This document shows, piece by piece, positions 1 through 40,321 of a DNA stretch of 40,321 nucleotides. A program made the translations under genes and the position numbers. The stretch covers positions 1-40,321 of the forward strand of contig JAEPKX010000013.1 of the NCBI GenBank assembly GCA_021375695.1, written 5' to 3'. Source of the DNA: Candidatus Igneacidithiobacillus taupoensis (GTDB lineage Bacteria > Pseudomonadota > Gammaproteobacteria > Acidithiobacillales > Acidithiobacillaceae). A model generated the notes under the pieces. The model was given only the letters and a program-made list of their open reading frames with translations, was not told where the DNA came from and ran no database searches. How positions within the stretch are numbered: the first letter of the stretch is position 1; the number at the start of each line of letters is the position of its first letter.

Positions 1-644
1 TTTTTGCAGTAATCGATAATTATTTTGGTGGCGATGGGCGCTTTCATACTCGCATTGAAGGGCGCGACTTTACCCCCCTGGAAATGCGGATTATCAACCG
101 CTTGCTGCAAATGGCCTTGGGAGACTTCAAGACTGCCTGGAATCCAGTCATTCCTTTGCAGACAGAAGTACAGCGATCAGAGGTGAATCCGCAATTTGTC
201 AATATTGCTACCCCCACGGAGGTGGTGATCACCACCGAGTTTCAGGTCGAGTTGGAATCGGGTACGGGTTCCTTGCAGATTTGTCTGCCTTACGGCATGG
301 TGGAGCCCGTGCGTGATCAGCTTACGGCCGGGACCATGGCAGATCGCTCGGAAGTAGATAAACGCTGGGTGCAGTCTCTCAAAGACGAAGTGCAAGAAGC
401 CGAACTGGAGCTGCAGGTGGAGTTTGTGCGCAAGCAACTGACCGTTCGTCAGCTATTGAGTCTGCGCAATGGGGATGTGATTCCGATCGAAATGCCTGAG
501 CTCTTGACGGCGCGAGTGCAGGGAATTCCCATTTTCGTGGGACGCTATGGTATTCACGGAGAGCGATATGCCCTGCAATTTGAGCATGGCGTGACGCCGG
601 AATCGGAAGAGGGGCTGGCGGCTATGGCGGCGTGGGAGGATTAG
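1..644 (+). CDS. fliM: FliM, flagellar motor switch protein (5' end outside the window)
   Basis: This is the C-terminal part (213 codons, read from base 3) of the switch protein that forms the middle of the C-ring, binds phosphorylated CheY and couples the rotor to the stator. The frame opens mid-protein with the family signature IDNYFGGDGRFHTRIEGRDF, the end of the FliM middle domain. It closes with a SpoA/surface-presentation domain (about the last 85 residues, including IPIFVGRYG). The stop at 642-644 lies just before the fliN start. The N-terminal CheY-binding segment is not in the window. Identification is firm from the signature and from its place upstream of fliN. Confidence 0.96.
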   Translation, partial: FAVIDNYFGGDGRFHTRIEGRDFTPLEMRIINRLLQMALGDFKTAWNPVIPLQTEVQRSEVNPQFVNIATPTEVVITTEFQVELESGTGSLQICLPYGMVEPVRDQLTAGTMADRSEVDKRWVQSLKDEVQEAELELQVEFVRKQLTVRQLLSLRNGDVIPIEMPELLTARVQGIPIFVGRYGIHGERYALQFEHGVTPESEEGLAAMAAWED

Positions 645-646
645 AA

Positions 647-1129
647 ATGGTCGACGAAACAGATAAAAAACAAGAGAGCGGGGAGGCTCCTCAGGGTGCA
701 GCCGATGACATCATGGCCGATTGGGCACAGGCCATGGCCGAGCAATCTGCCTCAGAAACACGTGCAAAGCAGGAAGATACAGAGGCGGCAGCGGCAGCCA
801 CGACAGGAGCAGGGGTCAAGCCCGTTCCTATGCCAACTCTGGATGATACTACTGGCAAAGGCTCTGGAAACAATCTGGACATGATCCTGGATATCCCGGT
901 AACCCTATCGGTGGAACTGGGACGGACCAAAATTCAGATCCGTAGTTTGCTACAATTGGCCCAGGGTTCGGTGGTGGAGCTGGAACGACTTGCTGGCGAG
1001 CCAATGGATGTATTGGTCAATGGTTATCTGATTGCGCAAGGGGAAGTGGTTCTGGTGAATGATAAATTCGGCATCCGGCTAACGGACATCGTCAGTCCTG
1101 CCGAACGCGCCAGCCGCCTGCGCTCTTGA
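647..1129 (+). CDS. fliN: FliN, flagellar motor switch protein
   Basis: FliN (160 aa) forms the lower rim of the C-ring on the cytoplasmic face and helps to deliver export substrates. The first 80 residues are polar and Ala/Glu/Thr-rich. The C-terminal half is a typical SpoA domain (DIPVTLSVELGRT...LLQLAQGSVVEL...GEVVLVNDKFGIRLTDI). I take ATG 647 as the start because GGGAGGA at 634-640 sits six bases upstream. An in-frame GTG at 632 would add five residues and overlap the fliM stop. The gene ends in TGATG, sharing its last base with the fliO start, so the two are probably translationally coupled. Confidence 0.95.
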   Translation: MVDETDKKQESGEAPQGAADDIMADWAQAMAEQSASETRAKQEDTEAAAAATTGAGVKPVPMPTLDDTTGKGSGNNLDMILDIPVTLSVELGRTKIQIRSLLQLAQGSVVELERLAGEPMDVLVNGYLIAQGEVVLVNDKFGIRLTDIVSPAERASRLRS

Positions 1130-1662
1130 TGCGTACCGTCAGGGACTTGGCGTTGGCTCCGTCAAAACTCTGTCACCTTGCTTTGCTTCTATTCTTTCTC
1201 CCTACCGGGGCCGATGCGGCAGCTCTGTCGTCCACCCCTTTTTCTGGATGGGAGATTTTTCGCCTCATTGCCGCACTGATCCTGGTTTTGCTGGTTTTCC
1301 TAGCGTTGGTCTGGGTTTTTCGGCGGCTGCAGCCCGGAGTTGCCATGGGTGCAACAAGCCCCATGAAAATTGTTGCAAGCCTACCGTTGGGAACCCGGGA
1401 ACGGCTTTTGCTTGTGGAGCTGGGAAAGCAGCAGCTTCTGCTCGGTGTGACACCGGCAGGGATCACCCTCCTTCATACCTTGGCGGAGCCGCTGTCCTTG
1501 GCAACCCCTAGTCAGCCCTTTGCTGGTTGGCTTCGACAGGCATTGGAGAGGCAACGGTCAGGATCATGGCAAGCGCAAAAGGAATCAAAACATCCGGGAG
1601 CAGAATCCTCGATATCCTCCTCCCCCTCGGCGGAATCCTCCTCCTCAGCAGCCCGGCGTTAG
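1129..1662 (+). CDS. fliO: FliO, flagellar export-gate assembly protein
   Basis: FliO is a small membrane protein that chaperones assembly of the FliP ring in the flagellar type III export gate. The 177-aa product has a signal-like N-terminus (a hydrophobic stretch around residues 16-25, then ADAAAL). A single strong transmembrane segment follows (about residues 41-64, IFRLIAALILVLLVFLALVW). The cytoplasmic domain carries the family's pattern of SLPLGTRERLLLVELGKQQLLLGV. The Ser/Pro-rich tail is read from the same DNA as the signal peptide of fliP in another frame: the genes overlap by 97 bp. The start ATG overlaps the fliN stop by one base. FliO is poorly conserved, so the call leans on topology and position. 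Confidence 0.9.
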   Translation: MRTVRDLALAPSKLCHLALLLFFLPTGADAAALSSTPFSGWEIFRLIAALILVLLVFLALVWVFRRLQPGVAMGATSPMKIVASLPLGTRERLLLVELGKQQLLLGVTPAGITLLHTLAEPLSLATPSQPFAGWLRQALERQRSGSWQAQKESKHPGAESSISSSPSAESSSSAARR

Positions 1663-2348
1663 CGCAGGCAGCCGCTCTTCCAGGTGTTACCGCCCAACCC
1701 GGGCCTGGTGGTTCGACGGAGTACAGCCTGAGCATCCAGACCCTGCTCTTTTTGACAGTGCTGGTTTTTTTACCCTCCATGTTGTTGATGATGACCGCTT
1801 TTACGCGAATCATCATTGTCCTTTCCTTGCTCAAGCAGGCGTTGGGATCCACCCAAATGCCTCCCAGTCAGGTCATTGTCGGTTTGTCTTTGTTTCTTAC
1901 CTTTTTTGTGATGGCGCCAGTTTTTCAAAAACTGAATACCGAGGCATTGCAGCCTTTAGCAAGCCACCAAATCAATCTGCAGCAGGCCATGGAGCGGGCC
2001 GAAGGTCCCCTGCGATCCTTTATGCTGGCGCAGACCCGGGCCGATGATCTGGCCCTTTTTGTGAAACTTTCGGGACATCCCCAGCTGAAATCACCTGCTG
2101 ACACCCCAATGGATCTGCTGATCCCGGCTTTTGTGACGTCGGAGTTGAAAACCGGCTTTCAAATTGGTTTTTTAATTTTCATACCCTTTGTAATCATCGA
2201 CCTGGTGGTGGCAGCAGTGCTGATGTCCTTGGGGATGATGATGCTTTCGCCCGTGACGGTCTCCTTTCCGTTTAAGCTGATGCTTTTTGTGTTGGTCAAC
2301 GGTTGGGATTTGGTGATTGGTTCCTTGGTGCAGAGTTTCATACATTGA
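1566..2348 (+). CDS. fliP: FliP, flagellar type III export-gate protein
   Basis: FliP forms the pentameric core of the inner-membrane export gate with FliQ and FliR. The 260-aa product starts with a cleavable-type signal peptide (hydrophobic core ILLPLGGILLLSSPALA, then AQA). The family block follows: LSIQTLLFLTVLVFLPSMLL, the TAFTRIIIVLSLL motif and LGSTQMPPSQV. The C-terminal membrane pair is DLVVAAVLMSLGMMMLSP and FPFKLMLFVLVNGWDL. ATG 1566 is chosen because it places the signal peptide at the N-terminus. A TTG at 1527 would add 13 residues with no sense. The gene starts 97 bp inside fliO. Confidence 0.96.
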   Translation: MASAKGIKTSGSRILDILLPLGGILLLSSPALAQAAALPGVTAQPGPGGSTEYSLSIQTLLFLTVLVFLPSMLLMMTAFTRIIIVLSLLKQALGSTQMPPSQVIVGLSLFLTFFVMAPVFQKLNTEALQPLASHQINLQQAMERAEGPLRSFMLAQTRADDLALFVKLSGHPQLKSPADTPMDLLIPAFVTSELKTGFQIGFLIFIPFVIIDLVVAAVLMSLGMMMLSPVTVSFPFKLMLFVLVNGWDLVIGSLVQSFIH

Positions 2349-2358
2349 GGGAGCGGCG

Positions 2359-2631
2359 ATGAGTCCTGGGTCCATTATTTCCATCAGTGAACACGCAATC
2401 TGGACCAGCCTTTGGCTCTCCCTGCCGTTATTGGGGGTGGCCTTGATTGTTGGGGTACTGATCAGCATCTTTCAGGCAGCTACCCAAATCAATGAAATGA
2501 CCCTGAGTTTTGTTCCAAAGATTCTTGCCATGGCGTTGGTTGCTATTGTCGCTGGACCGTGGATGCTTCAGTTGATGATGAGTTTTACCACCCATCTTTT
2601 TCAGCAAATTCCCCAGCTGATTAGCCAATGA
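2359..2631 (+). CDS. fliQ: FliQ, flagellar type III export-gate protein
   Basis: This 90-aa, two-helix membrane protein packs around FliP and FliR in the export gate. It has two hydrophobic hairpins (about residues 14-40 and 50-75) separated by the conserved polar segment QAATQINEMTLSFVPK, which identifies the family. ATG 2359 is preceded by GAGGGAG overlapping the fliP stop region. The stop (ATGA) overlaps the start of fliR by four bases. Length equals the usual 89-90 residues. Confidence 0.96.
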   Translation: MSPGSIISISEHAIWTSLWLSLPLLGVALIVGVLISIFQAATQINEMTLSFVPKILAMALVAIVAGPWMLQLMMSFTTHLFQQIPQLISQ

Positions 2632-3419
2632 TTTCCTTGAGCAGCCTACAGATCGAACATTGGATTGGCTCCTTCTTTTGGCCTTTTGTACGTATTTTGG
2701 CTTTTTTGACCACAGCTCCAGTTTTTAGTGCTACCCAGGTGCCGATCCGGGTGAGGGTGGGCCTGGCCCTGTTGATCAGTGTTGCTTTGGCCCCTGCATT
2801 GCCGACCATGCCGCCTGTGGACTTTTTTGCAGGAGGGGGGCTTTGGCTGTTATTGGAGCAGATCCTGATTGGCACAGCCATCGGCTTTGCCGTGACCTTG
2901 GTATTCAGTGCCGTGCAATTTGCAGGATCCGTCATCAGCTTGCAAATGGGGTTAGGGTTTAGCACCTTTTTTGATCCGCAAACTGGCGTGCAGATTCCGA
3001 CCCTCTCCAATTTTTTGAATTTACTGGTATTGCTTCTTTTTTTGTCCTTGAATGGACAGCTGTTGCTATTGGTAATCCTGGATCGTAGCTTTGTTATCCT
3101 GCCCGTAAGTGATCAGCTGACGTTGCATGGAGAGGCCTGGAGAACGTTGGTAGGTGCCGGAGGGATGATTTTTTCCCTGGGGCTTGCCATTGCTGCGCCG
3201 GTTCTGGGGGCTCTCCTGCTCGTGAACGTCGCCTTGGGGGTACTGAGTAAACTCGCTCCGCAACTCAATCTCTTCGTTCTTGGGTTCCCGTTGTTGATTG
3301 CTGTAGGGCTGATAGCTCTGGCTTTGCTTGCCCCTGCACTACAATGGATTGTGGGCCATCTCCTGCATCTCTCTTTGCAATTGAGTTCGCAGCTGCTGCT
3401 ACAGGGGGCTGGGCGCTAA
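2628..3419 (+). CDS. fliR: FliR, flagellar type III export-gate protein
   Basis: FliR (263 aa) is the single-copy gate subunit that completes the FliP5-FliQ4-FliR1 complex. It is very hydrophobic, with about six membrane segments. The family landmarks are RILAFLTTAPVF near the N-terminus, then IGFAVTLVFSAVQFAGSVIS and the QMGLGFSTFFDPQTG...P.L motif. The start ATG overlaps the fliQ stop (ATGA) and the stop lies three bases before flhB. This places it in the usual P-Q-R-flhB order. Confidence 0.96.
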   Translation: MISLSSLQIEHWIGSFFWPFVRILAFLTTAPVFSATQVPIRVRVGLALLISVALAPALPTMPPVDFFAGGGLWLLLEQILIGTAIGFAVTLVFSAVQFAGSVISLQMGLGFSTFFDPQTGVQIPTLSNFLNLLVLLLFLSLNGQLLLLVILDRSFVILPVSDQLTLHGEAWRTLVGAGGMIFSLGLAIAAPVLGALLLVNVALGVLSKLAPQLNLFVLGFPLLIAVGLIALALLAPALQWIVGHLLHLSLQLSSQLLLQGAGR

Positions 3420-3422
3420 GTC

Positions 3423-4553
3423 ATGGCCGAGCAGACGGGACAGGAACGTAGCCAGGAAGCCACTCCCAAACGCCGCGAGGAAGCCCGGCGCAAGGGGCAG
3501 GTTCCTCGCTCTCGGGAATTATCCACCAGTGCGCTGCTATTGTTGGCGGCTGGCCTGTTTTATGTGTTTGGCGGTCGCATTGGTCTTGGTGCCGAGGACT
3601 TGCTGCGCATAGGACTCCAACCTTCCACGGCAGCCATGTTCCATGCACAGGATCTGTTACGCCAGGTGGCAGAGCTTTCCTGGTTGGCTTTGCGGGCTTT
3701 GCTTCCCCTCTTGCTGGCTTTGCTCGTGGTAGTCGTCTTGGCAGGGATGGCCTTGGGTGGCTGGAATTTCAGTACGACTGCCCTGGTGCCAGATTTCAGC
3801 CACCTGAATCCTCTCCAGGGGCTGCAGCGATTACTTTCTCGCCATGCGCTGCTGGAACTCGTGAAAGCGGTACTGAAGGCGGTCGTCATTGGTGGCATCG
3901 GCATGACCTTGATCTACGCCGAGCGGAGAACCCTGTTGGGTCTGGTGAGTGAAACGCCCCAAGCCGCCATCCTCCATCTTTTTCGGATGTTGAGTCTGCT
4001 TTTTTTATTGATGGCGGCCAGCACGCTGTTGATTGTCCTCTTTGACATCCCCTTTCAGCTGTGGACCTATAACGAAAAATTGAAAATGACGGAGCAGGAA
4101 GTCAAGGAGGAAATGAAAGAACAAGAGGGTAATCCACAAATCAAGCGGAGAATCCGCAGCCTGCAAAGGGAGATGGCCCGTCGGCGCATGATGGCTGCGG
4201 TACCCAAAGCGACGGTAGTGGTCACCAATCCTACGCACTTTGCCGTGGCGCTACGCTACCAGGAGGGGAGGGATGCTGCTCCCGTCCTGCTTGCCAAGGG
4301 CGCGGACCATCTGGCCGCAAAAATCCGTGAGCTTGCCAAAAAGCATGGGATCCCCATCATCGATGCCCCACCCCTAGCCCGCGCCCTCTATCATCACGTG
4401 GAAGTAGAGCAGCAAATTCCAGCAGTGCTGTATCGAGCCGTGGCAGAGCTGCTTTCCTATCTCTATCAACTACGGGTAGCGCGATCGGGACAGGTGCCGA
4501 CGCTCCCCAACGACTGGTCCGTGCCCAAAGAACTAGATCCAGGAGGGCAATAA
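3423..4553 (+). CDS. flhB: FlhB, flagellar export switch protein with autocleavage site
   Basis: FlhB (376 aa) switches the export apparatus from rod/hook to filament substrates. The N-terminus has the family pattern ERSQEATPKRREEARRKGQV. Four transmembrane segments follow (about residues 34-52, 86-113, 145-165 and 183-207). The cytoplasmic domain carries the self-cleavage motif NPTH at residues 269-272, where the chain breaks between Asn269 and Pro270. After it come YHHVEVEQQIP and a short C-terminal extension. The gene begins three bases after fliR and ends three bases before flhA. Confidence 0.97.
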   Translation: MAEQTGQERSQEATPKRREEARRKGQVPRSRELSTSALLLLAAGLFYVFGGRIGLGAEDLLRIGLQPSTAAMFHAQDLLRQVAELSWLALRALLPLLLALLVVVVLAGMALGGWNFSTTALVPDFSHLNPLQGLQRLLSRHALLELVKAVLKAVVIGGIGMTLIYAERRTLLGLVSETPQAAILHLFRMLSLLFLLMAASTLLIVLFDIPFQLWTYNEKLKMTEQEVKEEMKEQEGNPQIKRRIRSLQREMARRRMMAAVPKATVVVTNPTHFAVALRYQEGRDAAPVLLAKGADHLAAKIRELAKKHGIPIIDAPPLARALYHHVEVEQQIPAVLYRAVAELLSYLYQLRVARSGQVPTLPNDWSVPKELDPGGQ

Positions 4554-4556
4554 CCC

Positions 4557-6608
4557 ATGGAAGGGATCTTACGACTGTTACGACGAATCAATTGGCATAC
4601 CCTGGCAGCCCCGATTTTGGTGGTCATGATCCTGGCCATGCTGATCATTCCGCTTCCCACTTTTTTGTTGGATGCCCTGTTTACCTTCAATATCAGTCTG
4701 GGTCTGATCATTTTGCTCGTCAGTCTTTATATGACGAGACCCTTGGAATTTTCTGCCTTTCCCACGGCTCTGCTCCTCACTACCTTGCTCCGTCTTTCCC
4801 TCAATGTGGCAGCAGCGCGAATCATCCTGCTGCACGGGCAGAATGGCCCCGGTGCTGCCGGGGTGGTCATCGAGTCCTTTGGTCAGTTCGTGGTGGGCGG
4901 CGACTATGCGGTGGGTATTATTGTCTTCGCCATTTTGGTGATCATTAATTTTGTGGTCATTACCAAGGGCGCTGGGCGCATTGCCGAAGTCAGTGCTCGT
5001 TTTACTTTGGATGCCATGCCCGGCAAACAGATGGCTATCGATGCCGATCTCAATGCCGGCCTGATCGACCAGCAAGAGGCCCAACGCCGACGTCAGGAGA
5101 TCGCCCAGGAAGCGGATTTCTTTGGCTCGATGGATGGTGCCAGTAAATTTGTGCGCGGTGATGCCATAGCCGCCATTCTCATCCTGTTCATCAACCTGAT
5201 TGGCGGTTTGATCATTGGGGTATGGCAGCATGGCCTGAGTTTGAACACCGCGGCCCATGATTACACCTTGCTGAGTATTGGCGACGCCCTCGTTGCCCAA
5301 ATCCCGGCGCTGGTCATCTCCATTGCGGCAGGTATTGTAGTGAGTACGGTCAATACCGGCTCTGACCTTGGGAAGCAGCTCATGGGCGAGCTGTTGCGCA
5401 AAGAAGAGGTTTTGGTGATCGTTGCCGTGATTTTGGGGATATTGGGGATCATCCCCGGAATGCCGCATCTCCCTTTTCTTGGTGCGGCACTCGTTTTGGG
5501 TAGCTACGCGTGGTGGCGTCGGCGATCCCGTCCAACAGTGACGACACAAGCAGAGCCACAGCAGGCAGCCCCAGAAGAGGTCAGTTGGGATAGTGTCGAG
5601 CCCGTGGATCCCTTGGGCTTGGAGTTGGGCTATCGATTGATTCCCCTGGTGGATCAGAGCCATGGTGGGGAATTGTTGGCCCGTATCCGGGGGGTTCGCA
5701 AAAAGTTTGCCCAGGACTTCGGTTTCCTGGTTCCTGCCGTGCATGTGCGAGACAACCTGGAATTACGGCCCACCTTGTATCGGATCACCATCAAAGGGGT
5801 GGAAGTAGCTGGAGGAGAAGTTCTTCCCGATCTGTTGTTAGCCATTGATCCAGGCAATGTATTGGGCAAGATCGAAGGCACGGCTACCCGTGACCCAAGT
5901 TTTGGTTTGCCAGCCTACTGGATTGATCCCCAGCGGCGCGATCAGGCGGTAGCCTTGGGGTATACGGTAGTGGATCCGGCAACGGTAATTGCTACGCACC
6001 TTCATCAGATGTTATTGCAGCGCGGCGCAGAGTTGCTCGGGCGGGAGGAAGTGGAGGGACTCATTTCCCATTTGGCAAGTCGCTCGCCGAAACTTGTCGA
6101 AGATGTCTTCCCCAAACTGCTTTCGCCTGACAAGTTCAAAAAGATTCTGCAAAACCTGTTGCGGGAGTCGGTGCCGATCCGAGATTTGCGAACGATTGTC
6201 GAAACGTTGGCGGAGCATGCCCCAGAGAGTCAGGATATCGACAGCCTCACGGCTGCAGTTCGTCAATCGTTGGGGGCCTATATCGTACAAGACCTGTTTG
6301 CAGGACAGGTGGAATTACCGGTTGCGGTATTGGATGGAACATTGGAACAGTTATTGCAAGAAAGCCTGCGAAACGGGAACGGTGAGCAATTGGAGCCGGG
6401 TCTTGCGCAAAGGATTTTGGAAAAAGCAGGAAGTTTGATGCAACAAATGGAGGCCAATGGAATGCAACCAGTACTTTTGGCCATGGGGCCACTGCGCAGC
6501 TTCCTGGCTCGTTTTCTGACGCGGGCAGCACCCCGTATGCGCGTGCTGTCTTATGGGGAGATCCCTGACAACAAGCGGATCCGTGTGGTAGCCACATTGG
6601 GGGCATAA
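4557..6608 (+). CDS. flhA: FlhA, flagellar export-gate ring protein
   Basis: FlhA (683 aa) forms the nonameric ring below the export gate. It docks chaperone-substrate complexes and uses the proton-motive force. The N-terminal half has about eight membrane segments with the family blocks NISLGLIILLVSLY, FSAFPTALLLTTLLRLSLNVA, the FHIPEP-type loop (ITKGAGRIAEVSARFTLDAMPGKQMAIDADLNAG) and GDAIAAILILFINLIGG. The C-terminal cytoplasmic domain starts near residue 345. AGGAGG at 4540-4545 gives a good ribosome site. Flanked by flhB and flhF, as in Pseudomonas-type polar-flagellar clusters. Confidence 0.97.
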   Translation: MEGILRLLRRINWHTLAAPILVVMILAMLIIPLPTFLLDALFTFNISLGLIILLVSLYMTRPLEFSAFPTALLLTTLLRLSLNVAAARIILLHGQNGPGAAGVVIESFGQFVVGGDYAVGIIVFAILVIINFVVITKGAGRIAEVSARFTLDAMPGKQMAIDADLNAGLIDQQEAQRRRQEIAQEADFFGSMDGASKFVRGDAIAAILILFINLIGGLIIGVWQHGLSLNTAAHDYTLLSIGDALVAQIPALVISIAAGIVVSTVNTGSDLGKQLMGELLRKEEVLVIVAVILGILGIIPGMPHLPFLGAALVLGSYAWWRRRSRPTVTTQAEPQQAAPEEVSWDSVEPVDPLGLELGYRLIPLVDQSHGGELLARIRGVRKKFAQDFGFLVPAVHVRDNLELRPTLYRITIKGVEVAGGEVLPDLLLAIDPGNVLGKIEGTATRDPSFGLPAYWIDPQRRDQAVALGYTVVDPATVIATHLHQMLLQRGAELLGREEVEGLISHLASRSPKLVEDVFPKLLSPDKFKKILQNLLRESVPIRDLRTIVETLAEHAPESQDIDSLTAAVRQSLGAYIVQDLFAGQVELPVAVLDGTLEQLLQESLRNGNGEQLEPGLAQRILEKAGSLMQQMEANGMQPVLLAMGPLRSFLARFLTRAAPRMRVLSYGEIPDNKRIRVVATLGA

Positions 6609-6632
6609 GGTGCTTACACAGGGAAAAAGACC

Positions 6633-7766
6633 ATGAAAATTCGCAGATTTCAAGGAAGCAGTACGCGCGAGGTGCTGGCCCAGATTCGTCAGGTTCTGGG
6701 GCCAGATGCGATCATTCTCTCCAATCGGAGTATAGATTCTGAGGTAGAAATTGTCGCTGCCATCGACTTTGATGCCGATGCCATAGATGGAAATGCAAGT
6801 CACGCAAGCATGCCCGCTGATCGGCTCATAGCCTCTCCAGTGCCGCGCGAGGGGATAGCTGATTCCCCCAAAGAATCAGTCCCAGAGAAGGCAGCGGTGC
6901 AGCCTCTACGCCAGGAGTTACAGGCCCTGCGTACCCTTGTTGAAAAACGTTGGGGACGACAGCCAGAGCCTCGGTCAGGAGGAAAATTTTCGCCGGACCG
7001 CTTGGTAAAATTGGGTTTTTCTAGCAGCTGGTTACAGGAGGTAGAACGCGAATTCCCGCACTTGGATGATCGCAATGCTGTTCGCCAGGCTTTGGAGAAG
7101 CAGGTGGGTTCTCTTGCCAATCCGCTGGGTGACGGGGGCCTTTTCGCGCTCTTGGGACCTACGGGAGCAGGGAAGACTACCAGTGTTGCCAAGCTGGCTG
7201 CACAACAGGTGCTGCGGTACGGGCCCGAAAGTGTGGCGCTATTTACCAGTGATACCTACCGTATTGCTGGAGTAGAACAACTGGGGATCTATGCACGAAT
7301 TCTTGGCGTGCCGATGGAAGTCCTTCGCGGTCCGGAGGACCTGTTGCAGGCGTTGGAAAAGCATCATCAGCGTCGCTGGATATTTATCGATACCATGGGG
7401 TTGAGCCCCAAAGACGAGCGTCTCAATGAGCAATTGCAGTGGCTTGATGCGGTTGGACCGGCTCTGCAGCGCTTTCTTCTGTTACCTGCAAGTCTTGCTG
7501 GCGAAAGTCTCAAGCAGGTCCTGCAACCCTATGAAGTAATCCCATTGACGGCGGCCATTGTCAGTAAAATTGACGAATCGCCGGCGTGCGGTTCCTTGCT
7601 GGAGTGGATGGCCACCCAGCACTTACCTATTGCCTTTTTGAGTGATGGTCAAAAAGTTCCGGAAAATATCCACCCATTGGTCTGGGAGCAACTCCTCGAC
7701 CTCATGGGGCTGGAGGATGCTAGACTCGCAGCGGTTCCCAGCACTCGCTATCATAAAGCCCAATGA
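6633..7766 (+). CDS. flhF: FlhF, SRP-type GTPase that places the polar flagellum
   Basis: FlhF (377 aa) is the third SRP GTPase, beside Ffh and FtsY, and marks the pole where the flagellum is built. The N-terminal segment MKIRRFQGSSTREVL is characteristic. The NG domain shows the P-loop GPTGAGKT (residues 175-182), FTSDTYRIAGVEQL, the DTMG motif and TAAIVSKIDE. Between residues about 55 and 95 lies a variable linker. Its stop overlaps a possible upstream start (ATGA, 7763) of flhG, so the pair is coupled, as expected for the GTPase and its activator. Confidence 0.95.
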   Translation: MKIRRFQGSSTREVLAQIRQVLGPDAIILSNRSIDSEVEIVAAIDFDADAIDGNASHASMPADRLIASPVPREGIADSPKESVPEKAAVQPLRQELQALRTLVEKRWGRQPEPRSGGKFSPDRLVKLGFSSSWLQEVEREFPHLDDRNAVRQALEKQVGSLANPLGDGGLFALLGPTGAGKTTSVAKLAAQQVLRYGPESVALFTSDTYRIAGVEQLGIYARILGVPMEVLRGPEDLLQALEKHHQRRWIFIDTMGLSPKDERLNEQLQWLDAVGPALQRFLLLPASLAGESLKQVLQPYEVIPLTAAIVSKIDESPACGSLLEWMATQHLPIAFLSDGQKVPENIHPLVWEQLLDLMGLEDARLAAVPSTRYHKAQ

Positions 7767-7780
7767 GAGGAAGTCTTGAC

Positions 7781-8650
7781 ATGTCGATGCAGGATACAGG
7801 AGATCAGGCCGATGGGTTGCGCCACTTGCAGTCTGCCAGGGCTCGGGTTCTTGCGGTAGCCAGTGGTAAGGGTGGAGTGGGTAAGACCAATGTGGCAGTG
7901 AATCTCGCCGTTGCCCTTGCCCAACGGGGTCGGCGTCCCATGCTTCTCGATGCGGACCTTGGGCTTGGCAACGTCGACGTGCTCCTTGGCTTGAGCTCTC
8001 GATATCACCTGGCTCATGTTCTCGCCGGGGAAAAATCCATGGAGGAAATCATCGTTACGGGTCCTGCGGGCATCCAGATATTGCCAGCAGCCAGTGGCAT
8101 CGCCAGCATGGCCAGTCTCGATATCCGGCAGCAAGCGGGCATAATGGACGCCATTGGTGCCTTGGAGTCCCGTCTCGACTATCTGATTGTCGATCTGGCC
8201 GCGGGGATTGGATCGGAAGTCCTCCAATTTTCCCGAGCGGCGGACCATGTCTTGGTGGTTTTGACCAACGAACCCGCCTCAATTACCGATGCCTATGCAT
8301 TTATGAAAGTCATGAGCCGGGATTATGGATTGCGCGACTTTCATGTCCTTCCCAATATGGTTCGCGATCTTGCGGAGGGCAATAAACTATTTGAGCGTTT
8401 GGCTACGGTTGCCGAGCGTTATTTGCATATCCGGGTGCACCTTGCTGGCCGGATCCCGTTGGATCATTTTCTACGTAGCGCAGTCCGCGCGCAGGAGCCT
8501 TTGTTGCTGCGTTATCCCCAGTCGCCAGCAGCGAAGGCCTTTGCCGATTTGGCTGAGCAGGTATTAGCCTGGCCCAGGCCCACAGAGCACTCGGGAGGAC
8601 ATCAATTTTTTGTGTCCCGTCTGCTGGAGTCCGATGCCTCGGGGCGATGA
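7781..8650 (+). CDS. flhG: FlhG (FleN), MinD-like ATPase setting flagellar number
   Basis: FlhG limits flagellar number and stimulates the GTPase of FlhF. With the start at ATG 7781 the product has 289 aa. It carries the activator motif DQADGLR at residues 8-14, the short helix known in FlhG to act on FlhF. The deviant Walker A motif GKGGVGKT (29-36), DADLGLGNVDVLLGL and a DLAAG Walker-B region follow. ATG 7781 is preferred because GAGAGGAAG lies just upstream. ATG 7763, overlapping the flhF stop, would add six residues. The typical C-terminal amphipathic membrane-binding helix is weak and cannot be confirmed by eye. Confidence 0.93.
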   Translation: MSMQDTGDQADGLRHLQSARARVLAVASGKGGVGKTNVAVNLAVALAQRGRRPMLLDADLGLGNVDVLLGLSSRYHLAHVLAGEKSMEEIIVTGPAGIQILPAASGIASMASLDIRQQAGIMDAIGALESRLDYLIVDLAAGIGSEVLQFSRAADHVLVVLTNEPASITDAYAFMKVMSRDYGLRDFHVLPNMVRDLAEGNKLFERLATVAERYLHIRVHLAGRIPLDHFLRSAVRAQEPLLLRYPQSPAAKAFADLAEQVLAWPRPTEHSGGHQFFVSRLLESDASGR

Positions 8651-9370
8651 ATGGGTGCGACGCTAGACGCTCCGACGAGAAGTGCCCAAGTGGCTCGTTA
8701 CTTGCCACTGGTACAGCGGATTGCGCAACGTCTGCGGGTTCGACTGCCTGCCAATGTGGATATTGGCGATTTAATCCAGGCAGGTCTCATGGGCCTGATG
8801 AATGCTTTGGAGCAGTGGGAATCCGAGCAAAGTGAGAATGCCTTTTTGGGTTATGCCAGCATTCGAATTCGTGGGGCTATGCTCGATGAACTGCGGGCAC
8901 AAGATTGGTTACCACGACGGGCGCGGCAAAAAGAACAAAGCATTGCCAAGGTTATGAGTCGTCTGGAGCAGGCCCTGGGCCGTGCAGCGAGCGAGGAGGA
9001 GATTGCGGCTGCCCTGGGATGGTCCCTCCAGGAATTGCAGGAGGCGTTACGCGACGGGGGCGGACAATTGTTATACCTGGAGGACCTCGGAGCAGATAAT
9101 GACGCTTTTGTAAATCAATATTTGCGAGCAGATCAGGAGGATATTTCTACCCTGGTGGGTGCTGCCGAGTTTCAGCGCGACCTGGAGCAGTCCATTTTGC
9201 GCTTGCCAGAACGGGAAAGGCTGGTTCTGGCATTATACTATCAAGAAGAATTAACCCTTCGGGAAATTGGCCAAGTGCTGGACTTGACGGAATCTCGCGT
9301 CTCTCAAATTCTCCGGCAAGCGGTATTGCGACTCCGCTCCTCATTGATCAAGTGGCAAGAGGAGGCTTGA
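8651..9370 (+). CDS. fliA: FliA, flagellar sigma-28 factor
   Basis: FliA (239 aa) directs RNA polymerase to late flagellar and chemotaxis genes and is held inactive by FlgM until the hook is complete. Region 2 reads LPLVQRIAQRLRVRLPANVDIGDLIQAGLMGL followed by GYASIRIRGAMLDELRAQDWLPR, a pattern specific to the sigma-28 group. Region 3 includes LEQALGRAASEEEIAAALG. Region 4 is LPERERLVLALYYQEELTLREIGQVLDLTESRVSQI. The start directly abuts the flhG stop, and the stop TGA shares its A with the motA start. Confidence 0.96.
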   Translation: MGATLDAPTRSAQVARYLPLVQRIAQRLRVRLPANVDIGDLIQAGLMGLMNALEQWESEQSENAFLGYASIRIRGAMLDELRAQDWLPRRARQKEQSIAKVMSRLEQALGRAASEEEIAAALGWSLQELQEALRDGGGQLLYLEDLGADNDAFVNQYLRADQEDISTLVGAAEFQRDLEQSILRLPERERLVLALYYQEELTLREIGQVLDLTESRVSQILRQAVLRLRSSLIKWQEEA

Positions 9371-10113
9371 TGGATATCTTGAGTATTCTGGGTCTTCTCC
9401 TGGCAATCGGCGGGATTTTGCTGGGACAATGGTTGGAAGGCGGAAATATCTCCTCCATTGTGCAGCTCACGGCCTTTGTCATTGTCATTGGCGGTACTAC
9501 TGGGGCGGTAATGATTCAGTATAAGTTGCCCATATTTCTTCGCGCAGTAAAAATGCTTCCCTGGATGGTGAAGCCGCCGGCAAGTGAACCGGCCCCGCTC
9601 ATCGAGCAAATCATTTCCTGGAGCCACCTGGCGCGCAAGAGTGGACTATTGGCCCTCGAAAGCAGCCTCGATGGAGTGAGTGATCCTTTTTTGCGTCGGG
9701 GTTTGCAAATGCTGGTCGACGGCGCCGAGCCGCAAAAGATTCGCGATACCCTTCTCGTTGAGCTAGAGGCGCGCGACGCGCTGGAACGGCAAGCGGCGAA
9801 GGTTTTTGAGTCGGCTGGAGGATATGCGCCAACCATCGGCATCCTCGGAGCGGTACTGGGTTTAATTCATGTCATGGAAAATCTGGCAGATCCATCCAAG
9901 CTTGGGGCGGGAATTGCGACAGCTTTCGTTGCAACCATTTATGGAGTGGGTTCTGCAAACATCTTTTTTTTACCGGTATCCAACAAACTGAAAGGGATCG
10001 TTCATGAACGAGCCTACCTCCGCGAGATGCTGATTGAGGGCTTGGTTGGGGTTGCCGAAGGGGAAAACCCAAAGATTATTGAAGCTCGGCTGCAGGGCTT
10101 TTTCGTTCGCTAA
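9370..10113 (+). CDS. motA: MotA-family flagellar stator subunit (MotC/PomA type)
   Basis: MotA is the four-helix stator subunit that, with MotB, conducts ions to drive the motor. The 247-aa product has membrane segments near residues 3-20, 27-48, about 148-170 and 180-200. The family block GGYAPTIGILGAVLGLIHVM contains the conserved proline, and the cytoplasmic loop holds ARKSGLLALE. Length and sequence resemble MotC/PomA (about 250 aa) more than enteric MotA (295 aa). ATG 9370 has GAGGAGG just upstream inside fliA. A motB partner would be expected directly downstream, but only 34 bases separate motA from a convergent gene. The ion used cannot be told from sequence. Confidence 0.92.
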   Translation: MDILSILGLLLAIGGILLGQWLEGGNISSIVQLTAFVIVIGGTTGAVMIQYKLPIFLRAVKMLPWMVKPPASEPAPLIEQIISWSHLARKSGLLALESSLDGVSDPFLRRGLQMLVDGAEPQKIRDTLLVELEARDALERQAAKVFESAGGYAPTIGILGAVLGLIHVMENLADPSKLGAGIATAFVATIYGVGSANIFFLPVSNKLKGIVHERAYLREMLIEGLVGVAEGENPKIIEARLQGFFVR

Positions 10114-10147
10114 CCAGGTACAGCAATGGACCAGGGATGAGGAGGCA

Positions 10148-11392
10148 CTAGAAGGCGTTTTGGGACTGAGCCGCCGACCAGGCCAGGGCTTCGAGAGACG
10201 CACTATTAATGGCAGACAAGGTTAATCCAGCAGTCTCTGCATACTGCTGAATAGCCGTTGGATCCATTCTTTCAATGGCGTCGATAAGTTGTAGCAACAG
10301 GCCGTCCTCTCCTTCTCGTTGCAGCAAAGCAAGGGAAATAGAAGAATCGATCTGGAGCTCGGCAAGGAGTGCCGATAGGGGATGATCGAAAAGAGCATCC
10401 AGCAAAGAGAGCATTCCCACTAAAAAGGAGCGGTGTAATGCTGCTGGTGATTGATCCAGTGCAGTGCTCCGTTCGCGCAAGAGCTCTGCTAAGCGAGCTC
10501 GATTGGTAGCCATTACCAGCAACGATGCCTTGGCCGAACCTTGATCAGCAAACATCAGCAGAGTTAGCCAGCGTTGTAATGGGGCTCGCCCGAGTAAAAG
10601 GAGTGCTCGACGAATACTATCGATAGCTTGGCTCCTGCGCATGCCTGCCGAATTGAGATAGCGCAATAGTTTGACAGTCAATGCTGGATCGCGACGAAAC
10701 CCGTCTTCAATTTCTTCCAGAGAATTGTCACCAATCAGTAGGTTTAAAAGATGAAAAATATTTCTCTGACTGCTGCTTGCATGCTGGTTTGTAATGAGTT
10801 GCGGGCGCGTAAAATAATAGCCTTGGGCCCAATCCATGCCCGCCGCAAAGGCAAATTCCGCTGCTTGTCTGGTTTCAACTCGGGTGGCAATGAGAATGGG
10901 CGCTTTGCTGGTATAAGGTTGGGATCGTATTGTTTTGAGAAGATTAGGTAAAATTTCTAGATCCAATCCCAAAAAATCAATTTTTACATAATTGATCCAG
11001 CGGAGGAGCGCTATTTCCCAGGGCTTGCCAGAAAAGCGATCAATGGCAAGTCGAAATCCTGCCTTTTTGAGGAACTGCAATTTCTCTAGAAATTGTGGAT
11101 CTGGAGATGCGGTAAGGGTAAATTCTGGGACAACCCGTTCACTGGGAAATAGTTCTATACTGCGTTCATCAAAAAAACTATCGGTAAAATTGATGAAGGC
11201 AATTTTATTGTCCAAGAGTTCTTCAATACGAAAACTAGTAAAAGCTTTTACCAACACCCGAGCAGAGGCAAGAAATGGATCGGTACTGGAACTGAGTTCA
11301 TCCCTGGCCAATAACTCGTAGGCTTGCACTATTCCTTTGGAGCTCAGGATGGCCTGGCGCGCAATGAGATCATAGTTTGTTTCCATATTCAT
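10148..11392 (-). CDS. Degenerate EAL plus HDOD domain signalling protein (YuxH-like)
   Basis: The 414-aa product has an N-terminal EAL-like domain (about residues 5-205) and a C-terminal HDOD domain (about 210-400), an arrangement known as the YuxH family. The EAL domain has lost key phosphodiesterase residues. The signature is YELLAR instead of E-A/V-L-x-R. The Asp-Asp pair of DDFG is replaced by IDRFSG. The AEGVET glutamate is replaced by a threonine in IATRVET. It probably binds c-di-GMP or a partner rather than cleaving c-di-GMP (inference). HDOD hallmarks are DPALTVKLLRYLNSA and the following helix LLLLGRAPLQRWL. It converges on motA, which suggests a motility role. The ribosome site is weak; ATG 11386 is an alternative start. 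Confidence 0.85.
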   Translation of the reverse strand: MNMETNYDLIARQAILSSKGIVQAYELLARDELSSSTDPFLASARVLVKAFTSFRIEELLDNKIAFINFTDSFFDERSIELFPSERVVPEFTLTASPDPQFLEKLQFLKKAGFRLAIDRFSGKPWEIALLRWINYVKIDFLGLDLEILPNLLKTIRSQPYTSKAPILIATRVETRQAAEFAFAAGMDWAQGYYFTRPQLITNQHASSSQRNIFHLLNLLIGDNSLEEIEDGFRRDPALTVKLLRYLNSAGMRRSQAIDSIRRALLLLGRAPLQRWLTLLMFADQGSAKASLLVMATNRARLAELLRERSTALDQSPAALHRSFLVGMLSLLDALFDHPLSALLAELQIDSSISLALLQREGEDGLLLQLIDAIERMDPTAIQQYAETAGLTLSAINSASLEALAWSAAQSQNAF

Positions 11393-11919
11393 GCCGTCAT
11401 CAAGCGATCAAGTAGAGTTTTAGAAATTCCTGTGACTGCCAATAGACGATGGTCAAGTCTGAAATTAACAGCAAATTTCAGACTTGACCACTCGTAGAAA
11501 TGTCTGAGGCAGAATGTCAGTTTTGCCGCCTCGAGTAGATTCATTTTCTCACCCTGAAACTCTTGGGAACCAGTGCTGAATGACAGATGGGTGTCCCATT
11601 ATCCAATTCTGTAAAACAGGTAGTGGCCCCAAGCCATCCAGTGTTTGTTTCTAGCCTTCTAACACTTAGCCGAAAGCTCCAAAGTTGCAAGAGGCGAGCG
11701 TGCGGACCTTTGCTTTCCTCGTTGCGAGTGTTGTGACCCCCGCGCAAAATTGGTGTCAGCATCCCAGCCTCATTGCTGGTGAAAACGGGGCGTGTCCTTC
11801 GCGCTTTTCGATAAGCATGTGCTCCAGAAGGAGTATGGCGGGATAACGGCCATCCCTGCGCTCGATGTCCAGATCCCGGCCGTGCTTTGGTGGGTATTCA
11901 CTGGGCCAGAGTGGACAGC
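11393..11919. other. Intergenic stretch without a convincing gene
   Basis: About 530 bases between the EAL-HDOD gene and the tRNA-Asn terminator. Short open frames occur: 11541-11762 on minus (73 codons), and a plus-strand frame from a GTG near 11792 that ends at 11938 (about 48 codons, with VLWWVFTGPEWTA). Neither has a convincing ribosome site or a recognised family. The most distinctive content is the inverted repeat at 11450-11490. The composition and broken frames would fit a decayed gene or element, but I cannot name one. Confidence 0.5.
11450..11490. repeat. Perfect 17-bp inverted repeat with 7-base loop
   Basis: The arms TGGTCAAGTCTGAAATT (11450-11466) and its exact complement (11474-11490) flank AACAGCA. 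There is no T-run on either side in either direction, so it is not a classic terminator. It lies about 60 bp upstream of the EAL-HDOD start. It could be a protein-binding dyad, an RNA hairpin, or the end repeats of a decayed mobile element; the sequence alone does not decide. Confidence 0.9.
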
Positions 11920-11956
11920 AAAAAGAAAAGGCACTTAGATTTTTCTTCTAAGTGCC
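11920..11956 (-). terminator. Rho-independent terminator after tRNA-Asn
   Basis: On the minus strand the 10-bp stem GGCACTTAGA/TCTAAGTGCC (11930-11939 with 11947-11956, 7-base loop) is followed by TTTTCTTTTT. It lies nine bases beyond the 3' CCA of tRNA-Asn. On the plus strand the same stem is followed only by TGTTTTATTT, so termination in that direction would be weaker. Confidence 0.9.
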
Positions 11957-11965
11957 TGTTTTATT

Positions 11966-12041
11966 TGGCTCCCCGGGACAGGCTCGAACTGCCGACCTAG
12001 TGATTAACAGTCACCCGCTCTACCGACTGAGCTACCGGGGA
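11966..12041 (-). tRNA. tRNA-Asn(GTT)
   Basis: A 76-base cloverleaf read on minus. The acceptor stem TCCCCGG pairs with CCGGGGA. The D-arm is GCTCAGTCGGTAGAGC. The anticodon loop is CTGTTAA with anticodon GTT, and the T-arm contains TTCGAGC. Discriminator G and an encoded CCA end the gene. It has its own promoter (12053-12081) and terminator (11920-11956), so it does not depend on the porin gene just upstream. Confidence 0.97.
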
Positions 12042-12052
12042 AAAGTTGCCGT

Positions 12053-12081
12053 AGCATAGACTTGGCTGCCCCTTCCGTCAA
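12053..12081 (-). promoter_or_regulatory. Promoter of tRNA-Asn, overlapping the porin stop codon
   Basis: On minus, TTGACG (12081-12076) and TATGCT (12058-12053) are separated by exactly 17 bases. The -10 box ends 11 bases before the mature tRNA 5' end. The -35 box spans the TGA stop of the porin gene, so coding and promoter sequence share those bases. Both hexamers match sigma-70 sites well. Confidence 0.7.
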
Positions 12082-13250
12082 CCCCAGATATCTCCACTCC
12101 AGCCTACCCGAAGCATCAAGACCACAGCGTTAGGGAGAGTACTGCCAGGAGCTCTGGCACCGGGGTTGATGATGTATTGGAGATCTGGCTGGAGATAGAA
12201 GGAGTGGAACACCGGTTGGCGAAAATTGATTTCGATAGCGCTTTCGGCACCGCTTTGCCGTAGCCACGCGCGATTGAGGCCGATCGTCAGGGTAGATCTT
12301 GCCGAACCAGGAAGGAAATTGCGCAGGCGCAGACCCGCGCCAACATAGGCATTGACGGGGGAAACCACACTGCTGTTGGGCGCGCCGCCCCCCTGGAGGA
12401 ATGCTCCCCATTCAGAGCCATTGCCTGCCTTCCAGCGGTACTCGGCGGCCCCGTAATAGCCCCCTTGACTCGGTGCCCCTCCAAAGGGGGTGTTTTGGGC
12501 CAGATATGCACTGCTGACGTGATTGTAATAGCCCCCCAGCTTGAGGGTGATCTCTCCTGATCCTGCCGGCACAAGCTGATCCCACTCCCCGTAATAGATC
12601 TGCCCCTCGGCCCCCCAGGGGTGGCGCAGGTCTTGGGTACCATCGGCATTGAAGGCACCCACGAGCAAAGTGCTCTGCTGCCAGGTGTACGAAAGCATGG
12701 CTCCGAGACTCGAGTATGGATAGGTGGGAGTGTAGGGGAGGTTGATGGAGATGGTGGGATAGATGCCAAAGGAGGCGTTGAATAGTTCGCTGGCAACCCC
12801 GGTGGTGTTGAAGTAATCATTGGGGTTGAGGATGCCCAGGCGAAAGGTGAATTGCCCCACATTTTGCCGGTAATAGGCCTTATAAAGGCGGGCAACATGG
12901 GCCCTGGGAGTGGTCAGGTTGGAGACCCCCTGCAGGTCACCCACATAGTTGTCTGGATTGCCGCTGTTGGCCACCAGGCCTTCCACTACAAAAGCCCCTC
13001 CCTGCCACCAGCCTGCTTTTTCCGTATCCAGACGCAAGCTGCCCTGCCAGAGGCCGGTGGCTACACTTCCGCGAGCTTGACCCCCACTGAGATTGGCGAC
13101 TCCCTCCAGGTCTATTTGGTTGGTGAAGGATATACCCTTCCACCACTGGCTATGATGCACTTCGGGGCTGGACTGGGAGATGGGAGCCGCCAACATTTCA
13201 TTACTTGTAAATAACCCAAAGAATCCCAAGGCAAGGACGGATTTTTTCAT
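12078..13250 (-). CDS. OprB-like outer-membrane porin
   Basis: A 390-aa protein with a signal peptide (hydrophobic core VLALGFFGLF, then LAAPIS). The mature chain is rich in aromatic and glycine-bearing beta strands, as in carbohydrate-selective porins of the OprB family. Family-like patterns are GSVATGLWQGSLRLDTEKA, FVVEGLVANSG.PDNYVGDLQGVSN and the LYKAYYRQNVGQFTFRLGILNPNDYF block. It ends in WG rather than a terminal phenylalanine. A monosaccharide or small anionic solute is the usual cargo, but specificity cannot be read here. GGAAG lies seven bases before the ATG. It is divergent from cutA. Confidence 0.8.
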   Translation of the reverse strand: MKKSVLALGFFGLFTSNEMLAAPISQSSPEVHHSQWWKGISFTNQIDLEGVANLSGGQARGSVATGLWQGSLRLDTEKAGWWQGGAFVVEGLVANSGNPDNYVGDLQGVSNLTTPRAHVARLYKAYYRQNVGQFTFRLGILNPNDYFNTTGVASELFNASFGIYPTISINLPYTPTYPYSSLGAMLSYTWQQSTLLVGAFNADGTQDLRHPWGAEGQIYYGEWDQLVPAGSGEITLKLGGYYNHVSSAYLAQNTPFGGAPSQGGYYGAAEYRWKAGNGSEWGAFLQGGGAPNSSVVSPVNAYVGAGLRLRNFLPGSARSTLTIGLNRAWLRQSGAESAIEINFRQPVFHSFYLQPDLQYIINPGARAPGSTLPNAVVLMLRVGWSGDIWG

Positions 13251-13274
13251 GAGTTCTTCCCAAAAATATTTTGA

Positions 13275-13302
13275 ATAACACTAAAAAGCAACTAAGTTGC
13301 AA
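13275..13302 (-). promoter_or_regulatory. Candidate porin promoter with small palindrome
   Basis: On minus, TTGCAA (13302-13297) and TGTTAT (13280-13275) are 16 bases apart, about 25 bases upstream of the porin ATG. A 6-bp dyad GCAACT-A-AGTTGC (13288-13300) overlaps the -35 box and could be an operator. The rest of the 142-bp divergent gap to cutA is AT-rich on this side and shows no second clear promoter. Confidence 0.35.
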
Positions 13303-13392
13303 ATTATCCGGAAAACCATCGGATCGTCAAGCCCCCAGGTCTCCAAGCCATCATTCCTGCTAAGATGAAAACGCGGCGAAGGGAGCTTTTCC

Positions 13393-13734
13393 ATGGAAGA
13401 GATACTGTTGGTGATGTGTGCTTGGCCAGAACAGGAGTTGAACGAAAGGATAGTCCGCCAGATTCTTTCCGAAGGTTTGGCCGCTTGCGTCCAGATTTTG
13501 CCGGCGATGCGATCATTTTTCCCGTGGGAAGGGCGAATGGAATCCGCCTCGGAGCATCTGATGCTTTGCAAAACCCTGGCAAGTCGTTATACCAGTCTGG
13601 AACAGCGCTTACGGGATTTGCATCCCTATGAGGTTCCAGAGATCCTGGCCGTGCCGGTCCGATATGTTCATGAAGCCTATGGACTGTGGTTGGCCCAAGT
13701 CTTGGAAGAAGGCGGCCCGAGTCTTGCTAATTGA
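13393..13734 (+). CDS. cutA: CutA1-type divalent-cation tolerance protein
   Basis: A 113-aa trimeric cytoplasmic protein of the CutA1 family, linked in enterobacteria to copper tolerance but of uncertain molecular role. The family landmarks are LSEGLAACVQILPAMRSFFPWEGRM (positions about 24-48), the LHPYEVPEILAVPV strand and a tryptophan-containing C-terminal helix. It lies 36 bases upstream of dsbD on the same strand. cutA and dsbD are adjacent in many proteobacteria, so co-transcription is likely. Confidence 0.92.
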   Translation: MEEILLVMCAWPEQELNERIVRQILSEGLAACVQILPAMRSFFPWEGRMESASEHLMLCKTLASRYTSLEQRLRDLHPYEVPEILAVPVRYVHEAYGLWLAQVLEEGGPSLAN

Positions 13735-13770
13735 TTGCAAAAGGCATAGGCAGAGGATGACACTCTCTTG

Positions 13771-15603
13771 ATGAAAAACAATAGGTTAAAAATGACTCGG
13801 GGGCAGGAGCGGAGTCTTACGCGACAAAGTTATCTGCCTTTTCTGTTCTTTCTGGGACTGTTCTGGACGATTCTGGGCACGGCGTGGGGCAATCATTTCC
13901 TGTCCGCTGAACAGGCGTTTCAGTTTTCCGCCCAAAATCTTGGTAATGATCGCCTGGAACTGCAGTGGAAGGTTGCCCCGGGATACCACCTGTATCGGCA
14001 GATGACCCATATCGAGGTTGCTCCAGCCAATGTGCATTTGGGTCCCTGGCAACTGCCGCCGGGGAAGCTGCTGGATGATCCTGCCTTTGGCAAGGTGCAA
14101 GTCCTGGAAGGCACCAATCGGGTGATTGTTCCCTATACGATCGAGGGAGCACCACCCAAATCCATTGTGGTGACCAGCACGTATCAGGGCTGCGCCGACG
14201 CTGGGGTCTGCTATCCCCAGCAACAGCGGACCATTACTCTTTCCCTTGCGCCGGTAGCTGCTACGCACCAGGCTGCAGTGACAGCAACGCAGCCAGCAAA
14301 TTCCGCCAAGGAGCCTGGACCGGTGAGTAATGCGGGTCGACTGGCCGAGTCCCTGGACAAAAGTTTTTTCTGGACCTTGGTATTGTTTTTTGTGTCTGGC
14401 CTCGGACTTGCCTTTACCCCCTGTGTGTTTCCCATGATCCCGATTCTCTCTGGGATCATCGTCGGGCAACGAGAGCGACCCAATCGCTTGCGGGCCTTTA
14501 TGTTGTCCTTGGCCTATGTACTAGGCATGTCACTGAGTTACACCATTGCCGGGGTTTTGGCGGCATTGAGTGGTGCGTATCTGCAGGCTTTTTTCCAAAA
14601 TCCCTGGGTCATTGCTGCCTTTGCAGCCATATTTGTCCTGCTGGCCCTGTCCATGTTTGGTTTTTATGAATTGCAAATGCCGGTTGCCATCCAGAGCCGC
14701 CTTGCGCGGGTGGGAAAAGGGGGGCATCTACTGAGTAGCTTGGTATTGGGTGCCCTCTCGGCCTTGATTGTTGGGCCTTGCGTGGCTGCCCCCCTGGCTG
14801 GGGGGTTACTGTTCATCTCCCAAAGTGGCAATGTCCTCTTGGGGGCCTTGGCCCTCTTTGTGCTAAGTCTTGGCATGGGTTTTCCGTTGTTGATCATCGG
14901 CAGTTCGGCGGCCCATTTCCTGCCCAAGGCGGGACCCTGGATGGATGCCATCAAGGCCATTTTTGGTGTCTTGATGTTGGGAGTGGCCATCTGGTTCTTA
15001 AGCCGCGTTTTGCCAGGTCCGGTCACCCTGGCTCTATGGGCCCTGTTGGCGATTTTTGCGGGGGTCTATCTGCGTGCCCTGGAATCCGCTTCGGCGGCGG
15101 GTTGGACCTTGTTCCGCAAAGCCTTGGGGATCGTGTTACTGGCTTGGGGACTGGTCATGGGGGTAGGGGCCCTGGAGGGACAATCGGATCCCTTTGCGCC
15201 GTTGCCAACGTCCCATACCGACATCCCAAGCGTTGCGCCAATGCTCCATTTTCAGCGGGTTCGCTCGCCAGCGGAGCTGGATCAAGCCTTGGCCCAGGCG
15301 CGAGGAAAACCGGTGCTGGTGGATTATTGGGCTAGTTGGTGTGTGGAGTGTGCTCGCATGGACCAGATGGTCTTTCAGAATCCCAAGGTGAGGAAGGCTC
15401 TTGCTGGGTATGGGTTGATCCGTGTCGATGTGACAGAGAATGATCAGGATTCCCGTCAGTTGCTCCGGCAACATCACTTGGCCGGCCCTCCTGCCTTTTT
15501 GCTGATCAGCCCCTCAGGAAAACTGCAAGCGGTACAGGAGGGATTTTTGGGGCCCGATGCCTTTGTCCATTGGCTTCATGGGACGAAGGATCGTACTCCC
15601 TAG
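13771..15603 (+). CDS. dsbD: DsbD, thiol:disulfide interchange protein
   Basis: DsbD (610 aa) carries electrons from cytoplasmic thioredoxin across the inner membrane to periplasmic DsbC/DsbG and cytochrome c maturation. It has the three expected parts. After an N-terminal signal/anchor comes an alpha domain with the cysteine pair in YQGCADAGVCYP. The central eight-helix domain has FTPCVFPMIPILSGIIVGQ and GPCVAAPLAGGLLF. The C-terminal thioredoxin domain has active site WASWCVECARM. ATG 13771 is used; TTG 13768 adds one residue. The stop codon overlaps that of the convergent zinc-finger gene, and no terminator lies between them. Confidence 0.95.
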   Translation: MKNNRLKMTRGQERSLTRQSYLPFLFFLGLFWTILGTAWGNHFLSAEQAFQFSAQNLGNDRLELQWKVAPGYHLYRQMTHIEVAPANVHLGPWQLPPGKLLDDPAFGKVQVLEGTNRVIVPYTIEGAPPKSIVVTSTYQGCADAGVCYPQQQRTITLSLAPVAATHQAAVTATQPANSAKEPGPVSNAGRLAESLDKSFFWTLVLFFVSGLGLAFTPCVFPMIPILSGIIVGQRERPNRLRAFMLSLAYVLGMSLSYTIAGVLAALSGAYLQAFFQNPWVIAAFAAIFVLLALSMFGFYELQMPVAIQSRLARVGKGGHLLSSLVLGALSALIVGPCVAAPLAGGLLFISQSGNVLLGALALFVLSLGMGFPLLIIGSSAAHFLPKAGPWMDAIKAIFGVLMLGVAIWFLSRVLPGPVTLALWALLAIFAGVYLRALESASAAGWTLFRKALGIVLLAWGLVMGVGALEGQSDPFAPLPTSHTDIPSVAPMLHFQRVRSPAELDQALAQARGKPVLVDYWASWCVECARMDQMVFQNPKVRKALAGYGLIRVDVTENDQDSRQLLRQHHLAGPPAFLLISPSGKLQAVQEGFLGPDAFVHWLHGTKDRTP

Positions 15604-15830
15604 TGACCGCCCTTGCTCCTGGGCCCGCCCTTGAGGATATAGAGGGTGCCGCAATAGGGACAGCGTGCCTCACCCGTTTCCTCAATTTTCAGGAAGACGC
15701 GGGGGTGTCCGTTCCAGACCCCTCCCTGCGGTTGAGGACAGGCCAGCGGGAGTTCCCTGGGGTCAATTTCCACAAAGTTTTGGGCACAGCAGTGTATTTC
15801 CGGGGAGGAAGACTTCTGCTCAAACGACAT
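15600..15830 (-). CDS. zf-CHCC zinc-finger protein (NDUFS6-like)
   Basis: A 76-aa protein with the CHCC zinc ligands Cys31, His42, Cys57 and Cys60 (GHPRVFLKIE...RCPYCGTLY). This domain is shared with the small NDUFS6 subunit of mitochondrial complex I and with free-standing bacterial proteins often found near ilvE. The bacterial role is unknown. ATG 15830 is chosen because it places the domain at normal length. An upstream extension would run deep into ilvE. It overlaps the 3' end of ilvE by 11 bases, so it is translated from the glnE-ilvE transcript. Confidence 0.88.
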   Translation of the reverse strand: MSFEQKSSSPEIHCCAQNFVEIDPRELPLACPQPQGGVWNGHPRVFLKIEETGEARCPYCGTLYILKGGPRSKGGH

Positions 15831-16743
15831 GGTGGAGCCACTCTGGATGATCGTCACGTTTGCCCGAAACCGTGTCAAAATATCGGGTCTGCAACATTTC
15901 CGTAATGGGACCCCGCCGCCCGGCACCGATTTTTCGGTCATCAATCTCCCGGATGGGGGTGACTTCGGCAGCGGTCCCGGTAAAAAAGGCTTCATCGGCA
16001 ATGTAACATTCATCCCGGGTTAGCTGTTTTTCGACAACAGGAATTCCGGCATCCCGGGCGAAGTGGAGAATGGTGTCGCGGGTGATCCCTTCCAGGGCGC
16101 TCGTTAAGGTGGGCGTATAGAGCACCCCATCGCGCACCAGGAAAAAGTTTTCTCCAGATCCCTCAGCCACATAGCCCTCCCGGTCCAACAAGAGGGCTTC
16201 ATCGTAGCCGGCATAATGAGCCTCTCGATGGGCCAGCATGGAGTTCATGTAATTCCCCGTTGCTTTGGCCTTGCAGAGGTGGATATTGACGTGGTGCCGA
16301 CTGTAGGAACTGATTTTGACGCGAATGCCTCGTTCCAGTGCTTCTTGTCCCAGATAGCTACCCCACGACCAGGCAGCAATCAACGCGTGGACGCGCAAGC
16401 CTTTGGCAGCGAGCCCCATCCCCTCGGCACCGTAGAAAAAGAGCGGACGGATATAGGCTGAACTCAAATCATTGGCCCGGATGACCTCCTTGGTGGCGGC
16501 ATCAATCTCTGCGGGGGTAAAGCTAACGTCCATTTGCAGGATCTTAGCGCTGTTGAAGAGGCGCTTGGTATGCTCGGCCAGCCGAAAAATGGCCGGTCCC
16601 TTGGGAGTCGCATAGGCTCTCTCCCCTTCAAAGCAGCCCATGCCATAGTGCAGGCTATGGCTGAGGCCATGCACCTGGGCCTCTCGCCAGGGGCGCAGAG
16701 AACCATCCATCCAGATAAAACCGTCGCGATCGTCCATGGACAT
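15820..16743 (-). CDS. ilvE: Branched-chain amino-acid aminotransferase
   Basis: IlvE (307 aa) transfers the amino group between glutamate and the keto acids of leucine, isoleucine and valine, using pyridoxal phosphate. Fold-type IV features are visible: DGFIWMDG near the start, LHYGMGCFEGERAY, the PLP-binding lysine at residue 160 in KATGNYMNS, and EGSGENFFLVRDG. The C-terminal substrate motif is FFTGTAAEVTPI. It starts three bases after glnE ends and overlaps the following zinc-finger gene. Confidence 0.95.
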   Translation of the reverse strand: MSMDDRDGFIWMDGSLRPWREAQVHGLSHSLHYGMGCFEGERAYATPKGPAIFRLAEHTKRLFNSAKILQMDVSFTPAEIDAATKEVIRANDLSSAYIRPLFFYGAEGMGLAAKGLRVHALIAAWSWGSYLGQEALERGIRVKISSYSRHHVNIHLCKAKATGNYMNSMLAHREAHYAGYDEALLLDREGYVAEGSGENFFLVRDGVLYTPTLTSALEGITRDTILHFARDAGIPVVEKQLTRDECYIADEAFFTGTAAEVTPIREIDDRKIGAGRRGPITEMLQTRYFDTVSGKRDDHPEWLHHVV

Positions 16744-16746
16744 TAT

Positions 16747-19587
16747 TTACTCCTCATAGGGCCGGTGGCCCAGTTTGTGAATCATCGATGCAACTTCCTG
16801 GCTCTTTGCCAACCAGATTGCTGTCACAGGATCCTGGGGATCGAGCAATGGTCCCTGCAGTTCCAGAAAACGCTGATTTTCCATCTTGCGCAGGTCCAGA
16901 TAATGCTCCCGCAGCCTATCTACAGCGTCAGCAGACCAGATGCCCTCTGTTGCCAGGGCTGCCAGCTGGTCCAGAACACCGGTGGGTCTGGCCAGGGCTG
17001 GATTTGCAGCATTGTGTTGTAGCATAGCAAACTGGAGGAGAAATTCGATATCCAATAGGGCACCAGGACTGAATTTGAGATGAAAACCCTTTGGGTTTGG
17101 GAATTTTTCCTGTTGTATACGCCGGCGCATGGCCCAGATTTCTTGGGCCAAGGTGGATGGGTCCCGTTTTTGGCTAAGGATTTCTGAACGAAGTTGGGTA
17201 AAAGCGGCTCCCAATCGCTCATCTCCGAGCACGAAACGGGCTCGGGTCAGGGCCTGATGCTCCCACGTCCATGCCGATTCCCGTTGGTAGCGCGCAAAGG
17301 CGCCAAAGGAGCTCACCAAGGGCCCCGATTGACCACTGGGGCGCAGCCGCATGTCGATCTCATAGAGCTTTCCGGTTCGGCTGTGGGTGTGGAGGAGATG
17401 GATGAGTCGTTGCCCCAGGCGGGCAAACCAGGCGGAACTGCTCAGTGGAATTCGGCCATTACTTTCCAGCTCTTCGGGGGCGTCGTACAAAAAGACCAGA
17501 TCGAGATCCGACGCAAGACCCATTTCCCGGGCCCCCAACTTGCCATAGGCAATGACCGCAAAGGGAAAATCGTCTCCAGGTAAGTGGCCGTGCTGTAGAA
17601 CCATACCCTGCACGGCCCAGGGGAGGCACTGTTGCAGAGTCCAGGCAGCCAGGTCACTCAAGGAGTGGAGGAGCTCCGCAATGGGGAGATCCCCTGCCCA
17701 AAAGCTGCTGGCCCATTCCAGAACTTGACCATTTTTCGTACGGCGAAGCTGCTCAAGCTTTTCCTCTGCTGGCAGGTTTGCTCCTTGCCCGGAACTCTCT
17801 GCCATTGCTGTCCATGGGGATGGACTGGGTTGACACAATACCTCTTCCAACAGTTCCGGCCAGCGGGTGAGTGCTTGGGTGAGCCAAGGGCTTTGACAGA
17901 GTCGTAGGAGGCGCTCCTGCCAAGGCGGGTTCTCTGCCAGCAGGGCAAGGTACTGGGAATGGGGCAGGAGGGCTTCCAGTAAGGGGATGATGCGCTCCAG
18001 CATGGCACCGGCATTGGGCATGGTAGATATTTTGCGCAGGATGGCAGGCAGGAGTGCATCGAGTCTCGCTTGCCCCCGTTGCGACAGTTGACTGCGCAGG
18101 CGGCGACTTTGGGCAAAACGTCGCAGTTTGCTCCAGCTTTCCCCATGGTTGGGCGCTGCAATGATGGTTGACCAATAAGATGGTTCTTCTTCTTCCAGAT
18201 TGTGGCGGGCAGCAAGCCAGGCGAGGCTTGCCGAATCTTCGGGGGCTTCCTCGCTCGTTCCCAGGGTCGCCAGAAAGAGGTTGTGTACCTCTTGCCGAAG
18301 GCGCGTGACTTTTTCCGGGAGGATGTCGGGGTTCTCCAGCAAAGCGCAGGATAGACGCAGCCAGCATAGATCATTCTGCGGCAGGGTTTGGGTCTGTTGA
18401 TCCTCTACCATTTGCAGGGCATGTTCGATGCGACGCCAAAAACGGTAGCTGGAAGATAAAAAATGGACGTCTGCGGCGCTTAGGATCTGGAGATCGGCAA
18501 GGCTTTGCAGGACGGGGAGAGTGGCGCGCTGACGTAAGGCGGGATGTCTTCCGCCATGGATCAACTGGAGAGATTGGGCAATGAATTCAATTTCCCGAAT
18601 ACCACCCAGGCCCTTTTTGAGGTCCTGACTGGCGCTGCCTTCATTGGCATCCATGAGGGCTTTGACGCGGCGCAGACCCTGCAGGGCAGTGAAGTCCAGA
18701 TAGCGGCGAAACAAAAAGGGCTGAAGTCGCTCCAGGACTTCCCTCCCAAAGGTAAGATCACCGGCAACGGGTCGCGCCTTGAGCAGGGCATAGCGTTCCC
18801 AGGTCCGGCCGTGGCGGTGATAATATTGTTCCAAGGCATCGCCCGTGACGCAGAGCGGGCCGGCATCGCCAAAGGGGCGTAGCCGCATATCAACCCGAAA
18901 GACAAAGCCTTCGGCGCGGCGTTCATCCAGGGCGCGGATCAACCACTGACCTAGCCGCTGAAAATAGTTGGCATTATCCATGGGCAGCGGGCCATCACTC
19001 TCGCCCGTCTTGCCATACACGAAAATCAGATCGATATCCGAAGACAGATTGAGTTCCGCCCCCCCCAGCTTGCCCATGCCAATGACGGCAAAGGGTACCG
19101 GATTGCCCTCTTCATCTCGCGGGATTCCGTGGGCTTGCTCCAGTTTTCGCTGGCCAAATTCCAAGGCGAGTTGCAGACTTTCTTCGGCCAGTAGGGTCAA
19201 ATCCTGCAGGGTTTGATCGAGAGCACCAGGGCCTTGAAGATCAGCCCAGATGATTTGTAGCAGCCGAAGTTGCCGATGCTTGCGCAAGGCCTGTAAAAAG
19301 GTCTCTTCCTGCTCACTGCAAAGGTCCGCCTCGTGAACGGGCTGACCCGAAAGCAGCAAGGGCAGCCAATGGGGATGTTGCAGTAGTTGGCGACGCGCAA
19401 AGGGACTTACGGCAAGGAGACGCCAGAAGCGTTGTTCCTCTTCCTGTGCTCGCCAGAGCTGTTGCCCATCTCCTTGGGCGGCAAGCAATGCTCTGCCTGC
19501 ATCCTGGATCTGCTGCCAGTCATCGGGCCAATCCTTGCGCAGCAGCTGGATACATTCTGGATCTTGGTGCGTTTGGGAGGGATGCAT
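16747..19587 (-). CDS. glnE: Glutamine synthetase adenylyltransferase/deadenylase
   Basis: GlnE (946 aa, the usual length) adds AMP to glutamine synthetase and removes it, in response to PII proteins and glutamine. Two nucleotidyltransferase domains are present. The N-terminal (removing) domain has GMGKLGGAELNLSSDIDLIF around residue 170. The C-terminal (adding) domain has AYGKLGAREMGLASDLDLVFLYD around residue 690. Each carries the Asp-x-Asp metal motif. Helical linkers with IREIEFIAQSLQL and LLDIEFLLQF complete both halves. It is the first gene of a three-gene minus-strand group with ilvE and the zinc-finger protein. Confidence 0.96.
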   Translation of the reverse strand: MHPSQTHQDPECIQLLRKDWPDDWQQIQDAGRALLAAQGDGQQLWRAQEEEQRFWRLLAVSPFARRQLLQHPHWLPLLLSGQPVHEADLCSEQEETFLQALRKHRQLRLLQIIWADLQGPGALDQTLQDLTLLAEESLQLALEFGQRKLEQAHGIPRDEEGNPVPFAVIGMGKLGGAELNLSSDIDLIFVYGKTGESDGPLPMDNANYFQRLGQWLIRALDERRAEGFVFRVDMRLRPFGDAGPLCVTGDALEQYYHRHGRTWERYALLKARPVAGDLTFGREVLERLQPFLFRRYLDFTALQGLRRVKALMDANEGSASQDLKKGLGGIREIEFIAQSLQLIHGGRHPALRQRATLPVLQSLADLQILSAADVHFLSSSYRFWRRIEHALQMVEDQQTQTLPQNDLCWLRLSCALLENPDILPEKVTRLRQEVHNLFLATLGTSEEAPEDSASLAWLAARHNLEEEEPSYWSTIIAAPNHGESWSKLRRFAQSRRLRSQLSQRGQARLDALLPAILRKISTMPNAGAMLERIIPLLEALLPHSQYLALLAENPPWQERLLRLCQSPWLTQALTRWPELLEEVLCQPSPSPWTAMAESSGQGANLPAEEKLEQLRRTKNGQVLEWASSFWAGDLPIAELLHSLSDLAAWTLQQCLPWAVQGMVLQHGHLPGDDFPFAVIAYGKLGAREMGLASDLDLVFLYDAPEELESNGRIPLSSSAWFARLGQRLIHLLHTHSRTGKLYEIDMRLRPSGQSGPLVSSFGAFARYQRESAWTWEHQALTRARFVLGDERLGAAFTQLRSEILSQKRDPSTLAQEIWAMRRRIQQEKFPNPKGFHLKFSPGALLDIEFLLQFAMLQHNAANPALARPTGVLDQLAALATEGIWSADAVDRLREHYLDLRKMENQRFLELQGPLLDPQDPVTAIWLAKSQEVASMIHKLGHRPYEE

Positions 19588-19641
19588 GCCTAGTTGGCCA
19601 GTAAAAGTATTGGTACAAATGCTAGCGTAATTTCCCTACCA

Positions 19642-19670
19642 TTGTCAGGGTAAGGTTCCCTTGTTATTAT
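19642..19670 (+). promoter_or_regulatory. Promoter of tRNA-Leu
   Basis: TTGTCA (19642-19647) and TATTAT (19665-19670) are 17 bases apart, and the -10 box ends 19 bases before the tRNA. It lies in the 102-bp gap between the divergent glnE gene and tRNA-Leu. Confidence 0.75.
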
Positions 19671-19689
19671 TTCCAGATACGACAAATTT

Positions 19690-19776
19690 GCCGGGATGGC
19701 GGAATTGGTAGACGCGCCGGACTCAAAATCCGGTGGTGGTGACACCGTGTCGGTTCGACTCCGACTCTCGGTACCA
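19690..19776 (+). tRNA. tRNA-Leu(CAA)
   Basis: An 87-base class II tRNA with the long variable arm typical of leucine (TGGTGGTGACACCGTG region). The anticodon loop CTCAAAA gives anticodon CAA for TTG codons. The T-arm includes GGTTCGACTCC. The acceptor GCCGGGA pairs with TCTCGGT, allowing two G-U pairs, followed by discriminator A and encoded CCA. Confidence 0.96.
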
Positions 19777-19783
19777 TTATGGT

Positions 19784-19812
19784 AAAAGGCCCGGTCATCA
19801 CCGGGCCTTTTT
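19784..19812 (+). terminator. Rho-independent terminator after tRNA-Leu
   Basis: An 11-bp stem AAAAGGCCCGG/CCGGGCCTTTT (19784-19794 with 19801-19811) and a 6-base loop, merging into a T5 run on plus. It starts eight bases after the tRNA. It lies between the tRNA promoter and the lipoprotein gene, which begins only 31 bases further on. Confidence 0.92.
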
Positions 19813-19843
19813 GTAAGCGCAGGGCGCTTTGGGAGATGGGACT

Positions 19844-20341
19844 ATGCGTTATGCTTATGCTGGGGTAGCCGCATTGGCCTTGCTGGCAACCTTGCCATTA
19901 AGTGGTTGCGTCGCGTTGCTGGGTGCAGGTGCAGGCGCAGGTGCAGTTACTTATGTGGAGAATGGTGGTGTTGCCAACTATTATGCCTACTATCCAGTAA
20001 CGGTAGCGCAAGCTGCCCAGGCGACCCAGTCTGCTTTTGGCCAGATTGGCGTGCATTATGAGGGAATGATCCAAAAAACCCCATCGGAAGTCCTCATTGA
20101 GGGCAGCGATCAACGTGCGCAACGGGTCAAGGTCACCATCACTTCCATGGCAACGCAGGTCAGCAAGGTCAATATCCGTGTAGGCACCTTTGGCGACAAA
20201 TCACTTTCACTTGCTTTTCAGAACGCCCTTGCCAATCAGCTGGGTTTGCAGCCTATACCACAAAGCGCGGTGCCGACGCAAAGCGTAGCGCCAGCCCCGG
20301 CAGCCCAGGAGCCCCAACAGCAAACCATTCCCATGCAGTAA
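19844..20341 (+). CDS. DUF3568-like small lipoprotein
   Basis: A 165-aa exported protein with a lipoprotein signal: hydrophobic stretch, then lipobox LSGC with the acylated cysteine at residue 22. A Gly/Ala-rich segment follows (LLGAGAGAGAVTYV). The central domain, VAQAAQATQSAFGQIGVHYEGMI...SDQRAQRVKVTI and VNIRVGTFGDKSLS, resembles DUF3568 proteins of unknown function. The C-terminal 35 residues are Pro/Gln/Ala-rich and probably disordered. ATG 19844 is preceded by GGGAG. No promoter fits in the 31 bases after the tRNA-Leu terminator, so expression may rely on readthrough. It is convergent with pyrD (gap of 2 bases). Confidence 0.8.
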   Translation: MRYAYAGVAALALLATLPLSGCVALLGAGAGAGAVTYVENGGVANYYAYYPVTVAQAAQATQSAFGQIGVHYEGMIQKTPSEVLIEGSDQRAQRVKVTITSMATQVSKVNIRVGTFGDKSLSLAFQNALANQLGLQPIPQSAVPTQSVAPAPAAQEPQQQTIPMQ

Positions 20342-20343
20342 GC

Positions 20344-21426
20344 TTACATTCCCTGGCCAATGGCCTGGGAAATATGGGTAAATCCATCCTGGCGCAGACG
20401 GTCCCCCAGTCCCCGAGGTATGTCTTCGAGCATACGGGGACCCTGGTAGATCCAGCCAGTGTAGCTTTGCAGTAAACTTCCACCTGCCAGTATGCGCTGG
20501 TAGGCATCCTCCACCGTAAAAATGCCACCCACCCCGATAATGGGGACTTTCCCCCGGCTGCTTTGATAGAGAATCTGCAAAGTCTGCAGCGCCCGCTCCC
20601 GCAGTGGTCTACCGCTCAAGCCACCGGCCTCGGGAGGGTAAGTCCACCCTTCGGGCCGGCTGATGGTGGTGTTGCTGGCGATGAAGCCATCCAACAATCC
20701 CCGGGAGTCTTCTGCCAGGTGGCCGAGTTCCTGAATTTCTTCCCGTTCCAGATCGGGTGCAATCTTGACCAATAGGGGGGGGAGGCGCTGATTGTCCGCC
20801 AGATCTTCCCGCACTTTCCGTAGCGCAACAAGCAAGGGCACCAGATTCTCGACACTTTGCAGGGTCCGCAAGCCAGGGGTATTGGGAGAACTGACGTTGA
20901 TGACCCAATAGTCGGCATAGGGATGCAGGTGTTGCAGTAGACGCTCATAATCGGCAAGGGCCTGTGCCAGGGGGGTATCCTTGTTTTTGCCAAGATTGAT
21001 GCCCATGGGAACAGAACCCTTTCCCCAGGATCGTAGGCGCCTGGCAACCATTTCCATGCCATCGCTCGGAAAGCCCAGCCGATTGATGATGGCCTGTTCT
21101 TTTGGATAGCGGAAGATTCGCGGACGGGGATTGCCGCTTTGGGGGAGGGGGGTGACGGTGCCGATCTCTACAAAGGCAAAACCCATGCTGCAAAGGCTTG
21201 GGAGGGCACGGGCATCCTTGTCAAAGCCTGCCGCAAGACCCAAAGGATGGGAAAATTCCAAACCCCATAGAGATTGCTGGAGGATGGGGTCTGGATCGTG
21301 CCTGGGCCAGAGCAGGGCGCGGGTCTTGGGCATTTTTGCCAGGGTTTCCAGGGCAAGCAAAGCCATTGTATGGGCCCGCTCGGGCTCCATGGCAAAGAGC
21401 CAGGGTTGCCAACTGTGGCGATTCAT
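20344..21426 (-). CDS. pyrD: Dihydroorotate dehydrogenase, quinone-dependent (class 2)
   Basis: PyrD oxidises dihydroorotate to orotate in pyrimidine synthesis and passes electrons to membrane quinone. The 360-aa protein has the class 2 N-terminal membrane-association helices ([18 protein letters not shown]). The FMN-barrel motifs are [35 protein letters not shown] and the catalytic-serine loop [11 protein letters not shown]. Near the end come IIGVGGI and [13 protein letters not shown]. It overlaps hemF by four bases and is the last gene of the purH-purD-tsaC-hemF-pyrD operon. Confidence 0.96.
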
Positions 21427-22313
21427 ACCCAGTCCCGGGGGGTAAGAAACTCCTCTTTCAGTCGATCCTCGGGGCTGCCCGGTTCCCCATGCCAGTCATA
21501 TTCCCAGGCGGCAATGGGAGGGAGTGACATCAGGATACTTTCCGTGCGTCCTCCCGACTGTAGCCCAAAAAGGGTGCCCCGATCATAGACAAGATTGAAT
21601 TCTACATAACGGCCACGCCGGAGAAGTTGAAAGTGTCGTTCCCGTCCACCATAGGGCATAGCGCGTCGTCGCTGGGCGATGGGAAGGTAGCTCGGCAAGA
21701 AACTATTGGCCGCGTCTTCCCAAAAGTCCTGTATGGCTTGTGCATCACCCTGGAGATCATCAAAAAAGATGCCTCCAATGCCGCGCATTTCTCCGCGGTG
21801 GCGGATCGTGAAATAGTCGTCACACCAGGCCTTGAAGCGGGGGTAAAAGCTTGGGTCGTGGCGATCACAAGCCGCTTTGAGGGTACCATGGAAGTGTTGT
21901 GCGTCCTCCACAAATCCGTAGCAGGGGGTAAGGTCGGCGCCGCCGCCAAACCACCAGGTGGAACCTGCCAGAAAAAAACGATAATTCATATGGACTATGG
22001 GTACATAGGGATTGCGCGGATGCAGTACCAGAGAGATCCCCAAGGCATCAAAGGACTGACCGGCGAGTTCCGGGCGCGCGGCGGTGGCGGAAGGGGGCAG
22101 GGTGTTGCCATGAACACGGGAAAAGTTTACCCCGGCTTTTTCGAAGAGGTCCCCCTCACTCAGGACCCGGGTACGACCGCCGCCGCCCTCATCCCGATGC
22201 CAGAGGTCTTCCTGAAAAGAAGCAGCTCCGTCGGCTTTCGCCAGGGCACTACAAATTTCATCCTGGAGTTGGGTCAGAAAGTCTTCGAGGACGTGGATCT
22301 GCGGAAGGGTCAT
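21423..22313 (-). CDS. hemF: Oxygen-dependent coproporphyrinogen III oxidase
   Basis: HemF converts coproporphyrinogen III to protoporphyrinogen IX using O2 in heme synthesis, which marks an aerobic lifestyle. The 296-aa protein shows the family blocks [47 protein letters not shown] and [35 protein letters not shown]. It follows tsaC by two bases and overlaps pyrD by four (ATGA), so it is translated within the operon. Confidence 0.96.
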
Positions 22314-22315
22314 GC

Positions 22316-22876
22316 TTAGCTCCGAAGGATTTGCCCGGTTCGGGCATCGAGAATTCTACTGGGTCGGCGTTGTCCTCCCAAGCGCGCCGATAGGATCAGG
22401 ATTCGTCTACCAAAGTAGCGATGGAACTGGGTCAGGGAACGGGCTGGTTTTTTCCCCGCAGGATTGGCACTGGTAGAAACCAGGGGACCACCGAAGGCCA
22501 GACAAAGGCGGCGCACCGCAGGGTGGCTGCTGACCCGCAACGCGATTCCCTGATGTTGGCCGCGGATCCATCTGGGACAGTAGCTGGTGGCCGGTAATAC
22601 CAAGGTCGTTCCTGGCCAGTATTGCGCGGGATCCAGCGCCAGATCTGTCTCTTTCTTCCAGTAGCGGAGGGTTTGCTGTTCTTTGGCTGCGATCAATATC
22701 ACCCCCTTGCGTTGGGGTCGTTTTTTGAGGGCCAGGATTTTGGCAAAGGCCCGCCGCTGCCGGGGATCACAACCCAAACCCCAGACCCCTTCGGTGGGAT
22801 AGGCAACGATTCCGCCCCGGCGCAGGTGGGCTGCTGCCCGGGACAATGCCATTCGCCCAGGACACCGGTGCAACAT
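22316..22876 (-). CDS. tsaC: Threonylcarbamoyl-AMP synthase (Sua5/YrdC family)
   Basis: TsaC makes threonylcarbamoyl-AMP from threonine, bicarbonate and ATP, the first step in the t6A37 modification of tRNAs reading ANN codons. The 186-aa product matches the short TsaC type, with no Sua5 C-terminal domain. Motifs: [18 protein letters not shown], the [12 protein letters not shown] loop (KxR...K), [10 protein letters not shown] and [17 protein letters not shown]. It begins two bases after purD and ends two bases before hemF. Confidence 0.93.
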
Positions 22877-22878
22877 GC

Positions 22879-24141
22879 CTAGCGCCTGCTGGCCAGGGCC
22901 CGCCAGCCAATGTCCCGTCGCATCTGCAGCCCGGGCCAGGACACCATTCTTGCCAATTCATATACCCGTGCCTGCGCCGCCCCGATGGAAGGCGCCAGGG
23001 CTGTGATTCCCAGAACGCGTCCCCCGGCCGTTTGGAACCTGCCCCCATGCCATTGGGTACCAGCATGAAAGATCTTGGCGTTGGGTCCGGGGTCCCGGTC
23101 AAGGCCAAGGATTTCCTGCCCAAGCCTGGGTGCGTCCGGGTAGCCAGGTGCGGCCAGGACTACGCATAGCGCCAGTTGCGTATCCCAGTCGAGTTGGGGG
23201 GGGAGGGCATCTCCCTGTGCTGCCGTCCAGAGGATGGGGAAAAGATCGGAGCGCAGGCGCATGAGCAGAGGCTGGGTTTCCGGATCTCCCAGACGACAAT
23301 TGAATTCTAGGACTTTGGGACCTTCCTGGGTAATCATCAGGCCCGCATAGAGAAATCCCCGGTACGGTAGTGCCTCCAGCGACAGGGCCTTGGCCGTGGG
23401 GAGCATGATTTCTCGGCGCACCCTTTCGATCATGGCCGGATTCAGGATGGGGGTGGGGGAGTAGGCGCCCATGCCGCCGGTATTAGGACCTAGATCACTG
23501 TCCAGCAAGCGTTTGTGATCCTGAGAACCTGCCAGGGGTAGCACCTGTCCGTCGACAACGATGGCAATGAAGCTGGCCTCTTCACCTTGCAGAAATTCTT
23601 CAATGACCACCGGCCCCCACGGCAGAAATTGCTCTAGGGCCCGCTGACCTTCGGTAAAATCCTCGGCAATGACCACCCCTTTACCGGCTGCCAAGCCGTC
23701 TGCCTTGATGACGGTGGGAAAGGATTGTTGCGCCAAAAAGTGAGACGCGCTAGACAAATCCGTAAAACGACCATAGCGCGCCGTCGGGATGCCATGGCGC
23801 TCCATGAAGGCCTTGGCAAAGGATTTGCTACCCTCCAGTTGGGCTGCTGCCTGATTGGGGCCAAAAACGGCTACCCCGGCACGACGCAGATTGTCGGCCA
23901 CCCCTGCCACCAGCGGGGCCTCTGGGCCGATGACCACCAGATTGACCCCGTGCCGGCCAATGGCCTCGAGTAGAGCAGTAGGATCGAGGGGAGAGATGGG
24001 GAGATTATGACACTTGGCCTCGAGGGCTGTGCCCGGGTTGCCGGGAACACAGAGCACGCTTTCCACTTGCGGGGACTGGGCCAGCTTCCAGGCCAAGGCA
24101 TGTTCCCGACCACCCCCACCCAAGACCATGACTGTGCTCAT
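22879..24141 (-). CDS. purD: Phosphoribosylamine-glycine ligase
   Basis: PurD joins glycine to phosphoribosylamine with ATP, step two of purine synthesis. The 420-aa product begins [20 protein letters not shown], the standard N-terminus. This decides for ATG 24141, although the frame is open 150 bases further upstream inside purH. Other landmarks are [14 protein letters not shown], the ATP-grasp segment [24 protein letters not shown]-like [18 protein letters not shown] and [15 protein letters not shown]. It follows purH by 13 bases. Confidence 0.96.
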
Positions 24142-24154
24142 TGCCTTACTCCTG

Positions 24155-25726
24155 TTAGCCGTGCCGGAAGTGGCGGGTTCCCGTAAAGAGCATGGCGATC
24201 CCATGGGTTTCCGCCGCAGCGATGACCTCTTCATCGCGAATGGAGCCACCGGGTTGGACGATGGCTGTGACCCCGGCCTGCCCTGCGGCATCTACTCCGT
24301 CCCGGAACGGGAAAAAGGCATCGGAAGCCAAAACGGCTCCATGCAGATCAAAGCCTAGTTCTGCGGCCTTGGCAGCCCCACAGCGGGCCGCGTCCACCCG
24401 ACTCATTTGGCCGGCACCAATGCCCAAGGTTCGACCATGGGCAGCATAGACGATGGCGTTGGAGCGAACATGCTTGGCCACCTTCCAGGCAAAAATCAGA
24501 TCTCGCTCTTCGCTGGCCGAAGGAGTCCTGGAACTGACCAGGCGCCAATGATCTGGAGATTCCTGGACATCGTCGAAATCCTGAACCAAAAACCCGCCCC
24601 GCACCCGTTTGAAATCCCAGCCACCTCGCTCCTGCCAAAGTTCGAGGGAGTCGGTGACCATAATCCGCAAATTCTTCTTGCGCGACAAAATGGCCATACC
24701 CCCAGGTGTCACGGCGGGGGCCAACAGCACTTCGACGAAGGGTTCCAGCAAGGCTTGGGCCAACTCCTCTTCAATGGGCCGATTGCAGGCAATGACACTC
24801 CCGAAGGCCGAGACAGGGTCTGCTGACCAGGCCCTGGCAAAGGCATCGGCAATATCTTTTCCCAAAGCAACTCCGCATGGATTGCCATGCTTGATGATGG
24901 CGCAGGCTGGTTCGTGAAATTCCCTGACGAGATTGATCGCGGCATCACTATCACCCAGGTTATTGTAAGACAACTCCTTGCCTTGCAGCTGCTTCGCCTG
25001 GCCAAGGCCCCGGTTGCTGCCGTCGCCAAAGAAGGCTGCCCGCTGATGGGGATTCTCTCCGTAGCGTAGTTCCTGCTGTTGCGCAAGCTGCAAGGTGAGG
25101 ATCTGCGGAAAGGTTGCCGGATGTTCTTGATCTTCCAGATAGCGGGAAAGGTGATTGGCAATGACGCCATCATAACGCGCCGTGTGGGCAAAAACCTTGG
25201 CTGCCAGACGAAAACGGAGTTTGCTGCCTACTCCCCCTTGGCTCGCCCGCATTTCCTGCAAGACGGACTCATAATCGTCAGGGTCTACCAGTACCGTGAC
25301 CCACTGCCAGTTTTTGGCCCCGGCACGCAGCATGGTCGGACCACCGATATCGATCTGTTCGATGGCCTCATCCAGGCTCACCCCCTCCTTGTTTACAGTG
25401 GCTTCAAAGGGATACAGGTTGACACACAAGAGATCAATAGCCGGAAAACCCTGGTGGGCCATATCTGCCTGGTGTGCCGGGTCATCGCGCCGGGCGAGCA
25501 AGCCACCATGGATCTTTGGGTGCAAGGTCTTGAGACGACCATCCAGCATTTCTGGAAAACCGGTGTAATCACTGACCTCTTGCACCGTGATGCCGGCCTC
25601 CCGAAGGAGTCTGGCAGTCCCTCCCGTCGAGAGAATATTCACCTGAAATTCCCGGAGTTGACGGGCAAAATCCACAACTCCCCGTTTGTCGGAAACGCTG
25701 ATCAGCGCTCGCGTGATTGCACCCAT
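24155..25726 (-). CDS. purH: AICAR transformylase/IMP cyclohydrolase
   Basis: PurH catalyses the last two steps to IMP. The 523-aa product has the N-terminal cyclohydrolase domain ([46 protein letters not shown]). The C-terminal transformylase domain follows ([13 protein letters not shown], the catalytic Lys-His in [11 protein letters not shown], and [14 protein letters not shown] near the end). GAGGG lies five bases before ATG 25726. It is the first gene of the five-gene operon. A leader of about 130 bases with an intrinsic terminator precedes it, so its expression, and that of all following genes, probably depends on antitermination. Confidence 0.97.
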
Positions 25727-25767
25727 TGTACCCTCAATTCGAGTATGGCTTCTGCCATCGCCATAAG

Positions 25768-25823
25768 CAAAATAAAAAAGGTACGATCAGGAAACCTGTC
25801 GTACCCAAACCTCCTGATGGAGG
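25768..25823 (-). promoter_or_regulatory. Putative transcription attenuator in the purH leader
   Basis: Read on minus, three alternative hairpins are visible. (a) CCTCC-ATCA-GGAGG (25823-25810), a perfect 5-bp stem. (b) A terminator: GGTACGACAGG (25805-25795), loop TTT, CCTGATCGTACC (25791-25780), 11 pairs with one bulged A, followed by TTTTTTATTT. (c) A competing pairing of ATCAGGAGG (25818-25810) with TTTCCTGAT (25794-25786), nine pairs including two G-U, which would use half of both (a) and (b). This is the usual layout of sequestor, antiterminator and terminator. The terminator lies in front of purH, with no other minus-strand gene to terminate. I recognise no known riboswitch; the ligand or factor is unknown. 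Confidence 0.6.
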
Positions 25824-25837
25824 GAGCGTATCGTTCG

Positions 25838-25853
25838 GATCGGTGCACCGATC
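25838..25853. repeat. Perfect 16-bp palindrome in the purH leader
   Basis: GATCGGTGCACCGATC is fully self-complementary. In RNA it would form a 6-bp stem with a TGCA loop right after the predicted start of transcription. In DNA it could bind a dimeric regulator just downstream of the promoter. Both readings remain open. Confidence 0.7.
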
Positions 25854-25863
25854 GGATGACTTA

Positions 25864-25893
25864 ATAATAGACCCGATCAGATAACGTTTGCAA
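25864..25893 (-). promoter_or_regulatory. purH promoter with PurR-like operator
   Basis: On minus, TTGCAA (25893-25888) and TATTAT (25869-25864) are 18 bases apart and point at purH, predicting a leader of about 130 bases. The -35 box is embedded in TTGCAAACGTTATCTG (25893-25878). This agrees with the enterobacterial PurR operator ACGCAAACGTTTTCGT at 11 of 16 positions, including the core GCAAACGTT. E. coli purHD is a known PurR target. Whether this organism has a PurR-type LacI-family repressor is not visible here. Confidence 0.6.
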
Positions 25894-25925
25894 GTACTTT
25901 GGGTGAAACCAGGAAATACCAGCTA

Positions 25926-25954
25926 TTGCCTGCTTAGACCCCATGGTCTATAGT
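25926..25954 (+). promoter_or_regulatory. Promoter of tRNA-Glu
   Basis: TTGCCT (25926-25931) and TATAGT (25949-25954) are 17 bases apart, with the -10 box 24 bases before the tRNA. It stands back to back with the purH promoter. Confidence 0.7.
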
Positions 25955-25978
25955 TCGCATCCGCATCATCCAAGACCC

Positions 25979-26054
25979 GCTCCCATCGTCTAGTGGCCTA
26001 GGACACCGGCCTCTCACGTCGGTAACAGGGGTTCGAACCCCCTTGGGAGCGCCA
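25979..26054 (+). tRNA. tRNA-Glu(CTC)
   Basis: A 76-base cloverleaf: the acceptor GCTCCCA pairs with TGGGAGC. The D-arm region is GTCTAGTGGCCTAGGAC. The anticodon loop CTCTCAC gives anticodon CTC for GAG codons. The T-arm GGGGTTCGAACCCCC is a perfect stem-loop. Discriminator G and encoded CCA follow. No clear terminator follows; only a short T-rich run. Confidence 0.96.
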
Positions 26055-26090
26055 TTTTGATCGACCACTATGCTCCCAATAACATTTTTC

Positions 26091-26276
26091 CTATATTCTA
26101 AAAAAGAACAGGGGTAGTCCGAGCCAGCCCAGCAGTAAGAGAAAGATTCCAAGGGCAGCTAGCATAGACCAGGATCGTGCGCCTAACAGTGCTGGAGGAC
26201 GTGGATTCGCATCTTTTTGCCAGAGGACCGAGAGATAATAGGCAAAGGAAAGCGTACTCAGTCCCGCTACGATCAC
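26091..26276 (-). CDS. Possible small two-helix membrane protein, perhaps a gene remnant
   Basis: A 61-codon frame with two hydrophobic segments (VIVAGLSTLSFAYYLSVLW and SMLAALGIFLLLLGWLGLPL) joined by a polar loop. GTG 26276 has AGGAG nine bases upstream; TTG 26282 is an alternative. The pattern LAVIVAGLSTLSFAYYL recalls the C-terminal end of NuoN-type proton-pumping subunits, so this may be the tail of a decayed gene. An in-frame stop lies directly upstream and the sequence beyond does not continue the family. It could equally be a genuine small protein. Confidence 0.35.
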   Translation of the reverse strand: MIVAGLSTLSFAYYLSVLWQKDANPRPPALLGARSWSMLAALGIFLLLLGWLGLPLFFFRI

Positions 26277-26282
26277 GGCCAA

Positions 26283-26548
26283 GGACTCCTAGAAGTGAGC
26301 CCCAAAAGATCGGTACGGTACGCAGTTGCGCTGCGAACTGGATTTTGATGAGCTCATGCCCTTTGGGGCAGCGGCGTCCCAGCGGCTCCGGCAGCGCGGT
26401 GAGGTCCATTTGCGCCTGGACCATACCGGCAAAGAAAAAGATGCCTGGCTGTGTCGGCCGGATTCCTGCTGAATGGAAGAATGGTTCATTGGGTGCGATT
26501 TCCATAATAGATGCCGGACCGTTCCATAGCCTTCAGCTGCGGACTGGA
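26283..26548. other. Apparently decayed stretch between tRNA-Glu and the TonB receptor
   Basis: About 265 bases without a convincing complete gene. On plus, 26299-26457 reads as a natural-looking protein fragment (ELDFDELMPFGAAASQRLRQ, then GEVHLRLDHTGKE), but it is bounded by stops and has no good start. Other frames are open on both strands but lack family patterns. I interpret it as gene debris, without a parent family that I can name. Confidence 0.4.
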
Positions 26549-26580
26549 CAAAAAAATCGGCTTCCCGAAGGAAGCCGATT
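26549..26580 (-). terminator. Rho-independent terminator of the TonB receptor gene
   Basis: On minus, the stem AATCGGCTTCC/GGAAGCCGATT (11 perfect pairs, stable TTCG loop) is followed by six T's. It begins 19 bases after the receptor stop codon. Confidence 0.95.
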
Positions 26581-26598
26581 GAATGGTACAAAAAAACC

Positions 26599-28983
26599 TT
26601 AAAAATGAGCGGAAATGCTCCCGTAGACGGTGAAAGGAGCACCAGGCAAAGCCAGGACCTGACCTTGGGAGTTACCACCCAATAGACCACCGCTACTGAT
26701 ATATTCGAACTCATTGTAATGATTGTTGGTGATATTGAGGAAAGTCAGGCTTGCGTCCACATGTTTGAGCATGGGCAGCGTCCCTTGGGTAGGCACTTTG
26801 AGGTCAAGTCCCAAATTGAGTGTACCGTAACTTGGCATTTTTTGACTGCTGGGTGCCCCGGTGTTGTTATTGAAGAGGGCTTGAGCTCCTACATATTGAT
26901 ACCAGATGCGTGGTTCGAGCACGGTGCCTGCCACGGGTACTCGGTAATTAAGTCCGATATTGAAGGTCTTGTTCGGGACATTGGAAACCGGTAAACCATC
27001 ATAACTCACACCGCCGGTTACATAGTGGTCAAATACGGCCTTTTCGAAATTGGCATTCAAAAACGCACTGAGGTTATAGAGTATGTTATCCTCCAAAGCC
27101 AGATTTACGCCCTGGTATATGGAGTCGCCGTTGGCATCACCAATATAATTTCCATTGGAATCATAGAGAGGAATATATTGGTTCGAGTAATGGAGATGGT
27201 AGAAACTGGCCGTGAACAGAAAATGGTGCAGGAAAGCAGCGTTGTCAAAATGAATCTTGATCCCGGCATTGTAATCTGCGCCCTTTTCCAGCTTATAGAT
27301 GGGCGATATCTTTTGATACAGGCCGCCTCCACCACCTACGGTTGGTTCCTTGAAGGCTTGCGCATAGCTGGCAAAGACCGCCAGCCATGGGATCGGTCGC
27401 CAGTTGAAATCCACCGATGGTTCTACTTGCGTAAAGCTGGTATTGGCGGCTGGCAGTTTCCCCTGATCATTTTGGGGATAGAGGGCGTAGGCTTGGGCAA
27501 AATCCGATTGTCCGGCCGGCGTATAATTGGTTTGGAAGTTGACCACACGAACGCCGGGGGTAATGTGAAGATTACTCATGGGCGTGATCTGATCTTGGAA
27601 AAACGCCGCAAGGTCGGTCTGGTCAAAATAATCGCTGCGATATTTCGCGTTGGGAACAAAGCGAGTTCCGCCATCGGCCGGATTGTAGAAAGCGTTGCGC
27701 GTGTTATAGTGGCTATTGAGGAAATAGCCACCAAAGCTAATGGTATTGAAAGGCAGTTTCGCTGTCAGATAGATCTTGTCACCATAAACAGCGTCGTGGG
27801 GATTGTTGTATTCATACAAATTAGCAGGACTACTCAAACCATAGTTATTATAATGAAAGTGCAGACGATGACCATAACGATACCAGATCAGGTTGTGAAG
27901 CGACCAGCTTTGATCCAGATCCACATTGAGCTTGCTGTAGAGCAACCACGTGCTGTTGCTATCCTGCTTGTACCAGACATTGTATGGTAGTGAAGAATAA
28001 AAACCGCTGGTGCTTTGACTATAGTTGGCGGAATTGGGGGTTCCATCGAAGGTTACCCCTTCATTGGTGACGGGAATGGGAACAGGACGATAACCCGCGC
28101 CTTTGGCAAGATACGCTCCAAAAGCAAAGTCACCATTCTGGAAACTTTTTCGGGTCTTGAAAAACCAGGCGTAACTGTAGCTGGGGTTATCAAAACCGTC
28201 GGGGCTAGTTCGGTAGCTGTGGGAGGAGCCTGCACCGCCGGCAATGATGGTCGACCAGCCATCGATGTTGCCAGTGCGAATGTTGAACACAATGTTTTTG
28301 GCATCATAGCTGCCGTAGGTCAGTTTGATGTCTCCACCGGGTTTGGCCGTGGGTTGCAAGGGGACAAAATTGATCTGCCCACCGATGTTGTTATACCAGC
28401 GGTCCTCTGGATTACCGGGTCCATAGGTGATGCCAATGCCTTGCAGGATTCCCGTTTGGGGGACTTGTGGCGATTGCCAAAGGCCCGTGGAAGGGTCCAC
28501 CATGGGAACGCCATCAAAGGTAACCGACAGGCTGCCATCGTCAATCTGGCCACCCGAGAAGCCCCCCCATCCCTGCTTGATTCCATTGATGCTAATGGAG
28601 TTTTTGGTAGCTCCCGTGTTCCCGTAGCTGGAAACCCCAACGCCTGGGGCATAAGAAAGGGCTTGGGCACTCCCTCCAAGAGGTCCAGCAGCGGCAATCT
28701 GCTCCTTGTTGAGAATCTTGATGGACTGGCCGGATTGGAAGTTGTTACTTTGGGTCAACGATTGTGCCTCCTGGCTGCCCAGGTAGGAGTCCGCAGTGCT
28801 AGTAGCACTCACTTCGCCGATGGAAATTGGGGAGGAGTTTGTTGCTGCAGTTACATTGTCTGCAGCCAGAAGAGCACCGCTATGGAAAAGGCCCGTGGCG
28901 AGCAGGGCGATGGTCAGCGTTCGCAAGGACAGTGGCTTTTGCTTCGCATAATGGTAAGCCTTTTGATCTAATGATGCTTTCAT
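26599..28983 (-). CDS. TonB-dependent outer-membrane receptor
   Basis: A 794-aa beta-barrel receptor that imports a scarce ligand using TonB-ExbB-ExbD energy. It has a long signal peptide (charged N-terminus, core LTIALLATGLFHSGALLAA) and a TonB-box-like ISIGEVSATS. A plug domain follows (IKILNKEQIAAAG, ALSYAPGVGVSSYG, ISINGIKQGWGG, DGVPMVDPSTG). The barrel ends in terminal phenylalanine (SISAHF). ATG 28983 is chosen because GAGGGA lies five bases upstream; ATG 28995 would add four residues. A hairpin (29011-29017 with 29043-29049, plus an inner GTGGT-AAT-ACCAC) lies in its 5' leader. The promoter carries a Pho box, so the ligand may relate to phosphate supply (inference). A strong terminator follows. 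Confidence 0.93.
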   Translation of the reverse strand: MKASLDQKAYHYAKQKPLSLRTLTIALLATGLFHSGALLAADNVTAATNSSPISIGEVSATSTADSYLGSQEAQSLTQSNNFQSGQSIKILNKEQIAAAGPLGGSAQALSYAPGVGVSSYGNTGATKNSISINGIKQGWGGFSGGQIDDGSLSVTFDGVPMVDPSTGLWQSPQVPQTGILQGIGITYGPGNPEDRWYNNIGGQINFVPLQPTAKPGGDIKLTYGSYDAKNIVFNIRTGNIDGWSTIIAGGAGSSHSYRTSPDGFDNPSYSYAWFFKTRKSFQNGDFAFGAYLAKGAGYRPVPIPVTNEGVTFDGTPNSANYSQSTSGFYSSLPYNVWYKQDSNSTWLLYSKLNVDLDQSWSLHNLIWYRYGHRLHFHYNNYGLSSPANLYEYNNPHDAVYGDKIYLTAKLPFNTISFGGYFLNSHYNTRNAFYNPADGGTRFVPNAKYRSDYFDQTDLAAFFQDQITPMSNLHITPGVRVVNFQTNYTPAGQSDFAQAYALYPQNDQGKLPAANTSFTQVEPSVDFNWRPIPWLAVFASYAQAFKEPTVGGGGGLYQKISPIYKLEKGADYNAGIKIHFDNAAFLHHFLFTASFYHLHYSNQYIPLYDSNGNYIGDANGDSIYQGVNLALEDNILYNLSAFLNANFEKAVFDHYVTGGVSYDGLPVSNVPNKTFNIGLNYRVPVAGTVLEPRIWYQYVGAQALFNNNTGAPSSQKMPSYGTLNLGLDLKVPTQGTLPMLKHVDASLTFLNITNNHYNEFEYISSGGLLGGNSQGQVLALPGAPFTVYGSISAHF

Positions 28984-29075
28984 GAAATCCCTCATATTGG
29001 TAGCAATTGGTGGTGTTCACTGTGTTGGTGGTAATACCACTTAACACCAAGGCATCTTAGCAAAGGAATGTTACA

Positions 29076-29109
29076 ATATTATGAACATTTCATGACAAAA
29101 CCATGACAA
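29076..29109 (-). promoter_or_regulatory. Pho-box promoter of the TonB receptor gene
   Basis: On minus the sequence runs TTGTCAT-GGTT-TTGTCAT (29109-29092), then GAAA and a weaker third repeat TGTTCAT (29087-29081). The 7-base units repeat every 11 bases, as in the PhoB site CTGTCAT-A/T-rich 4-CTGTCA. Ten bases after the second unit comes -10 TAATAT (29081-29076), the same spacing as in E. coli phoA. No good -35 hexamer is present, as expected for a promoter activated by PhoB. Transcription should start near 29069. Confidence 0.75.
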
Positions 29110-29134
29110 AATCATTTTTCTATTGCCGACCATG

Positions 29135-29163
29135 ACAGCAGGAAAGGTATTTTTCCTTGCTGT
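29135..29163. repeat. Imperfect inverted repeat between divergent genes
   Basis: ACAGCAGGAAA (29135-29145) pairs with TTTCCTTGCTGT (29152-29163): 11 pairs with one bulged T and a 6-base loop. No T-run follows on either strand, so it is more likely a protein-binding dyad than a terminator. It lies just upstream of the Pho box. Confidence 0.6.
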
Positions 29164-29223
29164 GAAACTCATCAACTCCACCGGCATGGGAATTTCTTGA
29201 TGAATTGCCTAGGTCTTGGAAGG

Positions 29224-29229
29224 TATAAT
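29224..29229 (+). promoter_or_regulatory. -10 box ahead of the DoxX-like gene
   Basis: A perfect TATAAT lies 40 bases upstream of ATG 29270. No matching -35 hexamer stands at 16-18 bases; TTGATG is at 21 bases and TTGCCT at 13. The promoter may need an activator. Confidence 0.5.
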
Positions 29230-29269
29230 CTTCGCGAACGAAAGCAACGAGAGAGGGGATACACCGCAG

Positions 29270-30238
29270 ATGACCACAAATTCTACCCAAGGACTGTATC
29301 GCTCTTTTGCGGCCATCCGGATACTCTTTGGCCTGGTTTGGCTCATCAATACCTATCTGCAGCTTAATCCAGCCTATATCCATCTCTTTGCCCATAGCCT
29401 GCAAGCCGATCTGGTGGCGGGCCAACCGGCCTGGTTGCAGGCCTATGGGGCTTGGACGCTGCACTGGGTTACGATCGTGGGGCCGGCACTGGTGGCAAAG
29501 GTCACCATTGTTCTCGATGCGCTTCTCGCAGTGTCTTTGATTACGGGCCTGGGTCTTCCTTTTCTTGCCTGGCTTGGCTTTTTTTACAATCTCTGGCTCT
29601 GGTCCACGGTGGGCGGATTGGGTGGTCCTTACACTACGGGGGCCACGGACCCTGGGACTGCCATCATTTATGCCCTGTGTTTCTTGCTGGTGATCTGGAG
29701 CCGCAGCTGGCAGGTCTGGAGCTTGCAGCCAAGCCCAGTGCGCTTGCCGCAGGCGGCGGGCATGGAAACGGGCCGTATTGTCTTTGGGCTGTTGTGGGCC
29801 TTTGATGCCTTTTGGAAATGGCAACCCTATTTTCTGACCCATGCCGTGACCTACCTGCAACAAGCCCTGCCTGGGGAGCCTGCCTGGATCGTCGCGTATA
29901 TTTCGTTCTTCATCCATGTCATCAACCTCTTGGGCCCCGTGACTTTTGGGATCGTTGCCGCCCTGATGGAAAGTATCATCGCTTTTTCCCTGCTCACTGG
30001 CGTTGCCCTGCGTTGGCTGGTTCCCGTAGGGATTTTCTACAGCCTCGGGGTGTGGACCACCGCTGAAGGTTGGGGTGCGCCCTACCTGCCGGGTATGACC
30101 GCCAACAAGGGCGACGTATTGGGCACTACCAATATCTATGTCATTGCCTTCCTTTTCGTTGGCGTATGGGTCTATTTGCGGCCCAGGGTCCAGGAACGTT
30201 CCGCCACGAAAACCGCCGTCAGCGCCCCGGCACCGTGA
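29270..30238 (+). CDS. Tandemly duplicated DoxX/DoxD-like membrane protein
   Basis: A 322-aa integral membrane protein built from two similar halves (about residues 15-143 and 167-300), each with about four membrane segments. Matching pairs: RILFGLVWLINTY with RIVFGLLWAFDAF; SLITGLGLPFLAWLGFFYNLWLWST with SLLTGVALRWLVPVGIFYSLGVWTT; GGPYTTGATDPGT with GAPYLPGMTANKGD. The fold resembles DoxX/DoxD, the family of the membrane subunit of thiosulfate:quinone oxidoreductase in sulfur oxidisers, but function here is unproven. ATG 29270 is preferred over an upstream ATG at 29216, which lies before the -10 box; GAGAGGGG is 11 bases upstream. Confidence 0.75.
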   Translation: MTTNSTQGLYRSFAAIRILFGLVWLINTYLQLNPAYIHLFAHSLQADLVAGQPAWLQAYGAWTLHWVTIVGPALVAKVTIVLDALLAVSLITGLGLPFLAWLGFFYNLWLWSTVGGLGGPYTTGATDPGTAIIYALCFLLVIWSRSWQVWSLQPSPVRLPQAAGMETGRIVFGLLWAFDAFWKWQPYFLTHAVTYLQQALPGEPAWIVAYISFFIHVINLLGPVTFGIVAALMESIIAFSLLTGVALRWLVPVGIFYSLGVWTTAEGWGAPYLPGMTANKGDVLGTTNIYVIAFLFVGVWVYLRPRVQERSATKTAVSAPAP

Positions 30239-30266
30239 AGTATTCCCGTTGATTCTGGCTGACTTT

Positions 30267-30295
30267 TTGCCCCGGAAGCGGGATTTTGCTAGGGT
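30267..30295 (+). promoter_or_regulatory. Candidate promoter before the DUF481-like gene
   Basis: TTGCCC (30267-30272) and TAGGGT (30290-30295) are 17 bases apart, with a TGC extended -10 directly before the second box. It would give the outer-membrane protein, rph and rdgB their own start within the 88-base gap. Confidence 0.35.
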
Positions 30296-30326
30296 AGGCG
30301 TCCTTTTGTTGCAAAAAGAGGGGGTC

Positions 30327-31061
30327 ATGGGCAAACACTTTTGGCTAAGTGGTTTTTTGCTTGCGCTACCCATACAGGCCGTTGCTGCTCCGCCACAGGG
30401 TTTCAGCGGCGATGTGGGCCTGGGGGCCAGTAGCAGCACCGGGACCAGCCAAGCTTTGAGTCTTAACACCGAAGATGCGTTGTATTGGGTCGGTGGGCCG
30501 TGGTCCAACCAAACGCATCTATCTTACAACTACGCACGAAGTGATAGCGAAGTTTCCGCCGATCGCCTGGCGCTTCGCAATGACACCCACTATCTTTTTG
30601 ATCGCAATACCTATGCCTTGGGCGATGTGGATTACATTCGCAACCACTTTGATGGGTATTACTATCGTGTCAATTTGCTGGCAGGTCTCGGTCATTATTT
30701 TTATCCCCGCAAAGACATGCGTCTTAGTGTAGAAGCAGCCGTAGGTGGGCGGCAGGCCCATCTCATTGGGGAAACACCAAGGTTCCTGCCCGTGGTCAGA
30801 GTGGGTGCCAAGTATCGCTGGCAGATCAGTAAGGAGGCGCGTTTGCGCGAAGAGGTGCAGGCAATCCTGGTGGATGATGGAGCCAACACCTATCAATCTC
30901 GCCTCGCGGTGGATACCCCACTGGTGGGGTCCTTGGGGATGCGGTTTTCCTTTTTGGCCAGTTACAATGCCCAGGTCAGGCCAGGGTTCAAGCCCTTCAA
31001 TACCCTCACGGCTGTCAATCTCGTTTATCATTTTGGCGATACCCAAAGTAAGGAGACCTAA
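30327..31061 (+). CDS. DUF481-like outer-membrane beta-barrel protein
   Basis: A 244-aa exported protein with a signal peptide (FWLSGFLLALPIQAVAA, then PPQ). The barrel-like body shows GFSGDVGLGASSSTGTSQALSL, THYLFDRNTYALGDVDYIRN, YRVNLLAGLGHYFYP and a final strand AVNLVYHFG. These match the DUF481/YdiY family, called salt-induced outer-membrane proteins in some genomes; the true role is unknown. AGAGGGGG lies before ATG 30327, which places the signal peptide correctly; longer starts would overlap the previous gene. The stop abuts rph. Confidence 0.8.
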   Translation: MGKHFWLSGFLLALPIQAVAAPPQGFSGDVGLGASSSTGTSQALSLNTEDALYWVGGPWSNQTHLSYNYARSDSEVSADRLALRNDTHYLFDRNTYALGDVDYIRNHFDGYYYRVNLLAGLGHYFYPRKDMRLSVEAAVGGRQAHLIGETPRFLPVVRVGAKYRWQISKEARLREEVQAILVDDGANTYQSRLAVDTPLVGSLGMRFSFLASYNAQVRPGFKPFNTLTAVNLVYHFGDTQSKET

Positions 31062-31784
31062 ATGCGTCCTAGCGGTCGTGCTGCTGCCGAATTGCGGCCC
31101 ATCCAAATTGAGCGGGGTTTTACGAAACACGCCGAAGGTTCGGTGCTCATGAGTTTTGGTGATACCCGCGTGCTTTGTACCGCCAGTATTGAGGAGAAAA
31201 CGGCGCCTTTCCTGCGAGGTTCCGGCCAGGGATGGATCACTGCGGAATATAGTATGTTGCCCCGTTCTACCCATAGCCGCACGCCAAGGGAAGCCGCCAA
31301 GGGCAAAATCGGCGGGCGTACCCACGAGATCCAGCGGTTGATTGGGCGGTCTTTGCGAACTGCCCTGGATTTACGGCTCCTGGGCGAACGGACCATCTGG
31401 ATTGACTGTGATGTCCTACAGGCCGATGGCGGAACCCGTACGGCCAGTATTACCGGTGCTTGCATTGCCTTGGCCGATGCCATCCAGGTCTTGCTGGAAC
31501 GTGGTTCTTTGGAGCAAAACCCTTGGCAACATTGGGTGGCGGCGGTTTCGGTGGGCATTTGTGCCGGAGAGGCCGTGCTGGATCTGGATTATGTCGAGGA
31601 TAGTAGCGCCGAAGTGGACATGAATCTGGTCATGACCGAATCGGGACAATTTGTGGAAATCCAGGGCACCGCCGAAGGCCAACCATTCAGTGCTGGTCAA
31701 ATGGCTGATTTACTGATTTTGGGCCGCCGCGGTATCGATCAGCTGGTGGCGGCTCAGCGGGCCCAGTTTCCCCATTGGGCATGA
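31062..31784 (+). CDS. rph: Ribonuclease PH
   Basis: RNase PH trims the 3' ends of tRNA precursors by phosphorolysis. The 240-aa product starts [20 protein letters not shown] and has [65 protein letters not shown] and the phosphate-binding region near the end. AAGGAGA lies just before ATG. It abuts the previous gene and overlaps rdgB by four bases; the rph-rdgB pair is common in proteobacteria. Confidence 0.96.
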
Positions 31785-32368
31785 ATCGTACCATCGTTCT
31801 TGCTACCCATAATGAGGGCAAGGTGCGGGAGTTGGAGCCAACCTTACTGCGTTTGGGTTTTCGACTACTGACGATGGCTGCATTGAAGATGGAAAGTCCT
31901 CCAGAAACCGGGCAGAGCTTTCAGGAAAATGCCCTGCTCAAGGCGCGGCATGCATTGGGCTACACCAGGCATTGGGTTTTGGCGGAAGATTCCGGTCTAG
32001 TTGTTCCAGCTTTGGGCGGTGAGCCGGGTATCTATTCCGCCCGCTACGCGGGACCCCATGCCAGCGATCAGGACAATAACCAATATCTACTGCAGCGTCT
32101 GGCCGGACGGGAGGGGCGGGATCGTTCCGCCTATTTTCACTGTGTCATGGTATTGTTTCGTGGCCCGCAGGATGCCGAGCCCCTGGTGGCCGAAGCAAGC
32201 TGGCAAGGAAGCATTGCCATGGAGGAATCGGGGCCAGGAGGCTTTGGGTATGATCCTGTTTTTCTTCCTGAGGGTTGCAAGGTCAGCGCTGCTGCATTAT
32301 CTCCTGCGGACAAAGAATTACGGAGTCATCGGGGGCAAGCGCTGCGCAAGCTCTGCCAGTATCTTTAG
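31781..32368 (+). CDS. rdgB: XTP/dITP pyrophosphatase
   Basis: RdgB (HAM1 family) hydrolyses dITP, XTP and ITP to monophosphates and keeps damaged purines out of DNA. The 195-aa product has the substrate motif [12 protein letters not shown] near the N-terminus, [37 protein letters not shown] and the C-terminal [13 protein letters not shown] 31781 overlaps the rph stop (ATGA). A TTG at 31775 would add two residues. The stop overlaps that of the convergent sigma-factor gene, with no terminator between them. Confidence 0.95.
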
Positions 32369-33261
32369 GCGTCCGGTGATTCCTCTTCCCAGCCCCCTTC
32401 CACGAGCAATTGTCGAAGCTTTCCCAGGGCTCGCACTTGCAATTGGCGGACGGCTTCGCGACTGACCCCCAATTTTTCGGCCACGGCTTCCAAAGTCATG
32501 GGGGCATCCCCCTGCAGTCCAAAACGGTAGATCATCACTTCCCGTTGCTTGGCATTGAGTTGCAGCAAAAAACCACGCAAGGCCCTGGCACAGGCTTCCC
32601 GATCATATTCCTGGCAAGGGGAAGCCATGAAACCCATGATATGGTCCATTCGTTGGACACCCTCCTGGATTTCCTCATCCAGAGAGGAAACCCGAATATC
32701 GGCAAACTCCAGGGCCCGCACGGTACTTTCCCGAACCCCCAATGCCTCTACCCGACGTTGCCGCTGTTCCAGAGGGCTTACGGAGGAATTGCCGGATTGT
32801 TCTTCTTTTTGGGTGTGGGCATGGAGGGATTTGGCAAGATAGTCCGGCAAGCGGATGAAACGGGAGCGGATCAAGGCCCGTTGCATGGCTTCCCGTACCC
32901 ACCAGGTGGCGTAACTGGAAAAGCGCGTGCCGTGGCCCTCGCGGTAGCGTTCCGTGGCGCGCAGGAGTCCCATGTATCCTTCCTGGACCAGGTCATCCTG
33001 GCTCAGTCCCTTGTTGCGGTATCCCCTGGCAATGGCCCGAACCAATGGCATGTGGGCGGAGATCAGCGACGCGCGAGCGCCGGCATCCCCTTGGCGCAAG
33101 CGGATCAAAAGTGCAGACTCCTGGGATTTGCTCAGGAAAGGACCTGTTTCTTCCTCCGCTGCGGCTTCTTCGGGAATATCCGGCTCCGCTGCTAGGGGAA
33201 GGTCTGGAATTTCTGGCTGATGCAGCAGTTCAGGTACTTCTCGGTGGCGGACCTTTGGCAT
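32365..33261 (-). CDS. RpoS-like (group 2) sigma-70 family factor
   Basis: A 298-aa sigma factor without the long region 1.1 and non-conserved insert of RpoD. After an acidic N-terminus (EEAAAEEETG) come region 2 (HMPLVRAIARGYRNKGLSQDDLVQEGYMGLLRATERY, FSSYATWWVREAMQRALI) and RSRFIRLPDYLAK. Region 4 reads LNAKQREVMIYRFGLQGDAPMTLEAVAEKLGVSREAVRQLQ. The region 2 and 4 patterns match RpoD/RpoS better than RpoH or FliA, so a general-stress or stationary-phase role is likely. ATG 33261 is preferred to TTG 33294. It meets rdgB tail to tail and is divergent from rpsU. Confidence 0.85.
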   Translation of the reverse strand: MPKVRHREVPELLHQPEIPDLPLAAEPDIPEEAAAEEETGPFLSKSQESALLIRLRQGDAGARASLISAHMPLVRAIARGYRNKGLSQDDLVQEGYMGLLRATERYREGHGTRFSSYATWWVREAMQRALIRSRFIRLPDYLAKSLHAHTQKEEQSGNSSVSPLEQRQRRVEALGVRESTVRALEFADIRVSSLDEEIQEGVQRMDHIMGFMASPCQEYDREACARALRGFLLQLNAKQREVMIYRFGLQGDAPMTLEAVAEKLGVSREAVRQLQVRALGKLRQLLVEGGWEEESPDA

Positions 33262-33312
33262 GATGAACCCCGTTGGCGGATAAAGGTGAAGCAATCATCA
33301 AAATACTGTGGT

Positions 33313-33354
33313 TTCCTAATGTTACATAGTTTCTTTTGTTGAACACATTAGGAA
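33313..33354. repeat. 10-bp dyad upstream of the RpoS-like sigma gene
   Basis: TTCCTAATGT (33313-33322) and ACATTAGGAA (33345-33354) are exact complements separated by 22 bases, about 50 bases upstream of the sigma-factor ATG. On minus a TATGTA box lies between the arms. The layout suggests two operator half-sites about three helical turns apart. No regulator is recognised. Confidence 0.55.
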
Positions 33355-33441
33355 CTTCTGTGAGCCAGCTGTCAAGGAGATATTCTCTTTTTTGCAACAA
33401 GTATCCGCATACCGCCCAAAGTTCTTTGGGGGGAGCTTTTT

Positions 33442-33470
33442 TTGACTCATTCTTGCTCTGCAGGTATCAT
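33442..33470 (+). promoter_or_regulatory. rpsU promoter
   Basis: TTGACT (33442-33447) and TATCAT (33465-33470) are exactly 17 bases apart, 42 bases before the rpsU ATG. Directly upstream, a hairpin CCCAAAG-TT-CTTTGGG (33415-33430) followed by T7 (33437-33443) could stop transcripts arriving from the left. Its T-run overlaps the -35 box. Confidence 0.8.
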
Positions 33471-33512
33471 TTACTATCTTTTGGATACCTTTTTGGAGAG
33501 GAAACGCTTTTC

Positions 33513-33728
33513 ATGCCAACCATTCGCGTCAAAGAAAATGAACCCTTCGAAGTTGCCTTACGTCGTTTCAAGCGCTCCTGTGAAAAGGCTGGCGTGCTCA
33601 CCGAAGTTCGCCGCCGCGAGTTTTATGAAAAACCCACCGAGGAACGCAAACGGAAGGCGGCAGCAGCTAGGAAGCGTTCCCTGAAGCGCATGCGCCGTCA
33701 GCAACTGCGTTTGGTGCGGATGTATTGA
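33513..33728 (+). CDS. rpsU: Ribosomal protein S21
   Basis: S21 (71 aa) is a basic 30S subunit protein needed for initiation on natural mRNAs. [27 protein letters not shown] at the start and an Arg/Lys-rich C-terminal helix ([13 protein letters not shown]) are characteristic. ATG 33513 has GGAGAGG upstream. It is the first gene of the operon rpsU-yqeY-mutS2-dnaG-rpoD. Its stop TGA shares its A with the next start. Confidence 0.97.
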
Positions 33729-34174
33729 TGTCCCTGCGCGAGCAGATTCAAGAAGAAATGAAGGCGGCCATGCGCGCCCGAGATAGCGAGCGACTGGGTA
33801 CCATCCGCATGCTGCTGGCGGCCATCAAGCAGCGGGAAGTGGATGAACGGCGTGAGCAAAGCGATGGCGATGTGCTTGCCGTAGTGGAAAAACTCATCAA
33901 GCAGCGCAAGGAGTCGGCTCGGCAGTTCCGCGATGGGGGACGCCCCGAATTGGCTGAGAAAGAAGAGGCCGAAATCATCATTTTGCAAAGCTTTTTGCCG
34001 CCCCCCCTCACCCCGGAAGAAATCTCGGCAGCTATTGCTGCAGCAATTGCGGAAAGCGGTGCCAGCAGCGCCCGTGACATGGGCAAAGTGCTGGCGGTTT
34101 TGCGTCCGAAAGTGCAAGGGCGTGTGGACATGGCTTTGCTTTCCGAAAAGGTAAAAAATAGTCTGGCTGGATAA
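33728..34174 (+). CDS. yqeY: GatB/YqeY domain protein
   Basis: A 148-aa cytoplasmic protein made almost entirely of the YqeY domain, which also forms the tRNA-binding tail of GatB. Family patterns are LREQIQEEMKAAMRARDSERL, IRMLLAAIKQREVD, FRDGGRPELAEKEEAEI and the end ARDMGKVLAVLRPKVQGRVDM. Its function is not established; a role with tRNA is the usual guess. Between rpsU and dnaG it is a frequent neighbour. It overlaps both flanking genes by one base. Confidence 0.94.
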   Translation: MSLREQIQEEMKAAMRARDSERLGTIRMLLAAIKQREVDERREQSDGDVLAVVEKLIKQRKESARQFRDGGRPELAEKEEAEIIILQSFLPPPLTPEEISAAIAAAIAESGASSARDMGKVLAVLRPKVQGRVDMALLSEKVKNSLAG

Positions 34175-36507
34175 TGATGGAAACGGCCGATCCGGCTGTT
34201 ACATTCTTGCAGGATGCCGCCCTCTCTGCCCTGGATTTTTCCAAAATCCGAGAGCATTGGCGTTCGGCCTGTGCCCATGTCTACGGGGAACGTTATGTTG
34301 ATCATGTGAGCCCCTGGGTTAGTGCCGAGGAAGTCCAGCTCCGTCTGCTCGAGAGTGCCGCAGTGGGGGCTCGTCTCCAGAGCGGCGCCGTTTTACCCCT
34401 GACCCCATTACCCGATATTACGGAACTGCTGCACTTGGCAGCCAAGCCCGAGGCACTCCTGTCGGGGTCAGAAATACGACGGGTTATCCTGGTTCTGGAA
34501 GCGTTGACAGGTTATGCCGATTTCTGTCAAGGCGCAGGGGGTTTGTTACAAGAGCAAGAGCCTTTACTACGCCCCAATTCCCAGCTCATGGCCCGTTTGC
34601 GCGAAAGTATCGACAGTGATGGCATCTTGCTGGACAGTGCAAGCCCCGCATTGGGAAGCTTGCGTTCGCAGCTGCGTCGGCAGCGCAATCAGGTACAACA
34701 ACAGCTCCAGTCGTTGCTTCGGGATCGTGACCGCCGCGAGATTTGGCAGGAAAACTCCATCGTGCAACGAGGAGGACGCTATGTGTTACCCGTCAAGGCC
34801 AATTTCAAAGGTCGACTAAAGGGAATAGTGCACGACCGCTCGGCCAGTGGCGAGACCCTGTTCATGGAACCTTTGGACCTGATCGAAGCCAATAATCAGT
34901 TAGTAGAACTGCAAGCTGCCGAGCAGGGAGAGGAAGAGCGCATACTGCGTTCCCTGACCGCCTGGCTTGGGAAGGAAGCCCAGGCATGCGCGATCGCCTT
35001 GCAGGTCATGGGAAGAATGGACGCCATTCGTGCTGGCCTGGAGTTGGGTAGCCGCTGGCAAGGGGAGTTTCCCGTCTTTGTCGGCCAGGCTTGTTTTGAT
35101 CTCCAGGAGCTACGCCATCCATTGTTGATGCTCCATCATGGCGACCGGGTCGTGGCGAATGATCTTGCCCTGGGGAATTCCACCTGGCAAATCCTGATCA
35201 CGGGTCCCAATACCGGCGGAAAATCCGCTTTGCTCAAGGCGGTGGGGCTTGTTCATCTGCTCACCTTCCTGGGATTACCAGTGCCGGCGCGGGGGCAGGT
35301 AGGTTATTTTCGTCAGATTTTCACCGTCTTTGGCGACGCCCAGGATATCCAGGCCGATTTGTCCAGTTTTTCTGGTCAGATGCAGCAGGTGCGCCGCATT
35401 TTGGCACTTGCGGATGACCAGAGCCTGGCGCTCCTGGATGAATTGGGTAATGGCACTGACCCTCGGGAGGGGGCTGCGCTAGCCCAGGCAGTGGTTGCCG
35501 AATTGGGCCGCCGCCGCTGTCGCACCTTGCTCAGCAGCCACATGGCCGTTCTCAAACGCTATGCCCTCCAACAGGAGGGGGTCCAACTGGGAGGGATGGG
35601 CTTTGATCTGGAAAGCCTACGCCCTACCTACCGTTTGCAATTGGGAGTGGCTGGCTCCAGCCAGGGATTGCGAATCGCTCGGCGGATCGGCTTACCGCCG
35701 GTGGTATTGGCCCAGGCCGAAGCCCTCCATGCAAGTGAGCAGGAGAACTGGGAAGGTTGGGAGGCGCGCCGGGAAGCCCTGTTGCAGGAGGCAGAGGAAA
35801 AGCTGGCCCAAGCGCGACAGTTGGTCCTGGAGCAGGAAACCCTCCGCAGTCAGGCCGCCAAGGAATTGCAGCGGGTGGCCGAAGAGCGTCAACGGGCCGC
35901 CCGTATGGAACAGGTAAAATGGGAACAGTTACTTCGGGATGCCCGCCAACAGGTCCGCACTGCCATCGCTACCCTCAAACAGGGCCGCAATACCCAGGCA
36001 GTGAGCGCGCTGCTGGATGATTTGGACAAGCGGATGCCCAAACCCCCGGAAGATACCGTGCCTTTGCCTGTTGTGGGTGAGCGGGGACTGTTTTTGCCAC
36101 TGCGTGTTCCCGTTGAAATCCAGCGGGTGGATCCTGCCGCCGGGCGCTTGCAGATCGCTGTGCGGGGCAAGCTGCTCTGGATTCCTGCGGCTCAGTTCCA
36201 ACCCGATGCCAAGCTACAATTACCCAGGGAGCGTGGTCGCAGCCAGTACGCAGCGCCGGAAGATCAGCCTTGGCGCCTGGACCTGCGTGGTCAGCGTCGG
36301 GAGGAGGCAGAGCTTACCTTGTTACGCTATGTAGATGATGCCATTGCCGCTGGGAGGGGGCAGATTGTCATCCTGCATGGGACGGGCGATGGGATTCTTG
36401 CCGAGATGGTGCGGACCTTTGCCAGGGAGGATCCGCGTGTCCTGGCCTGGCGCATGGCCACACCCGAGCAAGGCGGTGGCGGCGTGAGCGAGCTGGAACT
36501 ACGCTGA
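34174..36507 (+). CDS. mutS2: MutS2 family ATPase with Smr nuclease domain
   Basis: MutS2 (777 aa) lacks the mismatch-reading domain of MutS. In studied bacteria it suppresses recombination or splits collided ribosomes. The MutS core has IVHDRSASGETLFMEPLDLIEANN. Walker A is GPNTGGKS (residues 344-351), Walker B is SLALLDELGNGTDPREGAAL. A long coiled coil runs over about residues 515-600 (EALLQEAEEKLAQARQLV...). The C-terminal Smr domain shows LDLRGQRREEAELTLLRYVD and ILHGTGDG. It starts on the last base of yqeY and ends three bases before dnaG. Confidence 0.94.
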   Translation: MMETADPAVTFLQDAALSALDFSKIREHWRSACAHVYGERYVDHVSPWVSAEEVQLRLLESAAVGARLQSGAVLPLTPLPDITELLHLAAKPEALLSGSEIRRVILVLEALTGYADFCQGAGGLLQEQEPLLRPNSQLMARLRESIDSDGILLDSASPALGSLRSQLRRQRNQVQQQLQSLLRDRDRREIWQENSIVQRGGRYVLPVKANFKGRLKGIVHDRSASGETLFMEPLDLIEANNQLVELQAAEQGEEERILRSLTAWLGKEAQACAIALQVMGRMDAIRAGLELGSRWQGEFPVFVGQACFDLQELRHPLLMLHHGDRVVANDLALGNSTWQILITGPNTGGKSALLKAVGLVHLLTFLGLPVPARGQVGYFRQIFTVFGDAQDIQADLSSFSGQMQQVRRILALADDQSLALLDELGNGTDPREGAALAQAVVAELGRRRCRTLLSSHMAVLKRYALQQEGVQLGGMGFDLESLRPTYRLQLGVAGSSQGLRIARRIGLPPVVLAQAEALHASEQENWEGWEARREALLQEAEEKLAQARQLVLEQETLRSQAAKELQRVAEERQRAARMEQVKWEQLLRDARQQVRTAIATLKQGRNTQAVSALLDDLDKRMPKPPEDTVPLPVVGERGLFLPLRVPVEIQRVDPAAGRLQIAVRGKLLWIPAAQFQPDAKLQLPRERGRSQYAAPEDQPWRLDLRGQRREEAELTLLRYVDDAIAAGRGQIVILHGTGDGILAEMVRTFAREDPRVLAWRMATPEQGGGGVSELELR

Positions 36508-36510
36508 AAT

Positions 36511-38250
36511 ATGGCCAGATTTTCGCGGGAGATTATCGATAGCGTTCTCGAACGAACCGACCTGGTACGGCTGATTGAATCGCGCCTATCGCTCAAAAAA
36601 AAGGGCAAAGACTACTGGGCTTGCTGTCCATTCCATCAAGAGAAAACCGCCTCATTTTCCGTGAGCCCGGATAAACAGATTTACTATTGTTTTGGTTGTC
36701 ATGCCCATGGCAATGCCCTGGACTTTCTGATGAATTACGAGCGGCTGGATTTTCTGGAGGCATTGGAAAGCCTGGCGGAACAGGCTGGCGTCCCATTACC
36801 AAAAGAGCCAGGGTCGGCAGCCACGCTTCCAGATCAGTCCAGTGCTTTGCGCAAGGCCCTGGAAGAGAGTCTTGCGCTCTATCGGGAAGCCTTGTCCCAG
36901 CATCCCAAGGCTGCTGCCTACTGGGATTCCCGTGGCGTCAGCCCAGACAGCCGGGAGGTTTTTGCCTTGGGCTATGCCCCGCCCGAAGAGCTGATCTTGT
37001 CCCGACTTGGTCGGCAGCGGGAGAAACGGGAGCAGTTGGTAGCCGCAGGAGTACTGGGGATTGGGGAGGGGGGACGGTATTATGAGCGTTTTCGGGGCCG
37101 GGTGATTTTTGCCATCCGGGACGCCCGTGGCCGTTTGTGCGGGTTGGCCGGAAGAAGCATGGATGGCCGCGAACCCAAGTATCTCAATTCTCCAGAAACT
37201 CCCCTGTATCACAAGGGCCAAATCCTCTATGGACTGGATCGGGCCCGGGCCGGAATCCGGCGTTTGGGAAAGGCGCTGCTCGTAGAGGGGTATCTGGATG
37301 TCATAAGTTTGCATCAAGCGGGCTTTGACAATGCTGTAGCTGCCAGTGGTACGGCCTTGACCGCCATGCAGTTGGAGAATTTGTTTCGGGCCAGTCCAGA
37401 ACTCATTTTGTGTTTTGACGGGGATCAAGCCGGACGGCTCGCAGCGCAAAGGGCAATTGCATTGAGTCCGGAACATTTGCGACCTGGTCGCCTGTTGCGG
37501 GTTCTCTTGCTGCCCAATGGCGAGGATCCGGATTCCTTGATCCGACAACAAGGGTCAGATGCCTTTGCTAAGCTCCTGGAATCAGCACGGCCGGCCCTGG
37601 ATTTTTATTTGGAAGTTCTGCAAGACAATTTTGATCTTACGCGAACGGATGAGCTCGCACAGTTCCGCCGCCAAGCCCGGGAATTCGTTGGCAGGGTTGC
37701 GGATGCGGATTTGCGGGAGGTCCTCATCGAGCGATTGGCAGCAATTCCAGGAGTGCGTCTGCCCCGAAAACGCCCCCAGGCGCCCAGGATCGTGGCCCCG
37801 AACCACCCGCAATGGCGGCAGGAATGGGCCCGGGTGTTGGCACTGTTCCTGGCCTTTCCAGCAGCCCCGGCCTGGCAGCAGGTGGACCAGACATTATTGG
37901 CCCGTCATGCCGACGAGAGAGAAGAGCTTCAGGCCTTGCAACGCGCCCTTGAAATTTCCGCGAATCTACACCATCTAACACCTCAGTCGTTGTGCCTGGC
38001 TCTGGCCAAAGAGGCAGATGGGGAGAAGTTTTTGGCTCTCAGCGCGGTTTTTTCTGGAGAGCTCTGGAGCGAGACCATGGTGGAAAGTACTGTGCAGTGG
38101 ATCAATGGTGAACTTTCCCGACTGCGAAGTGTTGCATTGGGGCGCTTGGGCGATCGACTGGGTCCGGGGGCCCTGTCCATCGAGGAGCGCCAGGAGTTGC
38201 TCCGGCATCTGGGACGAAAGAAGCGTCCCAAGACGGTCAAGGGGGCTTGA
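36511..38250 (+). CDS. dnaG: DNA primase
   Basis: DnaG (579 aa) makes the RNA primers for chromosome replication and binds DnaB helicase through its C-terminus. The zinc-binding domain has Cys39, His42, Cys60 and Cys63 (CCPFHQEKTASF...YYCFGC). The RNA polymerase core shows FRGRVIFAIRD, GRSMDGREPKYLNSPETP and the TOPRIM motif VEGYLDV with metal-binding Glu259. Next come LCFDGDQAGRLAAQRA and DPDSLIR. The last 150 residues form the weakly conserved helicase-binding domain. It lies three bases after mutS2. Confidence 0.97.
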   Translation: MARFSREIIDSVLERTDLVRLIESRLSLKKKGKDYWACCPFHQEKTASFSVSPDKQIYYCFGCHAHGNALDFLMNYERLDFLEALESLAEQAGVPLPKEPGSAATLPDQSSALRKALEESLALYREALSQHPKAAAYWDSRGVSPDSREVFALGYAPPEELILSRLGRQREKREQLVAAGVLGIGEGGRYYERFRGRVIFAIRDARGRLCGLAGRSMDGREPKYLNSPETPLYHKGQILYGLDRARAGIRRLGKALLVEGYLDVISLHQAGFDNAVAASGTALTAMQLENLFRASPELILCFDGDQAGRLAAQRAIALSPEHLRPGRLLRVLLLPNGEDPDSLIRQQGSDAFAKLLESARPALDFYLEVLQDNFDLTRTDELAQFRRQAREFVGRVADADLREVLIERLAAIPGVRLPRKRPQAPRIVAPNHPQWRQEWARVLALFLAFPAAPAWQQVDQTLLARHADEREELQALQRALEISANLHHLTPQSLCLALAKEADGEKFLALSAVFSGELWSETMVESTVQWINGELSRLRSVALGRLGDRLGPGALSIEERQELLRHLGRKKRPKTVKGA

Positions 38251-38299
38251 AAAAAAGTGGGAAACCATCTTTTCGAGTGGCTATGTTTTTCTTTATAAT
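38246..38299 (+). promoter_or_regulatory. Candidate rpoD promoter region
   Basis: A perfect -10 box TATAAT lies at 38294-38299, 30 bases before the rpoD ATG, with only a poor -35 (TTTCGA, 38271-38276) at 17 bases. Across the dnaG stop, CTTGAAA (38246-38252) and CCATCT (38265-38270) resemble the two halves of a sigma-32 heat-shock promoter, though the spacing is short. The E. coli rpoD gene has a heat-shock promoter at the corresponding place inside dnaG. The sigma-32 reading is speculative. Confidence 0.45.
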
Positions 38300-38328
38300 G
38301 ATCGGCTTTCCGTGCCGTTGGACCAGCT

Positions 38329-40221
38329 ATGCGAGAAACTGAACAAACCTTGGACGTAGAATCTCAACGTTCTGAATTCAAGGCCCTGATTGCCAGAGGA
38401 AAAGAGCAGGGCTACCTGACCTATCGGGAAATCAACGATGCCTTGCCCGAGGATTTCTTTGATCCGGAGCAGATGGAAAACGTCATTTCCATGATCAACG
38501 ACATGGGGATCGAGGTCTTTGAAGATGCCCCTGAAGACGACAGTTTGCTTTTGGAGGACAACGAGGGTGGGCCAGGAGTTGCTTCGCCGGAAGTCGAAGA
38601 GGCTGCCGAGGAGGCCCTCGCCGTAGTCGAATCCGATATGGGTCGGACCAGCGATCCCGTGCGGATGTACATGCGCGAAATGGGTAGTGTGGAGTTGCTG
38701 ACCCGGGAAGGGGAAATCGAGATTGCCAGGCGCATTGAGGATGGTCTCATGCAGGTTCTGCGCGCCGTTTCTACCTGTCCTACCACCATCGAAATCCTGC
38801 TGGAAGCAGCGCGCAAGGTCGAGAATCATGAGTTGCGATTGGATGAACTCGTGGATTCGTTTATCGACCCCAATGCCATCGATGCTGCCGCCAGTGAGGA
38901 TGAGATTGCCATTGCTGGTGCAGAAGATGGGATTGGCGATGAGGATGAGGAGGATGTCGAAGACGGTTCCTTGGCAGAGGTAGACAAGGGGCCGCAACTG
39001 GAAGAGGCGCTGGAACGTTTTGCCGCCATTCGCGCTGACTACGAGGCGCTCATGGCGCTGCGTGCTGCCGGAAAAGAGCGGGACGCAGAGTATCAGGCCC
39101 AACGGCAAGTCCTTGCCAATCGTTTTCTGGAAATCAAGCTCAATTCCCGTCAAATCGATCTCATGGCCGACGCCCTTCGTTCACTCATGGAAGAAGTCCG
39201 CCAGGCAGAGCGGGAAATCATGCATATCTGTATTGATCGCGCCAGTTATCCGCGCAAAGACTTTATGCGTAATTTTCCAGGTCGGGAAGCTGATTTGACT
39301 TGGGTGGATGAACAGATTGCCAAAGGGGGCAGTTATGCTCCCAAACTGGCAGCGCATCGTGAAGAAATCCTGGCGGTCATGATGCGCATGCAAAGCATCG
39401 AGCAACGAGCTGGTTTGCCCATCGCCGAGATCAAAGAAGCGAGCCGGCTGATGTCCATTGGTGAGGCCAAGGCGCGGCGCGCCAAGAAAGAAATGGTCGA
39501 GGCCAATCTTCGTTTGGTCATTTCTATTGCCAAAAAATACACCAATCGGGGTTTGCAGTTCCTGGATCTGATTCAGGAGGGCAACATTGGACTCATGAAA
39601 GCAGTCGATAAATTCGAGTATCGACGCGGGTACAAGTTCTCCACTTATGCAACCTGGTGGATTCGTCAGGCCATTACCCGGAGTATTGCCGATCAGGCGC
39701 GAACCATCCGGATTCCGGTCCACATGATCGAGACCATCAACAAGCTCAACCGGATTTCCCGCCAGATGTTGCAAGAAATGGGTCGGGAACCCAGCCCCGA
39801 AGAGTTGGCCGAGCGCATGGAAATGCCTGAGGATAAAATCCGTAAGGTACTCAAAATTGCCAAAGAACCCATTTCCATGGAAACACCCATTGGTGACGAT
39901 GAGGACTCGCATTTGGGAGATTTCATTGAGGATCGAAATGTTCCTGCTCCCACCGATTCGGCCATCAACGCGGCCATTCGGGAAGTGGTGGAAGACTTGC
40001 TCGATACGAGTCTCACGCCGCGGGAGGCTAAGGTTCTGCGCATGCGTTTTGGTATTGGGATGAATACGGATCATACCCTTGAGGAAGTGGGTAAACAGTT
40101 TGATGTGACCCGTGAACGGATTCGCCAGATCGAAGCCAAGGCATTACGCAAATTACGCCATCCTTCTCGCTCTGAGCGATTGCGGAGCTTTGTTGACGGC
40201 GAAATCACCATCAATTCCTGA
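38329..40221 (+). CDS. rpoD: RpoD, primary sigma-70 factor
   Basis: RpoD (630 aa) directs most transcription. Region 1.1 is at the N-terminus ([23 protein letters not shown]), then region 1.2 ([29 protein letters not shown]). An acidic non-conserved insert follows (about residues 190-225, many Asp/Glu). Region 2 has [59 protein letters not shown]. Region 3 has [13 protein letters not shown]. Region 4 ends in [32 protein letters not shown]. The ribosome site before ATG 38329 is weak, but the next Met is far inside. Last protein gene of the operon. Confidence 0.98.
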
Positions 40222-40233
40222 TACCATTTGCCC

Positions 40234-40259
40234 GGCCCATTGGGTTAGTCCCATGGGCC
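40234..40259 (+). repeat. GC-rich hairpin between rpoD and the downstream tRNA
   Basis: GGCCCAT pairs with ATGGGCC (40234-40240 with 40253-40259), and inner GGG pairs with CCC after one bulged T, giving ten pairs and a 5-base loop. No T-run follows, so it is not a standard terminator. It may be an RNA-processing site that separates rpoD mRNA from the tRNA. Confidence 0.5.
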
Positions 40260-40264
40260 CCCTT

Positions 40265-40321
40265 GGGCCTGTAGCTCAGCCGGTTAGAGCAGGGGACTCA
40301 TAATCCTTTGGTCGCGGGTTC
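40265..40321 (+). tRNA. tRNA with CAT anticodon, probably tRNA-Ile2 (3' end outside the window)
   Basis: The 5' part of a tRNA: acceptor GGGCCTG, then TA and D-arm GCTCAGCCGGTTAGAGC. The anticodon loop CTCATAA has CAT in the anticodon, and the start of the T-arm GGGTTC follows. The variable region TGGTCG after the anticodon stem is the same as in E. coli tRNA-Ile2 (CAU changed to lysidine-AU) and unlike its elongator tRNA-Met. From memory, E. coli also has a tRNA-Ile2 gene near rpoD. Elongator Met remains possible, since the T-loop and 3' acceptor are not visible. Confidence 0.8.

Follow-up and report, generated by a model that had tools for sequence, protein, structure and literature searches.

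The window analysed here is a 40,321-nucleotide stretch of DNA from a bacterium that, judging by its gene content, presumably belongs to the acidophile family Acidithiobacillaceae. The minus strand of the window carries purH (24155..25726; 523 amino acids, ATG at 25726), preceded by the Shine-Dalgarno sequence GAGGG (25731..25735) and followed on the same strand by purD (22879..24141, with the probable start picked by eye). Divergent from the purH leader, a tRNA gene occupies positions 25979-26051 of the plus strand. A strong terminator of 11 pairs followed by TTTTTG lies at 26555-26580, after a gene for a TonB-type receptor.

The purH leader is compact. The best-scoring promoter-like site 5' of its conserved part consists of a -35 element TTGCAA (25888..25893) and, 18 nt away, a -10 element TATTAT (25864..25869), from which a transcript start at about 25857 is predicted. 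The 5' part of the predicted transcript contains the palindrome GATCGGTGCACCGATC (25853-25838) and can fold into a 5' hairpin, GATCGG-TGCA-CCGATC with a short extension (25835..25856). It is followed by the conserved core (25770..25830, delimited by alignment and by model R1, with which it scores 93.8 bits). The core begins with the CU-rich strand ACGCUCCCUCC (25819..25829), which overlaps hairpin 1 (25810..25823), a stem of five pairs with the RNA sequence CCUCC-AUCA-GGAGG. A linker connects hairpin 1 to an intrinsic terminator, GGTACGACAGG-TTT-CCTG-A-TCGTACC (25780..25805), with 11 pairs and one bulged A. The T-run TTTTTTATTTT (25769..25779) provides the predicted 3' end of a small RNA. The promoter, the palindrome, the CCTCC-ATCA-GGAGG hairpin and the terminator with its T-run are thus all present where an earlier note on this DNA had placed them.

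The core was compared among 29 genomes of the family, in 26 of which purH was found. It is present as a single copy per genome, and the three scanned family genomes without a match are 61-81% complete. Twenty-four copies located upstream of purH in genera g1-g3 were aligned; a further copy linked to purH, the twenty-fifth, is located at the end of a contig. All 24 aligned relatives share 35 consecutive identical bases (core positions 2-36), whereas in the same species only 42% of the columns in the first 540 bases of purH are invariant, the longest invariant run is five, and the four-fold sites of purH differ by 0.50 on average. The conservation begins sharply at the CU-rich strand. The 5' hairpin in front of it behaves differently: each of the 26 copies folded can form it (mean z -2.2), and 25 copies contain 17 distinct stems with pair types changed at every position, so that the structure is kept and the sequence is not. 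None of the five pairs of hairpin 1 varies among the 24 species, and the terminator varies at a single pair, so covariation cannot be used to probe either structure. On the strength of these alignments, the leader contains a real, almost frozen RNA element. The core is absent from two genomes of the order's other family and from the viral contigs, plasmids and phages searched, and a class-wide scan of 369 genomes contained no strong copy outside the family. Eighty distant purH loci also contain no copy of the element, indicating that purH genes in general do not have it as their leader.

The 83-nt leader folds with an energy of -33.7 kcal/mol, far below the mean of -21.1 kcal/mol for shuffled sequences (z -4.35; none of 200 shuffles equals it). 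The earlier note had recognised the layout of an attenuator, in which the segment AUCAGGAGG, the loop and 3' arm of hairpin 1 (25818-25810), can instead pair with UUUCCUGAU in the 3' arm of the terminator (25794-25786). This alternative exists and comprises nine pairs, two of which are G-U. The energy of the duplex formed with AUCAGGAGGUUUG is matched by 1.6% of terminators assembled at random from the same pairs, and that of the C variant of the partner, which occurs in 13 of the 24 relatives, by 0.24%; the alternative is therefore somewhat, and not overwhelmingly, beyond chance. It is retained in 97.5% of the cells across the relatives, so the proposed attenuator does not fail for want of conservation. 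Variants at the loop position are mostly U or C, either of which can pair with G. However, the aligned relatives contain no double changes in the alternative pairing, and shuffles equal the observed covariation. The terminated fold, at -24.4 kcal/mol, is favoured by about 11 kcal/mol over the best fold that holds the alternative (-13.7 kcal/mol). When folding of the growing transcript is followed for the window's leader, hairpin 1, once made, stays formed, and the terminator retains a slight advantage over the alternative even if the CU-rich strand is kept open.

The promoter of the window is a moderate match, with 9 of 12 positions, of a kind common by chance in this region. Nevertheless, a promoter-like site recurs at the same place in 24 of 24 copies, with scores of 5.9-11.8. 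No other recognisable promoter precedes purH: between hairpin 1 or the terminator and the purH ATG, scores in the 24 copies do not rise above those of shuffles. The spacers between terminator and ATG are only 30-59 nt long, and the genes upstream of the leader vary among species, while promoter, element and purH remain together. From this arrangement, purH most likely depends on read-through of the terminator, which makes some control at the level of read-through plausible.

One copy of the core is not linked to purH. It belongs to the genome G021 of genus g4, where it begins at C49:5808 and reads AACGCTCCCTCCATCAGGAGGTTTGGGTACGAC, then TTTTCA, then GTCGTACC and eight T. It shares the same 33 bases of the core and has a 5' hairpin, a terminator and the best-scoring promoter-like site of the set. 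The lower stem of its terminator is unchanged, whereas neither the upper stem nor the antiterminator partner is retained; the alternative duplex amounts to -1.6 kcal/mol, compared with -10.1 to -12.6 kcal/mol in the purH-linked copies. The purH gene of G021 has a separate promoter-like site next to its ATG. In this one genome the core is thus equally conserved with neither purH alongside nor any purine gene near, and the copy is the main evidence that selection keeps the RNA itself and not only the control of purH. TonB-type receptors encoded near the copies in the window and in G021 are only 35% identical, so no shared neighbourhood is claimed.

A sister RNA, here called B, was found through weak matches to Rfam family RF02278 and is present in 25 of the 29 family genomes, one copy in each. 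It consists of GCGCATGTTTCTTCCTCC-TTT-GGTGGTTTT followed by a terminator, which is the same layout as that of the purH-linked RNA, and is equally conserved. The terminators of the two RNAs differ in variety: 20 different ones occur among the 25 genomes with B, and six among the 24 with the purH-linked RNA. This contrast, combined with the G021 copy having lost its upper stem, is the best evidence for an additional constraint on the terminator of purH-linked copies, as expected for an attenuator; since the loss is one change on the tree, the evidence is suggestive only. In locus L203, B, which is CU-rich and nearly invariant, lies at about 1459-1552 (C58:26524-26577 of the window's own genome, outside the window). 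Upstream of it stand GGAACTT and, about 16 nt after that, TCTAA, a combination that by eye resembles a sigma-E-type promoter.

No Rfam family matches the leader at threshold. This result confirms the absence of a ZTP (pfl) riboswitch, a known leader of many purH genes that may overlap a terminator (PMC2864571), and agrees with the earlier note, which saw no match to the riboswitch classes known upstream of purH. A snoRNA match at the start of purH, obtained under permissive E-values, is a chance match. The Soda Lake RNA located beside purH in Thioalkalivibrio was discarded as a candidate, since its length exceeds 350 nt and it is assigned to smtA.

The closest likeness in layout is to small RNAs. 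RF02278, the Betaproteobacteria toxic small RNA family, includes the double-hairpin RNAs ncS03, ncS05, ncS27/bdhR1 and ncS62 (PMC5688073). Like its members, the element is a short RNA with a CU-rich strand, a first hairpin, and a terminator hairpin with a U-run. A longer form of ncS27 is processed to a short core, the CU-rich strand of which is complementary to ribosome-binding sites, with which pairing is predicted (PMC5688073). Membership of the element in RF02278 nevertheless fails: with a gathering cut-off of 50 bits, the family model has no match in the leader at E-values up to 10, and the element is absent among the listed genome matches. In the reverse direction, model R1, applied to loci with RF02278, has its best matches at the RF02278 sites, with weak scores of at most 17.7 bits. 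The RF02278 members examined mostly start with UGUCUCCUCC, many have a CU-rich first loop, and several copies per genome are common; the purH-linked element has the strand ACGCUCCCUCC, the loop AUCA and one copy. The Bordetella RNA S17S is cut by RNase E at the start of its CU-rich strand, and pairing with a ribosome-binding site was shown for one target (PMC11722255). In layout it resembles the element, with a frozen 27-nt 5' region from the CU-rich strand on, a 3' terminator and a longer precursor (PMC11722255), but its precursor, S17L, includes a small ORF as well, and it is not located before a purine gene. RNAs of the alpha-r14 or cuckoo family (NfeR1) share an ultraconserved anti-Shine-Dalgarno motif and hairpin stems that change in sequence (PMC10746234); they contain three hairpins, each with CCUCCUCCC unpaired, whereas the element has a 5' hairpin and two further hairpins and lacks CCUCCUCCC. 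Early-terminated leaders that act in trans, as proposed here, are represented by Rli51, the Listeria mpl leader, which is both an attenuator and a small RNA, and by the 5'-UTR small RNAs ChiZ and IspZ (PMC11394854, PMC7815308), although organisms, genes and sequences are all different. The predicted stabilities are also opposite: the more stable structure is the antiterminator in Rli51 and the terminator in the purH element.

The element has what would be asked of a small RNA gene, namely its own promoter-like site and intrinsic terminator, both recognised in the sequence, and, in one genome, an existence apart from the downstream gene; as would be asked of an attenuator, an intrinsic terminator lies between promoter and gene. 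The lack of covariation, the preference for the terminated fold and the unlinked copy without an antiterminator partner make a small RNA gene the better reading than a switch specific to purH, and it is placed first also because layout and the sharp onset of conservation match S17S and ncS27 and because early-terminated leaders acting in trans are known. The leader probably produces a CU-rich small RNA by early termination, with purHD expressed by read-through. The gene, comprising promoter, 5' hairpin, CU-rich strand, short hairpin and intrinsic terminator, would give an RNA some 85-100 nt long. Transcription would mostly end at the terminator, and the released RNA, possibly trimmed where the conserved core begins, would act in trans. 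The CU-rich strand, complementary in sequence to ribosome-binding sites, is the putative pairing region by analogy to S17S and ncS27 (PMC11722255, PMC5688073) and would bind the ribosome-binding sites of other mRNAs. In most of the family, purH and purD would be transcribed from the same promoter by read-through, so that termination would also set the level of purH. Against the small RNA reading, the stand-alone copy is known from one genome, the matches between the element and RF02278 fail or are weak in both directions, hairpin 1 covers much of the CU-rich strand, and genome sites complementary to the strand are not clearly enriched (30, compared with 21 for the reversed pattern). A search of the genome for targets with GGAGGGAGCGT was uninformative, and no target was established. 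The family has in this element an unlisted, nearly invariant RNA, placed such that its purine operon is apparently transcribed only past the RNA's own terminator.

The earlier note's attenuator dedicated to purH is possible, though we think it rather unlikely. Hairpin 1 and the terminator would be the default state; a factor, whether protein, RNA or ribosome, would open hairpin 1, and AUCAGGAGG would pair with UYUCCUGAU, disrupting the terminator and allowing transcription of purHD. The released RNA would have no role of its own, or attenuation would operate in addition to a small RNA. The conserved leader, the terminator between promoter and gene, the retained nine pairs with loop variants that still pair with G, the frozen upper stem of the terminator in the purH-linked copies, the loss of the partner in the unlinked copy and the apparent dependence of purH on read-through all argue for it. 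The pairing shows no compensatory change, the energies favour termination even with the CU-rich strand open, conservation of the core is no lower in the copy without a neighbouring purH, and the comparison of linked and unlinked copies depends on one genome. The energies would suit an unregulated terminator near the promoter whose sole effect is to lower purH expression, in a leader conserved for DNA or protein binding unrelated to RNA pairing; we regard this as improbable because the run of 35 identical bases, a 5' hairpin that persists while its sequence changes and the layout recurring in sister RNAs point to a function of the RNA. The suggestion that the leader responds to purines finds no support, and a metabolite riboswitch for a compound of the purine pathway is ranked last, as a very remote prospect. 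The core is strongly conserved and located before purH, but no riboswitch family matches it, the G021 copy is away from any purine gene, the distant purH loci lack it, and it contains simple hairpins only and no complex aptamer fold.

The small RNA and regulated attenuator readings are compatible. One RNA might do both jobs, an idea that we consider distinctly improbable: abundant pairing mRNAs or RNA B, the CCUCCU of which is complementary to AGGAGG, would hold hairpin 1 open during transcription, AUCAGGAGG would capture the 3' arm of the terminator, and purHD would be switched on. Such competition, if true, would make the synthesis of purines responsive to the state of the cell's mRNAs. The linked and unlinked copies provide a clean natural comparison for asking whether the terminator of a small RNA can double as an attenuator.

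Together with RNA B, the element suggests that double-hairpin small RNAs pairing with ribosome-binding sites extend beyond Betaproteobacteria. The core is similar beyond shuffles to B (z 4.4) and to two further loci, L141 (z 4.9) and L121 (z 7.4), whereas its direct similarity to one RF02278 member is not above shuffles (z 1.1); an indirect comparison through L141 gives z 4.9 and then z 3.5. L121 (2735-2792, minus strand, on contig 194 of G021) contains ACGCTCC, the hairpin TTCCC-CCATCA-GGGAA, GTTTG and an unrelated terminator, and is a possible relative of the purH-linked RNA; the sole match to it on plasmids is a short, chance-level piece. L141 was matched in the class-wide scan with an E-value of 9e-4 in one genome, which is not significant over 369, and was retained with three weaker matches solely as possible layout relatives. 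One weaker match, L144, looks like a plain terminator. In L141, which comes from one gammaproteobacterial genome, a related double-hairpin RNA occurs in three close copies within about 280 bases (1281-1563), with RF02278 scores of 25-35 bits. Another related CU-rich RNA, at L143 (1501-1568), has a strong promoter-like site (TTGACA, TATAAT) and lies a little upstream of putative rplM and rpsI.

Follow-up and report, generated by a model that had tools for sequence, protein, structure and literature searches.

Within the Pho regulon, the E. coli genes pstS and phoA are transcribed from promoters activated by PhoB. The Pho box has been defined previously (PMC4415409). In Flavobacterium, TonB-dependent and SusCD-like (Pus) transporters encoded near phosphatases are induced at low phosphate (PMC8115612); the Caulobacter receptor gene cc0171, located beside type II secretion genes, was reported to be constitutive (PMC2996285). 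For Acidithiobacillus, two papers from 2008 described surprisingly many TonB-dependent receptors annotated for siderophores although iron is plentiful in the habitat (PMC2621215, PMC2631029), and the number of iron systems was called surprising (PMC2621215). One of these studies found four receptors clustered with phosphatases and PhoB-like regulators, proposed uptake of phosphate-chelated iron under a joint Fur and PhoB circuit and searched for Fur boxes, its available text reporting no Pho boxes (PMC2631029). A. ferrooxidans responds to phosphate limitation by inducing both of its pst operons, according to a personal communication cited in PMC10322971. The literature searched, which comprised few subscription papers, yielded no report of a Pho box in Acidithiobacillus and none linking PhoB, TonB-dependent receptors, phosphate limitation and ExbB.

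In this study, we analysed a stretch of 40,321 nt from Candidatus Igneacidithiobacillus taupoensis (hereafter the window), in which a gene for a TonB-dependent receptor (TBDR) is preceded by four 11-bp Pho units (29070-29108; cores TGTCAT, TGTCAT, GTTCAT, and TGTAAC). Judged from sequence, we give a probability of roughly 0.7 to the reading that this is a PhoB-activated promoter driving the TonB-powered uptake of a phosphorus compound.

The receptor gene and its promoter

The features of the locus are as follows (window positions, all on the minus strand):
26555..26580, minus: terminator-like stem-loop with T run, just past the receptor gene
26599..28995, minus: TBDR, 798 aa (PF00593 122.2 bits, cut-off 27; PF07715 24.4 bits, cut-off 23.9)
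29054..29059, minus: likely -10, TAAGAT, 10 nt past unit 4 (spacing in aligned promoters and orthologues)
29070..29076, minus: Pho unit 4, TTGTAAC, missed by the initial annotation (genome pattern and promoter alignment)
29076..29081, minus: TAATAT, less likely -10, 10 nt past unit 2, overlapping unit 4
29081..29087, minus: Pho unit 3, TGTTCAT, weaker (sequence, genome pattern, and promoter alignment)
29092..29098, minus: Pho unit 2, TTGTCAT, perfect (sequence and four-unit genome pattern)
29103..29109, minus: Pho unit 1, TTGTCAT, perfect (sequence and four-unit genome pattern)

The protein was assigned to the TonB-dependent receptors by plug and barrel domains above the Pfam cut-offs, and its translation may start at the second ATG (28983), which is preceded by GAGGG. 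The predicted fold matched FhuA, PqqU, and others, with FhuA as the nearest solved structure, a generic resemblance obtained from a model of middling confidence (pLDDT 65.8, pTM 0.72); the fold search pointed to no ligand, and the sequence found nothing in the PDB at E<=0.1. Among named records, the most similar receptors (77 and 80% identity) are encoded in metagenome-assembled genomes (MAGs) of Acidithiobacillus and Candidatus Igneacidithiobacillus. Because the terminator-like stem-loop directly follows the gene, the receptor is probably transcribed alone in this genome. Divergently to it, positions 29270-31061 (plus strand) hold an ORF without Pfam or NCBIfam match followed by a gene for a DUF481 protein. 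An Rfam search of 28600-29600 gave nothing at E<=0.1, leaving a B12 riboswitch unsupported.

Read on the minus strand from 29109 to 29054, the promoter consists of TTGTCAT GGTT TTGTCAT GAAA TGTTCAT AATA TTGTAAC ATTCCTTTGC TAAGAT. The initial annotation had described two TTGTCAT units 11 bases apart and a third, weaker unit in register, all of which are present as described (29103-29109, 29092-29098, and 29081-29087); its count of three was one short, as a fourth unit occupies 29070-29076, a position that reads TGTAAC in the promoter of the receptor on contig C10 and GGTAAC in that of the receptor on C25. It had further taken TAATAT as the -10. This hexamer does sit 10 nt after unit 2, but TAAGAT lies equally 10 nt after unit 4; since both fit the 10-nt spacing and some promoters of the genome have two clear units (e.g., that of the ABC ATPase gene next to phoR, which is probably pstB), the choice was left to conservation. 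The aligned other promoters of the genome share the plan of last unit, 10 nt, and -10, with the hexamers TATGAT (pstS), TACATT (exbB), TATAGT (regulator gene beside exbB), TAAAAT (C5 symporter), TATGGT (C40 ABC operon), TAAGCT (C52 porin), TATAGT (C10 receptor), and TAGTAT (C25 receptor); the C26 site fits it more poorly (CATACT). Among orthologous arrays, TAnnnT was found 10 nt after unit 4 in 22 of 23 as printed (21 of 22 plus that of locus L101), the odd one (L090) having it in an alternative register of equal score, compared with 3 of 22 arrays, the window among them, 10 nt after unit 2. Thus, following the plan of the other promoters, the -10 of the window is likely TAAGAT, TAATAT being not conserved. 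The claimed lack of a -35 box agrees with the finding of no sigma-70 hexamer pair in 28960-29300, weak evidence by itself since shuffles average just 1.0.

The loose two-unit pattern (<=3 mismatches) occurred three times in the window against 2.62 expected, exactly only at the receptor site, and is no evidence by itself; with <=2 mismatches, it was found 42 times in the whole genome and 14 times in the reversed control. The four-unit pattern TCATN7TCATN7TCATN7TNAT (<=1 mismatch) gave six matches at four loci of the 1.73 Mb genome, including the window receptor site and pstS, and none in the reversed control. In addition, we built a sequence-only profile (R1) from six of the genome's four-unit promoters, all located before genes other than receptors, leaving out the two-unit promoters of pstB and of the MFS gene on C39. 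In the window, the receptor site was its sole match at E<=1 (25.4 bits, E 4.6e-7; genome-wide E 2.0e-5, all E-values of the profile search being rough). Over the whole genome, 15 matches were obtained at E<=0.1, six being the training sites, and the next in rank lay at the C10 receptor, a porin-like gene on C16 (OprD 24.9 bits, cut-off 25), the C25 receptor (twice), the window receptor, C26, and C29. C14:20573 and C25:66611 denote a single site, the ends of these contigs sharing 127 identical bases. This overlap covers the receptor promoter, and C14 and C25 probably join there.

Relatives of the receptor were detected in 28 of the 29 genomes of the family, and 27 full-length orthologues (>=68% identity) from 26 genomes, the window's included, were compared. 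An upstream array beating all 400 shuffles was present in 23 of them; shuffles preserved dinucleotides in the main test (22 arrays), whereas the array of L101 (three mismatches) was matched by 0 of 400 plain shuffles. According to the initial annotation, absence of the repeats from close relatives carrying the gene would speak against PhoB control; with the array retained in 23 of 27 orthologues, this comparison did not refute it. In the other four, no above-chance array was detected directly upstream: judged from the upstream sequence, the receptor lies behind exbD in G018, G019, and G021, with a box 0.4-5 kb upstream, and directly behind another TBDR in G005 (contig C750), so that these appear as operon-like settings. 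The order with exbD before the receptor was also seen in L054, where boxes are followed by exbB-like, exbD-like, receptor, TonB-like, binding protein, ABC permease, and ATPase genes (the permease assigned by Pfam, the binding protein by alignment, the others by resemblance).

Two further explanations can be weighed against these data. Chance resemblance, for which the unremarkable frequency of the loose two-unit pattern might speak, is contradicted by the four-unit pattern (four loci against none in the control), the held-out profile, the conservation in orthologues, and the receptor-class counts given below, and was set aside as extremely improbable. The box could also drive the divergent gene (29270-30238, plus strand) and not the receptor, since it sits in the intergenic stretch common to both, but the units and the -10 are oriented towards the receptor, which the array precedes in 23 of 27 orthologues; this, too, was set aside as very improbable.

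Receptors and other genes behind the same promoter

Among the best 150 of 385 R1 matches (six training sites) in the 29 genomes, set against the best 150 of 175 plug matches, 28 immediately preceded a receptor, and none did so in the same list with the box orientation flipped. For seven genomes, complete lists were used and an R1 match was counted if located on the same strand and <=1500 nt upstream of the barrel start. Such promoters were present at 20 of 51 TBDR barrels (opposite strand 0, equal downstream stretch 2) and thus missing within this distance at the remaining 31; a limit of 2500 nt raised the number to 25 of 51 (opposite strand 1, downstream 2). In the window's genome, three of four receptors carry a Pho-type promoter, and that of the fourth (C62) may be cut off, as the gene starts 146 nt from the contig end.

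Beyond the family, only few relatives show the promoter clearly. Over 13 loci, R1 matched only in L055, L054 (four), and at a weak non-receptor site in L044. Ten loci from beyond the family were scanned for two units plus -10 and judged against 500 shuffles without dinucleotide preservation. Sites better than the shuffles included a -10 in L046 (0/500) and L048 (1/500) and consisted of two units without a -10 in L051 (5/500), L052 (1/500), and L053 (0/500), while L045, L047, L049, L050, and L056 gave nothing. The three loci L051:537, L052:2212, and L053:5747, all from MAGs, show the identical two-unit box ATGTCATATGCAAGTCAT before a receptor and lack a -10 where it would be expected.

Both PhoB (309.6 bits, cut-off 296.2) and PhoR (365.5 bits, cut-off 334.2) are encoded in the genome, and the DNA-binding domain of PhoB is closest to that of E. 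coli PhoB among solved structures, with RTVDVHIRRLR common to both. The box upstream of pstS, for which the initial annotation had suggested a check, is present. Further genes with the same promoter type are the exbB operon (ExbB-ExbD-TonB-RNase T2, with a PF04185 phosphoesterase next in line), two other receptors, of which that on C25 has a 971-aa phosphoesterase-domain protein encoded behind it, and an FbpA/PhnS2-like ABC importer; boxes also precede the ABC ATPase gene beside phoR and a symporter gene that comes nearest, with a score under the cut-off, to phosphate:H+ symporters. A second ExbD-TonB pair, followed by a PhoD-like phosphatase, is located on C44 without a four-unit array in the surrounding 3.2 kb. 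Four TonB_C matches were found in the genome, so that the receptor has candidate partners besides the Pho-controlled TonB. Taken together, the pstS box, the arrays of 23 orthologues, and the PhoB and PhoR genes support PhoB control of the receptor at the sequence level.

Several other genes were noted in this context. A 271-aa PhoB-like regulator with a winged-helix domain and without a Pfam receiver domain (G000:C39:40392-41207; L061:8393-9208) is preceded by a four-unit box of its own and followed directly by the exbB box, and a protein sized and placed like it is encoded at L054:3949-4761. Adjoining genes for a glycosyltransferase and a calcineurin-like phosphoesterase lie in the same Pho cluster (G000:C39:38348-40200; L061:6349-8201), a pair that presumably resembles Agt and PlcP of lipid renovation. 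A Pho-type box was also detected before OlsB-like and OlsA-like genes (G000:C26:41171-41210, L063:4427-6141), both below the NCBIfam cut-offs. OlsB and OlsA serve in ornithine-lipid synthesis, and this box suggests that cells starved of phosphate may produce membrane lipids without phosphorus. Boxes were further located before an OprD-family porin gene (G000:C52:324-1704) and a second porin-like gene (G000:C16:9890 onwards).

The linked importer and the ligand

On C40, a four-unit box precedes an operon whose products are a binding protein, a permease, an ATPase, and a membrane protein resembling OFeT_1. This importer and the receptor are located on separate contigs of the window's genome (C40 and C47). 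Behind the receptor, L046 has genes for TonB, the binding protein, the permease, and the ATPase, and L048 has genes for TonB, the binding protein, and later an OFeT_1-like protein, with permease- and ATPase-sized genes between. The OFeT_1 family is named for iron; the genome's own copy stays below the cut-off (25.3 bits, cut-off 26.9) and that of L048 exceeds it (29.8). A PDB sequence search with the binding protein returned P5PA, a pyridoxal-phosphate binder, first, followed by ferric-binding proteins, and the predicted fold of the L054 homologue, a middling model (pLDDT 72.4), matched HitA and FbpA first, then P5PA, and lower down a glucose-6-phosphate binder and AfuA. The tyrosine pair of the NNYY motif of HitA and FbpA holds Fe(III). 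In the alignment, all five binding proteins show an invariant QSSAA at this position, so that the tyrosine pair of FbpABC ferric importers is absent from 5/5. The best NCBIfam families were those of aminoethylphosphonate transporters, PhnS2 for the binding protein (TIGR03261, 57.5 bits, cut-off 392.75) and PhnU2 for the permease (TIGR03262, 73.3 bits, cut-off 593.25), both far from the cut-off.

Regarding iron control, Fur is encoded in the genome, but the best match in the intergenic stretch of the window to the 19-position E. coli consensus, a comparison that a diverged Fur box would escape, had nine mismatches and was matched or beaten by 200 of 200 shuffles. None above chance was found at the C10, C25, and C62 receptors or at exbB, and over 26 orthologue rows, L101 being left out, the lowest shuffle counts (2, 6, 6, 8, 8, and 10 of 100) were about chance for this number of rows; shuffles in this test did not preserve dinucleotides. 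Control by Fur through a standard box was therefore set aside. The best NCBIfam names of the receptor itself are heme receptors, and the heme and siderophore receptor cut-offs were missed by far (TIGR01785 44.3 against 316.85, TIGR01786 34 against 323.75).

Based on these findings, we infer the following course. Under phosphate scarcity, phosphorylated PhoB would bind the four head-to-tail 11-bp units, which replace a -35 element, and recruit RNA polymerase to the -10 located 10 nt past the last unit, switching on the outer-membrane receptor. The receptor would then import a phosphorus compound such as a sugar or nucleotide phosphate, a phosphonate, or the like, powered by TonB, and the compound could be handed to the FbpA/PhnS2-like ABC importer or another inner-membrane importer. 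As the same promoter precedes pstS, the exbB operon, receptors, and importer, TonB-powered phosphorus import is the likely purpose; by usual annotation the receptor would be called an iron importer, yet its Pho switch suggests that it gathers a phosphorus compound and not iron. Weighing against this reading are the 31 of 51 receptors without such a promoter, the ferric-binding fold class of the importer with its OFeT_1-like partner, the heme receptors as best NCBIfam names, the separate contigs of receptor and importer, and the scarcity of clear promoters beyond the family. The organophosphate or phosphate complex proposed initially fits the gene company, the data on the importer together with the phosphoesterases and the RNase favouring a phosphorylated compound.

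Two other explanations deserve closer consideration. A PhoB-controlled receptor might still import iron, secreted phosphatases freeing phosphate and the receptor taking up chelated Fe(III) as a ferric phosphate or similar complex, as was proposed for such clusters (PMC2631029). The main facts on this side are the OFeT_1-like partner and the ferric-binding fold class of the importer, to which the nearness of the receptor fold to FhuA, though generic, may be added; QSSAA in place of NNYY in all five binding proteins, the lack of an above-chance Fur box at the window receptor despite an encoded Fur, and the aminoethylphosphonate transporters as best, if far below cut-off, NCBIfam families of binding protein and permease make an iron ligand unlikely. 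The main reader of the boxes might, on the other hand, be the 271-aa OmpR-type regulator beside exbB, with PhoB above it: it combines a winged-helix domain with a C-terminal part resembling PhoB (76.8 bits, cut-off 296.2), has a four-unit box of its own, and recurs at the same size and place in L054. Against this, the genome encodes a complete PhoB whose recognition segment is like that of E. coli, and pstS carries the same box; we regard this role as quite unlikely. The regulator could form a second tier, PhoB also inducing this receiver-less DNA-binding protein.

Beyond this locus, we tentatively suggest that the TonB system of the Acidithiobacillaceae has been turned from iron to phosphorus, perhaps in two regulatory tiers, based on the 20 of 51 receptors, the Pho-controlled ExbB-ExbD-TonB, and the FbpA-class importer lacking the iron site, which together would make up a PhoB-driven route for phosphorylated compounds. 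If true, this would account for the many supposed siderophore receptors in bacteria of iron-rich acid, for which the phosphate-starvation promoter, conserved on a considerable fraction of them, offers a testable alternative, namely phosphorus import. It would also change annotations in this biomining group and provide a case of TonB-powered phosphorus uptake beyond the Bacteroidetes.

Comparison with known systems

Boxes of this type are canonical, and receptors under phosphate control have been described in other bacteria; measured against the literature searched, the promoter evidence, the family-wide conservation, the share of receptors, and the linked importer appear to be new. As in the E. 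coli pstS and phoA promoters, 11-bp direct repeats with a TGTCA core precede a -10 without a -35, and PhoB and PhoR are encoded, but here usually four units are present and the promoter stands before a TonB-dependent receptor. The linked binding protein shares its fold class with FbpA-class importers of phosphorylated compounds, namely P5PA, AfuA/VcA0625 (glucose-6-phosphate), and PhnS2/PhnU2, although only distantly (identity about 20%, with NCBIfam scores well short of the cut-offs). The Acidithiobacillus clusters of FecA3 and other TBDRs come from the same bacterial group and have ExbBD-TonB, phosphatases, and PhoB-like regulators alongside, but were read as ferric iron uptake with Fur boxes, their gene names being unmatched to the window gene (PMC2631029). 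The Pus transporters of Flavobacterium likewise combine TonB dependence with the company of phosphatases and are induced by phosphate depletion; they belong to Bacteroidetes and have SusD partners, whereas the window presents a sequence-based case from acidophilic Proteobacteria with a promoter mapped by comparison (PMC8115612).
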